Assembly: GCF_013408685.1 (NCBI RefSeq)
Contig: NZ_JACBZY010000001.1
Span: forward strand, 3,100,001 to 3,164,000
Length of the DNA: 64,000 nt
Direction: 5' to 3'
DNA from: Schumannella luteola
GTDB lineage: Bacteria; Actinomycetota; Actinomycetes; Actinomycetales; Microbacteriaceae
Positions 1-64,000 of the stretch are shown one piece after another; positions within the stretch are counted from its first letter, which is position 1; every line of letters begins with the position of its first letter. The position numbers were made by a program, and so were the translations under genes. The notes under the pieces were generated by a model. It saw only the letters and a list, made by a program, of their open reading frames with translations, did no database searches and had not been told where the DNA came from.

Positions 1-1317
1 CCCGAAGACCACCGGCACGCCGCGGAGTTCGACGTGAGCGCCGGCGAGACGGTCGACACGGTGCTGAGCTGGCACCCGGCGCATCGCACTCCTCCGCCGC
101 CGCTCGACGTCGATGCGGCGCTCGCGGGCACGCTCGCCGAGTGGCGCGACTGGATCGCCGACGCCGAGACGGGCGGGGTGCACGACGACGCCGTGCGCCG
201 CTCGCTGCTGCTGCTGCGCGCCCTCACGCACCGCGACACCGGCGGCATCGTCGCGGCCTCGACCACGAGCCTGCCCGAGCAGCCCGGCGGTGCGCGCAAC
301 TGGGACTACCGCTTCGTCTGGCTGCGCGACGCGGCGCTGACGCTGCAGGCGCTCGTCGCCCGCGGCTTCCGCGCCGAGGCGCACCACTGGCGTGACTGGC
401 TGCTGCGCGCCGTCGCCGGAGACCCGGGCGACCTGCAGATCATGTACGGGCTGGCGGGCGAGCGGCGGCTGCCCGAGTGGGAGGTGCCGACCCTGCCCGG
501 CTACGACGGCGCATCCCCGGTGCGCGTCGGCAACGCGGCCAGCGAGCAGTTCCAGGCGGATGTGGTGGGCGAGGTCATCCTCGCGCTCGAGCAGACGCGG
601 CGGGCCGGGGTCACAGAGGACCGCTTCTCGTGGTCGCTGCAGCAGGCGCTGCTCGGCTGGGTCGAGCAGCACCTCGACGAGCCCGACAACGGCGTCTGGG
701 AGATCCGCGGCGAGCCGCAGTTCTTCGTGCACTCGCGCGTGCTGCTCTGGGCGGCCTTCGACGCGGCCGTGCGGGCGGTGAACGAGGGCGGACTCGAGGG
801 CCCGGTCGAGCGCTGGGAGGAGCACCGCGATGCGCTGCGCGCCGAGATCGAGCAGAAGGGCGTCGACCCGGCGACCGGCGCCTTCCGTCAGCACTACGCG
901 ACGAGCGAGGTGGATGCGGCGCTGCTCGTCCTGCCCCAGGTCGGCTTCGTCGCAGCCGACGATCCGCGCATGCGCGCGACGGTCGAGCTGATCGAGAAGC
1001 AGCTCATGCCCGACGGTCTCGTGCTGCGCTACCGCACGACCTCGGGCGTCGACGGTCTCGCGGGTGACGAGAGCCCGTTCCTGGCGTGCTCGTTCTGGCT
1101 CGTGCAGGTCTACGCCGGGCAGGGTCGCCTCGACGAGGCGGAGGCTCTGCTCGACCGGCTGGTCGGGCTCGCGAACGACGTCGGGATGCTGTCGGAGGAG
1201 GTCGACGCGACGACCGGCGCGCACCGCGGCAACACACCGCAGGCGTTCTCGCACCTGAGCCTGGTGCGCGCGGCCGGCGCGGTCGCCGCGGCGCGGGCGG
1301 CGCGAGCGGGACGCTAG
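1..1317 (+). CDS. Glycoside hydrolase family 15 protein (glucoamylase/trehalase-like), 5' end cut by window
   Basis: This is the C-terminal part of a GH15 enzyme, which hydrolyses alpha-glucosidic bonds (glucoamylase, or trehalase in actinobacteria) with an (alpha/alpha)6 barrel. The frame is open from base 1, so the gene begins outside the window; the GTG at 34 is only the first internal start-like codon. Family signatures are visible: NWDYRFVWLRDAAL near the beginning of the barrel, and GMLSEEVD near the end, which carries the usual second catalytic glutamate. GH15 trehalases are about 600-670 residues long, so roughly 200 N-terminal residues (the beta-sandwich domain) should lie upstream. 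It converges with the next gene and their stops overlap by 4 bp. The family is secure; substrate (starch-type glucan or trehalose) is not decided. Confidence 0.9.
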   Translation, partial: PEDHRHAAEFDVSAGETVDTVLSWHPAHRTPPPPLDVDAALAGTLAEWRDWIADAETGGVHDDAVRRSLLLLRALTHRDTGGIVAASTTSLPEQPGGARNWDYRFVWLRDAALTLQALVARGFRAEAHHWRDWLLRAVAGDPGDLQIMYGLAGERRLPEWEVPTLPGYDGASPVRVGNAASEQFQADVVGEVILALEQTRRAGVTEDRFSWSLQQALLGWVEQHLDEPDNGVWEIRGEPQFFVHSRVLLWAAFDAAVRAVNEGGLEGPVERWEEHRDALRAEIEQKGVDPATGAFRQHYATSEVDAALLVLPQVGFVAADDPRMRATVELIEKQLMPDGLVLRYRTTSGVDGLAGDESPFLACSFWLVQVYAGQGRLDEAEALLDRLVGLANDVGMLSEEVDATTGAHRGNTPQAFSHLSLVRAAGAVAAARAARAGR

Positions 1318-3038
1318 GCCCGGAACGCCGCCGCGAACACGGCCGCCATCCGGCGGGCCGAGGGCGCGATCCAGTACTCCACGAGACGGCGCCCGGTGAC
1401 GGCGGCGCTGCGCGCGCTGACGAACCACGGCGGGGTCGGGAAGAGCGACGTCTCGCCGCCGGCGACCGAGCGCGGGAACGGCCGGAAGGGTCCGCGCAGC
1501 ACGGTCTTCTCGGCGCCGTCGATGAGCAGCGCGTTGTGCACCTGGCCGATCCCGCTGCCGACGTCGGCGAGATGGTTGCCGGGATAGGCGCCCCAGGGCG
1601 CCGCCGCGGTCTGGAAGGCGACGCCCGTCCAGGCGTTGATCGCGACCGTGCCGTAGTGCAGTCGGGCGACCGCCTCGTCGAAGCCGCGCCCCAGCATCCG
1701 CTCGGTCGCCGGGTCGACGAGCACGTTGATGCCGAGGGTTCCGGCGACGCGCCGCGTGACGTGGTCGACTGCCGCATCGAGGAAGGATGCGGCATCGCCG
1801 GGCAGGTCGATCACGCCGAGGACGGGCGCGAAGTACTCGGTCGTCTCGACGGGCGCGCCGACGCCGGCCGCGCCGAGCTCGAGCAGCACCCGGGTGCCGT
1901 CGGGCCCGCAGCGCAGCGCGGTCGTATGCGCGCCGACCGCGGCCTGGGCTCGATCCGCGGCGCCGGGATACCAGTCGGGTCGGGCCGGAGCCCGGTCGAT
2001 CGCGCGGCGCAGCTCGGCGAGGAAGCGCTCGCGCTGCGGCCAGTCGCCCGACACGATCACGAGCTGCCCGGCGATGCAGTTCGCGCCCGCGTTGTGCAGC
2101 CGCATCGTGGCGACGTGCTCGGCCTGGTAGCGCAGGTCGGCGGGGCTCCAGCGCCCCGGCACGACGATGATCGGCGAGACGCCGCCGAGCTCGCTCGAGA
2201 TCGGGATCCGCAGTCTCGGGTCGTTCGCGGCCTTGCGCGTGCGCCCCTCCTCGCCCGTGCCGAAGACGATCGCGTCGTGGCTCGCGGCGCTGCCGGTGAT
2301 GTGCACGTGCGCGACGCGAGCATGCGCGGTGAGCTGCGCGCCGACCTCCGCCCCGCCCTCGACGATGCGCAGCACGTCGGCGCGGATGAGCGGCCCGAGC
2401 GCCTTCTCGAACACGGGCGTCATCGCCGCCATGACCGGGTTCGGCTTGAGGATGACGACGCGGTTGCCGGCGACGAGCTCGCTGAGCACATCGAGCGCGG
2501 GGATCGCGGTGATGTTGCCGGCGCCGAGCACGAGCCCGATGCCGCCGGTGTCGGCGGGATGACGCTGACCGAGCCCGGCGCGCGCCCGCGCCTGCCCCTC
2601 GCCGATGCCCGGCTGAAGCCAGACCTCCGCCCGGAAGCCGTTGAGCAGCAGCTCCTCGTCGCGGGTGCGCGGCAGCGCGCGCACGGTCGTGCGGCCGCCG
2701 ACGGCCATGCCCAGGGTCTCGCCCTCGAGCGGGCTGCCGCCGGCGGCGAGCCGGTCGAGCGAGTCGGCGAGCAGCGCGGTCGCCGTGAGCAGGCCGTAGG
2801 GGCCCGAGAGCCACTCCTCGCCCTCCAGCGGCGAGCCGACGGGGATGCCCTTCATGCGCGAGGCCGTGAGCGCCCACTCCTCGGCGCACCCGGCGACCGC
2901 GGCGCGCACCTCGCGCAGCAGCGCCGCCCGCGAGGGCAGCGACCGCTCGGCCCAGGCGCGCTCGCCGCGCTCGAGGTCGGCGATGGCGGCGTCGATGACC
3001 TCGGCCGCGACGGACTCGGCGGACTGCTGCTCGGCCAT
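1314..3038 (-). CDS. Aldehyde dehydrogenase family protein
   Basis: NAD(P)+-dependent aldehyde oxidation is the family function. The protein is 574 residues, longer than a usual 480-500-residue ALDH. The cofactor-binding stretch ILKPNP and the catalytic core are present: a glutamate in SSELGG and the nucleophilic cysteine in NAGANCIAGQ. Downstream, PVETTEYFAPVLGV matches the conserved EEtFgPV region, although the glutamates are partly replaced. The start at 3038 is chosen because GAGGGAG precedes it by about 8 bases; an in-frame GTG-type start at 3071 would add 11 residues without such a site. Spacing between the Glu and Cys motifs is compatible with an active enzyme. It stands alone on the minus strand and its substrate cannot be read from the context. 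Confidence 0.85.
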   Translation of the reverse strand: MAEQQSAESVAAEVIDAAIADLERGERAWAERSLPSRAALLREVRAAVAGCAEEWALTASRMKGIPVGSPLEGEEWLSGPYGLLTATALLADSLDRLAAGGSPLEGETLGMAVGGRTTVRALPRTRDEELLLNGFRAEVWLQPGIGEGQARARAGLGQRHPADTGGIGLVLGAGNITAIPALDVLSELVAGNRVVILKPNPVMAAMTPVFEKALGPLIRADVLRIVEGGAEVGAQLTAHARVAHVHITGSAASHDAIVFGTGEEGRTRKAANDPRLRIPISSELGGVSPIIVVPGRWSPADLRYQAEHVATMRLHNAGANCIAGQLVIVSGDWPQRERFLAELRRAIDRAPARPDWYPGAADRAQAAVGAHTTALRCGPDGTRVLLELGAAGVGAPVETTEYFAPVLGVIDLPGDAASFLDAAVDHVTRRVAGTLGINVLVDPATERMLGRGFDEAVARLHYGTVAINAWTGVAFQTAAAPWGAYPGNHLADVGSGIGQVHNALLIDGAEKTVLRGPFRPFPRSVAGGETSLFPTPPWFVSARSAAVTGRRLVEYWIAPSARRMAAVFAAAFRA

Positions 3039-3150
3039 GTGCGCTCTCCCTCGATCGCCTGGGTCGATCATCCCAGTCCCCTCGCCGGGCGTCGACGACG
3101 ACGCGGCGGCCGCACAGCTCGGAGCTCCCGCTCGTCGGAGGACCCAGCGC

Positions 3151-3792
3151 TCAGAGCGTGAGCGCGAGCTCCCGCAGCTGCTCCTCGGCGGCGGCGCGCT
3201 CGGCGTGCGCCCGCTCGCGCAGCGGCTCGAGGGCGGGCACCGTGTCGGCGAGCGTGAGCGCGCAGGTCACGACATCGACCTTCATGCCGAGCGCATCGCC
3301 GAGCACGAGCCGCAGCGGCGGCACCGTGTGGTCCCACTCGGCGGTCGGCGTGCCGGCGTCGTAGACCGCGCCGCGGCTCGAGACGATCACGGCCGGGCGC
3401 CCGGCGACCGGCTGCGTCGGCTCCTCGCCGAAGGTCGTCGTCGTGCCGGGCACGTGGATGTTGTCGATCCACACCTTGAGCGTCGACGGAAGCGAGTAGT
3501 TGTACATGGGCGCGCCGACGAGCAGCACGTCGGCGGCAATGAGCTCGGCGATGAGCTCCTCCTGCAGCGCGACGGCGGCGGGATCCGGCGCCGCGTCGGC
3601 GGGGCGCAGCTCGGGCGCCCAGTGCAGATCCGGGTCGCCGAAGTGCGGCAGCGGGTCGCGGTGCAGGTCGCGCACGACGACGGTGTGGTCGTCGCCGCGC
3701 GAGGTCCAGGCGGCGACGAAGGCGTCGCTGAGCGCACGTGACACCGAACCGGTCAGGTCGGCGGAGGAATCGAGACGGAGCAGCTGCGGCAT
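3151..3792 (-). CDS. azoR: FMN-dependent NADH-azoreductase (AcpD/AzoR family)
   Basis: A 213-residue flavodoxin-fold quinone/azo reductase that transfers two electrons from NADH through FMN, normally as a homodimer in the cytosol. The N-terminus LLRLDSSADLTGSVSRALSD is the FMN-phosphate-binding loop of AzoR. GAPMYNYSLPSTLKVWIDN is the diagnostic family stretch, where the usual P-M-Y/W-N-F/Y motif and the lid residues bind the isoalloxazine. The VSSRG segment matches the second flavin loop. Length is normal for the family. The start is supported by a TAGCGT -10 element that ends 6 bases before ATG, which implies a leaderless message. That element lies inside the 3' end of the upstream glycosylase gene. 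Confidence 0.88.
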   Translation of the reverse strand: MPQLLRLDSSADLTGSVSRALSDAFVAAWTSRGDDHTVVVRDLHRDPLPHFGDPDLHWAPELRPADAAPDPAAVALQEELIAELIAADVLLVGAPMYNYSLPSTLKVWIDNIHVPGTTTTFGEEPTQPVAGRPAVIVSSRGAVYDAGTPTAEWDHTVPPLRLVLGDALGMKVDVVTCALTLADTVPALEPLRERAHAERAAAEEQLRELALTL

Positions 3793-3796
3793 GACC

Positions 3797-4441
3797 TCAC
3801 GCTAGCGGCGCGTCGCCACCCGCTCCAGGGATGCCCGCCGCGCGGGCCGGTTCGGCGTAGGCACGGGAGAGTGAGGCGACGGTGTCGTGCGCATTGAGCC
3901 CGCTCGGGTTCGGCACGACCCACAGACGGGCCCCGGCGATCCCCTCGGGCTGCTCGCCGGAGACGGCCTTCGCCCGGCCGAAGCCCTGACGGTAGGCGGT
4001 GATGCCGGCGACCGCGACGACCGCGGGCCGGTGCTCGGCGACGAGGTCGGCGAGCCGCTCGGCGCCCGCGCGCAGCTCGGCGCGATCGAGCTCGTCGGCC
4101 CGTGCCGTGGCGCGGTCGACGAGGTTGGCGATGCCGACGCCGGCCTCGACGATCGTGGCCCGCTCCGCGTCGTCGAGGCCCGCGGCGAACTGCGGCAGCC
4201 AGGGCAGGATGCCGGCGGCGACGAGCGCCGGGTAGAAGCGGTTGCCGGGATGCGCGAAGTGGGTGCGCGTCGCGGCGGTCCAGAGTCCGGGGTTGATGCC
4301 GACGAACAGCAGCTTCAGTCCCGGGCCGAGCAGCGGCTCGACCGTCGTGCCGCGCAGGGCGTCGAGCTCGGCGCGTGTGAACCGCGGAACCGGCCGCGGG
4401 TCGCCGGGCCCGCGCGGCGCGACCGCAGGTATCGGAGTCAG
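3797..4441 (-). CDS. mug: Mug-type G/U(T) mismatch-specific DNA glycosylase, probable CTG start
   Basis: Removes uracil or modified pyrimidines mispaired with guanine, in base excision repair. The frame reads FVGINPG (motif A, with the catalytic Asn) near residue 40, then GITAYRQGFG, and near the C-terminus PNPSGLN (motif B); spacing fits the Mug/TDG family of about 165-215 residues. There is no ATG, GTG or TTG start near the N-terminus in this frame. The best candidate is CTG at 4441, which forms a CTGA overlap with the stop of the upstream HhH-GPD gene (4438-4440), exactly where an ATGA or GTGA overlap would be expected; that gives 214 residues. The frame remains open further upstream inside the neighbouring gene. 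Function is confident from the motifs; the start is inferred. It is probably co-transcribed with the HhH-GPD gene. Confidence 0.8.
   Translation of the reverse strand: MTPIPAVAPRGPGDPRPVPRFTRAELDALRGTTVEPLLGPGLKLLFVGINPGLWTAATRTHFAHPGNRFYPALVAAGILPWLPQFAAGLDDAERATIVEAGVGIANLVDRATARADELDRAELRAGAERLADLVAEHRPAVVAVAGITAYRQGFGRAKAVSGEQPEGIAGARLWVVPNPSGLNAHDTVASLSRAYAEPARAAGIPGAGGDAPLA
3799..3804 (-). promoter_or_regulatory. -10 element TAGCGT of azoR, leaderless geometry
   Basis: Ends 6 bases before the ATG at 3792; lies at the 3' end of the Mug-like gene. Confidence 0.6.
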
Positions 4442-5016
4442 CTCTTCGCCTTCGCCGCCGCCTTCGCGGCCTTCTTGAACTCGCGCACCTCGAGCAGTGA
4501 CTCCTTGTCGTGGATGTCGGCGACCGATCGCGTCGAGCCCTCCTCGCCGTAGGGGGCCGAGGCCTCGCGCCAGCCGGCCGCATCCACGCCGTACTGCTTG
4601 CCGAGCAGCGCGAGGAAGATCTTCGCCTTCTGCTCGCCGAAGCCGGGCAGGGCCTTGAGCCGCTTCAGGATCTCGGGGCCGTCGGGCTCCCCGCGCGTCC
4701 AGAGCGCGGCCGCGTCTCCGCCCCAGTCCTCTTCAAGCGCCGCGGCGAGCGCCTGCACGCGCCCGGCCATCGAGCCCGGGAAGCGGTGCACCGAGGGCGT
4801 CTGCTTGAAGACGGCGACGAGCTCCTCGGGGTCGTAGTGCGCGAGCTGCGCGGCATCGAGACCGCCGACGCGGTCGCGGATCTTCGCCGGACCGGTGAAG
4901 GCCGTCTCCATGGCGATCTGCTGGTCGAGCAGCATCCCGATCAGCAGCGCGAGCGGGTCGGAGGAGAGCAGCTCGTCGGCGACGGCGTCTCCGGTGATGG
5001 TCAGCGTCGGGCTCAT
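4438..5016 (-). CDS. HhH-GPD-type base-excision DNA repair protein (small actinobacterial form)
   Basis: A 192-residue member of the helix-hairpin-helix GPD superfamily (EndoIII/AlkA fold). This short actinobacterial group is usually annotated only as an uncharacterized HhH-GPD protein. The N-terminal LLIGMLLDQQIAMETAF corresponds to the first helices of the fold. LKALPGFGEQKAKIFLALL is a clear HhH motif with the PGFG hairpin. The usual catalytic Lys of EndoIII and iron-sulfur cysteines are absent. The tail is a Lys/Ala-rich basic stretch (KKAAKAAAKAKS), typical of non-specific DNA contact. The start is supported by a TAGGCT -10 hexamer that ends 6 bases before ATG. It overlaps the Mug-like gene by 4 bp, so the two repair proteins should be translated from one message. 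Confidence 0.85.
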   Translation of the reverse strand: MSPTLTITGDAVADELLSSDPLALLIGMLLDQQIAMETAFTGPAKIRDRVGGLDAAQLAHYDPEELVAVFKQTPSVHRFPGSMAGRVQALAAALEEDWGGDAAALWTRGEPDGPEILKRLKALPGFGEQKAKIFLALLGKQYGVDAAGWREASAPYGEEGSTRSVADIHDKESLLEVREFKKAAKAAAKAKS

Positions 5017-5022
5017 GCGGTC

Positions 5023-5028
5023 AGCCTA
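5023..5028 (-). promoter_or_regulatory. -10 element TAGGCT of the HhH-GPD gene, leaderless geometry
   Basis: Ends 6 bases before the ATG at 5016. Confidence 0.6.
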
Positions 5029-5046
5029 GGCCCCGGTCGTCGCGGC

Positions 5047-5607
5047 TCAGAGGGCCGCATCGCGCGCGGATCCGTCGGCCGAGCGCGCCTCCGCGGCCGA
5101 GTGCTCCTCCGCCGCAAGCTCCTGCGCGCCCTTGGCCAGCTGCACGACGCCGACCGCACCGGCGGCGCCCACGGCGAGCGCGGTCAGCGCCCCGCGCAGG
5201 CCGCCGCGCTTCCGGCCGCGGATGGCATCCACCGACAGCTTCCCCGGCCCGTCGGCGGCGATCGCCGTCAGCGCCGTGATGAGCACGGCGTTGAACTCCC
5301 AGCCGCCCTTCGTGTTCCAGAACCCGTTGCGCCAGTGCACCTTCTGCGTCGCGACGAGCATGGTCGCGATCAGCCCGCCCGCGGCGAGCGGGGTCGCGGC
5401 GCCGAGCGCGATGGCGGCGCCGCCGGCGGTCTCGGTCAGCGCCACCGCACGGGCGTTGCGGGCGGCGGGCGTCATCCCCGTCTTCTCCATCATCTGCTCG
5501 GTGCCCTCGAGCCCCGGGCCGCCGAAGGCCCCGGTGAGCTTCTGAAGTCCGTGGCCGACGAAGACGCCGCCGACGACGAGACGGAGGACGAGGGTTCCGA
5601 TGCGCAT
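5047..5607 (-). CDS. DoxX family membrane protein
   Basis: A 186-residue four-helix membrane protein of the DoxX/MauE group. The N-terminal LVVGGVFVGHGLQKL is the characteristic first helix with the G-H-G-x-x-K/Q-L signature. NGFWNTKGGWEFNAVL is the conserved loop between helices 2 and 3 of actinobacterial members. Hydrophobic stretches fall at roughly residues 4-22, 58-85, 103-120 and 135-160. The C-terminal about 30 residues are Ala/Glu-rich and cytosolic-looking. In mycobacteria DoxX takes part in a membrane oxidoreductase complex, but nothing next to this gene indicates the same role. A TAGCGT hexamer ends 6 bases before the ATG, so a leaderless transcript is likely. Confidence 0.85.
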   Translation of the reverse strand: MRIGTLVLRLVVGGVFVGHGLQKLTGAFGGPGLEGTEQMMEKTGMTPAARNARAVALTETAGGAAIALGAATPLAAGGLIATMLVATQKVHWRNGFWNTKGGWEFNAVLITALTAIAADGPGKLSVDAIRGRKRGGLRGALTALAVGAAGAVGVVQLAKGAQELAAEEHSAAEARSADGSARDAAL

Positions 5608-5613
5608 GAGGCG

Positions 5614-5619
5614 ACGCTA
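5614..5619 (-). promoter_or_regulatory. -10 element TAGCGT of doxX, leaderless geometry
   Basis: Ends 6 bases before the ATG at 5607. Confidence 0.6.
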
Positions 5620-5706
5620 GGCGCGAGGACGGACGCGAGTGAGGGGCTCTCCCCCAGCGCACAGGCTCGGCGGCGGGGCCGGCGCGGTAATGCTGAGCGG
5701 ATCTCG

Positions 5707-5712
5707 TAGGGT
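5707..5712 (+). promoter_or_regulatory. -10 element TAGGGT of the DUF5684-like gene, leaderless geometry
   Basis: Ends 6 bases before the GTG at 5719. Confidence 0.6.
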
Positions 5713-5718
5713 GGCCGC

Positions 5719-6177
5719 GTGACCTATTCCCCCTACTCGGACGAGTTCTGGCAGTACTTCGCGCTCACCTTCGGTGTGATCTACGGCTTCGCTCTGCTGT
5801 TCGGCCTGGCGGTGTGGGTGGTCACCGCGATCGCGATGATGCGGTTCTTCCGCAAGGTGGGGGTCGAGGGATGGATCGCGTGGATCCCGATCTACAACCA
5901 GTGGAAGTTCCTCGAGGTCGGCGGGCACCACGGCGCGCTCGCGCTGCTCTCCCTGGTGCCGGTCGGCTCGTACGTCGTGCTCGTGTTCCAGATCATCGGC
6001 ATGCACCGCATCGGGATCTCCTTCGGCAAAGACTCGGGCTTCCTGGTGCTCGGCATCTTCCTGCCGTTCGTATGGATGTTCCTGCTCGCCCGCCCGCAGG
6101 AGTTCTACGACCTGAACCGGCTGGCCTGGGCCGGGCAGCCGATGCCGCGGGCCGGCTACGGGGCGGTGCCGCGCTGA
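5719..6177 (+). CDS. DUF5684-like integral membrane protein
   Basis: A 152-residue protein with four predicted membrane helices (about residues 15-40, 70-95 and 105-130 are the clearest). It carries the motif VEGWIAWIPIYNQWKFLEVGGH, typical of the DUF5684 family (W-x-x-x-I-P-I-Y-N). Members of this family often sit beside signal peptidase I or secretion genes, but none is next to this copy. The GTG start is supported by a TAGGGT -10 hexamer 6 bases upstream. Transcribed divergently from doxX with about 110 bp between the starts. The molecular role is unknown. Confidence 0.75.
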   Translation: MTYSPYSDEFWQYFALTFGVIYGFALLFGLAVWVVTAIAMMRFFRKVGVEGWIAWIPIYNQWKFLEVGGHHGALALLSLVPVGSYVVLVFQIIGMHRIGISFGKDSGFLVLGIFLPFVWMFLLARPQEFYDLNRLAWAGQPMPRAGYGAVPR

Positions 6178-6223
6178 GCGAGCGCGGCGCGTCGGCGCCG
6201 AAGCGAGCGGAGAGGATGGAGCC

Positions 6224-6823
6224 GTGGATGCGTTCGGCCGGCTGCGCGAGGAGATCCGCGCGCATCCCGGCAACGCGGCCTTCACCGCGGCGGGCTGGGA
6301 GCCGATCTTCACGGCGAGCGCTGCGGCGCGCATCCTCGTAGTCGGCCAGGCGCCCGGCCGGCGAGCGCAGGAGAGCGCGATCCCGTGGGACGACGCGAGC
6401 GGCGCGCGGCTCTTCGATTGGCTCGGCGTGAGCGAGGCCGAGTTCCGCGATCCGGAGCGCTTCGCGATGCTGCCCATGGACTTCTACTACCCGGGCCGCG
6501 GGACCGGCGGTGATCTGCCGCCGCGGCCGGGCTTCGCCGCACGCTGGCATCCGCCGCTCCTCGCGCTGATGCCGCGCATCCGCCTGACCCTGCTGATCGG
6601 ACGCTACGCGCATCAGCACTACCTGCCCGAGCTGCGGCGCTCGACCCTGACCGCGATCGTGCGCGACTGGCGGTCGCACCTACCGGGCGTGGTGCCGCTC
6701 GTGCACCCGTCGCCCCTGAACTTCCGTTGGCAGGCGCGCAACCCGTGGTTCGTCGACGAGCTGGTGCCCGAGCTGCGCCAGGCGGTCGCAGCGCAGCTCG
6801 GGCGCGACGCGAGCCCTAGTTGA
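6224..6823 (+). CDS. Uracil-DNA glycosylase family protein
   Basis: A 199-residue single-domain member of the uracil-DNA glycosylase superfamily. ILVVGQAPGRRAQESAIPWDDASG is the motif A region, where GQAPG replaces the GQDPY of classical UDG, and PLVHPSPLNFRW is motif B, the Leu/His loop. The subgroup is widespread in bacteria and usually annotated as UDG family protein; whether it excises uracil is not established for it. No iron-sulfur cysteines are present, so it is not a family 4/5 enzyme. The GTG start at 6224 is preceded by a purine-rich GAGAGGA. The 3' end overlaps the convergent PEP-mutase-like gene by 8 bp. Confidence 0.8.
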   Translation: MDAFGRLREEIRAHPGNAAFTAAGWEPIFTASAAARILVVGQAPGRRAQESAIPWDDASGARLFDWLGVSEAEFRDPERFAMLPMDFYYPGRGTGGDLPPRPGFAARWHPPLLALMPRIRLTLLIGRYAHQHYLPELRRSTLTAIVRDWRSHLPGVVPLVHPSPLNFRWQARNPWFVDELVPELRQAVAAQLGRDASPS

Positions 6824-7616
6824 GCGCCGGGGTGTCGGTCGGGATGACGCCCGAGCCGTAGAGGTCGGCGGCCAGATCGCGCACGGCGCGGAGCGCCACG
6901 CGCTGCACGAGCGGTCCGTAGGAGATGCGGGCGACGCCGAGCGCCTCGTACTCGGCCGCGGGCAGCGCGCCGGGCAGTCCGATGACGCTGAGCTTGCCGC
7001 GGCCGAGGCCGGCGACGAGCTGCTCGACATCCTCGCGGGCGACCGCGCCGGGCACGAACACGGCCGTCGCGCCCTCGTCGAGGAAGGCCTTGCCGCGGGC
7101 GATCGCGTCGGCGATGCTGTCAGCCTTCGCGCGGTCGCCGCCACGGGCGATCGCGTCGGTGCGGGCGTTGAGCTGGAAGTCGACGCCCTCGGCCTGCGCG
7201 GCGGCGATGATCGCGCGCACGCGGGCGACCGACTCGTCGAAGGCCTTGAGCCGGTCTTCGACGTTCGCGCCGACGACGCCGATGCCGATCGCGCGGCGGG
7301 TCGTCTCACCCGGGTCGCTGTAGCCGTCGTCGAGGTCGGCGGTGACGGGCAGCTCGGTGGCGGCGACGATCGGCTCGATCGCCTTCAGCGCCACGTCGAG
7401 CGGCATGCCGCCGTCGGCGTAGCCGAGGCTCGCGGCGATCGAGTGGCCGGCGGTGGCGATCGCGGTCGTGCCGGGCACTTCGGCGACGACCTTCGTCGAG
7501 ACCGCATCCCACACGTTCACGACGCGGAGGATCGTGTCGCTCTCATAGAGGCCGCGCAGTGCGGCGGCCTTGCTGTTCACATCGGTGCTGGCGGAGTCGC
7601 TGGCGTCATCACTCAT
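6816..7616 (-). CDS. Isocitrate lyase/PEP mutase family protein
   Basis: A 266-residue alpha/beta-barrel enzyme of the ICL/PEP-mutase superfamily, whose members cleave or form C-C or P-C bonds next to a carboxylate with Mg2+. The substrate/metal segments are visible: VWDAVSTKV, TADLDDGYSDP (metal-binding acidic cluster), GANVEDR and LNARTDAI. It lacks the K-x-C-G-H signature of true isocitrate lyase, as is usual in this small bacterial subgroup, so the reaction is not assigned. A TAGCGT -10 hexamer ends 7 bases before ATG. It stands alone. Confidence 0.82.
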   Translation of the reverse strand: MSDDASDSASTDVNSKAAALRGLYESDTILRVVNVWDAVSTKVVAEVPGTTAIATAGHSIAASLGYADGGMPLDVALKAIEPIVAATELPVTADLDDGYSDPGETTRRAIGIGVVGANVEDRLKAFDESVARVRAIIAAAQAEGVDFQLNARTDAIARGGDRAKADSIADAIARGKAFLDEGATAVFVPGAVAREDVEQLVAGLGRGKLSVIGLPGALPAAEYEALGVARISYGPLVQRVALRAVRDLAADLYGSGVIPTDTPALN

Positions 7617-7623
7617 GCCGCCG

Positions 7624-7629
7624 ACGCTA
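7624..7629 (-). promoter_or_regulatory. -10 element TAGCGT of the PEP-mutase-like gene, leaderless geometry
   Basis: Ends 7 bases before the ATG at 7616. Confidence 0.6.
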
Positions 7630-7716
7630 GCGAAGCGTGAGGATCGCGCGCTCGGCCGTATGGATTCCGTCAGGGCCCGTTCAGACAGGCTCCGGCGGGT
7701 GTTCTCTCGACACCGT

Positions 7717-7733
7717 CGTCACCGGATGTGACG
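7717..7733. promoter_or_regulatory. Inverted repeat upstream of the kdp operon
   Basis: CGTCAC-N5-GTGACG lies 57 bases before the first kdp ORF. It might be a KdpE site or part of the kdp promoter, but it does not match a consensus I know and the -35/-10 boxes are not clear. Confidence 0.3.
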
Positions 7734-7790
7734 GCCGGCGCCCCGCAGGATCACGGTCGCGCCGCCACCCTCGAGACCAGAGAGACACCC

Positions 7791-7874
7791 GTGCTGGACC
7801 TCGTCTACGTGATCGGCGCCCTCGCCGTCTTCGCGCTGATCGCGCTGCTCGGCAAGGCGGTCGAGAAGCTGTGA
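7791..7874 (+). CDS. 27-residue single-span membrane peptide ORF coupled to kdpF
   Basis: An ORF from GTG 7791 to TGA 7874 encodes a 27-residue peptide: a hydrophobic core [15 protein letters not shown] flanked by an acidic N-terminus (LDL) and a charged C-terminus (KAVEKL), i.e. one membrane helix with a positive cytoplasmic end. Its stop overlaps the GTG start of kdpF in a GTGA arrangement, and kdpF in turn overlaps kdpA, so it is positioned as the first gene of the kdp operon. It is not KdpF, which is the next ORF and has its own recognisable sequence. An AGAGAG stretch lies about 8 bases upstream of the GTG. Possible roles are an extra small subunit or a translated leader that sets kdpF expression. 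Both are inference. Confidence 0.55.
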
Positions 7875-7960
7875 TCGTCATCACCGTCATCGCCGCCGTG
7901 CTCGGCGTCGCCGCCCTGGGCTACCTCGTCGTGGCCCTGCTCGAACCCGAGCGATTCTGA
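7871..7960 (+). CDS. kdpF: K+-transporting ATPase small subunit KdpF
   Basis: A 29-residue single-span protein beginning at GTG 7871. The C-terminal pattern [13 protein letters not shown] matches the typical KdpF ending (G-Y-L-x-x-A-L-x-x-P-E-x-F). KdpF stabilises the KdpABC complex at the membrane. Its TGA stop shares its last base with the ATG of kdpA, and its start overlaps the stop of the 27-residue ORF, so three genes are chained by overlaps. Assignment is based on the motif and position. Confidence 0.88.
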
Positions 7961-9660
7961 TGGATGCGACGACATTCCTGAACGGCGCCTCCTGGCTCGC
8001 CGCCGGGCTCGCGCTCCTCGTGCTCGTCGTGGTGCTGGGCCTGGCCCACCGCATCCTCGGCGACTACCTCACCCGCGTCTACACGACCGAGAAGGACTGG
8101 CGCGTCGAGCGCGGCCTCTACCGCGTGATCGGCGTGGATCCCCGCGCCGAGCAGAGCTGGCCCGCCTACCTGCGCGGCGTGCTCGCCTTCTCGCTCGTCG
8201 GGCTGCTGCTCGTCTACCTGCTGCAGCGCATCCAGCCCTGGCTGCCCTACTCCCTGGGGCTGCCCGCGCCGTCGGAACCGCTGTCGTTCAACACGGCGGC
8301 GTCGTTCGTGGCCAACACGAACTGGCAGTCGTACTCCCCCGAGGTCTCCCTCGGCTACACCGTGCAGCTCGCCGGCCTCGCCGTGCAGAACTTCGTCTCG
8401 GCCGCCGTCGGCATCGCCGTCGCCGTCGCTCTGGTGCGCGGCTTCGCGTACCGCCGCACCGGCACGATCGGCAACTTCTGGGTCGACCTGCTGCGCGGCT
8501 GCCTGCGCGTGCTGCTGCCGATCTCGGTGGTCGGCGCGGTCGTGCTCATCGCCGGCGGCGTCATCCAGAACCTCTCCGGCTTCCAGACCGCGACGACGCT
8601 CGTGGGCGGCACGCAGAGCATCCCCGGCGGGCCGGTCGCCTCGCAGGAGGTGATCAAGCTGCTCGGCACGAACGGCGGCGGCTTCTTCAACACCAACTCG
8701 GCGCACCCCTTCGAGAACCCCACCGGCTGGACGAACCTGTTCGAGATCGTGCTCATGCTGGCGATCCCGGTCGCTCTGCCGCGTCTCTTCGGTCGGATGG
8801 TCGGCGACCTGCGCCAGGGCTACGCCGTCCTCGCCGCGATGGGCGTGATCTTCGTCGCCTCGTTCGCGCTCATGACCTGGGCCGAGCTCGCCGGCGGCGG
8901 ATCCGCCACACACGCGGCCGGCGGCGCGATGGAGGGCAAGGAGCAGCGCTTCGGCATCGTCGGGTCGACGCTGTTCTCGACCACGAGCACGGCCACATCG
9001 ACCGGCGCCGTCAACGCGATGCACGACTCCTTCACGCCGTTCGGCGGCATGATGGCGCTGCTCAACATGATGATCGGCGAGCTCGCGCCCGGCGGCGTCG
9101 GTTCGGGCCTCTACGGCATCCTCGTGATCGCGGTCATCGCCGTCTTCATCGCCGGCCTGCTGGTCGGGCGCACCCCCGAGTACCTGGGCAAGAAGATCGG
9201 CGCCCGCGAGATCAAGCTCGCGAGCCTCTACATCCTCGTGACGCCCGCGCTCGTGCTCATCGGCACGGCGCTGAGCTTCGCGATCCCGGCGATCCGGGCG
9301 GATGTCGTGACGACCTCGATCTGGAATCCCGGCATCCACGGCTTCAGCGAGGTGCTCTACGCCTTCACCTCGGCGGCGAACAACAACGGCTCGGCGTTCG
9401 CGGGTCTCACCGCGAACACCCCCTGGTTCAACACCGCCCTGGGCGTGGCGATGCTGCTCGGCCGCTTCGTGCCGATCGTGCTCGTGCTGGCCCTCGCCGG
9501 CTCGCTCGCCGCGCAGGATCGGGTGCCCGTCACCGCGGGAACCCTGCCCACCCACCGGCCGCAGTTCATCGGCCTCCTCATCGGCGTGATCGTGATCGTC
9601 ACCGCGCTGACCTACTTCCCCGTTCTCGCGCTGGGTCCCCTGGCGGAAGGGCTGAGCTGA
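7960..9660 (+). CDS. kdpA: K+-transporting ATPase subunit A (KdpA)
   Basis: The 566-residue K+ channel-like subunit of the high-affinity Kdp ATPase, with about ten membrane helices and length normal for the family. The fourfold pseudo-repeat selectivity-filter regions are visible: TNWQSY near residue 113, [19 protein letters not shown] near residue 240, and [13 protein letters not shown] near residue 472. It selects K+ and passes it to the KdpB pump. Start codon overlaps the kdpF stop by one base. Two bases separate its stop from kdpB. Confidence 0.97.
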
Positions 9661-9662
9661 CC

Positions 9663-11879
9663 ATGTCCATCTCCACTCCCACGCCGGCGGCCGACGCCGC
9701 CCCCGAACCGGCCCGCTCGACGGGCGCATCCGACGCGACCGGCGCGCCCCGCGCCCCGCAGCGCCGCGCCGGCATCACGCCCCGCCAGCTCGCGGCCGCC
9801 GTCCCCGGCGCCCTGCGCAAGCTCGACCCGCGCCGCATGTGGCGCAGCCCCGTCATGTTCGTCGTCGGGGTCGGCGCCGCGCTCACCACGGTGATCGCGA
9901 TCGCCGAGCCCTTCCTCGGCGGGCCCGGCACGTCCGGCGGCACGGTCGTGCCCGGCGGCTTCACGGTCGCGATCGCGGTCTGGCTCTGGCTGACCGTGCT
10001 GTTCGCGAACCTCGCCGAATCGGTCGCCGAGGGCCGCGGCAAGGCTCAGGCCGACTCGCTGCGCCAGACCCGCACGAGCACCGTCGCGCACCGACTGGGC
10101 AGCTGGGATGCGGCGCATCCGTCCGCCGAGGGCGCCCCGCTCGAGGAGGTGTCGTCGGCGGATCTCAGGCTCGGCGACCACGTCGTCGTCACGGCCGGCG
10201 AGCTCGTGCCCGGCGACGGCGACATCGTCTGGGGCATCGCGAGCGTCGACGAGTCGGCGATCACCGGAGAGTCGGCTCCGGTCATCCGCGAGTCCGGCGG
10301 CGACCGCAGCGCCGTCACCGGCGGCACCCGTGTGCTCAGCGACCGCATCGTCGTGCGCGTGACCTCGAAGCCCGGCGAGACCTTCGTCGACCGGATGATC
10401 GCGCTCGTCGAGGGCGCCAGTCGGCAGAAGACTCCGAACGAGATCGCCCTCGACATCCTGCTCGCCTCGCTGTCGATCGTGTTCGTGCTGGTCGTGCTCG
10501 TGCTCAACCCGATGGCGTCGTACGCGGCGGCGCCGGCGAGCATCGCCGTGCTGATCGCGCTGCTGGTGTGCCTCATCCCCACGACGATCGGCGCCCTGCT
10601 CTCGGCGATCGGCATCGCCGGGATGGACCGCCTCGTGCAGCGCAACGTGCTCGCCATGTCGGGCCGCGCCGTCGAGGCCGCGGGCGACGTGACGACGCTG
10701 CTGCTCGACAAGACAGGGACCATCACCTACGGCAACCGGCGCGCGACCGCGGTCGTGCCGCTCGAGGGTGTGACCGAGCAGCAGCTTCTGCTCGCCGCGG
10801 CCCGCTCCTCGCTCGCCGACCCGACGCCCGAGGGCAGCTCGATCGTCGAGCTCGCCCGCGCGGCCGGCATCGACCCGGGCAGCTCGGAGCAGCTCGGCGG
10901 CGAGGCGGTGCCCTTCACGGCTCAGACCCGGATGAGCGGACTCGACCTGCCCGACGGCAGCCGCATCCGCAAGGGCGCCGCGAGCGCCGTCGTGACCTGG
11001 ATCGGCGCCGAGGACCGGCCGCTGAGGCGGGAGACCGAGGCCGAGCTCGACCGGATCGTGCACGACATCTCGCAGTCGGGCGGCACGCCTCTGGTCGTCG
11101 CCGTGGACGAGCGGGCGGTCGACGAGTCGGGCAGCCGCATCCGCCCCCTCGGCGTCGTGCACCTCAAAGACGTCGTGAAAGACGGACTGCGTGAGCGCTT
11201 CGCCGAGCTGCGCAGCATGGGCATCCGCACCGTCATGATCACGGGCGACAATCCGCTGACCGCGAAGGCGATCGCCGACGAGGCCGGTGTCGACGACTTC
11301 CTTGCCGAGGCGACGCCCGAGGACAAGCTGGCGCTGATCCGCCGCGAGCAGGCCGGCGGCGCGATGGTCGCGATGACCGGCGACGGCACGAACGATGCGC
11401 CCGCGCTCGCCCAGGCGGATGTCGGGGTGGCCATGAACACGGGCACCTCGGCCGCGAAGGAGGCCGGCAACATGGTCGACCTCGACAGCGACCCGACGAA
11501 GCTCATCGACGTGGTGCGCATCGGCAAGCAGCTGCTCATCACCCGCGGCGCGCTGACGACGTTCTCGATCGCGAACGACGTGGCGAAGTACTTCGCGATC
11601 ATCCCGGCGATGTTCATGGGCGTGTTCCCGCAGCTCGCGGCGCTCAACATCATGGGGCTGCACTCCCCCGCCTCGGCGGTGCTGTCGGCGATCGTGTTCA
11701 ACGCGCTCGTGATCGTGGCGCTCATCCCGCTGGCGCTGCGCGGCGTGCGGTACCGGGCCGGATCGGCGTCGCAGATCCTTGGACGCAACCTGCTGATCTA
11801 CGGCCTCGGCGGGGTGATCGCCCCGTTCATCGGCATCTGGCTGATCGACCAGCTCGTGCGCCTGATCCCCGGGTTCTGA
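9663..11879 (+). CDS. kdpB: K+-transporting ATPase ATP-binding subunit B (KdpB)
   Basis: The 738-residue P-type (P1A) ATPase subunit that drives K+ uptake. The phosphorylated aspartate is D349 in LLDKTGTIT, the actuator-domain TGES is in [10 protein letters not shown], and the hinge motif is [16 protein letters not shown]. The N-terminus has an Ala/Pro/Thr-rich extension of about 45 residues before the first helix, longer than in E. coli. The GNxxA segment after the phosphorylation site ([10 protein letters not shown]) is normal for KdpB. All catalytic residues I can check are intact. Confidence 0.97.
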
Positions 11880-11928
11880 GTCCGTCGCTCAAGCCCCGCC
11901 GCTCACGAGACACGAGAAGAAGAGAGTC

Positions 11929-12546
11929 ATGAACACGTCCTCCCGCACCACCGCCCGCACGCTCGGCGTCGCCGTGCGCGCCATGGTGGTCTTCACCCTG
12001 CTGCTCGGCGTCGCCTACACGGCCGTCGTGACCGGCATCGCACAGCTGCTGCTGCCGGCTCCGGCGAACGGCTCGCTCCTGCGGTCGGCCGACGGCAGCC
12101 TCACCGGCTCGTCGCTGATCGGGCAGTCGTTCACGACGAAGAAGGGCGAGCCGCTCGCGCAGTGGTTCCAGTCCCGCCCCTCCGCCGCCGGTGAGACCGG
12201 ATACGACGCGGGCGCCTCGTCAGGATCGAACCTCGGCCCGAACAGCGCCGATCTGGAGAAGGCCGTGCGCGAGCGCCGGGCGCAGGTCGCCGCGTTCAAC
12301 CACGTCGACACGGCTGACGTGCCGGTGGATGCGGTCACCGCCTCCGGCTCGGGGCTCGACCCGCACATCAGCCCGGCCTATGCGCTGCTGCAGGTCGAGC
12401 GCGTCGCTGCGGCCCGCGACCTGCCCGCGGCGACCGTGCGCGCGCTCGTCGAGAAGCACATCCAGGGCCCCGACCTCGGGTTCCTCGGGCAGTCGACTGT
12501 CAACGTGCTAGAACTCAACAGCGCGCTGGCGGAGCTGACGCGCTGA
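11929..12546 (+). CDS. kdpC: K+-transporting ATPase subunit C (KdpC)
   Basis: A 205-residue protein with one N-terminal membrane helix (about residues 14-38: MVVFTLLLGVAYTAVVTGIAQ) and a periplasm-side domain. Family motifs are present: GSLIGQSF, YFQSRPS-like WFQSRPSAAG, and near the end DPHISPAYALLQVERVA followed by GPDLGFLGQSTVNVLELN. KdpC assembles with KdpA and KdpB and is thought to raise ATP affinity. A 49-bp gap separates it from kdpB and AGAAGAAGAGAG lies just before ATG. Confidence 0.96.
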   Translation: MNTSSRTTARTLGVAVRAMVVFTLLLGVAYTAVVTGIAQLLLPAPANGSLLRSADGSLTGSSLIGQSFTTKKGEPLAQWFQSRPSAAGETGYDAGASSGSNLGPNSADLEKAVRERRAQVAAFNHVDTADVPVDAVTASGSGLDPHISPAYALLQVERVAAARDLPAATVRALVEKHIQGPDLGFLGQSTVNVLELNSALAELTR

Positions 12547-12565
12547 TGCGGCGGGAGGACTGAGC

Positions 12566-15145
12566 GTGGGCAGGGGTCGGCTGCGAGTGCTGCTCGGCGC
12601 GGCGCCCGGCGTCGGCAAGACCTTCACGATGCTGGAGGAGGGCCGGCGGCTCGGCGGAGAGGGCCGCGACGTCGTCGTCGCGATCGTCGAGACGCACGGC
12701 CGGGCCGCGACCGCCGCGCTCGCCGAGGGCCTCGAGACCGTGCCGCGCCGCCGGGTCGAGCACCGCGGCGTCGACCTCGACGAGATGGATCTCGACGCCG
12801 TGCTCGCGCGCCGCCCCGGCATCGCCCTCGTCGACGAGCTCGCGCACACGAACGCGCCCGGCTCGACGAACGAGAAGCGCTGGCAGGACGTCGCGACCCT
12901 GCTGGATGCCGGCATCGACGTGATCACGACCGTCAACATCCAGCACATCGAGTCGCTCGGCGACGTCGTGCAGCAGATCACCGGCGTGCCGCAGCGCGAG
13001 ACGATCCCCGACCGGGTGCTGCGCTCGGCCGACCAGATCGAGGTCATCGACCTCGATCCACAGGCGCTGCGCGACCGGCTCGCCGGCGGACGCATCTACC
13101 CCGCCGAGCGGGTGGATGCGGCGCTCGCCAACTACTTCCGGCTCGGCAACCTGACGGCCCTGCGCGAGCTGGCGCTGCTCTGGCTCGCCGACGAGGTCGA
13201 CACGGCGCTGAAGTCGTACCGCGAGGCGCACGGCATCGACTCCACCTGGGAGGCCCGCGAGCGCGTCGTCGTCACGCTGACGGGCGGACCCGAGGGCGAG
13301 ACGCTGCTGCGCCGCGGCGCGCGGATCGCCGCGCGCTCCTCGGGCGGCGAGCTGCTGGCGGTGCACGTGACCACGCAGGACGGCCTGCGCCAGGGCGACC
13401 CCGAAGACCTCGCCCGGCAGCGCGCGCTCGTCGAGAAGCTCGGCGGCAGCTACCACCAGGTCGTCGGCGACGACGTGCCGCGGGCGCTGGTCGACTTCGC
13501 GAAGGGCCGCAACGCGACGCAGCTCGTGATCGGCGTGAGCCGGCGCTCGCGGCTGCAGGCGGCGCTGACCGGTCCCGGCATCGGCGCGACCGTCATCCGC
13601 GAGTCGGGCGACATCGACGTGCACATCGTCAATCACGCCTCCGCCGGCGGCCGCGCCCGGCTCCCCCGGCTCGGCGGGGCGCTCAGCCTGCGCCGGCGCG
13701 TGGCCGGCTTCGCGCTCGCGCTCGTCGGCGGACCGCTGCTGACCTGGCTGCTCGTGGCGCTGCGCTCCGACGACTCGATCACGAGCGACGTGCTCGCCTT
13801 CCAGCTGCTCGTCGTGATCGTCGCGCTCGTCGGCGGCGTCTGGCCGGCGCTGTTCGCCGCCGTGCTGTCGGGTGTGACGCTCGACTTCTTCTTCGTGCAG
13901 CCCTTCTACACGGTCACGATCGACAAGCCGCTGCACCTCCTGGCGATCCTGCTCTACGTCGTCATCGCGATCCTGGTGAGCGTCATCGTCGACCGCGCCG
14001 CCCGGCAGACCCGCGCCGCGCTGCGTGCCGCGAGCGAGGCCGAGTTGCTCGCGACCGTGTCGGGCAGCGTGCTGCGCGGGGCGGATGCCGTGGTCGCGCT
14101 CGTCGCCCGCACGCGCGAGGCCTTCGGGCTGAGCCGGGTGCGGCTCGTCGACGGGGAGTCAGTGCTGGCAGAAGAAGGAACGGCGGATGCGGGCGCCGCC
14201 GCGGCCGGCGCTCCGCTCACCCGGGTCGCGGTCGGCGCGCGGGCCACGCTCGAGCTCGAGGGCGCCGATCTCGCCGCCGACGAGCAGCGGCTGCTGGCCG
14301 CGATCGCCGCGCAGCTCGACGCCGCTCTCGAGCACCGCGACCTCGCCGAGGTGGCGAGCGAGATCGCCCCGCTCGCCGCGAACGACAAGGTGCGCAGCGC
14401 CCTGCTCTCGGCGCTGAGCCACGACCTGCGGCGCCCGCTCGCGGCGGCGACGGCCGCGATCGGCGGACTCCGCACGGCCGGCGACGCGCTCAGCGACGAC
14501 GATCGCCGCGAGTTGCTGGCGACCGCCGACGAGAGCCTCGGCGCGCTCGCCCAGCTCGTGACCGACCTGCTCGACGTCAGCCGACTGCAGGCCGGCGTGC
14601 TCGCGGTGGCGACCCAGCCGGTCGATCCGGCCGACGTCATCCTGCCGGCCCTCGAAGAGCTCGCGGTCGAGCTCGGCGGCGGGCGCGGGCGCTGGCCCGG
14701 GCCCGGGCCCCGCGACCGCGCCGAGGCGGCCGCCGGGCCCGACCGCGTCACGCTCGACCTCGCCCCCGACCTGCCGACCGCGGCCGCCGACCCGGTGCTG
14801 CTGCAGCGCGTCGTCGTCAACCTCGTCGCGAACGCGCTGCGCCACAGCCCCGCGGGCGCACCCGTCACGATCACGACGAGCAGCTTCGGCGACCGCGTCG
14901 AGCTGCGCGTGATCGACCGCGGGCCCGGCATCCCGCCCGAGCGGCGCGATGATGTCTTCGTGCCCTTCCAGCGTCTCGGCGACACCGACAACTCCGTCGG
15001 CCTCGGCCTCGGCCTCGCCCTGTCGCGCGGCTTCGTCGAGGGGATGCGCGGCACGCTCACGCCCGAGGACACGCCCGGGGGCGGACTGACGATGGTGGTC
15101 GCCTTGCCGATCTCGACGGTCTCCGAGGGCGGGAGCGCCGCGTGA
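12566..15145 (+). CDS. kdpD: Osmosensitive K+ channel histidine kinase KdpD
   Basis: The 859-residue sensor kinase that controls kdp expression in response to K+ limitation. Domain order: KdpD N-terminal domain with a Walker A GAAPGVGKT at residues 11-19 and LVDELAHTN; a universal-stress-protein-like domain (about 225-350); four closely spaced membrane helices (about 380-480); a weak GAF-like linker; HisKA with phosphorylated H619 in SHDLRRP; and HATPase with NLVANALRHSP and GLGLGLAL motifs. GTG start 19 bp after kdpC. The 3' end overlaps kdpE by 4 bp. Every motif needed for signalling appears intact. Confidence 0.96.
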   Translation: MGRGRLRVLLGAAPGVGKTFTMLEEGRRLGGEGRDVVVAIVETHGRAATAALAEGLETVPRRRVEHRGVDLDEMDLDAVLARRPGIALVDELAHTNAPGSTNEKRWQDVATLLDAGIDVITTVNIQHIESLGDVVQQITGVPQRETIPDRVLRSADQIEVIDLDPQALRDRLAGGRIYPAERVDAALANYFRLGNLTALRELALLWLADEVDTALKSYREAHGIDSTWEARERVVVTLTGGPEGETLLRRGARIAARSSGGELLAVHVTTQDGLRQGDPEDLARQRALVEKLGGSYHQVVGDDVPRALVDFAKGRNATQLVIGVSRRSRLQAALTGPGIGATVIRESGDIDVHIVNHASAGGRARLPRLGGALSLRRRVAGFALALVGGPLLTWLLVALRSDDSITSDVLAFQLLVVIVALVGGVWPALFAAVLSGVTLDFFFVQPFYTVTIDKPLHLLAILLYVVIAILVSVIVDRAARQTRAALRAASEAELLATVSGSVLRGADAVVALVARTREAFGLSRVRLVDGESVLAEEGTADAGAAAAGAPLTRVAVGARATLELEGADLAADEQRLLAAIAAQLDAALEHRDLAEVASEIAPLAANDKVRSALLSALSHDLRRPLAAATAAIGGLRTAGDALSDDDRRELLATADESLGALAQLVTDLLDVSRLQAGVLAVATQPVDPADVILPALEELAVELGGGRGRWPGPGPRDRAEAAAGPDRVTLDLAPDLPTAAADPVLLQRVVVNLVANALRHSPAGAPVTITTSSFGDRVELRVIDRGPGIPPERRDDVFVPFQRLGDTDNSVGLGLGLALSRGFVEGMRGTLTPEDTPGGGLTMVVALPISTVSEGGSAA

Positions 15146-15867
15146 GGATCCTCATCGCCGATGACGACCCGCAGATCCTGCGCGCGCTGCGCATCACGCT
15201 CGGCGCGCAGGGCTACGACGTCGTGACGGCCGGCGACGGCAGGGCCGCGATCGCCGCCGCGATCGAGCACCACCCCGACCTCGTGATGCTCGACCTCGGC
15301 ATGCCGCAGCTCGACGGCCTCGACGTGATCGCGGCGCTGCGCGGCTGGTCGACCGCGCCGATCCTGGTCGTCTCCGGCCGCACGGGCGCGGCCGACAAGG
15401 TGGATGCGCTCGACGCCGGCGCCGACGACTACGTCACGAAACCCTTCTCGATCGAGGAGCTGATGGCGCGGATCCGGGCCCTGACCCGGCGTTTCGCCGC
15501 GGCCGGCTCGGCGCCGGTCGTGCGCTTCGGCGACGTGACCGTCGATCTCGCGGCGCACACCGTGACGCGCGGCGGCGAGGCCGGCTCCGGCGCCGGTGGC
15601 GGCGCGCCTGGCGCGCCCGTGCGCCTCACGCCGACCGAGTGGCAGATGCTCGAGCTGCTCATCCGCAACCCCGGACGCCTCGTCACCCGGCAGACCCTGC
15701 TGACGGAGATCTGGGGCTCGCAGCACGTCGCCGATACCGGCTATCTGCGGCTCTACATCGCCCAGCTGCGCAAGAAGCTGGAGACCGATCCGTCCACTCC
15801 GCGACACCTCCTGACCGAGTCCGGGATGGGCTATCGCCTCGTTCTCGATGAAGAGAAGACGAATTGA
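15142..15867 (+). CDS. kdpE: Response regulator KdpE
   Basis: A 241-residue OmpR/PhoB-type response regulator. The receiver domain has the acidic pair DDDP at residues 7-10, phospho-acceptor D51 in [12 protein letters not shown] and the conserved lysine in YVTKPF. The winged helix-turn-helix DNA-binding domain occupies about residues 125-235 ([20 protein letters not shown], then [19 protein letters not shown]). GTG start overlaps the kdpD stop (GTGA). A Gly/Ala-rich insert near residues 148-160 sits between the two beta strands before the HTH and is longer than in E. coli KdpE. Confidence 0.96.
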
Positions 15868-15903
15868 GACCGATTCGACGTTCTCCTGGACGCCGGAACC
15901 CCT

Positions 15904-15909
15904 TAGACT
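15904..15909 (+). promoter_or_regulatory. -10 element TAGACT of the cold shock gene
   Basis: TAGACT with TTCTCC 17 bases upstream; the message would have a leader of about 50 bases before the Shine-Dalgarno AAGGAAAG. Confidence 0.5.
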
Positions 15910-15967
15910 TCAGCGAATACCGCCGCGTCGTCCACGTCGCAGCACAACTCACAACGCAAGGAAAGAC

Positions 15968-16171
15968 ATGGCCACCGGCACCGTCAAATGGTTCAACTCC
16001 GAGAAGGGCTTCGGCTTCATCGCTCCCGACGACGGCTCCGCCGACGTCTTCGCGCACTTCAGCGCGATCTCGGGCAACGGCTACCGCAACCTCGATGAGG
16101 GTCAGAAGGTCGAGTTCGACGTCGAACAGGGCCAGAAGGGTCTGCAGGCCGCGAACATCCGCGCCCTCTGA
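15968..16171 (+). CDS. Cold shock protein (CspA family)
   Basis: A 67-residue single cold-shock domain, an RNA/ssDNA-binding chaperone. RNP1 ([10 protein letters not shown]) and RNP2 (DVFAHFSAI) are both present and the length is exactly that of the family. The ATG at 15968 is preceded by AAGGAAAG. Upstream, TAGACT at 15904-15909 is a good -10, giving a leader of about 50 bases, unlike the leaderless genes elsewhere in the window. A perfect 15-bp hairpin follows the stop. Length and composition match the constitutively expressed actinobacterial Csp proteins. Confidence 0.95.
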
Positions 16172-16188
16172 TCACTCTCTGATCGCTC

Positions 16189-16242
16189 CAGAAGCCGGGA
16201 TGCCGGCCGCTTCGGCGGTCGCGCATCCCGGCTTCTGCGTTG
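16189..16242 (+). terminator. Cold shock gene terminator
   Basis: Perfect 15-bp stem, arms 16189-16203 (CAGAAGCCGGGATGC) and 16223-16237, with an inner CCGC-TTCG-GCGG hairpin in the loop. The TTCG tetraloop gives high stability. It begins 17 bases after the csp stop. Confidence 0.85.
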
Positions 16243-16393
16243 CCCGGGCCCCGATCCCCAGTTCGGGGTGACCCGGGTGATCTTCTGCGTCGTTGACCGG
16301 AAGAACACAGGCGCGTGACCTACTGTGAAGTCAGCGAACGGCAGCTGCCCTTGGCTTCAGCCGCCGGAAGGCGGACCGAACATCGGGGTCGCC

Positions 16394-17524
16394 ATGTCGC
16401 TTCTCTCTACTCTCGTACCCGGGTCCGACGGCGGTCGCGCCGATTCGCTGGGTCCGGTGCGGTTCACCCGCGCGACGAGCGAGACGTTCCCGCCGGTCGC
16501 GAAGGCCTACACCGAGCTGTCGGCCGAGGTGCGTCGACTCGACCTGCTGCGCCGTGCCGTCGGCTTCTACTCGATCCTCGGCGTCGTGCTGCTGCTCGCG
16601 CTCGGCGGCTGCGTGACCGGCTTCATCCTGCTCGGTGAGAGCTGGCTGCAACTGCTCATCGCGGGCGCGCTCGGCATCGTCTTCACGCAGATCGCCTTCG
16701 TCGCGCACGAGGCCGGGCACAAGCAGGTGCTCACGCGCGGCCCGGCGAACGACCTGCTGGCGCGCATCCTCGCGGCGACCGTCGGCATGAGCTACTCCTG
16801 GTGGGAGGCGAAGCACACCCGACACCACGCGAACCCGAACCGCGTCGACAAGGACCCGGATGTCGCGAAGGACACGATCTCGTTCCTCGAAGAAGACGCG
16901 GTGCAGGCCCGGGGTCTGATCGCCGTCATCACGCGCTTCCAGGGCTGGCTGTTCTTCCCGCTGCTGACGCTCGAGGGCGTCAACCTGCACTGGATGAGCT
17001 TGCGCCACCTCTTCTCGCGCGGCAGCGTCAAGTCGCGCTGGTTCGAGCTCGGCATGATCGCCGCGCGCTTCGCGATCGTGCTCGTGCCGGTCTTCCTGCT
17101 GCTGCCGCTCGGCATGGCCTTCGCCTTCGTCGGCGTGCAGCTCGCCGTCTTCGGCGTCTACATGGGCGCCTCCTTCGCCCCGAACCACAAGGGCATGGCC
17201 GTGATCGCGAAGGATGCGCGTCTCGACTTCTTCACCAAGCAGGTGCGCACCTCGCGCAACATCCGCGGCGGCTGGTGGGCGACGGCGCTCATGGGCGGCC
17301 TCAACTACCAGATCGAGCACCACCTCTTCCCGAGCATGGCCCGCCCGCACCTGTCGAGCGCGCGCCAGCTGGTGCAGGAGAAGTGCGCCGAACTCGCCGT
17401 GCCCTACACGGAGACGAGCCTCGGCCAGTCATACGCGATCGTGATCGCCTACCTCAACCGCGTCGGCCTCGCCGCGCGCGACCCCTTCGAGTGCCCCATG
17501 CTCGCCCAGTACCGCCGGGCCTGA
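16394..17524 (+). CDS. Acyl-CoA/fatty acid desaturase (membrane di-iron)
   Basis: A 376-residue integral-membrane fatty acid desaturase that introduces a double bond into an acyl chain with O2 and an electron donor. The three histidine boxes are visible: HEAGH, HTRHH and QIEHHLFP, all intact. Hydrophobic pairs of helices flank boxes 1-2 and box 3. The start MSLLSTLVPG at 16394 is preferred because the longer frame from a GTG at 16325 adds 23 residues with no similarity to the family. No ferredoxin or reductase gene is adjacent. A candidate -35 TTGACC lies at 16293-16298, with TACTGT further downstream at non-ideal spacing. Confidence 0.92.
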   Translation: MSLLSTLVPGSDGGRADSLGPVRFTRATSETFPPVAKAYTELSAEVRRLDLLRRAVGFYSILGVVLLLALGGCVTGFILLGESWLQLLIAGALGIVFTQIAFVAHEAGHKQVLTRGPANDLLARILAATVGMSYSWWEAKHTRHHANPNRVDKDPDVAKDTISFLEEDAVQARGLIAVITRFQGWLFFPLLTLEGVNLHWMSLRHLFSRGSVKSRWFELGMIAARFAIVLVPVFLLLPLGMAFAFVGVQLAVFGVYMGASFAPNHKGMAVIAKDARLDFFTKQVRTSRNIRGGWWATALMGGLNYQIEHHLFPSMARPHLSSARQLVQEKCAELAVPYTETSLGQSYAIVIAYLNRVGLAARDPFECPMLAQYRRA

Positions 17525-17594
17525 CCCGGGCGATCCCTCCGACGGGGCTCGGTCTCCTGGCCGGGCCTCGCCGGTTCTGATCTCGGCCCGCGGG

Positions 17595-18911
17595 TCAGAA
17601 GTCGCGCAGGTTGCCGACGACGCCGCCCTGGCCGTAGTCGCGGCGCAGCACGCCGCGCCGACGCAGGATCGGCACCAGCTCATCCAGGGTGCGGTGGATC
17701 GTGACCGGATGCAGGTCGCCCGAGAAGATGAAGCCGTCGGCGGTGCCGTCGTCGCCGAGCTCCTCGATGAAGTCGGCGATCTCGTCGGCGGTGCCGACGT
17801 AGCCCTCGCGGCTCGAGACCCGACCGAGACGGGCATGCTGGGCGAGCACCTGGCGCAGCGGCTGCTCGGCGAAGTCGTCGAAGCGGCCGAGCAGTCCCTT
17901 GATCGTGCCGCGCGAGACGTGCTGGCCGAAGACGCCCTCGTCGAGCGGACGGTCGAGGTCGAGCGCCGTCAGGTCGGTCTCCGAGTCGGACGACCAGCCG
18001 AGCGCGATGTCGCGCAGCTGCCCCTCGTCCGGATCGGCCGAGGCGGCGACGATCCGATCGGCCTCCTCGCGGCTGCCGACGATCTGCGGTTTGAACACGA
18101 ACAGGGTGCGGATGTCGCGCTCGCGCCCGTAGACGGCGGCGGCCGCACGCACCTTCTCGGCATAGGCGCGGATGCTGTTCACGTCGAGCGAGGCGAGCGC
18201 GAGCTGCACGTCGGAGTGCTTGCCCGCGAAGTCGATGCCGCGGGGCGAGCCGCCGGGCGAGACGATGGCCGGGTCGCTGAGCTCGAAGGGCACCGCGTTG
18301 AGCGGGCCCTCGAAGCGGAAGAACTCGCCCTCGTGCTGCGTCGCGGTGATGCGGCTCGCATCCGCGTACCGGCCCGTCGAGGCGTCCGCGACGACGGCCC
18401 CCTCGCCCCAGCTGTGCCAGAGCTCGCGGATGCCGCTGATCCACTCGTCGGCGCGGTCGTAGGCGCGATCGTGCGGCACCGGCTCGAGCCCGAGGTGCCG
18501 GGCGCTGCCCGTGTCGGTCACGACGTTGATGCCGACGCGGTGATCGCTGAGGTGGTGCAGGCTCGCGAACTGGCGTGCGGCGACGTAGGGCAGCCAGCTG
18601 GCGACGTTGACGGTCGGCACGATGCCGAGGTGCTGCGTCGCGTTCAGCAGGTACGGGGTGAGCGCGACCGGGTCGTGCTTCGGCGCGCCGTAGGCCCCGC
18701 GGATGCGCAGGTCGAGCGTCTCGGGGAAGCCCGCCGAGAGCGCGTCCTCGATGATCACCAGGTCGAGCCCGGCCTGCTCGAGGGTGCGCACGGACTGCTG
18801 GTAGAGATCGGGGCGACGCCAGTCGTAGTCCCAGTCCCAGTAGGGCTTGCCCCAGCCGTGCGGGCCGAAGCCGCGCGAGAGGAACCAGCCGAAGTGCTGC
18901 TGCTTGGCCAT
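17595..18911 (-). CDS. LLM-class flavin-dependent monooxygenase (NtaA/SnaA/DszA group)
   Basis: A 438-residue FMNH2-dependent monooxygenase with a TIM-barrel fold, in the nitrilotriacetate/DszA subgroup. Characteristic segments are the N-terminal FGWFLSRGFG, the LDLVIIEDAL strand, GINVVTDTGSARHLG (flavin phosphate region), QHEGEFFRFEGPL, and the C-terminal DGFIFSGDLHPVTIH. Enzymes of this group need a separate flavin reductase, which is not encoded nearby. Its start codon shares one base with the stop of the O-acetylhomoserine sulfhydrylase gene, so the two are translated together. This suggests release of sulfur or a side chain from an organosulfur compound feeding sulfide assimilation; the substrate is inferred only from context. 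Confidence 0.88.
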   Translation of the reverse strand: MAKQQHFGWFLSRGFGPHGWGKPYWDWDYDWRRPDLYQQSVRTLEQAGLDLVIIEDALSAGFPETLDLRIRGAYGAPKHDPVALTPYLLNATQHLGIVPTVNVASWLPYVAARQFASLHHLSDHRVGINVVTDTGSARHLGLEPVPHDRAYDRADEWISGIRELWHSWGEGAVVADASTGRYADASRITATQHEGEFFRFEGPLNAVPFELSDPAIVSPGGSPRGIDFAGKHSDVQLALASLDVNSIRAYAEKVRAAAAVYGRERDIRTLFVFKPQIVGSREEADRIVAASADPDEGQLRDIALGWSSDSETDLTALDLDRPLDEGVFGQHVSRGTIKGLLGRFDDFAEQPLRQVLAQHARLGRVSSREGYVGTADEIADFIEELGDDGTADGFIFSGDLHPVTIHRTLDELVPILRRRGVLRRDYGQGGVVGNLRDF

Positions 18912-20359
18912 CAGACGGCCTCCGCGATCCGGTCGAGCGCGGCGATGCGCGGGTCGGGTTCGGCGGCGCGGCGCGCCGAGGAGGTCGGGTCGGCGGCGTC
19001 GGGCGGGAACCCGGCGCCGTCGGCGTCATCCGCCGGGAGGATCGCGCCGAGCGCCCGGATCGCGGCGAGCCCGCGCTCCAGGTCGGCGACGAGGTCGTCG
19101 ACGTCCTCGAGGCCGATCGACAGCCGCAGCAGCCCCTCGCCGATGCCGGCCTGGCGCTTCTCGGCGTCGGTGCGCAGCACGTGCGTCGTGGTCGAGGGAT
19201 GCAGGATGAGCGAGCGTACGTCGCCGAGGTGCGTCATGCGGGTGAAGATCTCGAGCGCGTCGTAGAGCGCGCGGGCGGCGGGGCGTCCGCCGGCGAGCGT
19301 GATCGCGAACACCGAGCCGTAGCCGGCCGAGAAGTAGCGCTCGGCGACGGCGTGGTGCGGGCTCGAGTCGAGCCCCGCGTAGTCGACGCTCGCGACCTCG
19401 GGCTGCGCCGCGAGGAAGCGCGCGACCGCCAGCGCCGACGCCGACTGCCGCTGCACCCGCAGCGAGAGGGTCTCGATGCCCTGCTGGATGAGGAAGGCGT
19501 GCAGCGGCGAGGGCACCGCGCCGAAGCGCGGCACGACGAGCTCGCGCAGGTAGCGCACGTAGGCCTGGTCGCCGTGCCGCTCGACGGCGGTGCGGCCGTC
19601 GGGTCCGCGCTGCTCGCTCAGCTGCGGGTAGGAACCCGTTCCCCAGTCGAAGCCGTGGCCGGTGACGATGAAGCCGCCGAGCACCGAGCCGTGCCCGGCC
19701 AGGAACTTGCTCGCCGAGTGCACCACCACATCCGCGCCGTGCTCGAGCGGGCGCACCAGGTAGGGCGTGGCGAGGGTGTTGTCGACGACGAGCGGCACGC
19801 CGTGCCGGTGGCCGACCTCGGCGATCGCGGCGATGTCGAGCACGTCGTTCTTGGGGTTCGGGATGCTCTCGCCGAACAGCACGCGCGTGTGCGGCGTGAT
19901 CGCGGCCTCCCACGCCGCCGGATCGTGCGGCGCGGTGACGTAGCTGATGGTGACGCCGAAGCGCTCGAGGTGTTCGCCCAGCAGGCCGCGGGTGCCCTCG
20001 TAGATGCTCGCCGAGGCGACGAGGTGGTCGCCCGCGTTGAGCAGGCCGAGCAGCGCCCCGGCCACGGCACCCTGGCCGCTGGCGACGAGGATCGCGTCAT
20101 CGCCGCCCTCCAGAGCGGCGATGCGGCGCTCGACGGCGGCGGCGGTCGGATTGCCGTGGCGGGAGTAGACGTAGCCGTCGCGCTCGCCCGAGAAGAGCGC
20201 GCCGCCGGCGTCGAAGTCGTCGAGCTCGAAGCCCGCGGTGAGGAAGATCGGCGTCGTGCGGGAGCCGTGCTGCGCGTCGGAGTGATCGCCCGCGTGCAGC
20301 TGCCGCGTGCTGAAGCCCAGCCCCGATCCGGCGGCGTGCAGCGGTCGATCGGTCGTCAC
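18911..20359 (-). CDS. metY: O-acetylhomoserine (thiol)-lyase / Cys-Met metabolism PLP enzyme
   Basis: A 482-residue PLP-dependent enzyme of the Cys/Met metabolism family, which makes homocysteine from O-acetylhomoserine and sulfide. The N-terminal FSTRQLHAG, YSRHGNPT, and the PLP-lysine motif VVHSASKFLAGHGSVLGG are characteristic of MetY rather than MetB. The protein is about 50 residues longer than a usual MetY; the extra part is an Asp/Ala/Pro-rich tail after residue 435. It overlaps the following LLM monooxygenase gene by one base. The 260 bp upstream contain no SAM riboswitch that I can recognise. Confidence 0.88.
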   Translation of the reverse strand: MTTDRPLHAAGSGLGFSTRQLHAGDHSDAQHGSRTTPIFLTAGFELDDFDAGGALFSGERDGYVYSRHGNPTAAAVERRIAALEGGDDAILVASGQGAVAGALLGLLNAGDHLVASASIYEGTRGLLGEHLERFGVTISYVTAPHDPAAWEAAITPHTRVLFGESIPNPKNDVLDIAAIAEVGHRHGVPLVVDNTLATPYLVRPLEHGADVVVHSASKFLAGHGSVLGGFIVTGHGFDWGTGSYPQLSEQRGPDGRTAVERHGDQAYVRYLRELVVPRFGAVPSPLHAFLIQQGIETLSLRVQRQSASALAVARFLAAQPEVASVDYAGLDSSPHHAVAERYFSAGYGSVFAITLAGGRPAARALYDALEIFTRMTHLGDVRSLILHPSTTTHVLRTDAEKRQAGIGEGLLRLSIGLEDVDDLVADLERGLAAIRALGAILPADDADGAGFPPDAADPTSSARRAAEPDPRIAALDRIAEAV

Positions 20360-20533
20360 GGTGCTCCTTGCGGGTGCGGGATGCCCGTCGCGCCGTCGGC
20401 GCGGTGCGGGCCCGGTGGTGTCGGCTCGCGCGTCGTCGTGGGAGCCGTTCAGAGCAAACTACGTGCTCGCACCCGCACCGTCGGCGACACCTGTCACACG
20501 GCGTCATCCGGCCGTGCGGTCGACCCCCGAGAG

Positions 20534-20563
20534 CGGGGCGGGGCGGGGCGGGGCGGGGCGGGG
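20534..20563. repeat. Six tandem copies of CGGGG
   Basis: A run of six perfect 5-bp units (C followed by four G) lies between metY and the SRPBCC gene. On the plus strand it holds six consecutive G4 tracts separated by single C bases, so it can form a G-quadruplex. The minus-strand transcript reading towards metY carries the C-rich strand. Copy number is likely to vary between isolates by slippage. Confidence 0.9.
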
Positions 20564-20619
20564 CGGAGCAGTGCAGGGCGAGCGGGCAGGGCCGCGGCGC
20601 CCGGAGGCTGGAGGCCGGC

Positions 20620-21048
20620 TCAGGCGAGCGTGCGGGCGAGCTGACCGAGCGTGAAGGTCCAGCCCTGCAGATTCAATTCGCCCGGGGCGTCGCTGGTCCA
20701 GGGACCGCTGTGCTGCACGATCACTTCGGTGCCGCGCCCGTCGCCGCTCGGCGCGAGCGCGATCTCGACCCGTTCCTCGGGATCGCTGCGGTCGGCATCC
20801 CGCCAGCTCCAGGTGACGACCAGACGGGACTCGGGCTCGACCTCCTCGAAGCGGCCGACCAGGTGGATGCCCTGCTGCGGCGCGACGATCGAGTAGTCCT
20901 GACCGGCGACCGCGTCGAAGCGCACCCGCACCCCCGACCAGTGCGACCACCACCACGATCCGACACCGTCGCTCGTCGTCAGGGCCGCCCAGACGCGGGC
21001 GGGGTCGGCGGCGACGAACTGGGCGACGTGGATGTGCGGGTCAGGCAT
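20620..21048 (-). CDS. SRPBCC (START/AHSA1-like) domain protein
   Basis: A 142-residue single SRPBCC domain, a hydrophobic-pocket fold that binds lipids or aromatic ligands. The N-terminal FVAADPARVWAALTTSDGVGSWW is the typical first strand and helix, and the C-terminal GWTFTLGQLARTLA the long closing helix. The ligand is unknown. It lies just downstream of the XRE regulator on the same strand with a 63-bp gap. A CATGAT hexamer ends 6 bases before its ATG, the TATGAT-like variant of the leaderless arrangement seen elsewhere in this window, so it may have its own promoter. Confidence 0.82.
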   Translation of the reverse strand: MPDPHIHVAQFVAADPARVWAALTTSDGVGSWWWSHWSGVRVRFDAVAGQDYSIVAPQQGIHLVGRFEEVEPESRLVVTWSWRDADRSDPEERVEIALAPSGDGRGTEVIVQHSGPWTSDAPGELNLQGWTFTLGQLARTLA

Positions 21049-21111
21049 GGCCGGATCATGCCCGCCCGACCTGCGGGAAGCCGGTGCGCACCGCGCCCGG
21101 CCGCGGCGGAC

Positions 21112-21969
21112 TCAGTGCGCCGTCGACACGGTGCCGGCGCCGGTGAGACGCTGGGTGCCGGCGACGCGCAGCAGGCGCAGCTTCTCGGCATCCTCGCTGC
21201 CCGGCACCGCCGTGTAGAGCACGAGCCGCAGGTCGCTGCCGGGCGCGGTCAGCACGTCGCAGTCGACCGTGACGTCGCCGACGGCCGAGCCGTGCACGAT
21301 CTTGCGGCTCACCCGGTGCTCGGCGACGTGCGCGGTGCTCCAGCGGCGCGCGAAGTCGGGCGAGGCCTCGCTGAGACGCGTGATCAGACGGCGCAGCCCC
21401 GCATCCTCGGGATAGCGCCCGACGGCGGTGCGCAGATCGCCCACGATGTCGGCGGCGAAGGCCTCCTGGTCGCCGGGGGTGTGCGTGACGTGGTCGTCCT
21501 GCTCGACGAAGGTGCGCCAGGCGACGTTGCGCTCGATGCCGACGCGGGTCGACGGGTCGCCGTGCAGCGCGGCCCAGAGCTCGTTCCAGCGCAGCAGATC
21601 CCAGGTGGCGGAGTACACGGCGACCGGGGTGTCGGTGCAGCGGTCGAGCATGCGCTGCACGCCGGGGGTGATGTGCACGGGGACGGTGCCCGCGGAGGGT
21701 GGGGCGGCGCCCGCGGCGCGGTAGAGGTGGTCGCGCTCGCGTTCGTCGAGACGCAGGGCTCGGGCGAGGGCGCCGAGCAGCTGGCTCGAGGGATGCGTGG
21801 CGCGGCCCTGTTCGAGGCGCACGATGTAGTCGACGCTCACCCCGGCGAGCAGAGCGAGCTCCTCGCGCCGCAGGCCCGGCGTGCGGCGACCGGCGCCGGC
21901 CGGCAGCCCGGCATCCTCGGGCCGCACCCGGTCGCGCCAGGCGCGCAGCACCTGCGCGAACTCGTCCAT
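21112..21969 (-). CDS. XRE-family regulator with MmyB/MltR-like ligand-binding domain
   Basis: A 285-residue regulator. The N-terminal helix-turn-helix (about residues 25-75) reads RREELALLAGVSVDYIVRLEQGR, a textbook XRE fold. The C-terminal part (about 105-270) is the MmyB-like PAS-type domain with PVAVYSATWDLLRWNELWAALHGDP and RNVAWRTF, found in many actinobacterial regulators next to dehydrogenases. It is divergent from the short-chain dehydrogenase gene at 22071, with 101 bp between starts. This is the usual geometry for a regulator of its neighbour, so control of that gene is likely but inferred. Confidence 0.88.
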   Translation of the reverse strand: MDEFAQVLRAWRDRVRPEDAGLPAGAGRRTPGLRREELALLAGVSVDYIVRLEQGRATHPSSQLLGALARALRLDERERDHLYRAAGAAPPSAGTVPVHITPGVQRMLDRCTDTPVAVYSATWDLLRWNELWAALHGDPSTRVGIERNVAWRTFVEQDDHVTHTPGDQEAFAADIVGDLRTAVGRYPEDAGLRRLITRLSEASPDFARRWSTAHVAEHRVSRKIVHGSAVGDVTVDCDVLTAPGSDLRLVLYTAVPGSEDAEKLRLLRVAGTQRLTGAGTVSTAH

Positions 21970-22070
21970 GAGTCCATGGTGCCCCGCTCGGCGGCCGGCT
22001 GCCTGGTACTGCCGTTCCCACCGTCAGCGGGTGCCTGGATCGACTCCGCCGGCGGGCGCAGGCTCAAGCC

Positions 22071-22751
22071 ATGACCACGACACTCATCACCGGAGCCAAC
22101 CGCTCCCTCGGACTCGAGACCGCCCGCCGCCTGATCGAGGCCGGCCACATCGTCTACGCCGGTATGCGCGACACCGCCTCCGGCAACGCCGTGCGCGAGC
22201 TCGGCGCGATCCCCGTGCAGCTCGACGTGACCGATCAGGCGAGCGTCGACGCCGCCCTCGCCTCTCTGCCTGAGCTCGACGTGCTCGTCAACAACGCCGG
22301 CATCCTCGGCACCTCCTTCGGCGTCGACGACCTGGATGCCGCCGCGATCGCCGCGGTGCTCGACACCAACGTGACCGGCCTCGTGCGCGTCACGCAGGCC
22401 GCGCTGCCGCTGCTGCGCCGCTCGGCGAACCCGGTCATCGTCAACGTCGCCTCGGGCGTGGGTTGGCCGAAGTTCCTGACCACGCCGGGCACCGATGAGT
22501 TCCCGGTTCCCGCGATCCCCTACGCGGCGTCGAAGGCGGCGGCGATCGCGCTGACCGTGCAGTACGCGAAGAACCTGCCGTCGTTCCGGGTCAACGTCAG
22601 TGACCCCGGCTACACGGCGACCGACTTCAACCGGCACGGCGGACACCAGACGGTGACCGAGGGCACGGATGCGACGGTGAAGCTCGCACTGCTCGGCGCC
22701 GACGGGCCGACCGGCGAGTTCCACAACCGCTTCGGACGCATCGACTTCTGA
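22071..22751 (+). CDS. Short-chain dehydrogenase/reductase
   Basis: A 226-residue NAD(P)-dependent oxidoreductase. The cofactor motif TLITGANRSLGLETAR (TGxxxGxG) opens the protein, NNAG follows near residue 79, and the catalytic Tyr/Lys pair is in YAASKAA; the catalytic Ser is in VNVASGVG. Length is normal for a classical SDR. The substrate is unknown. An AGGCT hexamer just before CAAGCC and ATG has the leaderless geometry but lacks the leading T, so the start is also supported mainly by homology to the family's N-terminus. Likely controlled by the divergent XRE regulator. Confidence 0.88.
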   Translation: MTTTLITGANRSLGLETARRLIEAGHIVYAGMRDTASGNAVRELGAIPVQLDVTDQASVDAALASLPELDVLVNNAGILGTSFGVDDLDAAAIAAVLDTNVTGLVRVTQAALPLLRRSANPVIVNVASGVGWPKFLTTPGTDEFPVPAIPYAASKAAAIALTVQYAKNLPSFRVNVSDPGYTATDFNRHGGHQTVTEGTDATVKLALLGADGPTGEFHNRFGRIDF

Positions 22752-22873
22752 GCGCTCACGCCGGCCGGTCGCGGCGGGCATGTCGCACAGCGCAGCGGAC
22801 ACGGGCGAGAGCGCGTGTCCGCTTGCGCGTCGTCGACGCCTCGAGTTACCGTCGTCTCGATATCCGAACGTCC

Positions 22874-22890
22874 AGTTCGATTATCGAACT
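22874..22890. promoter_or_regulatory. Perfect 17-bp palindrome, putative operator
   Basis: The sequence AGTTCGATTATCGAACT is a perfect inverted repeat (8 bp arms around one base). It lies 60 bp before the flavin monooxygenase start and is strikingly AT-rich for this genome. An overlapping second dyad, CGAAC-N5-GTTCG at 22865-22879, lies next to it. The shape resembles operators of IclR- or GntR-type regulators of aromatic catabolism, but no regulator gene is adjacent, so the protein must be encoded elsewhere. Confidence 0.7.
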
Positions 22891-22950
22891 AGCCGCAGCG
22901 CCGCTCTCGTCGTCGCGGACCCGACAGCGACGTCAGAGCGGAGCATCCCG

Positions 22951-24948
22951 ATGCAGTTCCACCACCACGGCTACGTGTCCGGCGACCCGCGGGTGCTGCC
23001 CGCCGAGGGCGTCGGGGTCGACCGCCCGACGGAGCTGCCCGACGAGGTGGATGTGCTCATCGTCGGCAGCGGACCGGCCGGCATGATCGCCGCCGCCCAG
23101 CTCGCGCGCTTCCCCGGCGTCACGACCCGCATCATCGAGCGCCGCCCCGGCCGTCTCGCGATCGGGCAGGCCGACGGCATCCAGGCCCGCAGTGTCGAGA
23201 CCTTCCAGGCGTTCGGCTTCGCCGGGCGCATCACGGCCGAGGCCTACCAGATCAGCGAGATGTGCTTCTGGAAGCCCGACGTCGAGCACCCCGAGAACAT
23301 CGTGCGCACCGCGCGGCCGCTCGACGACCCGGCGGGCGTGAGCGAGTTCCCGCACCTCATCGTCAACCAGGCGCGCGTGCTCGACTACTTCGCCGAGTAC
23401 GCCGCGAACGCGCCGGCGCGCATCACCCCCGACTACGGGCTCGAGTTCCTCGGGCTCGAGGTGGCGGAGGTGACGGGCGCGGGCGAGGCTCTGCCCGAGT
23501 TCCCGGTGACGGTGACGCTGCGGCACACCACCGACTCCCCCGACCCCGCCGGCCCGCGCGAAGGCTCCGAGCGCACCGTGCGCGCCAAGTACGTGATCGG
23601 CGCCGACGGCGCCCGCAGCGGCGTGCGGGAGTCGATCGGCCGCAAGCTCACGGGAGCGAGCGCCAACCACGCCTGGGGCGTCATGGACGTGCTGGCCGTC
23701 ACCGACTTCCCCGACATCCGGCTCAAGTGCGCCATCCAGTCGCACACCGGCGGCAGCATCCTGCTCATCCCGCGCGAAGGCGGGCACCTGTTCCGCATGT
23801 ACGTCGACCTCGGCGAGGTGCCCGAGGGCGGCAGCGCGGCCGTGCGAGCGACGACGATCGAGCAGATCATCGCGAAGGCGAACGAGATCCTGACGCCGTA
23901 CACGCTCGACGTGAAGGATGTCGCCTGGCACAGCGTCTACGAGGTCGGCCACCGCCTGACCGACAAGTTCGACGACGTCGCGCACGAGCACGTCGGCACC
24001 CGCACCCCGCGGGTGTTCATCACCGGCGATGCCTGCCACACGCACAGCGCGAAGGCCGGGCAGGGCATGAACGTGTCGATGCAGGACGGCTGGAACATCG
24101 CCTGGAAGCTCGGGCACGTGCTCGAGGGCCGCGCGTCGGAGGCCCTGCTGGACACCTACTCGGCCGAGCGTCAGGTGATCGCGCAGAACCTCATCGACTT
24201 CGACCGCGAGTGGTCGACGCTCATGGCCGCGAAGCCGGAAGACCTCAAGGACCCGACCGAGCTCGAGGACTTCTACGTCAAGACCGCGGAGTTCCCGGCC
24301 GGGTTCATGACGCACTACGCGCCGTCGCTCATCACCGGCTCCGCCGATCATCAGTCGCTCGCGACCGGGTTCCCGGTCGGCAAGCGCTTCCGCTCGGCGC
24401 CGGTGCAGCGGGTCGCCGACGGCACGCCGCAGCACCTCGGCCACCACGCCACCGCCGACGGACGCTGGCGCATCTACGTGTTCGCGGATGCGGCGGGCGG
24501 CGGTTCGACGGGCGACACCGCCGCTGTCGACGCTCTCGGCGCCTGGCTCACGGAATCCCCCGACTCCCCCGTGGTCGCCTTCACCCCCGCGGATGCCGAC
24601 CTCGACAGCCGCTTCGACGTCAAGGTGATCTACCGCCGGCCGCACACGGAGGTCGACCTGGCCACGGTGCCGCCGGTCTTCCTCCCGCGCTCGGGCCCCT
24701 TCGGTCTGATCGACTACGAGAAGGTGCATGCCCTGCGCAGCGACGCCGGCGTCGCGGGCGGCGACGGACTCAGCGAGCCCGGGGTCGACATCTTCGCGGA
24801 GCGCGGCATCGACCCGGCCGGCGCGATCGTCGTCGTGCGCCCCGATCACTACGTCGCGCAGGTGCTTCCGCTCGACGGCACCGCCGAGCTGGCCGCGTTC
24901 TTCGCGCGACTGATGCTGCCGCAGCGCGAGGCCGTCGCGGCGTACTGA
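22951..24948 (+). CDS. FAD-dependent aromatic-ring monooxygenase (phenol/3-hydroxybenzoate hydroxylase group)
   Basis: A 665-residue flavoprotein hydroxylase. The FAD-binding GSGPAGMIAAAQL is at about residues 38-50. The second FAD motif, GADGARSGVRESIG, is followed by FITGDACHTHSAKAGQGMN (GD motif) near residue 360. The C-terminal about 170 residues form the thioredoxin-like domain of phenol hydroxylases. This full architecture fits 3-hydroxybenzoate 4-monooxygenase or phenol 2-monooxygenase relatives that hydroxylate the ring with NADPH and O2. I chose ATG 22951 because MQFHHHGYVSGDPRV matches the family N-terminus; a longer frame from 22780 runs through the operator. A terminator follows directly, so it is a single-gene unit. 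Confidence 0.88.
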   Translation: MQFHHHGYVSGDPRVLPAEGVGVDRPTELPDEVDVLIVGSGPAGMIAAAQLARFPGVTTRIIERRPGRLAIGQADGIQARSVETFQAFGFAGRITAEAYQISEMCFWKPDVEHPENIVRTARPLDDPAGVSEFPHLIVNQARVLDYFAEYAANAPARITPDYGLEFLGLEVAEVTGAGEALPEFPVTVTLRHTTDSPDPAGPREGSERTVRAKYVIGADGARSGVRESIGRKLTGASANHAWGVMDVLAVTDFPDIRLKCAIQSHTGGSILLIPREGGHLFRMYVDLGEVPEGGSAAVRATTIEQIIAKANEILTPYTLDVKDVAWHSVYEVGHRLTDKFDDVAHEHVGTRTPRVFITGDACHTHSAKAGQGMNVSMQDGWNIAWKLGHVLEGRASEALLDTYSAERQVIAQNLIDFDREWSTLMAAKPEDLKDPTELEDFYVKTAEFPAGFMTHYAPSLITGSADHQSLATGFPVGKRFRSAPVQRVADGTPQHLGHHATADGRWRIYVFADAAGGGSTGDTAAVDALGAWLTESPDSPVVAFTPADADLDSRFDVKVIYRRPHTEVDLATVPPVFLPRSGPFGLIDYEKVHALRSDAGVAGGDGLSEPGVDIFAERGIDPAGAIVVVRPDHYVAQVLPLDGTAELAAFFARLMLPQREAVAAY

Positions 24949-24952
24949 GACC

Positions 24953-25000
24953 CGGCCCGGATCGTGCGCCCTGGTGGTGGGCGGCACGATCCGGGCCGTT
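24953..25000 (+). terminator. Rho-independent-type hairpin after the flavin monooxygenase gene
   Basis: Perfect 15-bp inverted repeat, 24953-24967 with 24984-24998 (arm CGGCCCGGATCGTGC), loop 16 bases, followed by TT. It begins 4 bases after the monooxygenase stop. The T tract is very short, as is common in GC-rich actinobacteria. Confidence 0.8.
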
Positions 25001-25139
25001 CGCGTCAGACGATGCTCGACGCCGACACCGGTCGAGTTCGACGTCCGTCTCAGATGTCGGTGGAATGTGCATCTGATCTGCGGTTCTGTGTCGCGGGGAT
25101 GTTCCGTCGGATGTCGGTGGTGGATGTCACTGTGCAGGT

Positions 25140-26663
25140 ATGGAGAAGCCCACGACGACACCTCTCAGCGACGGCGCGACGCCGAACGCTGACGGTGCCG
25201 TCGACGGCGGCGGCGCAGTGACGCTGGCCCGGCTGGTCAGTGAGGCGGAGGTCGCACTCGCGACTCTGACCGCGGGTCAGGTCGCGGAGGTGCGGATGCT
25301 CGCCCGCGCCGGCCAGCTCGCCGAAGCCGAAGCAGCCGGCGCACCCGCGAACGTGCGCGCCCACGACATGGCGCTCCGGTCGATCGCGGCCGAGATCGGC
25401 GGAGTACTCCGCTCCCCGGACCGCACCATCCAGCGTCGCATCGGCGAGGCCCGCGAGATCGTCGAGTTCTACCCCGCCGCCCTGTCGGCATGGGAACACG
25501 GCTTCATCACCCGCGGCCACGTCGCTGTGATCGTCGACGCGGGGCGTGTGGTTCCGATCGATCGTCGGGCGGAGTTCGAACGCGAAGCGATCGAGCGCAG
25601 CCTGCTCGACACCCCGAACCGGGTGCGGGCGGGATTGGAGCTCTTCGCCGAGAAGCTCACCGAGCACACCTTCACGGAACGCCACGAGGACGCCGCCCGT
25701 CAACGCGCGGTTCGACTGATTCCGGGTCGGGATGGGATGTGCGACGTGATCGCGACGGTTCCGACGGTGATCGGCGACGGAATCTTCGACCGCCTCACCC
25801 GCATGGCGCACGCCGTGCAGGACGCCGCTGACCCGCGCGGGACGGCTGACGCCGCGGCGGGTTCAGCAGGTGAATCGGATCGGCGAATGGTCGATCAGAT
25901 CCGCGCGGATGTGTTCTCCGACCTGCTGCTCGCCGGGACGCCCGCGCTTGATCCGACCGCGAATGGGGATGCGCCTGGCGCGCTGGGGGCGATCCGCGCG
26001 CAGGTGCAGGTGACCGTCTCGGCGCTGACGCTCCTCGGCGACGACGAGAACCCCGCCGATCTCGTCGGGCGCTCGCCCATCGATGCGGGAACGGCCCGCT
26101 ACCTCGCCGGCGACGCCCCGTCGTGGACGCGGGTCCTCACGGACCCGGTTGATGGCACCACCGTCGCCGTCGACCGCTACCGCCCCACCGTCGAGCAGCG
26201 CCGGCACCTGCGGGCCCGGGATCAGCACTGCCACTGGCCGGGATGCCGCACCGCGGCGGTCCGCTGCGAACTCGACCACACCATCGACGCCGCCCTCGGC
26301 GGACCCACCGCCCTGACCAACCTCGCTCACCTGTGCCAGCGCCACCACTCGATGAAGCAGTTCACCGCCTGGCGAGTGAGACAACACCCCGGTGGGATCC
26401 TCGAATGGACCTCCCCGACCGGCCGCACCTACCGCGAAGACGCACCAGCACCAACGGTCGCCTTCGTGCCACTCGGGCACCCCATCCGCCACCTCGCCCG
26501 GCTCCAGTCGCCGGACCTGGACGATCCGCCCGACCCACCCGATCCGTCCGCATCCGCAGATCCACCCGGCCGGCTCGCCGAACCGTGGGGCACGCAGCCG
26601 AGTGCGTCATCCGCGCCCGTGTATCGGGCCGAGTACTTCGAACACGAGCCCGCGCCGTTCTGA
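25140..26663 (+). CDS. DUF222 and HNH endonuclease-signature protein
   Basis: A 507-residue protein of the DUF222-HNH type, highly expanded in actinobacteria and often present in several copies per genome. DUF222 covers about residues 30-330. The HNH module is near residues 360-410: QHCHWPGCRTAAVRCELDH, then NLAHLCQRHHSMK, giving the CxxxxC-H-H-N-H metal and catalytic pattern, all intact. The C-terminal about 60 residues are low-complexity Pro/Asp/Ser. Function is unproven: some are thought to belong to mobile introns or retroelements, but no such element is visible here. The upstream 190 bp hold the preceding terminator and two copies of GATGTCGGTGG. Confidence 0.88.
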   Translation: MEKPTTTPLSDGATPNADGAVDGGGAVTLARLVSEAEVALATLTAGQVAEVRMLARAGQLAEAEAAGAPANVRAHDMALRSIAAEIGGVLRSPDRTIQRRIGEAREIVEFYPAALSAWEHGFITRGHVAVIVDAGRVVPIDRRAEFEREAIERSLLDTPNRVRAGLELFAEKLTEHTFTERHEDAARQRAVRLIPGRDGMCDVIATVPTVIGDGIFDRLTRMAHAVQDAADPRGTADAAAGSAGESDRRMVDQIRADVFSDLLLAGTPALDPTANGDAPGALGAIRAQVQVTVSALTLLGDDENPADLVGRSPIDAGTARYLAGDAPSWTRVLTDPVDGTTVAVDRYRPTVEQRRHLRARDQHCHWPGCRTAAVRCELDHTIDAALGGPTALTNLAHLCQRHHSMKQFTAWRVRQHPGGILEWTSPTGRTYREDAPAPTVAFVPLGHPIRHLARLQSPDLDDPPDPPDPSASADPPGRLAEPWGTQPSASSAPVYRAEYFEHEPAPF

Positions 26664-26763
26664 CCGGGCGGGTGCAGACAGACGAATCGTCGTCCGCCGG
26701 CCGGCGCTCAGGATCCGGCAGACATCGCCGACGCCGAGCTCCATCGACATCCGAAACGCGGGT

Positions 26764-26868
26764 GAGCCCCGAGCTCCGCTGCGATCAGCCGCGCGATCGA
26801 GCCCGGAACTGCGCCGCGATCAGTCGCGCGGGTGAGCCCCGAGCTCCGCTGCGATCAGCCGCGCGGTC
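26764..26868. repeat. Three tandem 35-bp units
   Basis: Units at 26764-26798, 26799-26833 and 26834-26868. The first and third differ only near the unit end; the middle one has several substitutions. Each contains GAGCC-rich and GCGATCAG cores. They fill the convergent gap between the DUF222-HNH gene and the ECF S-component gene. No long ORF of recognisable sequence crosses them. Confidence 0.85.
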
Positions 26869-26889
26869 GAGCTCACGTGGGCCGAGAAG

Positions 26890-27531
26890 TCAGACCGCGG
26901 CGGCATCGTCCGGGGCCGCGTCGACGCGGGGACGCGGCCGGCGCGCCGCGGCCCGGGCGACCCCGGCCTTGCGCAGCCCGGCCGCGATCCCGAGCCCGAT
27001 CGCCGTCGCGGCGACGCCGCTGGCGATGTTCAGGGCGACGAAGGCGATCTGCAGCCCGATCGGGAACGAGCCGAGGTCGAACGAAGCCCACGCGAACAGC
27101 GGGTAGGCGACGCCGACGAGCACGGCGCCGGCGTAGTGCTGCGCGAGCGTCCAGAAGCGGTAGCCCACCACCAGGAACACGACCTCGGGGAAGAACGCCC
27201 AGAACAGGTTCGTCAGCACCGAGGTGAAGCCGTAGCCCGAGAACGGCACGATCACGAGCCCCGAGATGAGACCCACCAGCAGCCCCGCCCCCGGTCGCTG
27301 CAGCAGCCGCAGCGCGACGACGGCCGGCAGGATCCAGAGCCCGCCGAGCGCCGCGTTCGCGAACGGCACCGTCGCGAACATCACGGTCGAGACCCAGTTC
27401 GCCGGGATCAGCAGGATGCCGCCCGCGACGCCGATCACGGCGCAGGTCAGCAGGTAGACGGTCGTCACGCGTCCTCGGCTGCGGCGGGCGGCGAGCGTGG
27501 ATGCGGCGGGCGGCGGAGTGGTCGAGGTCAC
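26890..27531 (-). CDS. ECF transporter S component, YkoE-like
   Basis: A 213-residue membrane protein with about six helices, the substrate-binding subunit of an energy-coupling-factor importer. The stretch TTVYLLTCAVIGVAGGILLIPAN is the typical first helix of the YkoE family (linked to hydroxymethylpyrimidine/thiamine uptake in Bacillus), followed by PFSGYGFTSVLTNLFWAFFPEVVF. I place the start at GTG 27531, preceded by GGAG; a GTG at 27597 would give 22 extra non-conserved residues. Gene order S-T-A on one strand with the T and ATPase genes overlapping shows one complex. A TPP riboswitch is not evident; an iron-box-like site sits before the operon, so the true substrate is open. Confidence 0.82.
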   Translation of the reverse strand: MTSTTPPPAASTLAARRSRGRVTTVYLLTCAVIGVAGGILLIPANWVSTVMFATVPFANAALGGLWILPAVVALRLLQRPGAGLLVGLISGLVIVPFSGYGFTSVLTNLFWAFFPEVVFLVVGYRFWTLAQHYAGAVLVGVAYPLFAWASFDLGSFPIGLQIAFVALNIASGVAATAIGLGIAAGLRKAGVARAAARRPRPRVDAAPDDAAAV

Positions 27532-27599
27532 GGGGACTCCAGGGTCGAGAGCGGTCGGGAGAAGCCGGCGGGCGCGCAGACGCGGCCCGCGCGGCACGG

Positions 27600-28451
27600 T
27601 CAGAGCAGCAGCAGGATCGCGGCGGTCGCGACCCAGAACAGGACGATGAACACGACGTCGCGCGCCCGGAACGGGATGCGGTGACGCTCGGTGCGGGTGC
27701 GGAACGCCCCGAAGGCGCGCGAGTCCATGGCGTGGGCGACGCGCTCCGCGTGCCGGATCGCTCCGGCGAGCAGCGGGATGACGTAGCCGAGCTGCCGCCG
27801 GACGGCGGCAACGGGACCGCGCCCGCCCGTCATCCCTCGCACCCGGTGCGCAGCCCGGATCACGTCGAGCTCGTAGCGGAAGCGCGGCACGAAGCGGAAC
27901 GCCGCCAGCGCCGTGTAGCCGATGCGGTACGGCATCCGAAGATGCTGGATGAGCGCCCGCACGAGATCGACCCCGCTGGAGGTGAGCCCGCCGATCAGCG
28001 TCAGCGCGACGACCGCCGTCAGCCGCAGCGCCGTCGCGAGTCCGGTCAGCAGCGAGCCCTCGAGCAGGCGGTAGTCGCCGATCCGCAGCAGCACGGTCGT
28101 GCCGGCGGCGTGCCGTGGGTCGGCCCAGAAGCCGAAGCTCACCGTCAGCAGCACCACCATCGCGAGCCCCGCGACGACCAGGCCCAGCGCGCGGCGCGGC
28201 GCGACGGCCGCGCCGACGACGAGCAGCAGCACCGCGATCGCGAGGAAGGCGAGCGGCTGCGGGATCGAGCGCGTGAAGAGCAGCAGCACCATCGCCGGCA
28301 GCGGCCCCAGCACGGTCGCGAGCGGGTTGAGGTGGTGCAGGAAGCGCCGCGGGGACACGGCGCGCGCCGAGGCGTAGGGGTCGAACCGCGCCGCGGTCGT
28401 CGGTGTCGCGTCGCTCGCCGCGCCCGCCTCGACCGCCGATCCCGCGCTCAC
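27600..28451 (-). CDS. ECF transporter transmembrane component T (CbiQ/EcfT family)
   Basis: A 283-residue integral membrane protein that couples the ATPases to the S component. Five or six helices are visible. The two coupling motifs of EcfT proteins are present as AAHRVRGM (A-R-G type) near residue 196 and AHAMDSRAFGA near residue 240. The N-terminal FDPYASARAVSPRRFLHHLNPLAT is also family-like. The start overlaps the ATPase stop by 4 bp. The S-component gene follows at once. Confidence 0.9.
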   Translation of the reverse strand: MSAGSAVEAGAASDATPTTAARFDPYASARAVSPRRFLHHLNPLATVLGPLPAMVLLLFTRSIPQPLAFLAIAVLLLVVGAAVAPRRALGLVVAGLAMVVLLTVSFGFWADPRHAAGTTVLLRIGDYRLLEGSLLTGLATALRLTAVVALTLIGGLTSSGVDLVRALIQHLRMPYRIGYTALAAFRFVPRFRYELDVIRAAHRVRGMTGGRGPVAAVRRQLGYVIPLLAGAIRHAERVAHAMDSRAFGAFRTRTERHRIPFRARDVVFIVLFWVATAAILLLL

Positions 28452-30265
28452 GGCAGCTCCGCCATCCGCGTCAGCCCGCGCCAGGCGGGATGCCGGGTCA
28501 GCCCGCTCAGCGCGCTCGCGAGCGGAGGACGCCGCAGACCCGCCCGCTCCAGGTCGTCGCCGGCGAGGATGCGCCCGGTCTCCCCCGCCGCGAGCACGCG
28601 GCCGCCGGCGAGCACCGCCGTGTGCGTGGCGTGATCCGCAACGAGCTGCAGGTCGTGCGTCACCGCGATCACGGTCGTGCCGTCGGCGACGAGATCGTCG
28701 AGGATGCCGAGCAGCTCGGCGGCGCGCGCCCGATCCTGCCCGAAGGTCGGCTCGTCGAGGGCGAGCATCTCGGCGCCGGTGATGAGCGCGGTGCCGACCG
28801 ACAGCCGACGCTTCTGCCCACCCGACAGAAGGAAGGGATGCACCTCTCGCAGCTCGCTCAGGTCGAAGCGGGCGAGCATCACATCCACCCGCGCTCGGAT
28901 CTCGTCGGCGCCGACCCGGCGCAGCTCGAGTCCGTGCGCGAGCTCCTCGGCGACGGTGCCGCGGATGAACTGGTGCTCGGGGTTCTGGAACACGAAGCCG
29001 ACCCGATCGGCCAGACTCCGCGCATCCGCGGCGGCCGGGTCGAGACCCGCGACGCGGATGCGCCCCCGCGGCGCGCGGAGGACGCCCGCGATCGCCTGCA
29101 GCAGGCTCGTCTTGCCGGCGCCGTTCTCGCCGACGAGCGCGAGGAAGCGGCCGCGCTCGAGCTCGAGGTCGACCCCGCGCAGCACCTCGACGCCGCCGCG
29201 CGTCAGGGTCAGGTCATGCACCTCCAGCGCGAGCGCGGACGCCGCCCGGGGCGCGGGTGCGCCGGCGCCCAGCGCGCGCGGAACGACCGAGCGGTCGCCG
29301 GCGAGCGGGCGCGGCTCCGGCAGCTCGACGGCGTCGAGCGCGACCGTCAGCTCCGCCGGCGTGAGCGGCAGCGGATCGAGCGTGATGCCGGCAGCCCGCA
29401 GCCGGAGCGCCGCGAGCGTCGACTCCGGCAGCCAGACCCCGAGGTCGTGCAGCTCGGCGGCGCGGTCGGCGAGCACCTCGCGCACGGGACCCGACGCGGC
29501 GACGCGACCCCGCGCATCCAGCACGAGCACCCGGTCGACGAGCTGCATCGCGGCGTCGAGGTTGTGCTCGATCAGCACGATCGCGTGATCGCCGGTCGCG
29601 ACGAGAGCGGCGAGGGCGGCGTAGACCTCCTCGATGCCGGCGGGATCGAGGTTCGCCGTCGGCTCGTCGAGCACGATCAGCGGCGCGCGCAGGGCGAGTG
29701 CGCAGGCGATCGCGAGGCGCTGGCGTCCGCCGCCCGAGAGCCGGTCGGGGTTCTCGTCGCGGCGGTCCCACAGCCCGACGTGACGCAACGCCTCCTCGGC
29801 GCGCGCGAGCACCTCGTCGACCGGCACGAGCAGGTTCTCGGGCCCGAAGCAGACCTCGTCGAGCACGGTTCCCGTCACGATCTGCGCGTCCGGATCCTGG
29901 AACACCATCGCGACGTGGGCGCTGAGCCGGCCGACCGGCTCGTGCTCGGTGCTGATGCCGGCGACGCGCACCGTGCCCTCCATGTCGGCGGGGATCGACT
30001 GCGGCGTGAGGCCGTTGAGCGCCGAGGCGAGCGTCGACTTGCCCGAGCCGGAGGGGCCGAGCAGCAGCACGACCTCGCCGAGGCGCACCTCGAGGTCGAC
30101 GCCGTCCGGCGTCCAGCGCGGGCGCTCCTCGTGGCGGATGCGCAGCCCGCGCACCTCGAGCGGCGGGGGCGCGCCCGTCGTGGCGACCTCCGCCGGGAAT
30201 GGATCCGTCGCCGATGCATCCGCCGACGCGTCGACCGAGTCGGTCGGATGCGGCGGCGTGGTCAC
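28448..30265 (-). CDS. ECF transporter ATPase, two fused ABC domains (YkoD-like)
   Basis: A 605-residue protein with two complete ABC ATPase domains in one chain, equivalent to EcfA and EcfA'. Domain 1 (about residues 37-265): Walker A GPSGSGKST, signature LSGGGRQRLAIACAL, Walker B LIVLDEPTANLD. Domain 2 (about 350-590): Walker A GENGAGKTS, signature LSGGQKRRLSVGTAL, Walker B MLALDEPTFGQD. All catalytic residues are present in both. The first 35 residues are Asp/Ala-rich and non-conserved. GTG start at 30265; a TATACT hexamer ends 6 bases upstream, so the operon message is probably leaderless, and an iron-box palindrome overlaps that promoter. Confidence 0.92.
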   Translation of the reverse strand: MTTPPHPTDSVDASADASATDPFPAEVATTGAPPPLEVRGLRIRHEERPRWTPDGVDLEVRLGEVVLLLGPSGSGKSTLASALNGLTPQSIPADMEGTVRVAGISTEHEPVGRLSAHVAMVFQDPDAQIVTGTVLDEVCFGPENLLVPVDEVLARAEEALRHVGLWDRRDENPDRLSGGGRQRLAIACALALRAPLIVLDEPTANLDPAGIEEVYAALAALVATGDHAIVLIEHNLDAAMQLVDRVLVLDARGRVAASGPVREVLADRAAELHDLGVWLPESTLAALRLRAAGITLDPLPLTPAELTVALDAVELPEPRPLAGDRSVVPRALGAGAPAPRAASALALEVHDLTLTRGGVEVLRGVDLELERGRFLALVGENGAGKTSLLQAIAGVLRAPRGRIRVAGLDPAAADARSLADRVGFVFQNPEHQFIRGTVAEELAHGLELRRVGADEIRARVDVMLARFDLSELREVHPFLLSGGQKRRLSVGTALITGAEMLALDEPTFGQDRARAAELLGILDDLVADGTTVIAVTHDLQLVADHATHTAVLAGGRVLAAGETGRILAGDDLERAGLRRPPLASALSGLTRHPAWRGLTRMAELP

Positions 30266-30271
30266 GCGCCC

Positions 30272-30277
30272 AGTATA
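30272..30277 (-). promoter_or_regulatory. -10 element TATACT of the ECF operon, leaderless geometry
   Basis: On the minus strand TATACT ends 6 bases before the GTG start at 30265, so transcription should begin at or next to the start codon. No convincing -35 is seen. Confidence 0.65.
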
Positions 30278-30296
30278 GGTAAGGCTTGCCTCACCT
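30277..30296. promoter_or_regulatory. DtxR/IdeR-like iron box
   Basis: A 20-bp dyad of arms AGGTAAGGC and GCCTCACCT around TT, with one mismatch between arms. Aligned to the 19-bp DtxR/IdeR consensus (TTAGGTTAGGCTAACCTAA) the site matches at 14 positions. It lies in the spacer just upstream of the -10 TATACT, where a bound metalloregulator would block polymerase. Regulation by iron or manganese is inference. Confidence 0.65.
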
Positions 30297-30314
30297 CGAA
30301 TCGCGGCGGAGCCG

Positions 30315-30674
30315 TCAGCCCGTCGCGCCGAGGATCTCGCGCAGGGTCGGCAGATCGATCCGCTCCGGCACGCCGTCGGTACGGTCGTGCACCTCGATCG
30401 CCAGGCCGTTCCCGACGAGCAGCTCGGCGGTGCCGAGCACGCGCGGCGCGGCGGCGAGATGGTCGGAGCCGAAGAGATTGACGGTCACGACGGGCTCCCC
30501 CGCCTCGGCCGCGCGCTGCAGCTCGCCGAGCGAGCGTCCCGTCGTGCGATTGAGGGCCTTCAGCAGCCGTGTCGACGGCGTCATCGGCTCGGCCAGCGTG
30601 ACGCTGATCTCGACCAGGGGCTGATCCTCGGTTCCGCTCGTGCCGCCGGTGCCGTTCGCGTCGTCGTCGCTCAT
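30315..30674 (-). CDS. Conserved-looking hypothetical protein
   Basis: A 119-residue acidic protein that I do not recognise. The first 25 residues are Asp/Gly/Thr-rich and probably disordered. The rest (LVEISVTLAEPMTPSTRLLKAL..., ending in PERIDLPTLREILGATG) reads as a compact alpha/beta domain, with a short segment that weakly recalls the C-terminal domain of ribosomal L7/L12. No membrane segment or signal peptide. It lies between the ECF operon and the EamA gene; a GATGAT hexamer ends 6 bases before ATG, a TATGAT-like variant of the local leaderless promoters. Confidence 0.6.
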   Translation of the reverse strand: MSDDDANGTGGTSGTEDQPLVEISVTLAEPMTPSTRLLKALNRTTGRSLGELQRAAEAGEPVVTVNLFGSDHLAAAPRVLGTAELLVGNGLAIEVHDRTDGVPERIDLPTLREILGATG

Positions 30675-30681
30675 GCCCCGA

Positions 30682-31632
30682 TCATCGCGGATCCGGCCGG
30701 GCGTTCCCCGCCGGACCGGCGCGCTCGACGACGACCGCCGCCTCCGGCTCGGGCAGCGTGGCCGCCTCGGGCGCGCCCCGACGCCGCGTCACCAGGAACG
30801 AGCCGACGAGCACCAGCACGAAGCCGACGATCGTCCACACCGTCACCCGCTCGCCGAGCACGAGGGCACCCGCCCCGATCGCGACCGCCGGGTTCACGTA
30901 GGTGATCATCGTCATGCGCACCGGCCCGATCTCACGGATGAGCGCGAACATCAGCAGGAAGGCGAGGGCGCTGCAGATCAGGCCGAGGCCGACGACCGAT
31001 CCGATGACCGGCAGCGAGGGCACCGAGGTCGGGAACGAGCCGGTGAGGGCGGTCACCGGCGCGTAGACGACGGCGGCGAGAGCGAGCGAGACGGCGACGA
31101 CGCCGAGACCGGGCAGGTCGGACATCCACCGCGCCAGGATCGCCGGTCCGAACGCGTAGCCGACGACGACGATCGCGAGCTCGGCGACGCCGACCAGGTC
31201 GGAACCGGAGACATCGAGACCGACGAGCGCGGCCACGCCGAGGGTGCCGAGCACCATGCCGGCGACACCTCCGACGCCGAGCCGCTCGGGGCGGCCCATG
31301 AGGATGGCGACGATCACGCCGACGATCGGCACGGCCGCGAGCAGCAGACCGGAGGTCGAGCTCGGCAGCCGCGTCTCGGCGCTCGACAGGAAGAACCACG
31401 GCAGCAGGATCTCGACGATCGTGTACGCCACGAGCGGCTTCCAGCGCTTCAGCACGACGAGCACCTGACGCCGGAAGAGGGCGATCGGCAGCAGCACGAT
31501 CGCGCCGATGGCCGTGCGGCCGAGCACGACGGCGGCCGGCTCGAGCTCGCCGACGGCGACCTTGATCAGCAGATACGGCACACCCCAGGCGAGCCCGAGC
31601 GCCGCGAACAGGATCACGCCGCGTCGGGTCAT
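30682..31632 (-). CDS. EamA/DMT-family transporter
   Basis: A 316-residue ten-helix exporter of the drug/metabolite transporter superfamily, with two EamA repeats (about residues 7-140 and 150-290). The N-terminal FAALGLAWGVPYLLIKVAV and the C-terminal TYVNPAVAIGAGALVLGERVT are hallmark stretches (the latter is the conserved P-x-x-A-x-x-x-x-x-x-L-G-E motif). Substrate unknown. A TAGCCT hexamer ends 6 bases before ATG, so the message is probably leaderless. Only 7 bp separate its stop from the start of the hypothetical gene downstream on the same strand. Confidence 0.9.
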   Translation of the reverse strand: MTRRGVILFAALGLAWGVPYLLIKVAVGELEPAAVVLGRTAIGAIVLLPIALFRRQVLVVLKRWKPLVAYTIVEILLPWFFLSSAETRLPSSTSGLLLAAVPIVGVIVAILMGRPERLGVGGVAGMVLGTLGVAALVGLDVSGSDLVGVAELAIVVVGYAFGPAILARWMSDLPGLGVVAVSLALAAVVYAPVTALTGSFPTSVPSLPVIGSVVGLGLICSALAFLLMFALIREIGPVRMTMITYVNPAVAIGAGALVLGERVTVWTIVGFVLVLVGSFLVTRRRGAPEAATLPEPEAAVVVERAGPAGNARPDPR

Positions 31633-31638
31633 GGCGTC

Positions 31639-31644
31639 AGGCTA
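31639..31644 (-). promoter_or_regulatory. -10 element TAGCCT of the EamA gene, leaderless geometry
   Basis: The hexamer ends 6 bases upstream of the ATG at 31632. Same arrangement as the other TANNNT elements in this window. Confidence 0.6.
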
Positions 31645-31675
31645 GTGATGGCGGCATCCGCGTCGCCGTCGAGAT

Positions 31676-31696
31676 CCTGCCAAGGTTCGTGGCAGG
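31676..31696. terminator. Short hairpin downstream of hutI
   Basis: Inverted repeat CCTGCCA-N7-TGGCAGG between the stop of hutI (31715) and the start of the EamA gene. It could end the hutUI message on the minus strand, but the stem is only 7 bp and no T tract follows; an operator is an alternative. Confidence 0.35.
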
Positions 31697-31714
31697 GATG
31701 CACCCTCACGACAG

Positions 31715-32962
31715 TCAGACCACGCGCCGACCTGCACGCCAGACCGCGTGCGTCAGCGGCATGCCCGGCCGGTAGGCGAGGTGGCTCGCGCTCGGGGCGT
31801 CGAGCAGGTGCAGGTCTGCTCGTGCCCCGACCGCGACCACGCCGAGCCGCGGACGTTCAGGTCGATCCCCGACGGCGGGATGCGCGCGGTGACGGTCGAG
31901 CGCGATCGCGCCGCCCAGCGTCGCCGCGCGCACCGCCTCGGCCACCGTGAGCCGCATCTGCAGCACCGCTGTCGCGACGCAGAACGCCATCGACGAGGTG
32001 TTCGAGGTGCCCGGGTTCGCGTTGCTCGCGATCGCGATCGGCACCCCCGCGTCGAGCAGACGGCGCGCGGGCGCGAGCGGCATCCGCGTCGACAGGTCGC
32101 AGGCCGGCAGCACCGTCGCGACCGTTCCCCGCTCCCGCGCGGGGTCGTGCCAGGTGCCGGCCAGCGCATCCACGTCGCCGTCATCGAGGAAGCCGACGTG
32201 ATCGACGCTGAGCGAGCCGTGCTCGACCGCGAGCCGGACGCCCGGGCCGTAGCCCAGCTGGTTGCCGTGCACGTGGGTCGCCAGCCCGCGCTCAGCGGCG
32301 GCGCGCAGCACCCGAGCGCTCTCCTGCTCGCTGAAGGCGCCCTTCTCGCAGAACACGTCGACCGCGCTCACGTGCGGTGCGACGGCGTCGAGCATCGGCC
32401 CCGTCACCAGGTCGAGATAGGCGGCGCGCCCCGCGGCGCCCTCGGCCTCGGCCTCCGGCGGAACGACGTGCGCGCCGAGGAACGTCACCTCGTCGGCGTA
32501 GCGCGCCGCCAGCCGCGCCGCACGCTCCTCGTCGGCGACCGTGAGCCCGTAGCCCGTCTTCGTCTCGAGCGCGGTCGTGCCCGAGGCCTGCGCCTCGCTC
32601 ACCCGCTGCACCAGCAGACGCTCGAGCTCGGCCTCGTCGGCGGCGCGGGTTGCCGCGACGGTCACGTTGATGCCGCCCGCGGCATAGGCCTGACCGGCCA
32701 TCCGCGCCTCGAACTCGGCGGAGCGGTCACCGGCGTAGACGAGGTGGGTATGCGCATCGACCCAGCCGGGCAGCGCGGCGCGGCCACCCGCATCCAGACG
32801 CTGATCGACCGACGGGGCCGCCGACGCCTCCCCCACCCAGACGAAGCGGTCGCCCTCGATCACGACAGCCGCATCCGCGATCCGCGCGCCATCGCGATGC
32901 TCGTCGTCGTTCGTCGTCAGCTCGCCGATGTTCGTGACGAGCAGCGTGCCCGGGGAGGTCAT
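31715..32962 (-). CDS. hutI: Imidazolonepropionase (HutI)
   Basis: A 415-residue amidohydrolase that hydrolyses 4-imidazolone-5-propionate to N-formimidoyl-glutamate, the third step of histidine breakdown. Metal-binding [12 protein letters not shown] (residues around 69-80), the ETKTGYG substrate loop, HVHGNQLG and DHVGF motifs, and the C-terminal [10 protein letters not shown] are all characteristic of HutI. Length is normal. Start overlaps the stop of hutU by 4 bp. Confidence 0.95.
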
Positions 32963-34677
32963 TCGGCGCCCTCGCCGGCGGGCGCGATGCCGGCGGCGGA
33001 GTCGTCGCCATCGCGGATCGTCGCCGCGATCGGCACGCGCACTCCGCGCTCCGCCGCGACCTCGGCGGCTCGGGCGTAGCCCGCATCCACGTGCCGCATG
33101 ACTCCGAGAGCCGGGTCGTTCGTCAGCAGCCGCTGCAGCTTCTCGGCGGCGAGCGCGGTGCCGTCGGCCACGCCGACCTGGCCGGCGTGGATGCTGCGCC
33201 CGATGCCGACGCCGCCGCCGTGATGGATCGACACCCAGGTCGCGCCCGACGACGCGGCCGTGAGCGCGTTGAGCAGCGGCCAGTCGGCGATCGCGTCGGA
33301 GCCGTCGATCATCGCCTCGGTCTCGCGGTACGGCGAGGCGACCGAGCCGGAGTCGAGGTGGTCGCGGCCGATCACGATCGGCGCCGAGATCTCGCCCGAG
33401 GCGACGAGCTCGTTGAAGCGCACGCCCGCCTTCGCGCGGTCGCCGTAGCCGAGCCAGCAGATGCGGGCCGGCAGCCCCTCGAACTCGACGTGCTCCTGGG
33501 CCGCCGTGATCCAGCGGCGCAGGTGCTCGTTCTCGGGGAACAACTCGAGCATCGCGCGGTCGGTGACCTCGATGTCCTTCGGGTCACCGGAGAGCGCGAC
33601 CCAGCGGAACGGCCCGAGGCCCTCGCAGAACAGCGGGCGGATGTAGGCGGGCACGAAACCGGGGAACGCGAACGCCCGCTCGAAACCGCCCTGGCGCGCC
33701 TCGTCGCGGATCGAATTGCCGTAGTCGAAGACCTCGGCGCCGGCGTCCTGGAAGCCGACCATCGCGGCGACGTGCGCCGCCATCGACTCGCGGGCGCGGC
33801 GGGTGAACTCCTCGGCGTCGGCCGCCGCGCAGTCGTGCCACTCCTCGACGCCGATGCCGACCGGCAGGTACGAGAGCGGATCGTGCGCCGAGGTCTGGTC
33901 GGTCACGATGTCGATCGCGACGCCGCGGCGCAGCAGCTCGGGGAACACCTCGGCCGCGTTGCCGACGACGCCGACGCTGAGTGCGCGGCGCTCCTCCTTC
34001 GCGGTGAGCACCGCGGCGAGCGCCGCATCCAGGTCCGTCTCGACCCGATCGAGGTAGCGCTTGCCGGCACGACGACGCAGCCGGGTCTCGTCGACATCCA
34101 CGATCAGGCAGACGCCGCCGTTGAGCGTGACGGCGAGCGGCTGCGCGCCGCCCATGCCGCCGCAGCCGCCCGTCAGGGTCAGCGTGCCGGCGAGGGTACC
34201 GCCGAAGCGCTTCGCGGCGACCGCGGCGAAGGTCTCGAAGGTGCCCTGCAGGATGCCCTGGGTGCCGATGTAGATCCACGAGCCGGCCGTCATCTGGCCG
34301 TACATCGTGAGCCCCTCGGCCTCGAGCCGGCGGAACTCGGGCCAGTTCGCCCAGTCGCCGACGAGGTTCGAGTTGGCGAGCAGCACGCGCGGCGCCCACG
34401 GATTCGTGCGCAGCACGCCGACCGGCTTGCCCGACTGCACGAGCAGGGTCTCGTCATCGGCGAGGCCGGTGAGCTCGGCGGTGATCGCGTCGAAGGCCTC
34501 CCAGCTGCGCGCGGCACGACCGGTGCCGCCGTAGACGACGAGGTCGTCGGGCCGCTCGGCGACCTCGGGATCGAGGTTGTTGTGGAACATGCGCAGGGGC
34601 GCCTCGGTCTGCCAGCTGCGCGCGGTCAGCTCGGTGCCGCGGGCGGCGCGCACGGGGCGGGATCCGGGGAGGGCCAT
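32959..34677 (-). CDS. hutU: Urocanate hydratase (urocanase, HutU)
   Basis: A 572-residue NAD+-dependent enzyme that converts urocanate to imidazolonepropionate, the second step of histidine degradation. The NAD-binding [13 protein letters not shown] lies near residue 150, and the active-site motif [18 protein letters not shown] carries the conserved cysteine near residue 410. [18 protein letters not shown] matches the C-terminal part. I chose ATG 34677 ([17 protein letters not shown]), preceded by GAGGAAGG; the longer frame crosses the operator and hutG end. A candidate promoter and one copy of the GTCTG-N6-CAGAC site lie upstream. Confidence 0.95.
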
Positions 34678-34726
34678 GTCGTCACCTTCCTCGCCGCGGG
34701 CGACGGTGCGCGCGGCTGTCGAGTCG

Positions 34727-34755
34727 ATCCAAGCTCGCGTCCGCCAGTGCGACAA
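34727..34755 (-). promoter_or_regulatory. Candidate promoter for hutU-hutI
   Basis: On the minus strand a TTGTCG -35-like hexamer (34755-34750) and a TTGGAT -10-like hexamer (34732-34727) are separated by 17 bases, about 50 bp before hutU. The operator-like dyad lies about 20 bp further upstream. Confidence 0.4.
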
Positions 34756-34774
34756 CGAGCTGCGCAGAGCGCCT

Positions 34775-34790
34775 GTCTGGCGGGCCAGAC
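34775..34790. promoter_or_regulatory. hut operator copy 1, GTCTG-N6-CAGAC
   Basis: GTCTGGCGGGCCAGAC, a perfect dyad of 7-bp arms around GG, upstream of hutU. It shares the half-sites and spacing with the copy in the hutG/hutH gap. Probably bound by the IclR regulator encoded after hutH. Confidence 0.65.
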
Positions 34791-34813
34791 GACCGACGGG
34801 GGCGGCTCCGCTC

Positions 34814-35833
34814 TCAGGGGCGGGCGGCGAGGCCGGCGGCCGACTCGAGCACGAGCTGCGCGGCGAGCCGGACGGTGCGGCCGTCGGGAGTGTCAGCGGT
34901 CGCATCGATCTCGGTCAGATCGAGCGAGGTCACGCGCGCATCGGCGGCGACCGTGCGCACCGCGCGCCGCAGCTCGGCCGCCGACAGGCCGCCGGGCACC
35001 GAGGCGGGGCAGCCCGGCGCGACGGAGCGGTCGCACACATCCACATCGACGTCGACGTGGATGCGGGCCGTCGGCCCGGCGCCGCCCGCGATCTCGAGCG
35101 CCTCGGCGACCGCGTCGGCGATCGGCCGGTCGAGCAGCTCGTCGCGCGTGATGACCGTGATGCCGAGGTCGCGCGCGCGGCGGGAGTACTCGAGCGAGTT
35201 CGCGAAGTCGGCGATGCCGATCTGCACGACCCGCCGGGGGTCGAGCCCGGCCTCGATCAGGCGCCGAACGGGCGAGCCGTTGCTGATGCCCTCGCGCAGG
35301 TCGTGGTGCGCATCGAAGGTGATGAGTCCGGCCCCGACGATCCCGTCACCCAACGCCCCGAGCGCGACCGGAACCGTCGCGGCGTTGTCGCCCCCGAGCG
35401 CGAGCAGCAGACGCGTGCGCCGCGCGAGGGCCGCCAGCGCGGCGATCGCGCGCTGCTCGCCGTCGACGCCCTCCGCATCCGGATCCACGCCGTGATCGGG
35501 AGCGGCGAGATCGCCGGCGTCGGCGAGCTGCAGCTCGTGCTCGAGATCGACCGCTCCGCGACCGGGCACGGTCGCGAACGCCGAGTACCTCCGCAGCGCC
35601 GCGCGGATCGCCGCCGGGGTCGTGTCGGCACGGCTCCGCGACAGCGAGGTGCGGTGGGTTCCGACGCCGACGAGCGTGAGGTCGGTGTCGCCCTCGGGCA
35701 CCGGCCACGAACCGGTGCGCGGCCAGAGCGGGTCGTGCGCGAGCAGTGCGGCACCGCCGGCGACGGCCGCGGCTGTGGCTGTGGCTCCGGCGTCATCCGC
35801 GGGTGCGCTGGGGTGATCAGACTCCGACGTCAT
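34814..35833 (-). CDS. hutG: Formimidoylglutamase, arginase/agmatinase family (HutG-type)
   Basis: A 339-residue Mn2+-dependent ureohydrolase-fold enzyme. The metal ligands of the arginase superfamily are visible: LGGDNA (in place of GGDHS), the aspartate/histidine pair in [10 protein letters not shown], and VDVDVCDRS. Position next to hutH, hutU and hutI indicates N-formimidoyl-L-glutamate as substrate, giving glutamate and formamide. The replacement of His by Asn in GGDNA is a known feature of several formimidoylglutamases; I note it but cannot verify it here. ATG 35833 is supported by a TAGCAT hexamer ending 7 bases upstream. Divergent from hutH. Confidence 0.88.
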
Positions 35834-35840
35834 GGCCGGG

Positions 35841-35846
35841 ATGCTA
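35841..35846 (-). promoter_or_regulatory. -10 element TAGCAT of hutG, leaderless geometry
   Basis: The hexamer on the minus strand ends 7 bases before the ATG at 35833. The operator-like dyad at 35890-35905 lies about 45 bp upstream. Confidence 0.55.
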
Positions 35847-35889
35847 TCCGCGGGCCCCGCGCATCGGCATCGGGCCCGGCCGCGCGGCT

Positions 35890-35905
35890 GTCTGAAATCA
35901 CAGAC
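35890..35905. promoter_or_regulatory. hut operator copy 2, GTCTG-N6-CAGAC
   Basis: GTCTGAAATCACAGAC lies in the 126-bp divergent gap between hutG and hutH. Half-sites and spacing are identical to the copy before hutU, although the central six bases differ completely, which is what selection for a dimer-binding site would leave. Confidence 0.65.
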
Positions 35906-35959
35906 GCGGATGCGACTCAACGGCATCCCAGTCGTCGCGCGACGCAGTCGAATGGGCGC

Positions 35960-37639
35960 ATGACGTCGAGCAGCGCCCCCGCGACCGGTCCGCACTCCGG
36001 CACCCCGAACCGCGGCACCACCAGCCCCGGCACCCCGACCGCGGCCCCGACCGCCGTCGAGACGGGCGACGGCGTCGTCATCCGTCTCGGCGGTCGCTCC
36101 CTCGCCCCGGCCGACGTCGTCGCCGTCGCCCGGCACGGCGCCCGCGTCGCGCTGAGCGAGCGCGCTCTCGCTGACATGGCCGCGAGTCGCCGGGTGATCG
36201 ACGAGCTCGCGAGCGACACGCTCCCCCACTACGGCGTCTCGACCGGCTTCGGCGCGCTCGCCTCGCTGTCGATCCCCCGCGAGCAGCGCCGTCAGCTGCA
36301 GCGCAGCCTGGTGCGCTCGCACGCCGCCGGCACCGGCGCCGAGGTCGAGCGCGAGGTCGTGCGCGCCCTGCTCCTGTTGCGCGTCGACACCCTCGCCTCG
36401 GGCCGCACCGGAGCCCGCCCGGAGGTCGCGCAGGTCTACGTCGACCTGCTCAACGCCGGCATCACGCCGGTCGTGCACGAGTACGGCTCGCTCGGCTGCT
36501 CGGGCGACCTCTCGCCGCTCGCCCACTGCGCGCTCGCCGTCATGGGCGAGGGCGAGGTGCGTGATGCCGAGGGCGCGCTGCGTCCCGCCGCCGAGGTGCT
36601 CGCTGAGTCCGGCATCACGCCGGTCGTGCTCGAGGAGAAGGAGGGCCTGGCTCTCATCAACGGCACCGACGGCATGCTCGGCATGCTGCTGCTGGCCCTG
36701 CACGACCTCGAGCACCTGCTGCGGGTCGCGGATGTCAGCGCGGCCGGCAGCGTCGAAGCCCTGCTCGGCACCGACAGCGTGTTCGCCGACGACCTGCACG
36801 CGCTGCGTCCGCATCCCGGCCAGGCCGCCTCGGCCGCGAACATGTCGCGCGTTCTCGCCGACTCCGCGCTCGTCTCGCGCCGCACGGAGGGGCAGTTCAC
36901 CCGCGTGCAGGATGCGTACTCGTTGCGCTGCGCCCCGCAGGTGCACGGCGCCGCCCGCGACACGATCGCGCACGCCGCCCGGGTCGCCGCGATCGAGCTG
37001 ACCAGTGCGATCGACAATCCCGTCGTCACGCTCGACGGCCGCGTCGAGTCGAACGGCAACTTCCACGGCGCCCCCGTGGGCTACGTGCTCGACTTCCTCG
37101 CGATCGCCGCCGCCGACGTCGCCTCCATGTCGGAGCGCCGCACCGACCGGCTGCTCGACGTCAACCGCAGCCACGGCCTGCCGCCGTTCCTCGCCGGCGA
37201 CCCCGGCGTCGACTCGGGACTCATGATCGCCCAGTACACCGCCGCCGGCATCGTCAGCGAGCTCAAGCGCCTCGCCGTACCCGCCTCGGTCGACTCGATC
37301 CCCTCGTCGGCCATGCAGGAAGACCACGTGTCGATGGGATGGGGTGCCGCCCGCAAACTGCGCCGCAGCGTCGACGGTCTCGGCCGGGTGCTGGCGATCG
37401 AGCTGCTGGCAGGCACCCGCGCCCTCGACTTCCGCGCCGGCGCGGTCGCGGGAGCCGCCGGAGCCGTCGATGCGGCACCCGGATCGGCGGGCTCGGCCGT
37501 GCATGCGCTGTTCCGCGGCGACATCGCCCCCGCCGGTGACGACGTCGTCACGGCTCCCGACATCGAGCGGGCCGTGCAGCATGTCGTGTCGGGGCGCGTG
37601 CTAGAAGTGGTCGAGGGCGCGGTCGGCGCGCTGGCCTGA
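35960..37639 (+). CDS. hutH: Histidine ammonia-lyase (HutH)
   Basis: A 559-residue enzyme that deaminates histidine to urocanate, the first step of the hut pathway. The MIO-forming tripeptide sits in GSLGCSGDLSPLAH and reads Cys180-Ser181-Gly182 rather than the commoner Ala-Ser-Gly. Other signatures present are YGVSTGFGALA, the QDAYSLRCAPQVHGA active-site loop and FHGAPVGYVLDF. About 40 residues of Thr/Pro/Ala-rich sequence precede the conserved N-terminus. ATG 35960 follows the divergent regulatory gap, so the preceding long open frame is not used. Confidence 0.94.
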   Translation: MTSSSAPATGPHSGTPNRGTTSPGTPTAAPTAVETGDGVVIRLGGRSLAPADVVAVARHGARVALSERALADMAASRRVIDELASDTLPHYGVSTGFGALASLSIPREQRRQLQRSLVRSHAAGTGAEVEREVVRALLLLRVDTLASGRTGARPEVAQVYVDLLNAGITPVVHEYGSLGCSGDLSPLAHCALAVMGEGEVRDAEGALRPAAEVLAESGITPVVLEEKEGLALINGTDGMLGMLLLALHDLEHLLRVADVSAAGSVEALLGTDSVFADDLHALRPHPGQAASAANMSRVLADSALVSRRTEGQFTRVQDAYSLRCAPQVHGAARDTIAHAARVAAIELTSAIDNPVVTLDGRVESNGNFHGAPVGYVLDFLAIAAADVASMSERRTDRLLDVNRSHGLPPFLAGDPGVDSGLMIAQYTAAGIVSELKRLAVPASVDSIPSSAMQEDHVSMGWGAARKLRRSVDGLGRVLAIELLAGTRALDFRAGAVAGAAGAVDAAPGSAGSAVHALFRGDIAPAGDDVVTAPDIERAVQHVVSGRVLEVVEGAVGALA

Positions 37640-37655
37640 GCGGGAGAGTCGAGGG

Positions 37656-38450
37656 GTGCTGGTGACCGAATCCTCCTCGCGGGTGCCCGCACTCGAGAAC
37701 GGCCTGCGCATCCTCAGCCTGCTCGCCTCGACCGGGCCGCTGCCCGCCGCATCCATCGCGCAGCGCCTCGACCTGCCGCGCTCGAGCGTCTACCACCTGC
37801 TCAACGTCGCCGAGCGGGCCGGCTTCGTGCTGCGCCTCGCCGACGAGAACCGCTTCGGCCTGGGCGTCGCGGCGGCCGAGTTCGGCTCCGCCTACGCCCG
37901 GCAGGAGCCGCTCGCCCGCATCGCCCGCGTGCAGGTCGCCCGCCTCGTCGACCAGATCGGCGTCAGCGCGCACCTCGTGGTGCTGCACGGCCGCGACGTG
38001 CTCTACGTGATCGAGGAGCGCGCGAAGCACGCCCCCTGGCTCGTGACCGACGTGGATGTGCGCCTGCCCGCGAGCCTCACGGCGAGCGGTCGCGCGATCC
38101 TCGCCGCGCTGCCGCCCGCTCAGCTGCGCGCGCTGTTCCCGAACGCCGAGGCCTTCGTGCAGCGGCATCCTGACCGCCCCGGCGTCGCCAGCTACGCCGA
38201 GCTGCGCCGGGTGCTCGACGAGGTGCGCCGACGCGGATGGGCGGAAGAGCGCGGCGACGTCACGCCCGGCCTGTCGTCGATCGCCGTTCCCGTGCTCGAC
38301 CACCGGGACTGGCCCGTCGCCGGCATCGCCCTGACGTTCCCCGACGACGCGCCCGTCGCCGCCGACCCCGCGGCGCTCGCGAGCCTCGCCGAACGCCTCG
38401 GCGCCGTCTCCGCCGAGATCTCGCGCCGGCTCTACGCCTCGCGCGCCTGA
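37656..38450 (+). CDS. IclR-family transcriptional regulator, likely hut regulator
   Basis: A 264-residue IclR protein. The N-terminal winged helix-turn-helix (about residues 10-70) reads ALENGLRILSLLASTGPLPAASIAQRLDLPRSSVYHLLNVAERAGFV. The C-terminal effector domain has RPGRLAASLTASGRAILAAL-type features (LPASLTASGRAILAALP). It starts 16 bp after hutH and is almost certainly in its transcript. The shared GTCTG-N6-CAGAC dyad in two hut promoters suits a dimeric IclR protein. Either repressor or activator action is possible. Confidence 0.88.
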   Translation: MLVTESSSRVPALENGLRILSLLASTGPLPAASIAQRLDLPRSSVYHLLNVAERAGFVLRLADENRFGLGVAAAEFGSAYARQEPLARIARVQVARLVDQIGVSAHLVVLHGRDVLYVIEERAKHAPWLVTDVDVRLPASLTASGRAILAALPPAQLRALFPNAEAFVQRHPDRPGVASYAELRRVLDEVRRRGWAEERGDVTPGLSSIAVPVLDHRDWPVAGIALTFPDDAPVAADPAALASLAERLGAVSAEISRRLYASRA

Positions 38451-38451
38451 C

Positions 38452-38501
38452 GGCGCCGCGGCGCCCCGCCCCGCCCCGCGCCGCGCCGCGCCGCCCGAGC
38501 C
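38452..38501. other. GC-only palindrome and low-complexity tract after the IclR gene
   Basis: Directly after the stop, GGCGCCGCGGCGCC (38452-38465) is a self-complementary 14-mer, followed by short CCCCG and CGCCG repeats. It could act as a weak terminator; it may also be slippage-prone. No T tract. Confidence 0.4.
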
Positions 38502-38573
38502 TCCACGTCGGTGACGCGGCGCTCACCCGTCCCTCCCGCCCCCATCCCACGCTCCCGTGTCGGCGGCGCCGCC

Positions 38574-38579
38574 TACGCT
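38574..38579 (+). promoter_or_regulatory. -10 element TACGCT, leaderless geometry
   Basis: Ends 7 bases before ATG 38587 and supports that start over the in-frame upstream codon at 38557. Confidence 0.55.
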
Positions 38580-38586
38580 CGCGCCC

Positions 38587-39201
38587 ATGACGCCGAAGCG
38601 GGATCAGCTGCGCGAGCAGGGTGCGGGCCCGGGATGCTGCGCTCCCGACTGCGGGGACACCGCGGATCCCGACGCGCTCGTCCCGCTCTGCCCGCACCAT
38701 CTCGCACTCGCGGTCGACGGGGCGACCTCCGGAATCGAGGATGCGCTGCCTGCCCCCTGCGTGGCCTGCGGCTCGCGCCTCGGCGTGCGCTACCCGAGCG
38801 GCTGGCTGTGCGCGGTGTGCGAGTGGCGCCACGGCGAGCTCCCCGACGATCTCGGTGAGCGCGGCGGCCGACCCCTGCGCGTCGACGTCGTCTACTACCT
38901 GCGCGTCGCCGACCGCGGTCACAGCGGCGACGGCGATCGCTTCAAGATCGGAACCTCGGGCAACCTCGGCCAGCGGATGCAGCAGCTCTGGCACGACGAG
39001 CTCGTGGCGATCGAGCGCGGCGACCGCCATCGCGAACGCGCCCGGCACGCGCAGTTCGCCGCCACACGCTACGGCACGACCGAGTGGTTCGCCCGCTCCG
39101 ACGAGCTGGATGCGCACCTCGCTGCGCTCAGCGCCGGAGTCGACGATCCCTGGCTGCTGCACGCGCGCTGGCGCAGCGAGGCGCTCGCGCTGCGCGGCTG
39201 A
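38587..39201 (+). CDS. Zinc-finger/GIY-YIG-like nuclease family protein
   Basis: A 204-residue two-part protein. The N-terminal 85 residues carry paired cysteines and a histidine pair (CCAPDCG, CPHH, CVACG, CAVCEW), reading as one or two small zinc ribbons. The C-terminal part begins VVYYLRV, then FKIGTSGNLGQRMQQL, close to the T5orf172/MUG113 form of the GIY-YIG fold, with HARFAATR-like helix (RHAQFAATRYGTTEWF) and a Glu in TEWF. Catalysis is plausible but unproven. These proteins occur singly in actinobacterial genomes, often near mobile DNA. It faces a second nuclease-like gene with 26 bp between stops. Confidence 0.75.
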   Translation: MTPKRDQLREQGAGPGCCAPDCGDTADPDALVPLCPHHLALAVDGATSGIEDALPAPCVACGSRLGVRYPSGWLCAVCEWRHGELPDDLGERGGRPLRVDVVYYLRVADRGHSGDGDRFKIGTSGNLGQRMQQLWHDELVAIERGDRHRERARHAQFAATRYGTTEWFARSDELDAHLAALSAGVDDPWLLHARWRSEALALRG

Positions 39202-39227
39202 GGCCGTCCGGGCTGAGGGGCTGATCG

Positions 39228-40151
39228 TCAGCGCAGGTAGGCGTCGACGAACAGCTCCCCGCGGATCGCCCGCAGCTCATCCAGCAGCCGCGGCCAGAAC
39301 GCCTTCGTCAGCCCGCTGACGAGCAGATCGTGCGGCCCGAGCGCCGGCAGCTTCCCGGTGCGGATGCGCACCACCTCCCAACCGGCCGCCCGCACGGCGC
39401 GGTCCTTGCGCCGGTCGACCGCCTCACGCCGCCCGACGTGCTCGAGCCCGTGCCGGCCGGTGCTGTCGTACTCGATCGCGATGCGCAGCTCGGGCAGCAG
39501 CACGTCGGGCCAGGCCTCGACGTGATCGAAGAACGCCCGGCCGAGACGGATGGCGTTCGCGCTCTGGTCGAGGTCGAGCAGCTCGGCGAGGTGCTGGCGC
39601 AGCTCGCCCTCGATGACCGAAGCCGGCTTCGGAGCGCACACGCTGACGAACGCCTCGCCCACGGGGAGGTCGGGGGTCTTCGCGCACAGCGGACGGGCCG
39701 GCCTCGCCGGCTTGCGCGGTCGGGCTGCGGCTGCTCCGACCGCGGGCCGCACCGGCCCCGCCGCGCCCCGGATGACGAGACCCGACGCGGTGCCGGCGAC
39801 CGCCGCATCCACCTCGGAGGGCAGCCGCGGGCGCGCCACCGGCCGCTTCAGCGCGAGCTCGCGGCACTCCGGGCACCACGACGATCGGCGACGCTCGCGT
39901 CCCGGTCGGTCGCGCTGCTCTCCCGGCGTCGCAGCGAAGCGGTGCCCGGCGTCGCACTCCCAGAGCAGCAGCACCTCGGCCGCGGGCGGGATCTGCGTCA
40001 GCGTGAAGCCGTGATTGAGATCCGGGTGGTACTGCCGGATCAGCACCGGATACGACGACCATGCCTCCCGGTAGGTGCCGATCGGGTACGGCACGTCGAC
40101 GCCGCGCGAGAACTGGCGGCGCTGCCACCACTGCTCGACGGATTCGACCAC
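39228..40151 (-). CDS. Zinc-ribbon plus Vsr/DUF559-like endonuclease-fold protein
   Basis: A 307-residue protein. Residues about 55-100 hold a DUF4379-like treble-clef (LLWECDAGHRFAATP, then WCPEC), with the first ribbon residue pattern W-x-C-x-x-G-H. A Pro/Ala/Arg-rich linker follows. The C-terminal about 130 residues form a Vsr/DUF559-type PD-(D/E)xK core: LPELRIAIEYDSTGRHG, with D-x-A-V-R-A-A-G-W-E-V-V-R-I-R as the second strand (KDRAVRAAGWEVVRIR). The E-Y-D acidic pair suggests an active nuclease. TAGCGT ends 6 bases before the GTG start. Function unknown; related proteins are common in Microbacteriaceae. Confidence 0.72.
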   Translation of the reverse strand: MVESVEQWWQRRQFSRGVDVPYPIGTYREAWSSYPVLIRQYHPDLNHGFTLTQIPPAAEVLLLWECDAGHRFAATPGEQRDRPGRERRRSSWCPECRELALKRPVARPRLPSEVDAAVAGTASGLVIRGAAGPVRPAVGAAAARPRKPARPARPLCAKTPDLPVGEAFVSVCAPKPASVIEGELRQHLAELLDLDQSANAIRLGRAFFDHVEAWPDVLLPELRIAIEYDSTGRHGLEHVGRREAVDRRKDRAVRAAGWEVVRIRTGKLPALGPHDLLVSGLTKAFWPRLLDELRAIRGELFVDAYLR

Positions 40152-40157
40152 GCTCGC

Positions 40158-40163
40158 ACGCTA
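40158..40163 (-). promoter_or_regulatory. -10 element TAGCGT, leaderless geometry
   Basis: Ends 6 bases before the GTG start at 40151 of the zinc-ribbon endonuclease-like gene. Confidence 0.6.
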
Positions 40164-40184
40164 GGCGCGACCGCCGACACGAGG

Positions 40185-40892
40185 TCAGATGCCGAGGGAG
40201 TGGATCACCATCCCGATCGTGTTGTAGGTCACGTGCACCGCCACTCCCGGCCAGATCGACCGGGAGTAACGCAGGAGCAGTCCGTTGCCGAGGCCGATGA
40301 TGAACGCCATCGGGGTCACATCGTTGACGCCGTGCGCGGCCGCGAAGATCGCGGCGCCCAGGATCACGGCGATCGCGGTGTTCCAGCGCAGCAGGAACCG
40401 GGTGATGACCCCGCGGAAGAACAGCTCCTCGCCGAGCGGGGTCAGCATGCCGCCGAGCACGATCGTCGCGATCAGCCCCGCCGGCCCGGCCATCGAGCTG
40501 TCGCGATAGCTCTGCTGCACGTCTCCGGCGCCCGGGACGAGAGGATCGATCAGCGCGGCGACCGGCCAGCTGAGCGCGACGTTCGCGATCCCGATGCCGA
40601 TCGCGGCCAGGATCCACCACGGACGCACCCGACGCAGCCCGAACGGCTGCACTCGGCGGATGCGGATCACGACCGCCGCCCCGAACGCGATCGCCGGCAC
40701 GGCCGCCGAGATCGCGAAGTTCGCGAGGCCCGGGAGAGATCCGTCGGAGGGGAGCATCAAGGTCAGCAGCGCGGTGCCGAGGTAGAGCGCCACGACGACG
40801 GGAACGGCCACGGCGATCTCCGCCCATCCCGGCCGATCCCATCTCGGCCGATCCCGCATCGGCGCTGAAGTCCTGCTGGTGTCGATCGCCAT
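40185..40892 (-). CDS. CPBP-family intramembrane metalloprotease
   Basis: A 235-residue protein with six to seven membrane helices of the CAAX protease/bacteriocin-processing (CPBP, ABI) family. The two conserved motifs are EELFFRGVI (Glu-Glu-x-x-x-Arg) and FAAAHGVND (first His), with a final HVTYNTIGMVI (second His-x-x-x-Asn). These form the active site inside the membrane. The Pro/Arg-rich first 25 residues are cytosolic. Substrate unknown; no bacteriocin gene is adjacent. Confidence 0.88.
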   Translation of the reverse strand: MAIDTSRTSAPMRDRPRWDRPGWAEIAVAVPVVVALYLGTALLTLMLPSDGSLPGLANFAISAAVPAIAFGAAVVIRIRRVQPFGLRRVRPWWILAAIGIGIANVALSWPVAALIDPLVPGAGDVQQSYRDSSMAGPAGLIATIVLGGMLTPLGEELFFRGVITRFLLRWNTAIAVILGAAIFAAAHGVNDVTPMAFIIGLGNGLLLRYSRSIWPGVAVHVTYNTIGMVIHSLGI

Positions 40893-41089
40893 CGTCTCTC
40901 CGCCTCGCTCTCCGCCCCGCGCATCCGGCGAGGCCGCGATCGCGAGTCAACGGCGTGCCCCGAGGGCAGGGTCAAGCGGCGGACTGATCGGCCGGGTCAG
41001 CACGGGAGGCGCCCGCCGCGGCGTGCTTCCCGAGCGCGGCGTGCTGTAGAGCTGTCGAACCGGTCGAGTTGGTCGAGCTGTCGAGCCGG

Positions 41090-41632
41090 TCAGCCCGCGG
41101 CCGCGACCTCCGCGAGCGGCACGACCCGCGCCCCCGCGTCACGCAGGGCGGCGAGGAACGCCGTGTGCACGGTGCGCCCGTCGACCGCCGTGCCGCCGTA
41201 CTCGAGATCGGGAGCGGCACAGCCGTCGGCGACCACGGAGACGTCGAAGCCGAGATCGAGCGCGGCACGCGTGGACGCATCCACGCACATGCTCGTCATG
41301 AAGCCCGCGATCGTGAGCGGATCGGCGGTCGCCGACCCGAGCTCGGCGGCGAGGGAGGTTCCGGCGAAGGCGTTCGGCAGCGCTTTGGTCACGACGGTCT
41401 CGCCCGCGAGCGGGGCGGCGACGGGGTGGATCTCGGCTCCGTCGGTTCCGGCGACCAGGAAGCCCGCCTCGGCATCCTGCTCGAGGTGCTGAACGTGCAC
41501 GATCCGCTCGCCGCGACGGCGTGCGTCCGCGAGGGCGGCGGCGATGACGTGGCCTGCCGCCTCGACGCCGACGAGCGGGTAGGCGCCGCCGGTGAAGTAG
41601 TCGCGCTGAGCATCGATGATCAGGAGGGTCAT
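41090..41632 (-). CDS. Isochorismatase-like cysteine hydrolase
   Basis: A 180-residue alpha/beta hydrolase of the isochorismatase superfamily. The catalytic triad can be read: Asp8 in LLIIDAQRDYF, Lys in VVTKALPNAF and Cys in GFMTSMCVDAS. This set of residues is typical of nicotinamidase-like amidases. The physiological amide is unknown. TAGGTT ends 6 bases before ATG. Downstream, the 17-bp sequence at 41049-41065 is repeated with one change at 41075-41091, which reaches the stop codon. Confidence 0.88.
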   Translation of the reverse strand: MTLLIIDAQRDYFTGGAYPLVGVEAAGHVIAAALADARRRGERIVHVQHLEQDAEAGFLVAGTDGAEIHPVAAPLAGETVVTKALPNAFAGTSLAAELGSATADPLTIAGFMTSMCVDASTRAALDLGFDVSVVADGCAAPDLEYGGTAVDGRTVHTAFLAALRDAGARVVPLAEVAAAG

Positions 41633-41638
41633 GCCGCG

Positions 41639-41644
41639 AACCTA
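41639..41644 (-). promoter_or_regulatory. -10 element TAGGTT, leaderless geometry
   Basis: Ends 6 bases before the ATG at 41632 of the isochorismatase-like gene. Confidence 0.6.
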
Positions 41645-41684
41645 GCCCGCGAGCGTGACGCGGGCGCCAACGCGCGCGGAACGC

Positions 41685-42533
41685 TCAGCGCGCCAGCAGT
41701 CCGTGCCGCTGGAAGGCCTTCCAGACGCCGTCGTCGGCGACCGAGGCGGTCACCTCATCCGCCACCGCCTTGACCGCGCCGTCGGCGTTGCCCATCGCGA
41801 TGCCCAGACCGGCGATCGCGATCATCTCGATGTCGTTGGCGCTGTCGCCGATCGCGACGACGTCGTCGATCGACTCCCCCAGCCGCTCCAGCACGGCGAG
41901 GATCGCGCTGCCCTTGTGAACGCCGACCGGGCTGACCTCGCCGCCCGACTCGCCGAGGAACGGGATCGATCCGGTGATGACGTGGAAGTGCTCGCCGAGC
42001 CCGTCGCGCACGGTCGCGAAGGTCGTCGGGTCGTCGCCGAAGAAGGTGATCTTGGCGATGCGGTCGAGCAGCTCGGGGTCGCTCTCCCAGTCGCGCTCGA
42101 CGAGGTGGATGCTCGCATCCTCGAACTCGGGCGCGCCGGTCCAGGCGCCGTAGCGCTCGAAGAACGGGCGCAGCCGATCGGCGAGTCCGGCGCTCGGGTG
42201 CACGGCGTCGAAGCTCTGCAGCAGGAACTCGATGCCCCGCGTCTGCAGGAAGTCGATCGTCTCGACGACCCGCTCGCGCTGCATCGTGCGGGCGGCCACG
42301 AGCTCGCCGTCGAGCTCGACGAAGCCGCCGCCCGCGGTCACGTCGCCGTCGAAGCCGATGTCGGTGATGATCGTCGGGATCTCGGCCCGAGCCCGCCCGG
42401 TGCACACGAACACCAGGTGCCCGGCCTCGCGCGCCCCGCGCACCGCCGCGACGGCGCCCGGCGAGAGCCGCTCGCCGTGGTCGAGCAGGGTTCCGTCGAC
42501 GTCGAGGAAGATCAGGCGGCGGCGGGTCGTCAT
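41685..42533 (-). CDS. Cof-type HAD-superfamily phosphatase
   Basis: A 282-residue HAD hydrolase with a C2B cap, the group that dephosphorylates sugar phosphates and related metabolites. Motif I is LIFLDVDGTLLDHG (nucleophile and acid/base Asp), the Thr of motif II is in FVCTGRAR, a Lys in GVHKGSAI is motif III and the metal aspartates are in AIGDSANDIEMI. All four are intact. Length is normal. TAGCGT ends 6 bases before ATG, immediately behind the argG terminator. Confidence 0.9.
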   Translation of the reverse strand: MTTRRRLIFLDVDGTLLDHGERLSPGAVAAVRGAREAGHLVFVCTGRARAEIPTIITDIGFDGDVTAGGGFVELDGELVAARTMQRERVVETIDFLQTRGIEFLLQSFDAVHPSAGLADRLRPFFERYGAWTGAPEFEDASIHLVERDWESDPELLDRIAKITFFGDDPTTFATVRDGLGEHFHVITGSIPFLGESGGEVSPVGVHKGSAILAVLERLGESIDDVVAIGDSANDIEMIAIAGLGIAMGNADGAVKAVADEVTASVADDGVWKAFQRHGLLAR

Positions 42534-42539
42534 GCCGCA

Positions 42540-42545
42540 ACGCTA
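42540..42545 (-). promoter_or_regulatory. -10 element TAGCGT of the HAD gene, leaderless geometry
   Basis: Ends 6 bases before the ATG at 42533. It abuts the argG terminator hairpin, so the two signals are packed within 50 bp. Confidence 0.6.
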
Positions 42546-42587
42546 ACGGGGCCGGTGACGCGCAGGTTGCGCATCGCCCGGCCCCGT
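42546..42587 (-). terminator. argG terminator hairpin
   Basis: Perfect 10-bp inverted repeat ACGGGGCCGG (42546-42555) with CCGGCCCCGT (42578-42587). The loop contains a second small hairpin GCGCA-GGT-TGCGC. It lies 17 bases beyond the argG stop. Confidence 0.75.
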
Positions 42588-42604
42588 CAGAGGTGGGTCT
42601 CGTA

Positions 42605-45368
<2,764 letters not shown>

Positions 45369-45369
45369 C

Positions 45370-47313
45370 TCAGGAGCTCGCGGCGCGCTGATCGATCGTG
45401 TCGATCGAGATCTCCTCCGAGTCGAGGGCGGCGCGCATGATCTCGATCGCCTCCGAGGAGTAGGCGCCGCGCTCGTAGGCGTCACGCAGCGCATCCTTCT
45501 CGGCGACGAGCTGCACCCGTCGCAGCCGCTGGAACTGCACGACGTGGTTGTCGGGCTGGGTGAGGTCGGTCTCGGCCCAGATCTCGAGGCGGCCGATCCA
45601 GGTGTCCGACTGCGCCGCCACCTCGTCGACGACCTCCTTCGGCACCGGCGTCGACTCCGCGGCGGCCCGTGCGACCTCGGCGGCGACCGCGCTGTCGCCG
45701 GCGGTCTTCAGGGTGCGCCGCAGCTCGAGCACCTGCGCGCGCTCGCCGAGATCCACATCCCCCGGCAGACGCACGGCGCGCACGACGACCGGCAGCAGCA
45801 GGCCCTGCACGACGAGGGTGAGGATGGCGACCGCGAAGGCGACGAGCACGAGCGCCTCGCGCATCGGCTGATCGTCGGGGATCGTCTGCACGGCCGCGAC
45901 CGTGACGACGCCGCGCATGCCCGACAGGCCGAGGATGATGCCGTCGCGCCAGCTCAGCGCCTGGTCGCGCTCGGCGCTGAGGTCGTTGTTCTGCTGCTCG
46001 ATGCGGCGCAGCAGGTTCTGGAAGCCCTTCGAGAACCGTGCCCGGCTGCCCTCGTCGAGCTGCGGCGGCTCGGCCGGAGGGTTGCGCTCGAGCTCGTCGA
46101 GCTGCGCCATGATGCGGTCGCGCTCGGCCTTATCCTTCTTGGTGACGAGACCGAAGCGGGCGCGCACGCCGCGGGTGAGGCTGCGCCAGGGCGACAGCTT
46201 CACGCCCAGTTCGCGCATGCTCGCCGCGCGGCGCTGGAACTCCTCCTCGGTGAGTCCGTCGAATCGCGCATTGCGCCGTTCGGCGTCCGCGGAGCGCTTG
46301 CGGTAGCGCCGGCGGATCGTCCAGAGCAGCAGCGGCACGGCCGCGAAGCGCACCCCGACCAGCAGCGCGATCACGAGCCCGGCGACGCCGAGCACGCCCG
46401 GCAGATCCCCGTCGCCGGCGACCGCGCCGATCACCGGCCACAGCTGGAACCCCATGAAGAGGAATACGCCGTTCTCGAGCAGCATCGTGACGACGTGCCA
46501 GGTGTTCGTCTCGGCCGCGCGGAACGTCGCCGGGATGCGGTACGCGCCCTGGTTGCCGATGATGATGCCCGCCACGACGACCGCGACGACGCCCGAGGAG
46601 TGCACGGCCTCACCCGCGAGGTAGGCGACGAAGGGCACGACGAGCGAGACCGCGGTGTCGAGCACGCCGTCGGTGATCCGCTTGCGCAGGAAGAGGGTCA
46701 GCGCGGCGAGCAGGATGCCGATCACGAGCGCGCCGACGACCGCCCAGAGGAAGGTGAGCACGACCATCCACCCGCTCGGCGAGGCCGCGTGCACGTCGAC
46801 GATCGAGAGCATCGTGGCGAGCAGCACCAGCGCGGTCGCGTCGTTGACGAGCCCCTCGCCTTCGAGGATCGTGACGATGCGCGGCGGGAGTCCGAGCCGC
46901 TTGCCGAGGCTCGTCGCGGCGACCGCATCGGGCGGCGCGACGACCGCGCCGAGCGCGACGCCGAGCGCGAGCGGCACCGTCACCCAGAGCAGACTCACCG
47001 CGACGCCGACGAGCACCGCCGACACCACCACGAGGATCACCGCGAGGAACGCGATCACCCGCAGATTGCGCCGGAAGTCGACGAACGGCACCTGCCGCGC
47101 GGCCGCATAGAGCAGCGGCGGCAGGATCACCGTCAGCACCAGGTCGGGCTCGATCTCGAAGTGCGGCAGCGCCGGGATCGCCCCGAGCCCCACGCCCACG
47201 ACCGTGAGCGCGAGCGGCGCCGCCACCCCGATGCGCCCCGCGAAGAACGACACCACCCCCACGACGAGCACGACGCCGACGACCACCAGGACGATGAGGT
47301 GGATGCTCTCCAT
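45370..47313 (-). CDS. Na+/H+ antiporter of the CPA1 (NhaP/NHE) family
   Basis: A 647-residue cation:proton antiporter. The N-terminal about 420 residues contain about 12 membrane helices, with the conserved acidic ion site GEGLVNDATALVL and the APPDAVAATSLGKRL stretch (the N-D motif on TM5 and its partner). A membrane loop of about 100 charged residues near 330-430 and a cytosolic C-terminal domain of about 130 residues follow. The operative start is taken as ATG 47313, because TAGCCT lies exactly 6 bases upstream; the in-frame GTG at 47316 would leave only 3. WYL regulator is downstream and coupled. Function: cytosolic pH and Na+ control. Confidence 0.9.
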   Translation of the reverse strand: MESIHLIVLVVVGVVLVVGVVSFFAGRIGVAAPLALTVVGVGLGAIPALPHFEIEPDLVLTVILPPLLYAAARQVPFVDFRRNLRVIAFLAVILVVVSAVLVGVAVSLLWVTVPLALGVALGAVVAPPDAVAATSLGKRLGLPPRIVTILEGEGLVNDATALVLLATMLSIVDVHAASPSGWMVVLTFLWAVVGALVIGILLAALTLFLRKRITDGVLDTAVSLVVPFVAYLAGEAVHSSGVVAVVVAGIIIGNQGAYRIPATFRAAETNTWHVVTMLLENGVFLFMGFQLWPVIGAVAGDGDLPGVLGVAGLVIALLVGVRFAAVPLLLWTIRRRYRKRSADAERRNARFDGLTEEEFQRRAASMRELGVKLSPWRSLTRGVRARFGLVTKKDKAERDRIMAQLDELERNPPAEPPQLDEGSRARFSKGFQNLLRRIEQQNNDLSAERDQALSWRDGIILGLSGMRGVVTVAAVQTIPDDQPMREALVLVAFAVAILTLVVQGLLLPVVVRAVRLPGDVDLGERAQVLELRRTLKTAGDSAVAAEVARAAAESTPVPKEVVDEVAAQSDTWIGRLEIWAETDLTQPDNHVVQFQRLRRVQLVAEKDALRDAYERGAYSSEAIEIMRAALDSEEISIDTIDQRAASS

Positions 47314-47319
47314 CACGTC

Positions 47320-47325
47320 AGGCTA
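47320..47325 (-). promoter_or_regulatory. -10 element TAGCCT of the antiporter gene, leaderless geometry
   Basis: Ends 6 bases before ATG 47313 but only 3 before GTG 47316, so the promoter decides the start. Confidence 0.55.
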
Positions 47326-47490
47326 TCGAGCGGGTGCGCGGGTCGGCCGTTTCATCCGCCACCGCACCGCTTTGGTATCCCACACATTGCGAAGCTCGGT
47401 CTGCCAGCTGATTGGTCACCCGACCGATACGTCTTGGTGGGGTCTTCGGAGTTCGCATGTTTCGTCGTACCCCCGCGAGAGAATCGACGC

Positions 47491-49320
47491 ATGTCAGTAG
47501 AACTTTTCGCTGTCACGGCCGTGGTCGACCGCATCGCCGCTTGTCCCCTGCTTGCGCCCGAGATTAAGTCGGGGGACAAAGTCCCGATCACCGACGGCCA
47601 CATCGACTTCTACAGCTCTGCCAGAAAGAGCAATATGTCACACGTTGGGCGGGTGCCCGTGCAGGTCAAGGGTCGAGCGACAGCGACGAAGGTGAAGGCT
47701 TCCCGTGACTCCCAGTCGTTCCCGATCGAGCGCGAGGTGCTCCAGTTCTTTCGAAATCACGGTGGGGGAATCTACTTCTACGTGCCGATGCGCAAGGGCG
47801 GGGCCCAACGCGAAGTGTTCTACGTGATACTGCTCCCATTCAAGATCGGGCGACTCGTTGACGGCAAGCCAGACACACAGCGGTCTTTCTCCGTCAAGAT
47901 GCGGAGGCTTCCGGAGGAAGTCCCGCAGATCGAGGCGATCGTCCGCCTTACTTGGAATGGTCGCGTTCAAACTTCCAACCCGGGCGACAACGACGTCTTG
48001 TTAGATCAGGCCGAAAGCCTGACGGTTCACTCGCTGGACGGCTTTGACGAAAATCGCCCTACCCGACTCGCACTCGCCGACACCGACTATGTCGTCGTCG
48101 CCCATTTGCCCGGGGGCCTCGAGGTGGCCATGGATATCGATCTTGAGGTCCTCCCGCGCGAGTACTTAGAGCGTGACCTCGCCGTTTCGATCAAGTGCGG
48201 CGAGGTCGAGTTCACTAATGCAAGAGGTCGCCGACTCCAGGCGGACACAACCCTGATCCGCCTCTCATCGGGCCTGAAAATCCGTCTCAGAGCCGACGCT
48301 GGTGCAATCAGTGCGCACCTCGATCTCACCCGTGAGGGCTCATTCCGAGCGCAGGCGAAGAACTTCGACTTCATGCTCGCCGCTGCGTCCGGCAGCCCAC
48401 TCCAGATCGGCGACGGGCCCAACGAACCGCAAGCCGGCGATCCGGGCCTGCAAACCGAGCTCCGAAGCATTCGACAGGAAATCTCTTGCTTGACTGATCT
48501 CTTCGACGAACTGGGAATCGATGACGGGCTTAGTTCGGAGCTTCAGCTCGACGATGATCTGCGACGGATGCTTCTCGCCATGCACGAAGGACTCGTGCAA
48601 GACCAACCAGTGCGGGGAAACTCCGACGGCACCGGACGATACGACTTCTCGGTCGGCGACTACAAAATCATGGCGATTGTCATGCCCGCCGAGGAACCGG
48701 GTTTCCGCCGAATCATTGATCCGTTCGACCCCACCAAGCGCGATCGGTTTCAGATCTACCGGATCGACGATGACGGCTCGCCGGAACTGATCGATTGGGC
48801 GACCGTCTACGAGTCGGTGACCGCCGAAGAAATGGCGATGATCCTGAACTTGAGACTGAACAACCTGGTCGATTCGTACGCGAACCTCGAAGATCGGCAA
48901 GCGGCACTGACCAGGGCGAACTACACGGTGCTTCGGCTTCTGACCGCCGCTGATATTGCGTCTAGTGGGGTCCAGCGCGCCAATCTGCTGAACGGGGCCT
49001 TGAGCCTTTGCCAGTGGCTCATGACCGAAGACCCCGACTCGCTGGTTCACCGTGTCAACTCTTGGCAGATCTTGCACCGACGAGGCGAGCTAGGCGACGA
49101 CGTCAGGCGAGAAATCCGCGCTACTCGGCGTGGCCTGCCCTGCGACGACGCTCAGGCGCGAGAACTGGAAGCGTGCATGCTCATCCTTTTGGGTGATGAG
49201 GCGGAGCTCGAGGTTGTCATCGAGGAACTCACCGAAGTCCAAGTGAAGAACCTCCGGAGCTGGCCCGTCTGGGCGCTGAGGAATTCAGAGCCGAAGCCCG
49301 TGCTTGCGATCGAGAACTAG
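47491..49320 (+). CDS. DUF4365 nuclease-like protein with long helical C-terminus (candidate defence gene)
   Basis: A 609-residue protein. Residues about 1-140 match the DUF4365 pattern, a PD-(D/E)xK-like fold: GHIDFYSSARKS with D39, then VPVQVKGRA with Q58 and K60, as in the usual D...Q-x-K core. Residues about 160-330 are a beta-rich region. The C-terminal about 200 residues are helical, perhaps TPR-like (LRLNNLVDSYANLEDRQAALTRANY and on), ending in WALRNSEPKPVLAIEN. GC content and codon use differ from the neighbours (TTA, ATA and AAA codons occur). It faces an unrecognised TOPRIM-like gene, between a tRNA-Pro and an antiporter gene. I infer a transferred accessory gene, perhaps defensive; DUF4365 proteins occur in such islands, but no function is proven. 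Confidence 0.7.
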   Translation: MSVELFAVTAVVDRIAACPLLAPEIKSGDKVPITDGHIDFYSSARKSNMSHVGRVPVQVKGRATATKVKASRDSQSFPIEREVLQFFRNHGGGIYFYVPMRKGGAQREVFYVILLPFKIGRLVDGKPDTQRSFSVKMRRLPEEVPQIEAIVRLTWNGRVQTSNPGDNDVLLDQAESLTVHSLDGFDENRPTRLALADTDYVVVAHLPGGLEVAMDIDLEVLPREYLERDLAVSIKCGEVEFTNARGRRLQADTTLIRLSSGLKIRLRADAGAISAHLDLTREGSFRAQAKNFDFMLAAASGSPLQIGDGPNEPQAGDPGLQTELRSIRQEISCLTDLFDELGIDDGLSSELQLDDDLRRMLLAMHEGLVQDQPVRGNSDGTGRYDFSVGDYKIMAIVMPAEEPGFRRIIDPFDPTKRDRFQIYRIDDDGSPELIDWATVYESVTAEEMAMILNLRLNNLVDSYANLEDRQAALTRANYTVLRLLTAADIASSGVQRANLLNGALSLCQWLMTEDPDSLVHRVNSWQILHRRGELGDDVRREIRATRRGLPCDDAQARELEACMLILLGDEAELEVVIEELTEVQVKNLRSWPVWALRNSEPKPVLAIEN

Positions 49321-49443
49321 CGGGCGCCGGATTCCGGAAGGGATCGAACGCCGAACCCAGGACCAAGGTGTGGCAAAATGTGCGCGCCGAATGGTCCGGC
49401 TTCGGGCAGGTTTGCGCAATCGCGGAGAGCAGCCGACCGCTAT

Positions 49444-51237
49444 CTATGGGCGAGGTTGCTCCTCGTTTGTCGCAATGTCCTCGTGCTGAGCAACATTGAG
49501 GCCGAAGGCGCCCAGAGAGTTGTGGTTTACAAGTACACGTACGTCCTCGACTAGTTTCAGAACCGGGGGTAGCTCGTCGTAGGTCGCGGCCTGACCGATT
49601 CGCGATGTGAGCGCCGAAAGTAGCTCGCGGGCGAGGTCCATCTTTCGAACCGGCCACTGCATTCGCTGATAGACGACCTTTACGTCGAGTTCCCGATTTC
49701 TCACGTGTTCAAGGTGTGAGATGAGCAACTCACGAAGGTCCTCTTCTCGCTCGGCGGAGTCCCCATGAGTGAGTCCTACGCGCGCCAGACCAACAGCTAG
49801 CTCTTCGTCAGAAAAATTGGCGAGCTCGTACTTCTGCTCGCCCCAGGTCCGAACGTCCACTAGCGAGTCGAGTTCCTCCTCCGACACGGCTGCGCCCTGG
49901 CCGGAGACCTGATCCCTGACTTTTTGCCGGAGATTCGACACAGTGCGATCGAACGCACCGTTCGACTCCCGGAACTCGCCCTCGTTGTCCATAGCGACGA
50001 CAAGCGATGTCGGTGCGCCCTCAATGATCGCGCGCCGGCCGTTCGCCTGCGCAAGTCGCGGAGCAACGAAGGACGCCAGCTCAGTGGGAGAGTCGCTGGA
50101 CGTTCCCTGGTTCACCAACCGGACGCGATGTCCGAGTTCAATCGCATCAAGAATTGCTCGGACGTGGAACATCTCCACATCGCCTTCGAGAACCAACACG
50201 ACTCGGGGCTGCGGAGACAGGGCCATCCTGGTCAAGGCGACCGGGAGACCGCTCGGCGAGGTGTGGCCGATGCGATCGGTGAGCGCCTGTCGAAGGCGTG
50301 GCCCGTTGGCCGAGGGAATCGGATCGCCGGTTTCGCTAGCAAGTTCCTCCTCAGCCCTGAGCAGGACTTCCGCGGCGATGCGCTGCCAGACGGATTCCAG
50401 CGCTCGCCCTCGGAGTTTGAACCATCCCAAATGGTTGGAGTGGCGAATGACATCCCACCATTCGGCGAGCGGGTCGTGGTTTCGAGCCCGATCAAGGAGG
50501 AACTCGCCTGCCGGCCGCAACCGGCCAGTCGGCAGCCCCACGACCTCCAGCCGACGCTCTGCGGTTAGGTCGCGGGCGGCTCGTCGAACTGAGTCCTGAT
50601 CGGCGAAGGACGGGAACGAGACCTGGCCGACGATCTGGGGATAAAAGCGCGATGCGAGGGCAGCGAGCGCAAGGTGCTCTTCTCGCGCTCGGTCGGCAAA
50701 GGCTTCATCGCTGCCGGTCGGTGCGTTTGGGCATATACGACGGTTCTCTAGGACGCGAAGAGCGTCTCTGAGCCCGAGCAACTGCCAGCGACTGTAGAAA
50801 TACTCGGATCCTGCGTCCACTGTCGCGTCATCAGGCGCACGGAGAGTTCCCGCGCGCGCATAGCGGGCTATCCGGTCTTGGTCGGCCTCATCCACGAGGA
50901 TCGTCTTGCTGGAGTCGGCATCCTCGACAACGGCAAACAACGGGACGAGGAGGCCAGCTCGGCGGACGGAGTGCAACTGCGACGCGCTGACGTTCAGACC
51001 CCACTCTCGAGCCGCTCGCCTGAACGCATCTACTCCAAGGACGCCCACCTGTGAGAAGACGAACGGCAAACGAAGGAGTTCAAGTCCAGCCCGAGGCGAC
51101 TCGGCGCCCTCGGCGGCCTCGAGGTCGAGACTGCTCACTCGGCGAACACTAGCGCGCGCATCGCGTCGCAGCTCGCCGATAGGGCTCGCCACATGACGAG
51201 CTGACCAGTCAACGCTCCAGGTAGCCCGGTGGGTCAT
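49444..51237 (-). CDS. Unrecognised large protein with TOPRIM-like core, beside DUF4365 gene
   Basis: A 597-residue protein I do not recognise as a named family. The central part contains RVVLVLEGDVEMFHVRAILDAI (Glu351 in V-L-E-G-D), a glycine-less loop, and SLVVAMDNEGEF with D417-N-E419, spaced like the Glu and D-x-D/E motifs of TOPRIM domains in OLD-type nucleases. The N-terminal half includes QVGVLGVDAFRRAAREWGLNVSASQLHSVRRAGLLVPLF, which reads as a helix-turn-helix-like segment. The C-terminal part is helical and acidic. No ABC ATPase domain is attached, unlike full OLD proteins. ATG 51237 is chosen because longer frames read back through the tRNA gene; ATG 51246 is an alternative. GC lower than its neighbours. 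Confidence 0.65.
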   Translation of the reverse strand: MTHRATWSVDWSARHVASPIGELRRDARASVRRVSSLDLEAAEGAESPRAGLELLRLPFVFSQVGVLGVDAFRRAAREWGLNVSASQLHSVRRAGLLVPLFAVVEDADSSKTILVDEADQDRIARYARAGTLRAPDDATVDAGSEYFYSRWQLLGLRDALRVLENRRICPNAPTGSDEAFADRAREEHLALAALASRFYPQIVGQVSFPSFADQDSVRRAARDLTAERRLEVVGLPTGRLRPAGEFLLDRARNHDPLAEWWDVIRHSNHLGWFKLRGRALESVWQRIAAEVLLRAEEELASETGDPIPSANGPRLRQALTDRIGHTSPSGLPVALTRMALSPQPRVVLVLEGDVEMFHVRAILDAIELGHRVRLVNQGTSSDSPTELASFVAPRLAQANGRRAIIEGAPTSLVVAMDNEGEFRESNGAFDRTVSNLRQKVRDQVSGQGAAVSEEELDSLVDVRTWGEQKYELANFSDEELAVGLARVGLTHGDSAEREEDLRELLISHLEHVRNRELDVKVVYQRMQWPVRKMDLARELLSALTSRIGQAATYDELPPVLKLVEDVRVLVNHNSLGAFGLNVAQHEDIATNEEQPRP

Positions 51238-51436
51238 AACGAACATCGAAGGCTGACTATCCGATAGACGAGCGTTTGACACCTGACCGGCGACCGCGGC
51301 GCCCGTGCACCTCTGAAGGATGCGGAAGTCGAGTGCGCGTCGTCGCTCGGGCAGGGGCCGCCGCAGCGAGCATAGATGGAGGAGAAGGACCGAGACGAAA
51401 ACGTCCCGATGCGTGCACTGCCACGCGAACACGACG

Positions 51437-51473
51437 AAGCCCCGGCAGATCGTCCGATCCGCCGGGGCTTTTC
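51437..51473. terminator. Terminator next to tRNA-Pro
   Basis: Perfect 10-bp stem AAGCCCCGGC (51437-51446) with GCCGGGGCTT (51461-51470), followed on the plus strand by TTCGG and, read from the tRNA side, preceded by AAAA. It ends the tRNA message on the minus strand (possibly bidirectional). Confidence 0.75.
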
Positions 51474-51475
51474 GG

Positions 51476-51549
51476 TCGGGCTGACAGGATTTGAACCTGC
51501 GACCCCCTGACCCCCAGTCAGGTGCGCTACCAAGCTGCGCCACAGCCCG
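51476..51549 (-). tRNA. tRNA-Pro (anticodon GGG)
   Basis: A 74-base cloverleaf on the minus strand: acceptor CGGGCTG/CAGCCCG, D stem GCGC/GCGC, anticodon stem CCTGA/TCAGG with loop CTGGGGG (anticodon GGG), T stem GCAGG/CCTGT with loop TTCAAAT, discriminator A. CCA is not encoded. Its 3' end faces the low-GC segment, where integrative elements usually insert. A translated readthrough of this gene is not a protein. Confidence 0.95.
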
Positions 51550-51675
51550 TGGCTTCGTGTCGGATCACTCCGGCACGATGGACAAGCCTACCGGACGCGG
51601 AGGGCGACGGAGTACACCTCCGTGCGCCGGTCGCGGTCGCCTTGCACCTCCGAGTCGCGCGCCCGAATCGCCGGC

Positions 51676-52113
51676 TCAGTCGAGCTGGTCGCCGTCGACG
51701 TAGACCCAGAGGCCGTCGACGCGGGCGAAGCGCGAGCGCTCGTGCATCAGCCCGACACCGTCCGGACCGCGGAGCGAGGCGCGGAACTCCACCTCGCCCT
51801 CGACGTCGTCGACGCCCCCGGCCCGCGTGTCGACGATCTGCAGACGCCGCCAGACGATCCCGTCGTCGAGGTCGAGCGACGCCGGACGCGTGTCGGGATG
51901 CCAGCTGCGGCGCAGGTAGTAGAGCAGCCCGAGAGCGAAGGCGCTGAAGCGCGATCGCATCAGCCTCTCGGCCGTCGGCGCCGCCACGACGCCGGCGTGG
52001 ATCGGGCCGCAGCACTCGGCGTAGAGCCCGGCGCCGCACGGGCAGTCGAGCGGACGCCCGTCGACATCCTCGATCGCCGCATCGTCCGCACTCCGGGGCA
52101 TCCCTGAATTCAC
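51676..52113 (-). CDS. YchJ-family SEC-C metal-binding protein
   Basis: A 145-residue protein of the YchJ (UPF0225) family. The N-terminal SEC-C type zinc motif is CPCGAGLYAECCGPIHAG (C-x-C-x8-C-C), and the remainder, LMRSRFSAFALGLLYYLRRSWHPD onwards, is the NTF2-like domain with family motifs RxRFSAF and WHPxTRP. Function unknown; may act with translation or protein quality control. GTG start 52113 is 6 bases after a GATGAT hexamer; ATG 52101 is an alternative. Next to tRNA-Pro. Confidence 0.88.
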   Translation of the reverse strand: MNSGMPRSADDAAIEDVDGRPLDCPCGAGLYAECCGPIHAGVVAAPTAERLMRSRFSAFALGLLYYLRRSWHPDTRPASLDLDDGIVWRRLQIVDTRAGGVDDVEGEVEFRASLRGPDGVGLMHERSRFARVDGLWVYVDGDQLD

Positions 52114-52760
52114 CTGCCGATCATCTCCGATCCGTATGCGGTCAATCCGCGCGACATCCGTGATTTTCCGGGCCGATCCCGCTCCTCGCGCCGCGACGAC
52201 GCTCCCGACGACCCTCCATGTGCAGGAGTCGAGTTCTTCGCAAGTATTGACACGCCCCCCGAGAGAGGGACACTCTACTTACCACCCGCTAACGATCTCC
52301 CCCGACATCGTCATGACGGGTTCTGCACCACCCGATCCACCCCGAAGATCCCGCATCGGACGCTCCGCGGTTCTCGCCCAAGAACCCCCCGAACGCGATA
52401 GCTCGAACGACCGCGCGATCCGTCGCGCGGCCTGCCCGCCACGACGGCTCGGCAGGGTCGAGAAATCCCGACGGTCTGCACTCCCGAACCCGACGCCTCT
52501 CGCATCCGCTGATCCGCCAGCACGACGACACGGCCCGCCCCGACTCGTCTGCTCTGGAAAGTCGCCCCCACCTTTCTGGATCGGATCCCGATGCATCCCC
52601 GCCCCCTCGGCGCGCTCGCGCGTCCCGTCGCATCCGCGACACGCTGCGCCGACCGCGCCGCCGCCGCGCACCGCGGCGACCGGGTCGGGCGCACGGCCGG
52701 CATCCGCGTGGCGACGCACGGCGATCGACGGACTGGACCCGTCACCGGGGATGTGCGCTC
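52114..52760. other. 647-bp region without a gene, long leader before the sugar transferase
   Basis: No convincing gene is present: the open frames on both strands are Arg/Pro-rich and unlike any family. A perfect TTGACA -35 lies at 52247-52252, with CACTCT 18 bases downstream as the best -10, so a transcript would have a leader of about 470 bases. I see no named riboswitch in it. Confidence 0.5.
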
Positions 52761-54287
52761 ATGACCGCGCACGACCCCACCGCCTCGGGCGTCGGCGTCA
52801 CCGGCGTCGCTGGCCCCTCCTCATCCCTTCTTTCGAGCGTCGCGTCACGGCTGACGTCGCCGCTCGCGAGCGACCCGGACTGGGTGCGTCGGCTGCGGCG
52901 CCGCATCTCGATCACGGACACGCTCATCGTGACCTCGGCGGTGATCACCGGCTCTTGGGCGAGCCGCATCGCTGAGCCGGGCCGGCCGGCAGCGACCCAG
53001 TACGTGGAGTGGAGCCTCCTCGTGCTGATCGCCGTCGGCTGGCTCGGATTGCTCTCCCTGGCGCACACCCGCGACAGCCGCACGGTCGGCGTCGGCACCG
53101 CCGAGTACCGCCGCGTGGTCACCGCGAGCGTCGGATCGTTCGCCGCCTACGCGACGCTGCTCGCGCTGGTCGACCACGGCGACACCCTCCCGGTCGGCGT
53201 CGGCGTCTTCGCCGGCGGCACGACCGCGCTGCTCATCGGACGGTGGGCGTGGCGCACCTGGCTCGGCGGGCAGCGCGCCGCCGGGCGCTACCTCTCGACG
53301 GCGATCGTCGTCGGCCCGCGACGCGAGGCCGAGCACGTGATCGCCCAGATCGAGAGCCGCCGCAGTGCGGGCTATCGCGTGATCGGCGCGGCCATCCCCC
53401 GGGCCAAGCGCCGACACCTCGAGGTGGCGGGCGAGCGCATCACCCTCGTCGCCGACCTCGAGACGGTAGCCGATGCCGCGGCCCGCCTCGGTGTGGATGC
53501 CGTCATCGTCGCCGGCATCCCCACCGGGGATCGGAAGTACATCCGCCAGCTCAGCTGGGACCTCGAAGGCACCGTCACCGAGCTCGTGCTCGCGTCGGCG
53601 CTGACCGACGTCGCCGGCCCGCGCATCCACGTCAGCCCGGTCGAGGGACTCCCCCTCATGCACGTCGACCTGCCGCAGTTCCGCGGTGCGCGGCACGTGC
53701 TCAAGCGCGCGCTCGACATCGTGCTCGCCGGCGGCGGCGTGATCGCGCTCGCGCCGCTGCTCGGCATCATCGCGCTCGCGGTGCGCCTCGACAGTCCCGG
53801 CCCCGTGCTGTTCCGGCAGGAGCGCGTCGGGCTCGGCGGAACCCGCTTCCCGATGCTGAAGTTCCGGTCGATGGTCGTGGATGCCGAGACGCGCCTCGCC
53901 GCACTGCAGCAGACCTCCGACGGCAACGGCGTGCTGTTCAAGATGCGCGCCGACCCGCGGGTGACGCGCATCGGCCGCATCCTGCGCCGCTGCTCGCTCG
54001 ACGAACTGCCGCAGCTGTTCGACATCCTCGCCGGCCACATGAGCCTCGTCGGTCCTCGACCGCCGCTGCCGGCCGAGGTCGAGGGCTACGAGACGCACGT
54101 GCAGCGCCGCCTCTTCATCAAGCCGGGACTGACCGGGATGTGGCAGGTCAACGGCCGCTCCGATCTCGACTGGGACGAGAGCGTGCGCCTCGACCTGTAC
54201 TACGTCGAGAACTGGTCGATCACGGGCGACCTGCTCATCCTCTGGCGCACCGTCAAGGTCGTCGTGCGCGGAACGGGGGCTTACTGA
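52761..54287 (+). CDS. Polyprenyl-phosphate sugar phosphotransferase (WbaP/CpsE-type)
   Basis: A 508-residue initiator enzyme that transfers a sugar-1-phosphate from a nucleotide sugar to undecaprenyl phosphate to start capsule, exopolysaccharide or wall-glycan assembly. Four N-terminal membrane helices (about residues 50-180) and a nucleotide-binding-like middle domain precede the catalytic C-terminal domain. That domain has a membrane hairpin helix (about 315-340), PGPVLFRQERVGLGG, FPMLKFRSMVVDA, SLDELPQLFDILAGHMSLVGPRP and GLTGMWQVNGRSD. All conserved acidic and basic residues appear present. It overlaps the next gene by one base. No other glycosyltransferase is adjacent. Confidence 0.93.
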   Translation: MTAHDPTASGVGVTGVAGPSSSLLSSVASRLTSPLASDPDWVRRLRRRISITDTLIVTSAVITGSWASRIAEPGRPAATQYVEWSLLVLIAVGWLGLLSLAHTRDSRTVGVGTAEYRRVVTASVGSFAAYATLLALVDHGDTLPVGVGVFAGGTTALLIGRWAWRTWLGGQRAAGRYLSTAIVVGPRREAEHVIAQIESRRSAGYRVIGAAIPRAKRRHLEVAGERITLVADLETVADAAARLGVDAVIVAGIPTGDRKYIRQLSWDLEGTVTELVLASALTDVAGPRIHVSPVEGLPLMHVDLPQFRGARHVLKRALDIVLAGGGVIALAPLLGIIALAVRLDSPGPVLFRQERVGLGGTRFPMLKFRSMVVDAETRLAALQQTSDGNGVLFKMRADPRVTRIGRILRRCSLDELPQLFDILAGHMSLVGPRPPLPAEVEGYETHVQRRLFIKPGLTGMWQVNGRSDLDWDESVRLDLYYVENWSITGDLLILWRTVKVVVRGTGAY

Positions 54288-54769
54288 TGCGAGTCGGCTA
54301 CGCAGCCGGGGGCTTCGACCTCTTCCACGTCGGGCACCTCAACATCCTCAAGCACGCCCGCAGCCAGTGCGACCGGCTCATCGCCGGGGTCGTCAGCGAC
54401 GAGAAGCTTCTGCAGACCAAGGGCATCACCCCGGTCATCCCCCTCGCCGAGCGGCTCGAGATCGTCAGCAGCATGCGCTACGTCGACGAGGCCGTCGTCG
54501 AAGACGGCAGCAAGCTCGACATGTGGCACGACCTGCGCTTCGACCTGTTCTTCAAGGGCGACGACTGGCGCGGCACCGAGAAGGGGCGCCAGGTCGAGGC
54601 CGAGATGGGCGCCGTCGGCGTCGAGGTCGTCTACTTCCCCTACACGATGTCGACCTCGAGCACCTCGCTGCGGCGGGCGCTCGACGACATCGCCCTCCTC
54701 GCCCGCGGTAGCCGACCCCAGGACGCCGGCGATCCGGAGCACCTCACCCCCCAGGGCGCGGTCTCATGA
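54287..54769 (+). CDS. Cytidylyltransferase-like nucleotidyltransferase (TagD/GCT family)
   Basis: A 160-residue Rossmann-like nucleotidyltransferase. The HxGH motif is in GFDLFHVGHLNILKHAR and the second signature, near residue 122, is SSTSLRRALDD, similar to the C-terminal ISTTxLR/K of glycerol-3-phosphate cytidylyltransferases. Members make CDP-glycerol or related activated alcohols. Immediately downstream of the polyprenyl-phosphate sugar transferase (TGATG overlap), it suggests that an activated alditol is made for the same glycan. The C-terminal 25 residues are non-conserved. Substrate not shown by sequence. Confidence 0.85.
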   Translation: MRVGYAAGGFDLFHVGHLNILKHARSQCDRLIAGVVSDEKLLQTKGITPVIPLAERLEIVSSMRYVDEAVVEDGSKLDMWHDLRFDLFFKGDDWRGTEKGRQVEAEMGAVGVEVVYFPYTMSTSSTSLRRALDDIALLARGSRPQDAGDPEHLTPQGAVS

Positions 54770-54960
54770 GGTGCCCTGCACAGAACTCCGGACGCACGCC
54801 CCACCGCGTCCGCTCCCACGTCGTCGTGGGGGTGTCGGTCCTCGGCGTCGTAGCAGGCGTGAGCGCTCACGTCTCGGGGCAGGCGCCGCCCGGACCCACC
54901 CTCACGGCGGCTTCCCGCAATCGGAACCCAGCCGAGCCGGGTCGCACAGCTCTCGTGTGA
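54766..54960 (+). CDS. Small hypothetical membrane-anchored ORF coupled to the cytidylyltransferase gene
   Basis: A 64-residue ORF whose ATG overlaps the TGA of the preceding gene (ATGA) and whose stop lies 14 bases before a strong terminator stem. A hydrophobic stretch (HVVVGVSVLGVVAGVSA) at about residues 18-34 could be a signal anchor, followed by a Pro/Arg-rich tail. I do not recognise it. It may be a genuine small protein of the glycan unit or the broken start of a once longer gene. Low confidence. Confidence 0.35.
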   Translation: MRCPAQNSGRTPHRVRSHVVVGVSVLGVVAGVSAHVSGQAPPGPTLTAASRNRNPAEPGRTALV

Positions 54961-54973
54961 TCCGACAGCGGGA

Positions 54974-55011
54974 ACGGGGTCGCGGCGCCGGGGACAGCGC
55001 CGCGACCCCGT
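54974..55011 (+). terminator. Very strong GC hairpin ending the sugar transferase unit
   Basis: Perfect 15-bp inverted repeat, arms 54974-54988 (ACGGGGTCGCGGCGC) and 54997-55011, with an 8-base loop. No T tract. It lies just beyond the small ORF. Confidence 0.75.
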
Positions 55012-55038
55012 ACCGAGTGCGCCGAGCGCGCCGGCGTT

Positions 55039-55083
55039 CAGTCCGGCAGCGATCAGTCCGGCAGCAATCAGTCCGGCGGCGAT
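55039..55083. repeat. Three tandem 15-bp units beside the membrane protein gene
   Basis: Units 55039-55053, 55054-55068 and 55069-55083 share the core CAGTCCGGC; a degenerate fourth begins at 55084. They sit immediately downstream of the stop of the minus-strand gene that ends at 55083. Confidence 0.8.
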
Positions 55084-55628
55084 CAGTCGTGCGCGGCCGC
55101 GACCGGCTTCGGGAACGCCTCGCGGAAGCGATCGCTCGTGAGGATGTCGCCCACGCCGATCAGCAGCAGGCTGAACAGGATCTGCTCGAACACCATCCAC
55201 AGCGGGTAGAGCCCCGGGATCGCTGCGATCACGAGCGTGACGATCGGGAAGACGCGACTGAACAGCCGCAGCCGCGAGTAGGCCCAGTACCAGCCCAGCC
55301 ACGCGCGCCAGGCGAAGTAGAGCAGCGTCGCCGTGATCGCGAGCACGGCGATCGAGCGGAACCAGACCGCCGGCGGCTCGACGACGCCGTTCCCGGCCAG
55401 CGCGATCGCGACGACGAGCGCCGCCGCGCCGATCACGACCTCGCCGGTGAGGATCCAGAAGATCCCCGCGAAGCCGCGACGCAGCCGCGCATCCCCCTCG
55501 AAGTCCGGGTGGATGCGCCGGGCCGCCAGCCGTCCGCCGCCGACCCGGTCGAGTCGCCGCCAGACCGGCTCAGCCGGCGCCAGCAGCCGGCTCGCCGCAT
55601 CCACGAAGCGCAGCATCGCGCGGATCAC
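55083..55628 (-). CDS. Four-helix membrane protein, unknown function
   Basis: A 181-residue protein with four predicted membrane helices (about residues 52-78, 90-110, 118-138 and 140-162), a basic N-terminal segment and an HD-ended tail. No family recognised. It follows der with a 22-bp gap on the same strand, and may be the last gene of that operon. The three 15-bp repeats follow its stop. Confidence 0.65.
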   Translation of the reverse strand: MIRAMLRFVDAASRLLAPAEPVWRRLDRVGGGRLAARRIHPDFEGDARLRRGFAGIFWILTGEVVIGAAALVVAIALAGNGVVEPPAVWFRSIAVLAITATLLYFAWRAWLGWYWAYSRLRLFSRVFPIVTLVIAAIPGLYPLWMVFEQILFSLLLIGVGDILTSDRFREAFPKPVAAAHD

Positions 55629-55650
55629 GCTCAGGACTCCGTGCGGGCGA

Positions 55651-57225
55651 CTACGAGCGCTTGCGCTTCTCGCGCACGCGCATGTTGACCTGGATCGGCG
55701 TGCCCTCGAAGCCGTAGACCTCGCGCAGACGACGCGTGATGAAGCGCCGGTAGCCGGGGTCGAGGAAGCCGCTCGTGAACAGCACGAAGGTCGGCGGACG
55801 GGTCGAGGCCTGCGTGCCGAACAGGATGCGCGGCTGCTTTCCGCTGCGCACCGGGTGCGGGTGCTCGGCGGCGAGCTCGGCGAGCAGCGCGTTGAACTTG
55901 CCCGTCGGGATGCGCGTGTCCCACGACTCGAGCGCGACGTTGAGCGCCGGCACGAGCTTCTCGAGGTGACGGCCGGTGCGGGCCGAGATGTTGACGCGCG
56001 GGGCCCAGGCGACGTGGGCGAGGTCCTGCTCGATCTCGCGCTCGAGGTAACGGCGGCGGTCGTCGTCGAGCAGGTCCCACTTGTTGTAGGCGAGCACGAG
56101 CGCGCGGCCCGATTCGAGCACCAGGTCGATGATGCGCAGGTCCTGCACCGAGATCGGCTCGGTCACGTCGAGCACGACGATCGCGACCTCGGCCTTCTCG
56201 AGCGCGGCGGAGGTGCGCAGCGAGGCGTAGAAGTCGGCGCCCTGCTGCAGGTGCACGCGCTTGCGGATGCCGGCGGTGTCGACGAAGCGCCAGATGGTGC
56301 CGCCGAGCTCGATCTGCTCGTCGACGGGGTCGCGGGTCGTGCCGGCGAGCTCGTTCACGACGACGCGCTCCTCGCCCGCGGCCTTGTTGAGCAGCGAGCT
56401 CTTGCCGACGTTCGGGCGGCCGAGGATGGCGACGCGGCGGGGTCCGCCGATCTCCTCCTTGGCGACGGCCGAGATCTCGGGCAGCACGGTCATGACGTGG
56501 TCGAGCAGGTCGTAGACGCCACGGCCGTGCAGGGCCGAGACGGGCCAGGGCTCGCCGAGGCCGAGGCCCCAGAGCACGGCCGCCTCGGGGTCGCGGATGG
56601 CGTCGTCGGCCTTGTTGGCGACGAGGATGACGGGCTTGTTCGCGGCGCGCAGCATCCGCACGACGTGCTCGTCGGTCGCGGTGGCGCCGACGTTGACGTC
56701 GACGACGAAGAGCACGGCGTCAGCCAGGTCGACCGCGACCTCGGCCTGCGCGGCCACGGAGGCGTTGATGCCCTGCGCGTCGGGCTCCCAGCCGCCGGTG
56801 TCGACGAGCGTGAAGCGGCGGCCGAGCCACTCGGCCTTGTAGGAGACGCGGTCGCGGGTGACGCCGGGCACATCCTCGACGACGGCCTCGCGGCGGCCGA
56901 GGATGCGGTTCACGAGCGCCGACTTGCCGACGTTCGGGCGGCCGACGATGGCCAGCACGGGCAGCGCCGGCAGGTAGTAGATGCCCTCGGGCCCCTCGGC
57001 GGAGGCCTGCAGCAGCTCGAGGTCTTCGTCGTCGAGGTCGAAGTCATCGAGGCCGGCGCGCAGCGAGGCGGCGCGCTGCTCGGCCTCGACGTCGTCGAGC
57101 GCGTCGAGGCGCTCGGCGTAGTCGACGCCGTCGTCGCCGACGAGGCTGTCGTCGAACTCGGGCTCGTCGCCCGAGCCGCCGGCTCCGGTCGGTCCGGTGG
57201 ATGTGTTGTCGTCGCGGGCGCTCAC
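55651..57225 (-). CDS. der: Ribosome-assembly GTPase Der (EngA)
   Basis: A 524-residue protein with two tandem GTPase domains needed for 50S assembly. Domain 1 Walker A is [11 protein letters not shown] with NKADD and G3 DTGGWE; domain 2 has [11 protein letters not shown] and G3 DTAGIRK with NKWDL. The C-terminal KH-like domain closes the protein. An acidic N-terminal extension of about 70 residues (rich in D and E) is longer than in E. coli Der and typical of actinobacteria. Overlaps cmk by 4 bp. Confidence 0.97.
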
Positions 57226-57923
57226 AGCGCACCCCCGTCCTCGGTCGGGTCGCCGACCGTGTCGTGCACGAGATCGACCACGGCCTGGATCGTCTCGGCG
57301 AAGTTCAGATGAGTGGAGTCGAGGGTCGTCACGCCGTCGGCGGCGGTGAGGAAGTCGACGACCTTCGCGTCGGCCTTGTCGCGCTCGGCGAGCTGCCGGG
57401 CGGTCGCGGCCTGGTCGGGGGTGAGCTCGGCCGCGCGGCGGGCGATGCGCACCTCCTCGTCGGCGGTGAGCAGGATGCGCACCTGGGCGTCGGGGGCGAC
57501 GACCGTCGTGATGTCCCGGCCCTCGACGACGATGCCGGGGCTCGGCGTCTCGCGGATGAGGCGGCGGAACACGTCGTTGAGCGCGACGCGCACCTCGGGC
57601 ACGCGGGCGACGCTGCTGACGACGGCGGTGACGCGCGGCTCGCGGATCGCCTCGGTCACGTCGGCGCCGCCGACGGAGACGTGAGCCCCGCCCGGGGCGG
57701 GCACGACGCGGTAGTCGAAGGCGGCGAGCAGGCCGCGCACGGCATCCGCGTCGTCGAGGTCGATCCCGGCGTCGAGGGCGTGCCAGGCGAGGCCGCGGTA
57801 GGCGGCGCCGGTGTCGAGGAAGTCGTAGCCGAGCTCGCGCGCGGCGGCACGGCTGACACTCGACTTGCCGCTGCCGGCGGGGCCGTCGACGGCGACGACG
57901 ACGGGGGATGCGGTGGTGGTCAT
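57222..57923 (-). CDS. cmk: Cytidylate kinase
   Basis: A 233-residue nucleoside monophosphate kinase that converts CMP and dCMP to the diphosphates. P-loop [15 protein letters not shown] at residues 15-29, and GRDITTVV is the substrate-binding and lid-proximal segment. Length is normal. Operon position between tyrA and der is the usual actinobacterial arrangement; 4-bp overlaps on both sides indicate coupled translation. Confidence 0.96.
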
Positions 57924-59011
57924 CTCTCGGCCTCCATGATGGTCCAGCCGCGCGCGGTCAGCGCGTCGGCGAGGCGGCCGGCCGCCTCGGGCACGACCGC
58001 GATCTCGGCGAAGCCGACCTCCGCCTCGGGAGAGTGCTCGAGCCTCAGGTCTTCCATGTTCACGCCCTCCTCGCCGATCTCGGTGAGCAGGCGCCCGATC
58101 TGGCCGGGGCGGTCGTCGATCTTGATCGTCAGGGTCGTGTAGCGGCCGCTGTGGCCGTGCTTGCCGGGCAGTCGCCCGACGCCGATGTTGCCCTCCGACA
58201 CCGCCTCGACGAGCGTGCGGCGGGAGCCCGGGGCGTCGATGTCGCCGAGCGCGCCGATGACGGCATCCAGGTCGTCGCGCAGCGGGCGCAGCACCTCGGC
58301 GATCGCGTCGGCGTTGGCGCTGAGGATCTGGCCCCAGAGCACCGGGTCGCTCGCGGCGATGCGGGTCGTGTCGCGCAGTCCCTGGCCGGCGAGGGCGAGG
58401 GCTTCGTCACTGCCACCGGTCAGACGGGTGGCGAGCAGCGAGGCGATCAGCTGCGGGGCATGAGAGACGAGCGCGACGCTGGCGTCGTGGGCTTCGACAT
58501 CCATCTCGATCGGGGTGGCTCCGAGGTCGAGGATGAGGTCTTCGAGCGCGGCCGCACGGCGGTAGCTGATGCCGTCGTGGCCGGCGATGATCCAGGGGCG
58601 CCCGATGAAGAGGTCGGCGCGGGCGCTGACCGCTCCCCCGCGCTCGCGGCCGGCCATCGGGTGGCTGCCGATGTAGCGCGAGACGTCCGCGCCGGCGGCC
58701 ACGAGCTCATCGAGCGGGGCGCGCTTGACGCTCGCGACGTCGGTCACGAGGGCGTCGGGGTAGGCGGCGAGCTCGGCGGCGACCACGCGGGCCGTCACGT
58801 CCGGCGGCACCGCGACGACGATCAGGCCGGGGGCGTCGCCCGGGGCGGGCGCGCGTCCGGCGCCGTAGTCGATCGCCAGGCGCCGCGCCGAGGGCGAGGC
58901 GTCGTCGAGCACGACATCCACGCCGCGCTTCGTCAGCGCCAGGCCGATGCTCGTGCCGAGGAGTCCGCTGCCGACGACGCGCACGCTCTCGGCGAGTCGT
59001 CGATCGGTCAT
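57920..59011 (-). CDS. tyrA: Prephenate dehydrogenase with ACT domain
   Basis: A 363-residue NAD(P)+-dependent enzyme for tyrosine synthesis. The dinucleotide motif [15 protein letters not shown] opens the protein. [12 protein letters not shown] carries the conserved His that binds prephenate. The C-terminal about 75 residues are an ACT regulatory domain ([30 protein letters not shown]), consistent with feedback control by tyrosine. ATG 59011 overlaps the rluB stop (ATGA). Confidence 0.94.
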
Positions 59012-59955
59012 GGGCGGCGGTTCCTCGTGTCGGGGCGGGCTGCCGGACGGCGGGCGCCGCCGGTCGTGCCGGTGCTCTTCGTGCTGCTGGTCTGGCGGGA
59101 GCGGGCCTGGCCCGCATCCTTCTTCGCGCCGGGCTTGCCGCCGCGACGGGCGTCCTGCTCCGAGCCTGACCCGGGAACGCCGCCGGCGCGCGAGATCGTC
59201 AGCAGCCGGCCGAGCTCCAGTGTACTGAGGTCGCGGCTGCGCCCCAGCCCCAGGGTTCCGAGGTGCAGCGGGCCGAACTGGCGGCGCACCAGGGCGTCGA
59301 CGGGGTGCCCCACCGCATCCAGCATCCGGCGCACGATGCGGTTGCGACCCGAGTGCAGCGTGATCTCGACCATCGACTGTCCCCTCGAGGGCTCGCCGAT
59401 CAGGCGGGCGCGGTCGGCGCGGATGGGGCCGTCGTCGAGCTCGATGCCCTTCTCGAGGGTGCGCAGCACGTTCGGGAACACCTCGCCGCGCACGGTCGCG
59501 ATGTAGGTCTTCTCGACGCCGAAGGAGGGATGCGCGAGCACCTGGGCGAGATCGCCGTCGTTCGTAAGCAGCAGCAGTCCGCTGGTGTCGGCGTCGAGTC
59601 GGCCGACGTTGAACAGCCGCTCCTCGTAGTCGACGGTGAACTCGCGCAGATCGGGGCGGCCCTTCTCGTCGCTCATCGTGCTGACCACGCCGGTCGGCTT
59701 GTTGAGCATGACGTAGCGCTTGCCCGGGTCGAGCTGGATCGCGGTGCCGTCGACGCTCACCAGGTCGACGAGCGGATCGATGCGGGTGCCGAGCTCGGTC
59801 ACGATCTGGCCGTTGACCTCGACCCGGCCGCTCGCGATGTACTCCTCGCACACGCGCCGCGAGGCGACGCCGGCGGCCGCGAGCACCTTCTGCAGGCGCT
59901 CGCCGGCGGGGTCGTGGGGGTCGATTCCGTCGTTGAATTCGCTGAAATCGCTCAT
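59008..59955 (-). CDS. rluB: 23S rRNA pseudouridine synthase, RluB/RsuA family
   Basis: A 315-residue pseudouridine synthase. An N-terminal S4 domain (about residues 16-65: RLQKVLAAAGVASRRVCEEYIASGRVEVNG) precedes the catalytic domain, whose nucleophilic aspartate is in VGRLDADTSGLLLLTNDG. NRIVRRMLDAVGHPVDALVR is typical of RluB. The last about 60 residues are a basic Gly/Lys/Arg/Ser/Thr tail unlike the enzyme core. Overlaps scpB by 4 bp. Confidence 0.93.
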   Translation of the reverse strand: MSDFSEFNDGIDPHDPAGERLQKVLAAAGVASRRVCEEYIASGRVEVNGQIVTELGTRIDPLVDLVSVDGTAIQLDPGKRYVMLNKPTGVVSTMSDEKGRPDLREFTVDYEERLFNVGRLDADTSGLLLLTNDGDLAQVLAHPSFGVEKTYIATVRGEVFPNVLRTLEKGIELDDGPIRADRARLIGEPSRGQSMVEITLHSGRNRIVRRMLDAVGHPVDALVRRQFGPLHLGTLGLGRSRDLSTLELGRLLTISRAGGVPGSGSEQDARRGGKPGAKKDAGQARSRQTSSTKSTGTTGGARRPAARPDTRNRRP

Positions 59956-60647
59956 CGTGCGTCTCCGAAGCCGTCCACGCCATCCGCCAGCAGAGGCGAG
60001 ATGAGCGGCAGCTCCTCGATCGAGTTGATGCCGAGCTGCACGAGAAGCAGGTCGGTCGTCTTGTAGTTGATGGCTCCGGTCTCGCTGTCGGTGTGCGATT
60101 CGGCGATGAGTCCGCGGCCCAGCAGGGTGCGCACGACCGAGTCGACGTTGACGGCGCGGATGCTGGCGACCGCCCCGCGGGTGATCGGCTGCCGGTAGGC
60201 GATCACCGCGAGGGTCTCGAGCGCCGCCTGCGAGAGCTTGGTCGGGTTCTGGGTCAGCACGAAGTCGCCGACGACGGCATCGTGCTCGGCGCGCACGTAG
60301 ATGCGCCAGCCGCCGCCGACCTCGCGCAGCTCGAATCCGCGGCGCACCGTGCCGCCGGCCGCGTCGCCCGCGCCGTCGTAGTCGGCCACGAGGCGGTCGA
60401 TCGCGGTGCGTACGGTCTTGACCGGCGCATCCACCGCCGCGGCGAGGGCGACGAGCGACTGCGGCTCGTCGACGACCATGAGGATGGCCTCGAGCGCGCG
60501 GTCGAGATCGGCGATCGGAGTGCGCTTCACCGCGGTCTCGCCCTCGGCGGTCGCCGCGCCGCTGGCCTCACTCTCGAGGGTCTCGCCGGTCGCCGCGGCG
60601 CCGACCTCGCTCTCGAGGGTCTCGTCGGCGCTCTGCGGATCATCCAT
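59952..60647 (-). CDS. scpB: Segregation and condensation protein B
   Basis: A 231-residue kleisin-associated winged-helix protein, part of the SMC-ScpA-ScpB chromosome-condensation complex. The two winged-helix domains are visible: LDRALEAILMVVDEPQSLVALAAAVD and QAALETLAVIAYRQPITRGAVASIRAVNVDSVVRTLLGRGLI. An acidic N-terminal extension of about 45 residues (TLES repeats) precedes them. Start overlaps the scpA stop by 8 bp. Confidence 0.95.
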   Translation of the reverse strand: MDDPQSADETLESEVGAAATGETLESEASGAATAEGETAVKRTPIADLDRALEAILMVVDEPQSLVALAAAVDAPVKTVRTAIDRLVADYDGAGDAAGGTVRRGFELREVGGGWRIYVRAEHDAVVGDFVLTQNPTKLSQAALETLAVIAYRQPITRGAVASIRAVNVDSVVRTLLGRGLIAESHTDSETGAINYKTTDLLLVQLGINSIEELPLISPLLADGVDGFGDAR

Positions 60648-61509
60648 AGTCGGCCCCCAGGTTAGCCAGGCTGTCGTCGCTCCAGTGCGCGGCCGTCCAC
60701 CGCACCGTCAGCTCGCCGAGCGGCTCGAGCTGTTCGAACGAGATCGCGGCGTTGCGGTACAGCTCGAGCACGGCCAGGAAGCGCGCCACGACGACGCCCT
60801 TCTGCTCGGCGCCGGCGCACAGCTCGCGGAAGCTCATCGTCTCGCCCGTGCTGCGCAGCAGCGCGACCACGTGCGCGGCCTGCTCGCGGATGCTGATCAG
60901 CGGCGCGTGCAGATGGTCGAGCCCGACGGTGGGCACCTCGCGCGGCGTGAAGGCGAGCGTCGCGAGGGCCGCGAAGTCGTCGACGCTCAACGTCCAGCGC
61001 AGCTCCGGTGTCTGCCGGCGGAACTTCTCCTCGAGCCGCACCGAGCGCACGTGCCGGCCCGCCTCGACCTCGAGGCCGGACGCGAACCAGCTCGCGACCT
61101 CCTTGAAGGCGCGGTACTGCAGCAGCCGCGCGAACAGCAGGTCGCGCGCCTCGAGCAGGGCGACATCCTCGGCGTCGACGAGCTCGCCGCGCGGCAGGAG
61201 CCCGGCGACCTTGAGGTCGAGCAGCGTCGCCGCGACGACGATGAACTCGCTCGCCTGGTCGAGCTCGGTCTCGGTGTCGAGCCCGCGCAGGTAGGCGATG
61301 AACTCGTTCGTGACCGCGCTGAGCGAGACCTCGGTGATATCGAGGCGGTGCTGCGTGATCAGCGACAGCAGCAGGTCGAAGGGGCCGTCGAAGTTGTCGA
61401 TCGAGAGGCGGAAGCCGGTGGTCTCCTCGGCGGGGATGCTCGCTTCGGCGACGCTGGTCACCCCGTCGACGGCGGCGGCATCCGCCTCGGCGTCAGGCGA
61501 CGGCGCCAC
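60640..61509 (-). CDS. scpA: Segregation and condensation protein A (kleisin)
   Basis: A 289-residue kleisin that bridges SMC heads. Core N-terminal part FDGPFDLLLSLITQHRLDITEVSL and the helix-turn helix LDQASEFIVVAATLLDLKVAGLLP are hallmarks of ScpA, as is the winged-helix-like C-terminus. It begins 17 bases inside the parA 3' end and overlaps scpB by 8 bp, so the parA-scpA-scpB chain is translationally linked. Confidence 0.95.
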   Translation of the reverse strand: MAPSPDAEADAAAVDGVTSVAEASIPAEETTGFRLSIDNFDGPFDLLLSLITQHRLDITEVSLSAVTNEFIAYLRGLDTETELDQASEFIVVAATLLDLKVAGLLPRGELVDAEDVALLEARDLLFARLLQYRAFKEVASWFASGLEVEAGRHVRSVRLEEKFRRQTPELRWTLSVDDFAALATLAFTPREVPTVGLDHLHAPLISIREQAAHVVALLRSTGETMSFRELCAGAEQKGVVVARFLAVLELYRNAAISFEQLEPLGELTVRWTAAHWSDDSLANLGADYG

Positions 61510-62395
61510 GCGCGACGAGCTCGCGGGCGACCCGGCGGTACGACTCGGCGGCCGCGTGCTCGGGCGCGAAGGTCGTGATCGGGGTGCCGGCGACGGAGGC
61601 GTCGGGGAACTTGACGGTGCGGCCGATGACCGACTCGAGCACCCGGTCGCCGAAGGTCTCGACGACGCGCTCGAGCACCTCGCGCGAGTGCAGGGTGCGC
61701 GGGTCGAACATCGTCGGCAGGATGCCGTCGAGCGTGATCGCCGGGTTGAGGCGGTCGCGCACCTTGTCGATCGTCTCGATCAGCAGGGCCACGCCGCGCA
61801 GGGCGAAGAACTCGCACTCGAGCGGGATGAGCACGCCGTGCGCCGCCGTGAGCGCGTTGACGGTGAGCAGCCCGAGCGAGGGCTGGCAGTCGATGAGGAT
61901 GACGTCGTAGCGGTCGCTGACCTGGCGCAGCACGCGGGCGAGGATCATCTCGCGGGCGACCTCGTTGACGAGGTGCACCTCGGCGGCGGAGAGGTCGATA
62001 TTCGCCGGGATGATGTCGAGCCCGGGCGTGGAGGTCTCGACGATCGTCGAGAGCGTGTCCTTCTCCGAGCCGAGCAGCAGGTCGTAGATCGTCGGCAGGT
62101 CGTGGGTGTTGATGCCGAGCCCGGCACTGAGGGCGCCCTGCGGGTCGAAGTCGATCGCGAGCACGCGGCGGCCGTACTGGGCCAGGCTCGCGCCGAGGTT
62201 GATGGTGGTCGTCGTCTTGCCGACGCCGCCCTTCTGGTTGCAGAGGGCGATGATGCGCGCGGGGCCGTGGCCGCTCAGCGGAGCGGGCACCGGGAACTCG
62301 CGCAGGGGCCGGCCGGTGGGGCCGAGTTTCGGCTCCGCGGTACCGGGAACATCCAGGCCGGGGAGCTCAGCGACGTCGTTCCGCTTGGCTGCCAT
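61493..62395 (-). CDS. ParA-family ATPase (deviant Walker, Soj/MinD-like)
   Basis: A 300-residue P-loop ATPase. Deviant Walker A CNQKGGVGKTTTTINLGASLA, Walker A' IDFDPQGALSAGLG and Walker B VILIDCQPSLGLLTVNAL match ParA/Soj. It sits directly before scpA, as in many actinobacteria, where it is distinct from the parAB pair at the origin. ATG 62395 (MAAKRNDVAELPG) is preferred over a longer frame from 62461. It is 10 bases after DUF817. Confidence 0.95.
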   Translation of the reverse strand: MAAKRNDVAELPGLDVPGTAEPKLGPTGRPLREFPVPAPLSGHGPARIIALCNQKGGVGKTTTTINLGASLAQYGRRVLAIDFDPQGALSAGLGINTHDLPTIYDLLLGSEKDTLSTIVETSTPGLDIIPANIDLSAAEVHLVNEVAREMILARVLRQVSDRYDVILIDCQPSLGLLTVNALTAAHGVLIPLECEFFALRGVALLIETIDKVRDRLNPAITLDGILPTMFDPRTLHSREVLERVVETFGDRVLESVIGRTVKFPDASVAGTPITTFAPEHAAAESYRRVARELVARGAVA

Positions 62396-62405
62396 GGCCG
62401 CGAGT

Positions 62406-63422
62406 CTACGAGCGCTGCGGGGTCGGTCCGCGCTCCGCCGCACCCCCGTCGGCAGGGTCACTTCGACCTCTGGTTGAAGGTGAAGTGGCCGGATCGACAG
62501 GGTCGTTCACGTCGTCGAGGGGTGCCGGATCCGGCGGCTGCGGCGGATACACCCAGGTCACGAGCGCGACCGAGATCATCATCAGCAGGAACCAGGAGAC
62601 GATCTTCACCGGCGACACGAGATGCCAGCCGTCGACCTGGTCGGGGTAGGTCCACGCGCCCGCGCCGGTGCCGATGTTCTCGGCGAACCAGATGAACAGC
62701 GCGACGAGCGCGAACGCCAGCAGCACCGGCATCCGGAACCGGCGCCGCCAGACGCGCACGTGCATCGTCGTGCGCAGGAACACCACGACGACCGCCGCCA
62801 GCAGCACCCAGCGCAGGTCGACCATCCAGTGCTGGGTGAAGAAGTTCGCGTAGATGAGCGCGGCGATCACGCCGGCGAGCCAGCGCGGCGGATAGGCGGT
62901 GAAGCGCAGGTCGAACAGGCGCACGACGCGCACCATGTACGACCCGACGGCCGCGTACATGAAGCCCGTGTAGAGCGGCACCGAGCCGAGGTGCAGCACG
63001 CCGTCGAGGTCGTACTCCCACGAGCCGACGCCGGTCTTGAACAGCTCCATGACGGTGCCCACGACGTGGAAGAGCACGATCACGCGCAGCTCGCGCAGCG
63101 TCTCGAGCCGGGCGGTGAGCATGAGCGCCTGGATGCCGACAGCGGCGATCGTGAGCGCGTCGCTGCGGGCGAGCGCGACGCCGTCGGGATAGGCGACGCG
63201 GGCCAGCACGATCACGGCGAGCATGAGCGCGCCGAACAGGCACGCCCAGGCCTGCTTCGCCCCGAAGACGAGGAACTCGAGCAGGGCGGCCCGCACACGA
63301 CCCGGGCGGCTCGCGGGGTCGACCCCGCCACGGTCGAGCAGGGCTCGGGCGCGATCGTCGAGCCACTGCTCGACCGAGGTGAAGCGAGCGCCGCTGAACG
63401 GTGCGCTGCCGGCCCGTGCCAT
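62406..63422 (-). CDS. DUF817 family membrane protein
   Basis: A 338-residue integral membrane protein with about seven helices. Segments LEFLVFGAKQAWACLFGALML, GSWEYD and the C-terminal MDWLVPPVKIVSWFL-like VSPVKIVSWFLLMMI are characteristic of DUF817 proteins, which are unassigned. The cytosolic C-terminal about 40 residues are disordered. ATG 63422 is chosen because GGAG lies 7 bases upstream and the upstream frame has no such site. It may be co-transcribed with parA (10-bp gap). Divergent from the SatD-like gene. Confidence 0.82.
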   Translation of the reverse strand: MARAGSAPFSGARFTSVEQWLDDRARALLDRGGVDPASRPGRVRAALLEFLVFGAKQAWACLFGALMLAVIVLARVAYPDGVALARSDALTIAAVGIQALMLTARLETLRELRVIVLFHVVGTVMELFKTGVGSWEYDLDGVLHLGSVPLYTGFMYAAVGSYMVRVVRLFDLRFTAYPPRWLAGVIAALIYANFFTQHWMVDLRWVLLAAVVVVFLRTTMHVRVWRRRFRMPVLLAFALVALFIWFAENIGTGAGAWTYPDQVDGWHLVSPVKIVSWFLLMMISVALVTWVYPPQPPDPAPLDDVNDPVDPATSPSTRGRSDPADGGAAERGPTPQRS

Positions 63423-63490
63423 GGTGCTCCTGTCGCCGACGGCCGCCGGCGGTGGATGCCGGAAGCTCGGAACGGTAGCCCCGCATCCTG

Positions 63491-63537
63491 TGAAGCCTCC
63501 GGCCTTGATCATGAACAGATCAAGGTTCTAGGCTTCA
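63491..63537. promoter_or_regulatory. Nested 47-bp palindrome in the divergent DUF817/SatD-like gap
   Basis: Outer arms TGAAGCC (63491-63497) and GGCTTCA (63531-63537); inner arms CCTTGATC (63503-63510) and GATCAAGG (63518-63525). Both pairs are perfect and share one centre at 63514. Within it, TTGATC (63505-63510) and TAGGCT (63529-63534) could be -35 and -10 at 18-bp spacing for the rightward gene. This is the shape of a regulator operator bound by a dimer or tetramer. Confidence 0.65.
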
Positions 63538-63553
63538 TGGACGGGAGGTCAGC

Positions 63554-64000
63554 ATGTTCGTCATCACCGCCGACCAGGTCGGCAGCCGTCGCGGATCCGA
63601 CCTCGTGGCCGGGGCGCTCGACGACATCCAGGGCGCGCTCGGGCCCCGGCTCGCCCTGCCCGCCGACCGCACCGCCGGCGACGAGCTGCAGGTGGTCACC
63701 GCCGATGCCCGCGCCGCCCTCGACCTCGTGCTGCGGCTCAGTCGCGAGGGCCGTTGGAGCGTGGGGTGCGGCATCGGCGCCGTCGACGAGCTCGCCGACA
63801 GCACCCGCGCGAGCACCGGGCCCGCGTTCATCGCCGCCCGCGACGCCGTCGAGGCCGCGAAGAAGAGCCGCACCCGCCTCAGCGTGCGCGGCGGCGCCGA
63901 CGGACTCGGCGCGGCCGCGATCGAACCGCTCGCGGACCTGCTGCTGCTGCTGCGGGCCCGCCGCAGCGAACCGGGATGGGAGCTCGCCGATCTGCTCGCC
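63554..64000 (+). CDS. SatD-family protein, 3' end cut by window
   Basis: Open to the right edge; 149 residues visible. It begins MFVITADQVGSRRGSDLVA, followed by AGDELQVVTADARAALDLVLRL and SVGCGIGAVDEL. This I-x-A-D-x-x-G-S opening plus the GDE motif fits the SatD family (named from a heat-shock/acid-stress locus in Streptococcus). Function is not known. ATG is preceded by GGGAGG. It lies behind the nested palindrome and promoter described at 63491-63537. Confidence 0.7.
   Translation, partial: MFVITADQVGSRRGSDLVAGALDDIQGALGPRLALPADRTAGDELQVVTADARAALDLVLRLSREGRWSVGCGIGAVDELADSTRASTGPAFIAARDAVEAAKKSRTRLSVRGGADGLGAAAIEPLADLLLLLRARRSEPGWELADLLA

Follow-up and report, generated by a model that had tools for sequence, protein, structure and literature searches.

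What are two long genes of unusual composition, facing each other beside a tRNA gene of Schumannella luteola, and do they act together? In the window (the whole 64,000-nucleotide stretch of DNA analysed here), gene 1 (47491-49320, plus strand, 609 amino acids) and gene 2 (49444-51237, minus strand, 597 amino acids) converge on a gap of 123 bp, as an original prediction made from the sequence had described. That prediction left open whether the pair forms a two-gene nuclease-based defence system or consists of two unrelated cargo genes. We find that the second alternative fits best and propose, with a probability of about 0.7, that these are two independently acquired single-gene nuclease modules in a tRNA-Pro(GGG) hotspot, most likely defences against phages or other mobile elements. 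The nuclease activity of both genes, their triggers and targets, and their defence function are what we infer.

Results

The segment is acquired DNA at a variable tRNA-Pro site

The two genes lie in a low-GC segment (47340..51474, no strand assigned) that extends from a conserved left flank to the 3' end of tRNA-Pro(GGG) (51474..51549, minus strand), which forms its right border; these limits were set by the gap in DNA matches to a congener, G001, and by GC content. Between the segment genes and the tRNA there is a terminator-like hairpin (51437..51470, no strand assigned; inverted repeat I11, 16-nt arms, 94% complementary). The segment is visibly richer in A+T, as predicted: GC content is 61.4% in 47340-51473 and 72.6% in the remaining window, where the lowest value among 516 overlapping, segment-sized stretches is 70.0%. 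The GC content of third codon positions (GC3) is 0.73 for gene 1 and 0.68 for gene 2, compared with a range of 0.91-0.97 for seven genes elsewhere in the window; an eighth, the row labelled argG, was excluded as out of frame.

Comparison of the site in four congeners showed that its content varies. In G001, long DNA matches to the window end at 47339 and restart at 51475 (flank identities 91.5% and 93.7%), and the sole match between the flanks is the gene-1 region, at 70% DNA identity; this site holds a gene-1 relative alone (67% protein identity) and lacks gene 2. In G002 no cargo gene was called next to the tRNA. The site of G003 is occupied by genes for a GmrSD-type protein (PADLOC Orf5/HEC-06), a C5 methylase and an MTaX1 protein, and that of G004 by IetS and IetA, so that the three occupied sites all differ in cargo. 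Overall, gene 1 was matched in one of the four congeners and gene 2 in none. A segment fixed and syntenic in all relatives had been named beforehand as an outcome that would count against the prediction, and this is not what the congeners show; with its foreign GC content, its border at the tRNA 3' end and variable cargo at the site, it is acquired DNA bordered by the 3' end of tRNA-Pro, and the 3' side of this tRNA gene is a variable-cargo integration hotspot. The GmrSD/5mC-methyltransferase and IetAS cassettes, together with defence genes near some relatives of the two genes, also bear out the proposed defence-island setting. These cassettes share the site but belong to protein families other than those of genes 1 and 2, neither of which PADLOC matched to IetAS, GmrSD or the candidate PDC-S65.

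The prediction had noted neither an integrase nor a repeat of the tRNA 3' end, and we likewise found neither. A search of the genome with PF00589 (tyrosine integrase) gave four matches, at 0.10, 1.87, 2.41 and 3.73 Mb, none of them near the segment at 3.15 Mb. No att repeat was found at the window locus, where exact matches between the tRNA region and other parts of the window reach 15 nt at most. By these searches the window copy has neither the nearby tyrosine integrase nor the att repeats expected of a site-specific integrative element.

Gene 1 is a member of a mobile family with a nuclease-like motif

Gene 1 (47491..49320, plus strand) matches the phage family phrog_9827, of unknown function, over its full length (E 4.8e-19; residues 5-599 on profile positions 10-581 of 584), although here it is chromosomal, at a tRNA hotspot. 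Its putative nuclease domain (residues 1-125; 47491..47865, plus strand) contains E4, D35 and Q58-V-K60. D35, Q58 and K60 are kept in 12/12 aligned sequences, and E4 in all 11 rows that reach its position. Of the core first proposed, D39...Q58-V-K60, the Gln and Lys thus hold, but Asp39 is present in only 9 of the 12 sequences and the invariant acid is D35. The acids and the (D/E/Q)-x-K pair correspond, as a motif, to those of PD-(D/E)xK-type nucleases; the AlphaFold2 model, with a mean pLDDT of 33.5, is too poor to show whether the alpha-beta core fold is there.

The assignment of gene 1 to DUF4365 survives as a weak similarity and not as membership, which is ruled out at the Pfam cut-off (15.6 bits against a gathering score of 24.3). 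DUF4365 matches occur in 6/12 aligned sequences at E values up to 1 (best 8.6e-5), and comparison of the gene-1 profile with three DUF4365 sequences gave a weak result (probability 12 local, 2 global). TmuRE, a DUF4365 nuclease of a short-Argonaute system, has the active-site pair Q62/K64 (PMC10810196, available part). Gene 1 has the Q-x-K pair and the weak Pfam similarity in common with such nucleases; in contrast to them, it scores below the cut-off, its segment contains no Argonaute gene, and its invariant acid is D35, whereas the spacing to QxK suggests position 39. PADLOC gave no match for gene 1, a literature search (most subscription journals lay outside its scope) found no gene-1-like single-gene system, and a structure-database sequence search with the family profiles of both genes returned nothing useful.

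Relatives of gene 1 are found on phages, plasmids and tRNA islands, and the family is thus a mobile one. A 13-kb island in another genus (G131), located at tRNA-Pro(GGG), carries a gene-1 relative between 30-nt att-like repeats and has an apparently frameshifted integrase. A second relative lies in a 5.8-kb stretch with a 26-nt repeat at tRNA-Ser (G215), and a third is ~7 kb from an integrase that adjoins tRNA-Ser (G051). Phage LIBA6276 encodes a relative beside its annotated integrase, and a viral contig has one close to a serine recombinase that was identified by eye; a second viral-contig scan for gene 1 found none. Four plasmids carry relatives, in two cases with type I restriction-modification or Shedu-domain genes nearby; no defence neighbours are obvious on the Glutamicibacter and Lysinibacillus plasmids.

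Gene 2 has an OLD-like TOPRIM region and no recognisable ATPase

By alignment, Foldseek and a Walker A scan, gene 2 (49444..51237, minus strand) has an OLD-like TOPRIM, and no ABC ATPase could be recognised in it. The TOPRIM and a helical region occupy residues 346-575 (49513..50202, minus strand). V-L-E-G-D (E351) and D417-N-E419 had been recognised at TOPRIM spacing, and these acids, together with E355, E471 and K532, are kept in 5/5 aligned sequences. The AlphaFold2 model, poor outside residues ~341-570, has the TOPRIM strand-helix order. Its best Foldseek match is the class 2 OLD protein XccOLD (6njv; probability 1.00, E 8.3e-3, TM 0.20/0.44, rmsd 7.6); no match reached 0.001, the next-best were unrelated proteins, and a Foldseek search of viral models gave nothing. 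Gene 2 itself matches neither OLD-like_TOPRIM (PF20469) nor any other Pfam family; its two most distant relatives score 1.3e-4 and 5.8e-4 with PF20469, just short of the cut-off, and of eleven PF20469 relatives extracted, ten were compared with the gene-2 profile, with a weak result (probability 37 local, 68 global).

In the class 2 protein BpOLD the corresponding residues are E400, E404, D455, D457, T506, E508 and K562 (PMC6755086, available part). The six conserved residues of gene 2 appear to follow E400, E404, D455, D457, E508 and K562 in order and rough spacing, a correspondence of order and spacing and not a residue-level structural alignment. The Glu and the DxD-type acids of a C-terminal OLD TOPRIM are thus present, with DxE replacing DxD. 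Of the metal-B Thr and Glu and the catalytic Lys in the helical region (T506, E508, K562), the Glu and Lys may correspond to the invariant E471 and K532; position 469 is K, T or S, and T506 has no counterpart. Taken with the weak structural match, these features suggest that gene 2 carries a class-2-OLD (GajA)-like TOPRIM.

Residues 1-345 (50203..51237, minus strand) take the place of the OLD ATPase and, judged by Walker A, Pfam and pLDDT, belong to no known family. They are mostly helical in the low-confidence model. A Walker A pattern occurs in 0/5 aligned sequences, and neither gene 2 nor four relatives have an AAA or ABC Pfam match; the N-terminal ABC ATPase of OLD proteins is thus missing, and the prediction that gene 2 is not a standard OLD or Gabija protein was correct. 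The start of gene 2 is uncertain because the frame continues without a stop through the tRNA gene as far as 51543; conservation with nearer relatives starts around residue 45-58.

OLD classes 1-3 have TOPRIM fused to an ABC ATPase, and a proposed class 4 (PARIS) consists of two paired genes, according to the available part of a review. Gene 2 shares with class 2 OLD/GajA proteins (BpOLD, XccOLD) the EGxxE motif, the DxE (DxD in BpOLD), the later Glu and Lys, a helical segment in the catalytic region and the best Foldseek match, but it lacks both the Walker A pattern and the Thr506 counterpart. No UvrD/PcrA/Rep-like helicase adjoins it, as one would in Gabija; its neighbours are tRNA-Pro and gene 1, which has no helicase match. 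Membership of OLD or Gabija is thus ruled out. In PARIS, likewise, the TOPRIM nuclease AriB, which cuts tRNA, and an ATPase come from separate genes (PMC12409363, available part); the segment, however, contains no AriA ATPase partner, PADLOC gave no match, and gene 2 has its own N-terminal region of ~345 residues. Retron-Eco2, in which a reverse transcriptase is fused to a TOPRIM effector (source available in part), resembles gene 2 in joining a TOPRIM defence effector to a part that is not an ABC ATPase, but gene 2 has no reverse-transcriptase Pfam match. In the class 1 OLD protein YbjD, the phage phenotype requires the ATPase but not the TOPRIM, according to the available part of the source; this speaks against taking a TOPRIM by itself to be the weapon.

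Because gene 2 is rare, its context is drawn from five relatives, including a broken one. Two of the five have IetS (2.7e-263) or the SIR2 candidate PDC-S65 (4.1e-184) in their neighbourhood, which are different protein families; an interlocus comparison of what lies upstream of two relatives gave nothing. Plasmid records contained no match to gene 2, nor did viral contigs in any of three scans. Its distant relatives gave no plasmid or viral-contig match except one, a partial match of the relative L039 in an 11.85-Mb Nonomuraea record filed among plasmids, with no intact long ORF there. The literature search, with the same scope as for gene 1, found no description of an ATPase-free TOPRIM family like gene 2 and, among the papers listed, none with the name PDC-S65.

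Outside the window's own genome, the two genes were not found together

Among 398 genomes of the family, gene 1 was matched in 8 and gene 2 in 3, and both together only in the window's own genome (up to three candidates were scored per genome, so misses are possible). A separate co-occurrence search was empty, a weak result as it lacked a positive control. A genome-contig scan with a single protein found no relative; with an alignment as query it found two loci, apparently relatives already seen. A further search of 246 genomes returned the window's own copy only. For both genes, divergence is greater at third codon positions than at the other two, and both proteins are therefore under constraint.

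Discussion

A joint system, in which one protein senses and the other cuts or both are required, is very unlikely. The genes are convergent neighbours within one acquired segment and have similarly low GC; against this stand their co-occurrence in the window's own genome only, the gene-1 relative alone at the equivalent site of G001, and the fact that facing genes cannot share an operon. Vertical inheritance, with the pair as ordinary host genes of unusual composition, is barely credible: it accounts for the intact reading frames and nothing further, and is opposed by the congener matches (0/4 for gene 2, 1/4 for gene 1), the outlying GC and GC3, and a gene-1 DNA identity in G001 far below that of its flanks. 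A different view, which we consider unlikely, is that both genes were cargo of integrative or phage elements, now decayed, and serve something other than host defence, such as element maintenance, superinfection exclusion for a prophage, or element replication or repair. The integrases and recombinases near gene-1 relatives on the phage, the viral contig and the islands would fit this, as would the Glutamicibacter and Lysinibacillus plasmids and the lack of an integrase or att repeat at the window copy, and the codon-position constraint is compatible with it too. However, recognised defence genes neighbour several relatives, and for gene 2 the plasmid and viral-contig searches yielded nothing beyond the single Nonomuraea record.

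We therefore prefer two independent modules. Gene 1 would be a PD-(D/E)xK-type nuclease through residues about 1-125, its remaining ~480 residues may sense or hold the target, and phages, plasmids and tRNA islands would spread it as cargo. For gene 2 we propose a two-metal TOPRIM nuclease of class 2 OLD/GajA type, with its N-terminal region, helical in a weak model, as a possible sensor or dimeriser replacing the ABC ATPase; on being triggered, the protein would cleave nucleic acid, with DNA likelier than RNA to be the target because of the likeness of the active site. Within this same explanation, gene 2 could instead be an RNA-cutting effector like the tRNase AriB, whose TOPRIM, in the source cited above, is not fused to an ATPase; RNase M5, moreover, has the metal-site layout of class 2 OLD (PMC6755086, available part). 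We regard this as rather unlikely, given that the best structural match is the catalytic region of a class 2 OLD, that the invariant K532 stands at about the spacing of BpOLD K562, and that the segment has no ATPase partner gene.

Tentatively, and at somewhat less than even odds, gene 2 may be the founder of a family of OLD-type nucleases, scattered among actinobacteria, that lack an ATPase, sense through an N-terminal region of their own where OLD, Gabija and PARIS use the ABC ATPase, and each make up a one-gene antiviral system. If so, an OLD-type catalytic region without an ATPase would show how far regulation depends on the ATPase, and gene 2, with metal ligands and lysine kept and the ATPase absent, would be a compact system for testing this dependence. 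Given that cargo differs between all three of the occupied congener sites, the tRNA-Pro(GGG) site is also a place to seek more unlisted defence genes in the genus.

Results

The low-GC segment 47340-51473 holds two convergent genes: gene 1 (47491-49320, plus strand) encodes a 609-aa PD-(D/E)xK-type nuclease-like protein, and gene 2 (49444-51237, minus strand) a 597-aa protein with an OLD-like TOPRIM. Both ORFs, their orientation and the 123 bp gap between them are as the original prediction placed them. The GC content of the segment is 61.4%, versus 72.6% for the remaining window, where 516 overlapping stretches as long as the segment reach no lower than 70.0%; GC3 is 0.73 for gene 1 and 0.68 for gene 2, while seven genes from elsewhere in the window range from 0.91 to 0.97, a further row having been left out as out of frame. 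The right border is the 3' end of tRNA-Pro(ggg) (51474-51549, minus strand). The reading frame of gene 2 stays open backwards into this tRNA gene, making its true start unsure.

We found tRNA-Pro(ggg) in all four congeners examined, and the site is variable: one is cargo-free and the other three each have a different cargo, with PADLOC-recognised genes in two of them. In G001, two long flank matches to the window (91.5% and 93.7% identity) enclose a gene-1 relative (67% protein identity) and no gene 2, the match on the right restarting within one base of the tRNA 3' end. In G002, ORF picking called no genes of at least 90 aa in the interval from the tRNA to the homologue of window gene 39228-40151; the genes found ahead of the segment in the window are likewise absent at this site, so the two do not make a clean empty-site pair. 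The left flanks of G003 and G004 do not match that of the window either. The site in G003 carries a GmrSD-type protein (PADLOC Orf5/HEC-06), a C5 cytosine methylase and an MTaX1 protein, and that in G004 carries IetS and IetA genes (1070 and 483 bits) and a DUF4062 gene, the PADLOC scan having covered selected genes (four of the G003 and G004 proteins). Beside the intact tRNA in G003, the 5' half of tRNA-Pro occurs again as an incomplete copy (7117-7165 of its locus L023), which may be what an earlier integration left behind.

Gene 1 matched 8 of 398 family genomes, the window's own counted, and for five of the seven others a tRNA gene lies within the fetched stretch (12.0 to 19.5 kb). In two of those five, a long stretch of the tRNA end recurs beyond the gene-1 relative, as seen from the tRNA. 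G131, from another genus, has a 13.0-kb island at tRNA-Pro(ggg) (L032, 2458-15517; GC 60.6% versus 67.2% outside), bounded by an exact 30-nt att-like repeat of the tRNA 3' end and containing an apparently frameshifted tyrosine integrase, a SIR2-domain gene, a small gene, an LmuB-like SMC protein, a DUF4238 gene and the gene-1 relative. In G215, another gene-1 relative lies within a 5.8-kb stretch at tRNA-Ser(cga) (L031, 5520-11386; GC 59.6% versus 69.2% outside), where 26 nt of the tRNA end are repeated. At the window copy our search found neither a tyrosine integrase nor a tRNA-end repeat, in line with what had been noted from the sequence, and this copy is therefore either a decayed element or one that arrived via recombination between flanks. 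Further gene-1 relatives are plasmid-borne in Glutamicibacter, Lysinibacillus, Arthrobacter (close to a type I R-M system) and Corynebacterium glutamicum (close to a Shedu-domain gene); another adjoins an annotated integrase in phage LIBA6276, and one on a viral contig is close to a serine recombinase recognised by eye. One relative, in G090, has an internal stop codon.

Gene 2 is rare. It matched 3 of 398 family genomes (one by two short pieces only), 2 of 396 in an order sample, 3 of 396 in a phylum sample (two of them distant) and 1 of 246 in a class sample, the window's own being included each time and the samples overlapping in part. The original prediction had proposed either a two-gene nuclease defence system or two unrelated cargo genes. 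Co-occurrence speaks against the former: the genomes with gene 1 and those with gene 2 overlap in the window's own only, in two draws of 398 family genomes whose listed handles agree, with at most three candidates scored per genome, so that misses are possible. A gene 1 search, run without a positive control, gave no match in five genomes with gene-2 relatives. Given also the lone gene-1 relative at the G001 site, genes 1 and 2 look like separate cargo.

Judged by sequence, gene 1 adds a new member, with a nuclease-like motif, to phage family phrog_9827, which carries no functional annotation and which it matches over the entire protein. Aligning gene 1 with eleven relatives shows D35, Q58 and K60 in every sequence (12/12) and E4 in each of the 11 rows reaching that position, the twelfth having begun downstream. 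The PD-(D/E)xK assignment thus stands as a motif; the fold was unconfirmed in the predicted model (mean pLDDT 33.5). D39, originally put forward as the core acid, is present but shared by only 9 of the 12 sequences, D35 being the universal one in this set. However, the D39 spacing to Q-x-K (19 residues) is that of two of three extracted DUF4365 sequences (20 in the third, by our count), and either acid may therefore act in a given member. The DUF4365 match is weak and occurs in 6 of the 12 sequences. For the DUF4365 nuclease TmuRE, Q62 and K64 are reported as the likely active site, with the double mutant serving as the inactive form (PMC10810196).

A TOPRIM without an ABC ATPase, as predicted for gene 2, is supported. 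Gene 2 and four relatives (20-48% identity) share E351, G352, E355, D417, E419, W465, E471, N474, F475 and K532, and a Walker A pattern is absent from all five. BpOLD has metal ligands E400, E404, D455, D457, T506 and E508, with K562 also used (PMC6755086); these residues have counterparts in gene 2 in the same order and at similar spacing, the threonine excepted. Pfam OLD-like_TOPRIM matched the two most distant relatives at the EGxxE motif just below cut-off (1.3e-4 and 5.8e-4), and gene 2 and its two nearer relatives match no Pfam family; a gene 2 profile matched PF20469 relatives weakly (ten used, one more left out). In the AlphaFold2 model (mean pLDDT 53.6), the better modelled residues 341-390 and 411-570 have a strand-helix order compatible with TOPRIM. 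The top Foldseek match among solved structures was a Xanthomonas class 2 OLD region (6njv; prob 1.00, E 8.3e-3, rmsd 7.6), with no match at E 0.001 or better and unrelated proteins ranked after it. For the N-terminal ~345 residues no family match came up; the model, of low confidence in this part, makes them mostly helical.

The five gene-2 relatives have the following neighbours. One is close to IetS in G342 (2.7e-263). In G843, the SIR2 candidate PDC-S65 (4.1e-184) lies directly downstream on the same strand (L048, 6582-10302), a possible two-gene arrangement there. In G092 the relative is broken into pieces (L028, 9437-10113) and flanked on each side by an ORF of one insertion sequence. An unassigned, overlapping ORF precedes the relative in G770, and the one ORF tested near that in G769 had no Pfam match. 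Unassigned same-strand ORFs lie directly upstream of the relatives in loci L047 (10486-11751, 421 aa) and L027 (10594-11370, 258 aa); blastp found no similarity between the two, and the window has no such ORF between gene 2 and the tRNA.

Discussion

Our literature search found no description of the gene 1 or gene 2 family. The similarity of gene 2 to class 2 OLD nucleases lies in their catalytic half; the ATPase that defines the OLD family is missing, and gene 2 counts as a variant rather than a member. PARIS divides TOPRIM and ATPase between two genes, whereas the gene 2 segment has no such ATPase partner, and Retron-Eco2 fuses TOPRIM to a reverse transcriptase, an effector lacking an ABC ATPase. 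TOPRIM effectors without this ATPase are therefore not new in themselves. In the OLD protein YbjD, the TOPRIM is reported to be dispensable and the ATPase essential, hence our caution against assigning too much to the TOPRIM of gene 2.

From the motifs, setting and mobility observed here, we infer a probable activity, trigger and target. Gene 1 would consist of an N-terminal nuclease domain and a large remainder for sensing or assembly. Gene 2 would be a two-metal TOPRIM nuclease, its N-terminal region standing where the ATPase would be. Both genes may act against incoming DNA, through cutting of that DNA or harm to the infected cell.
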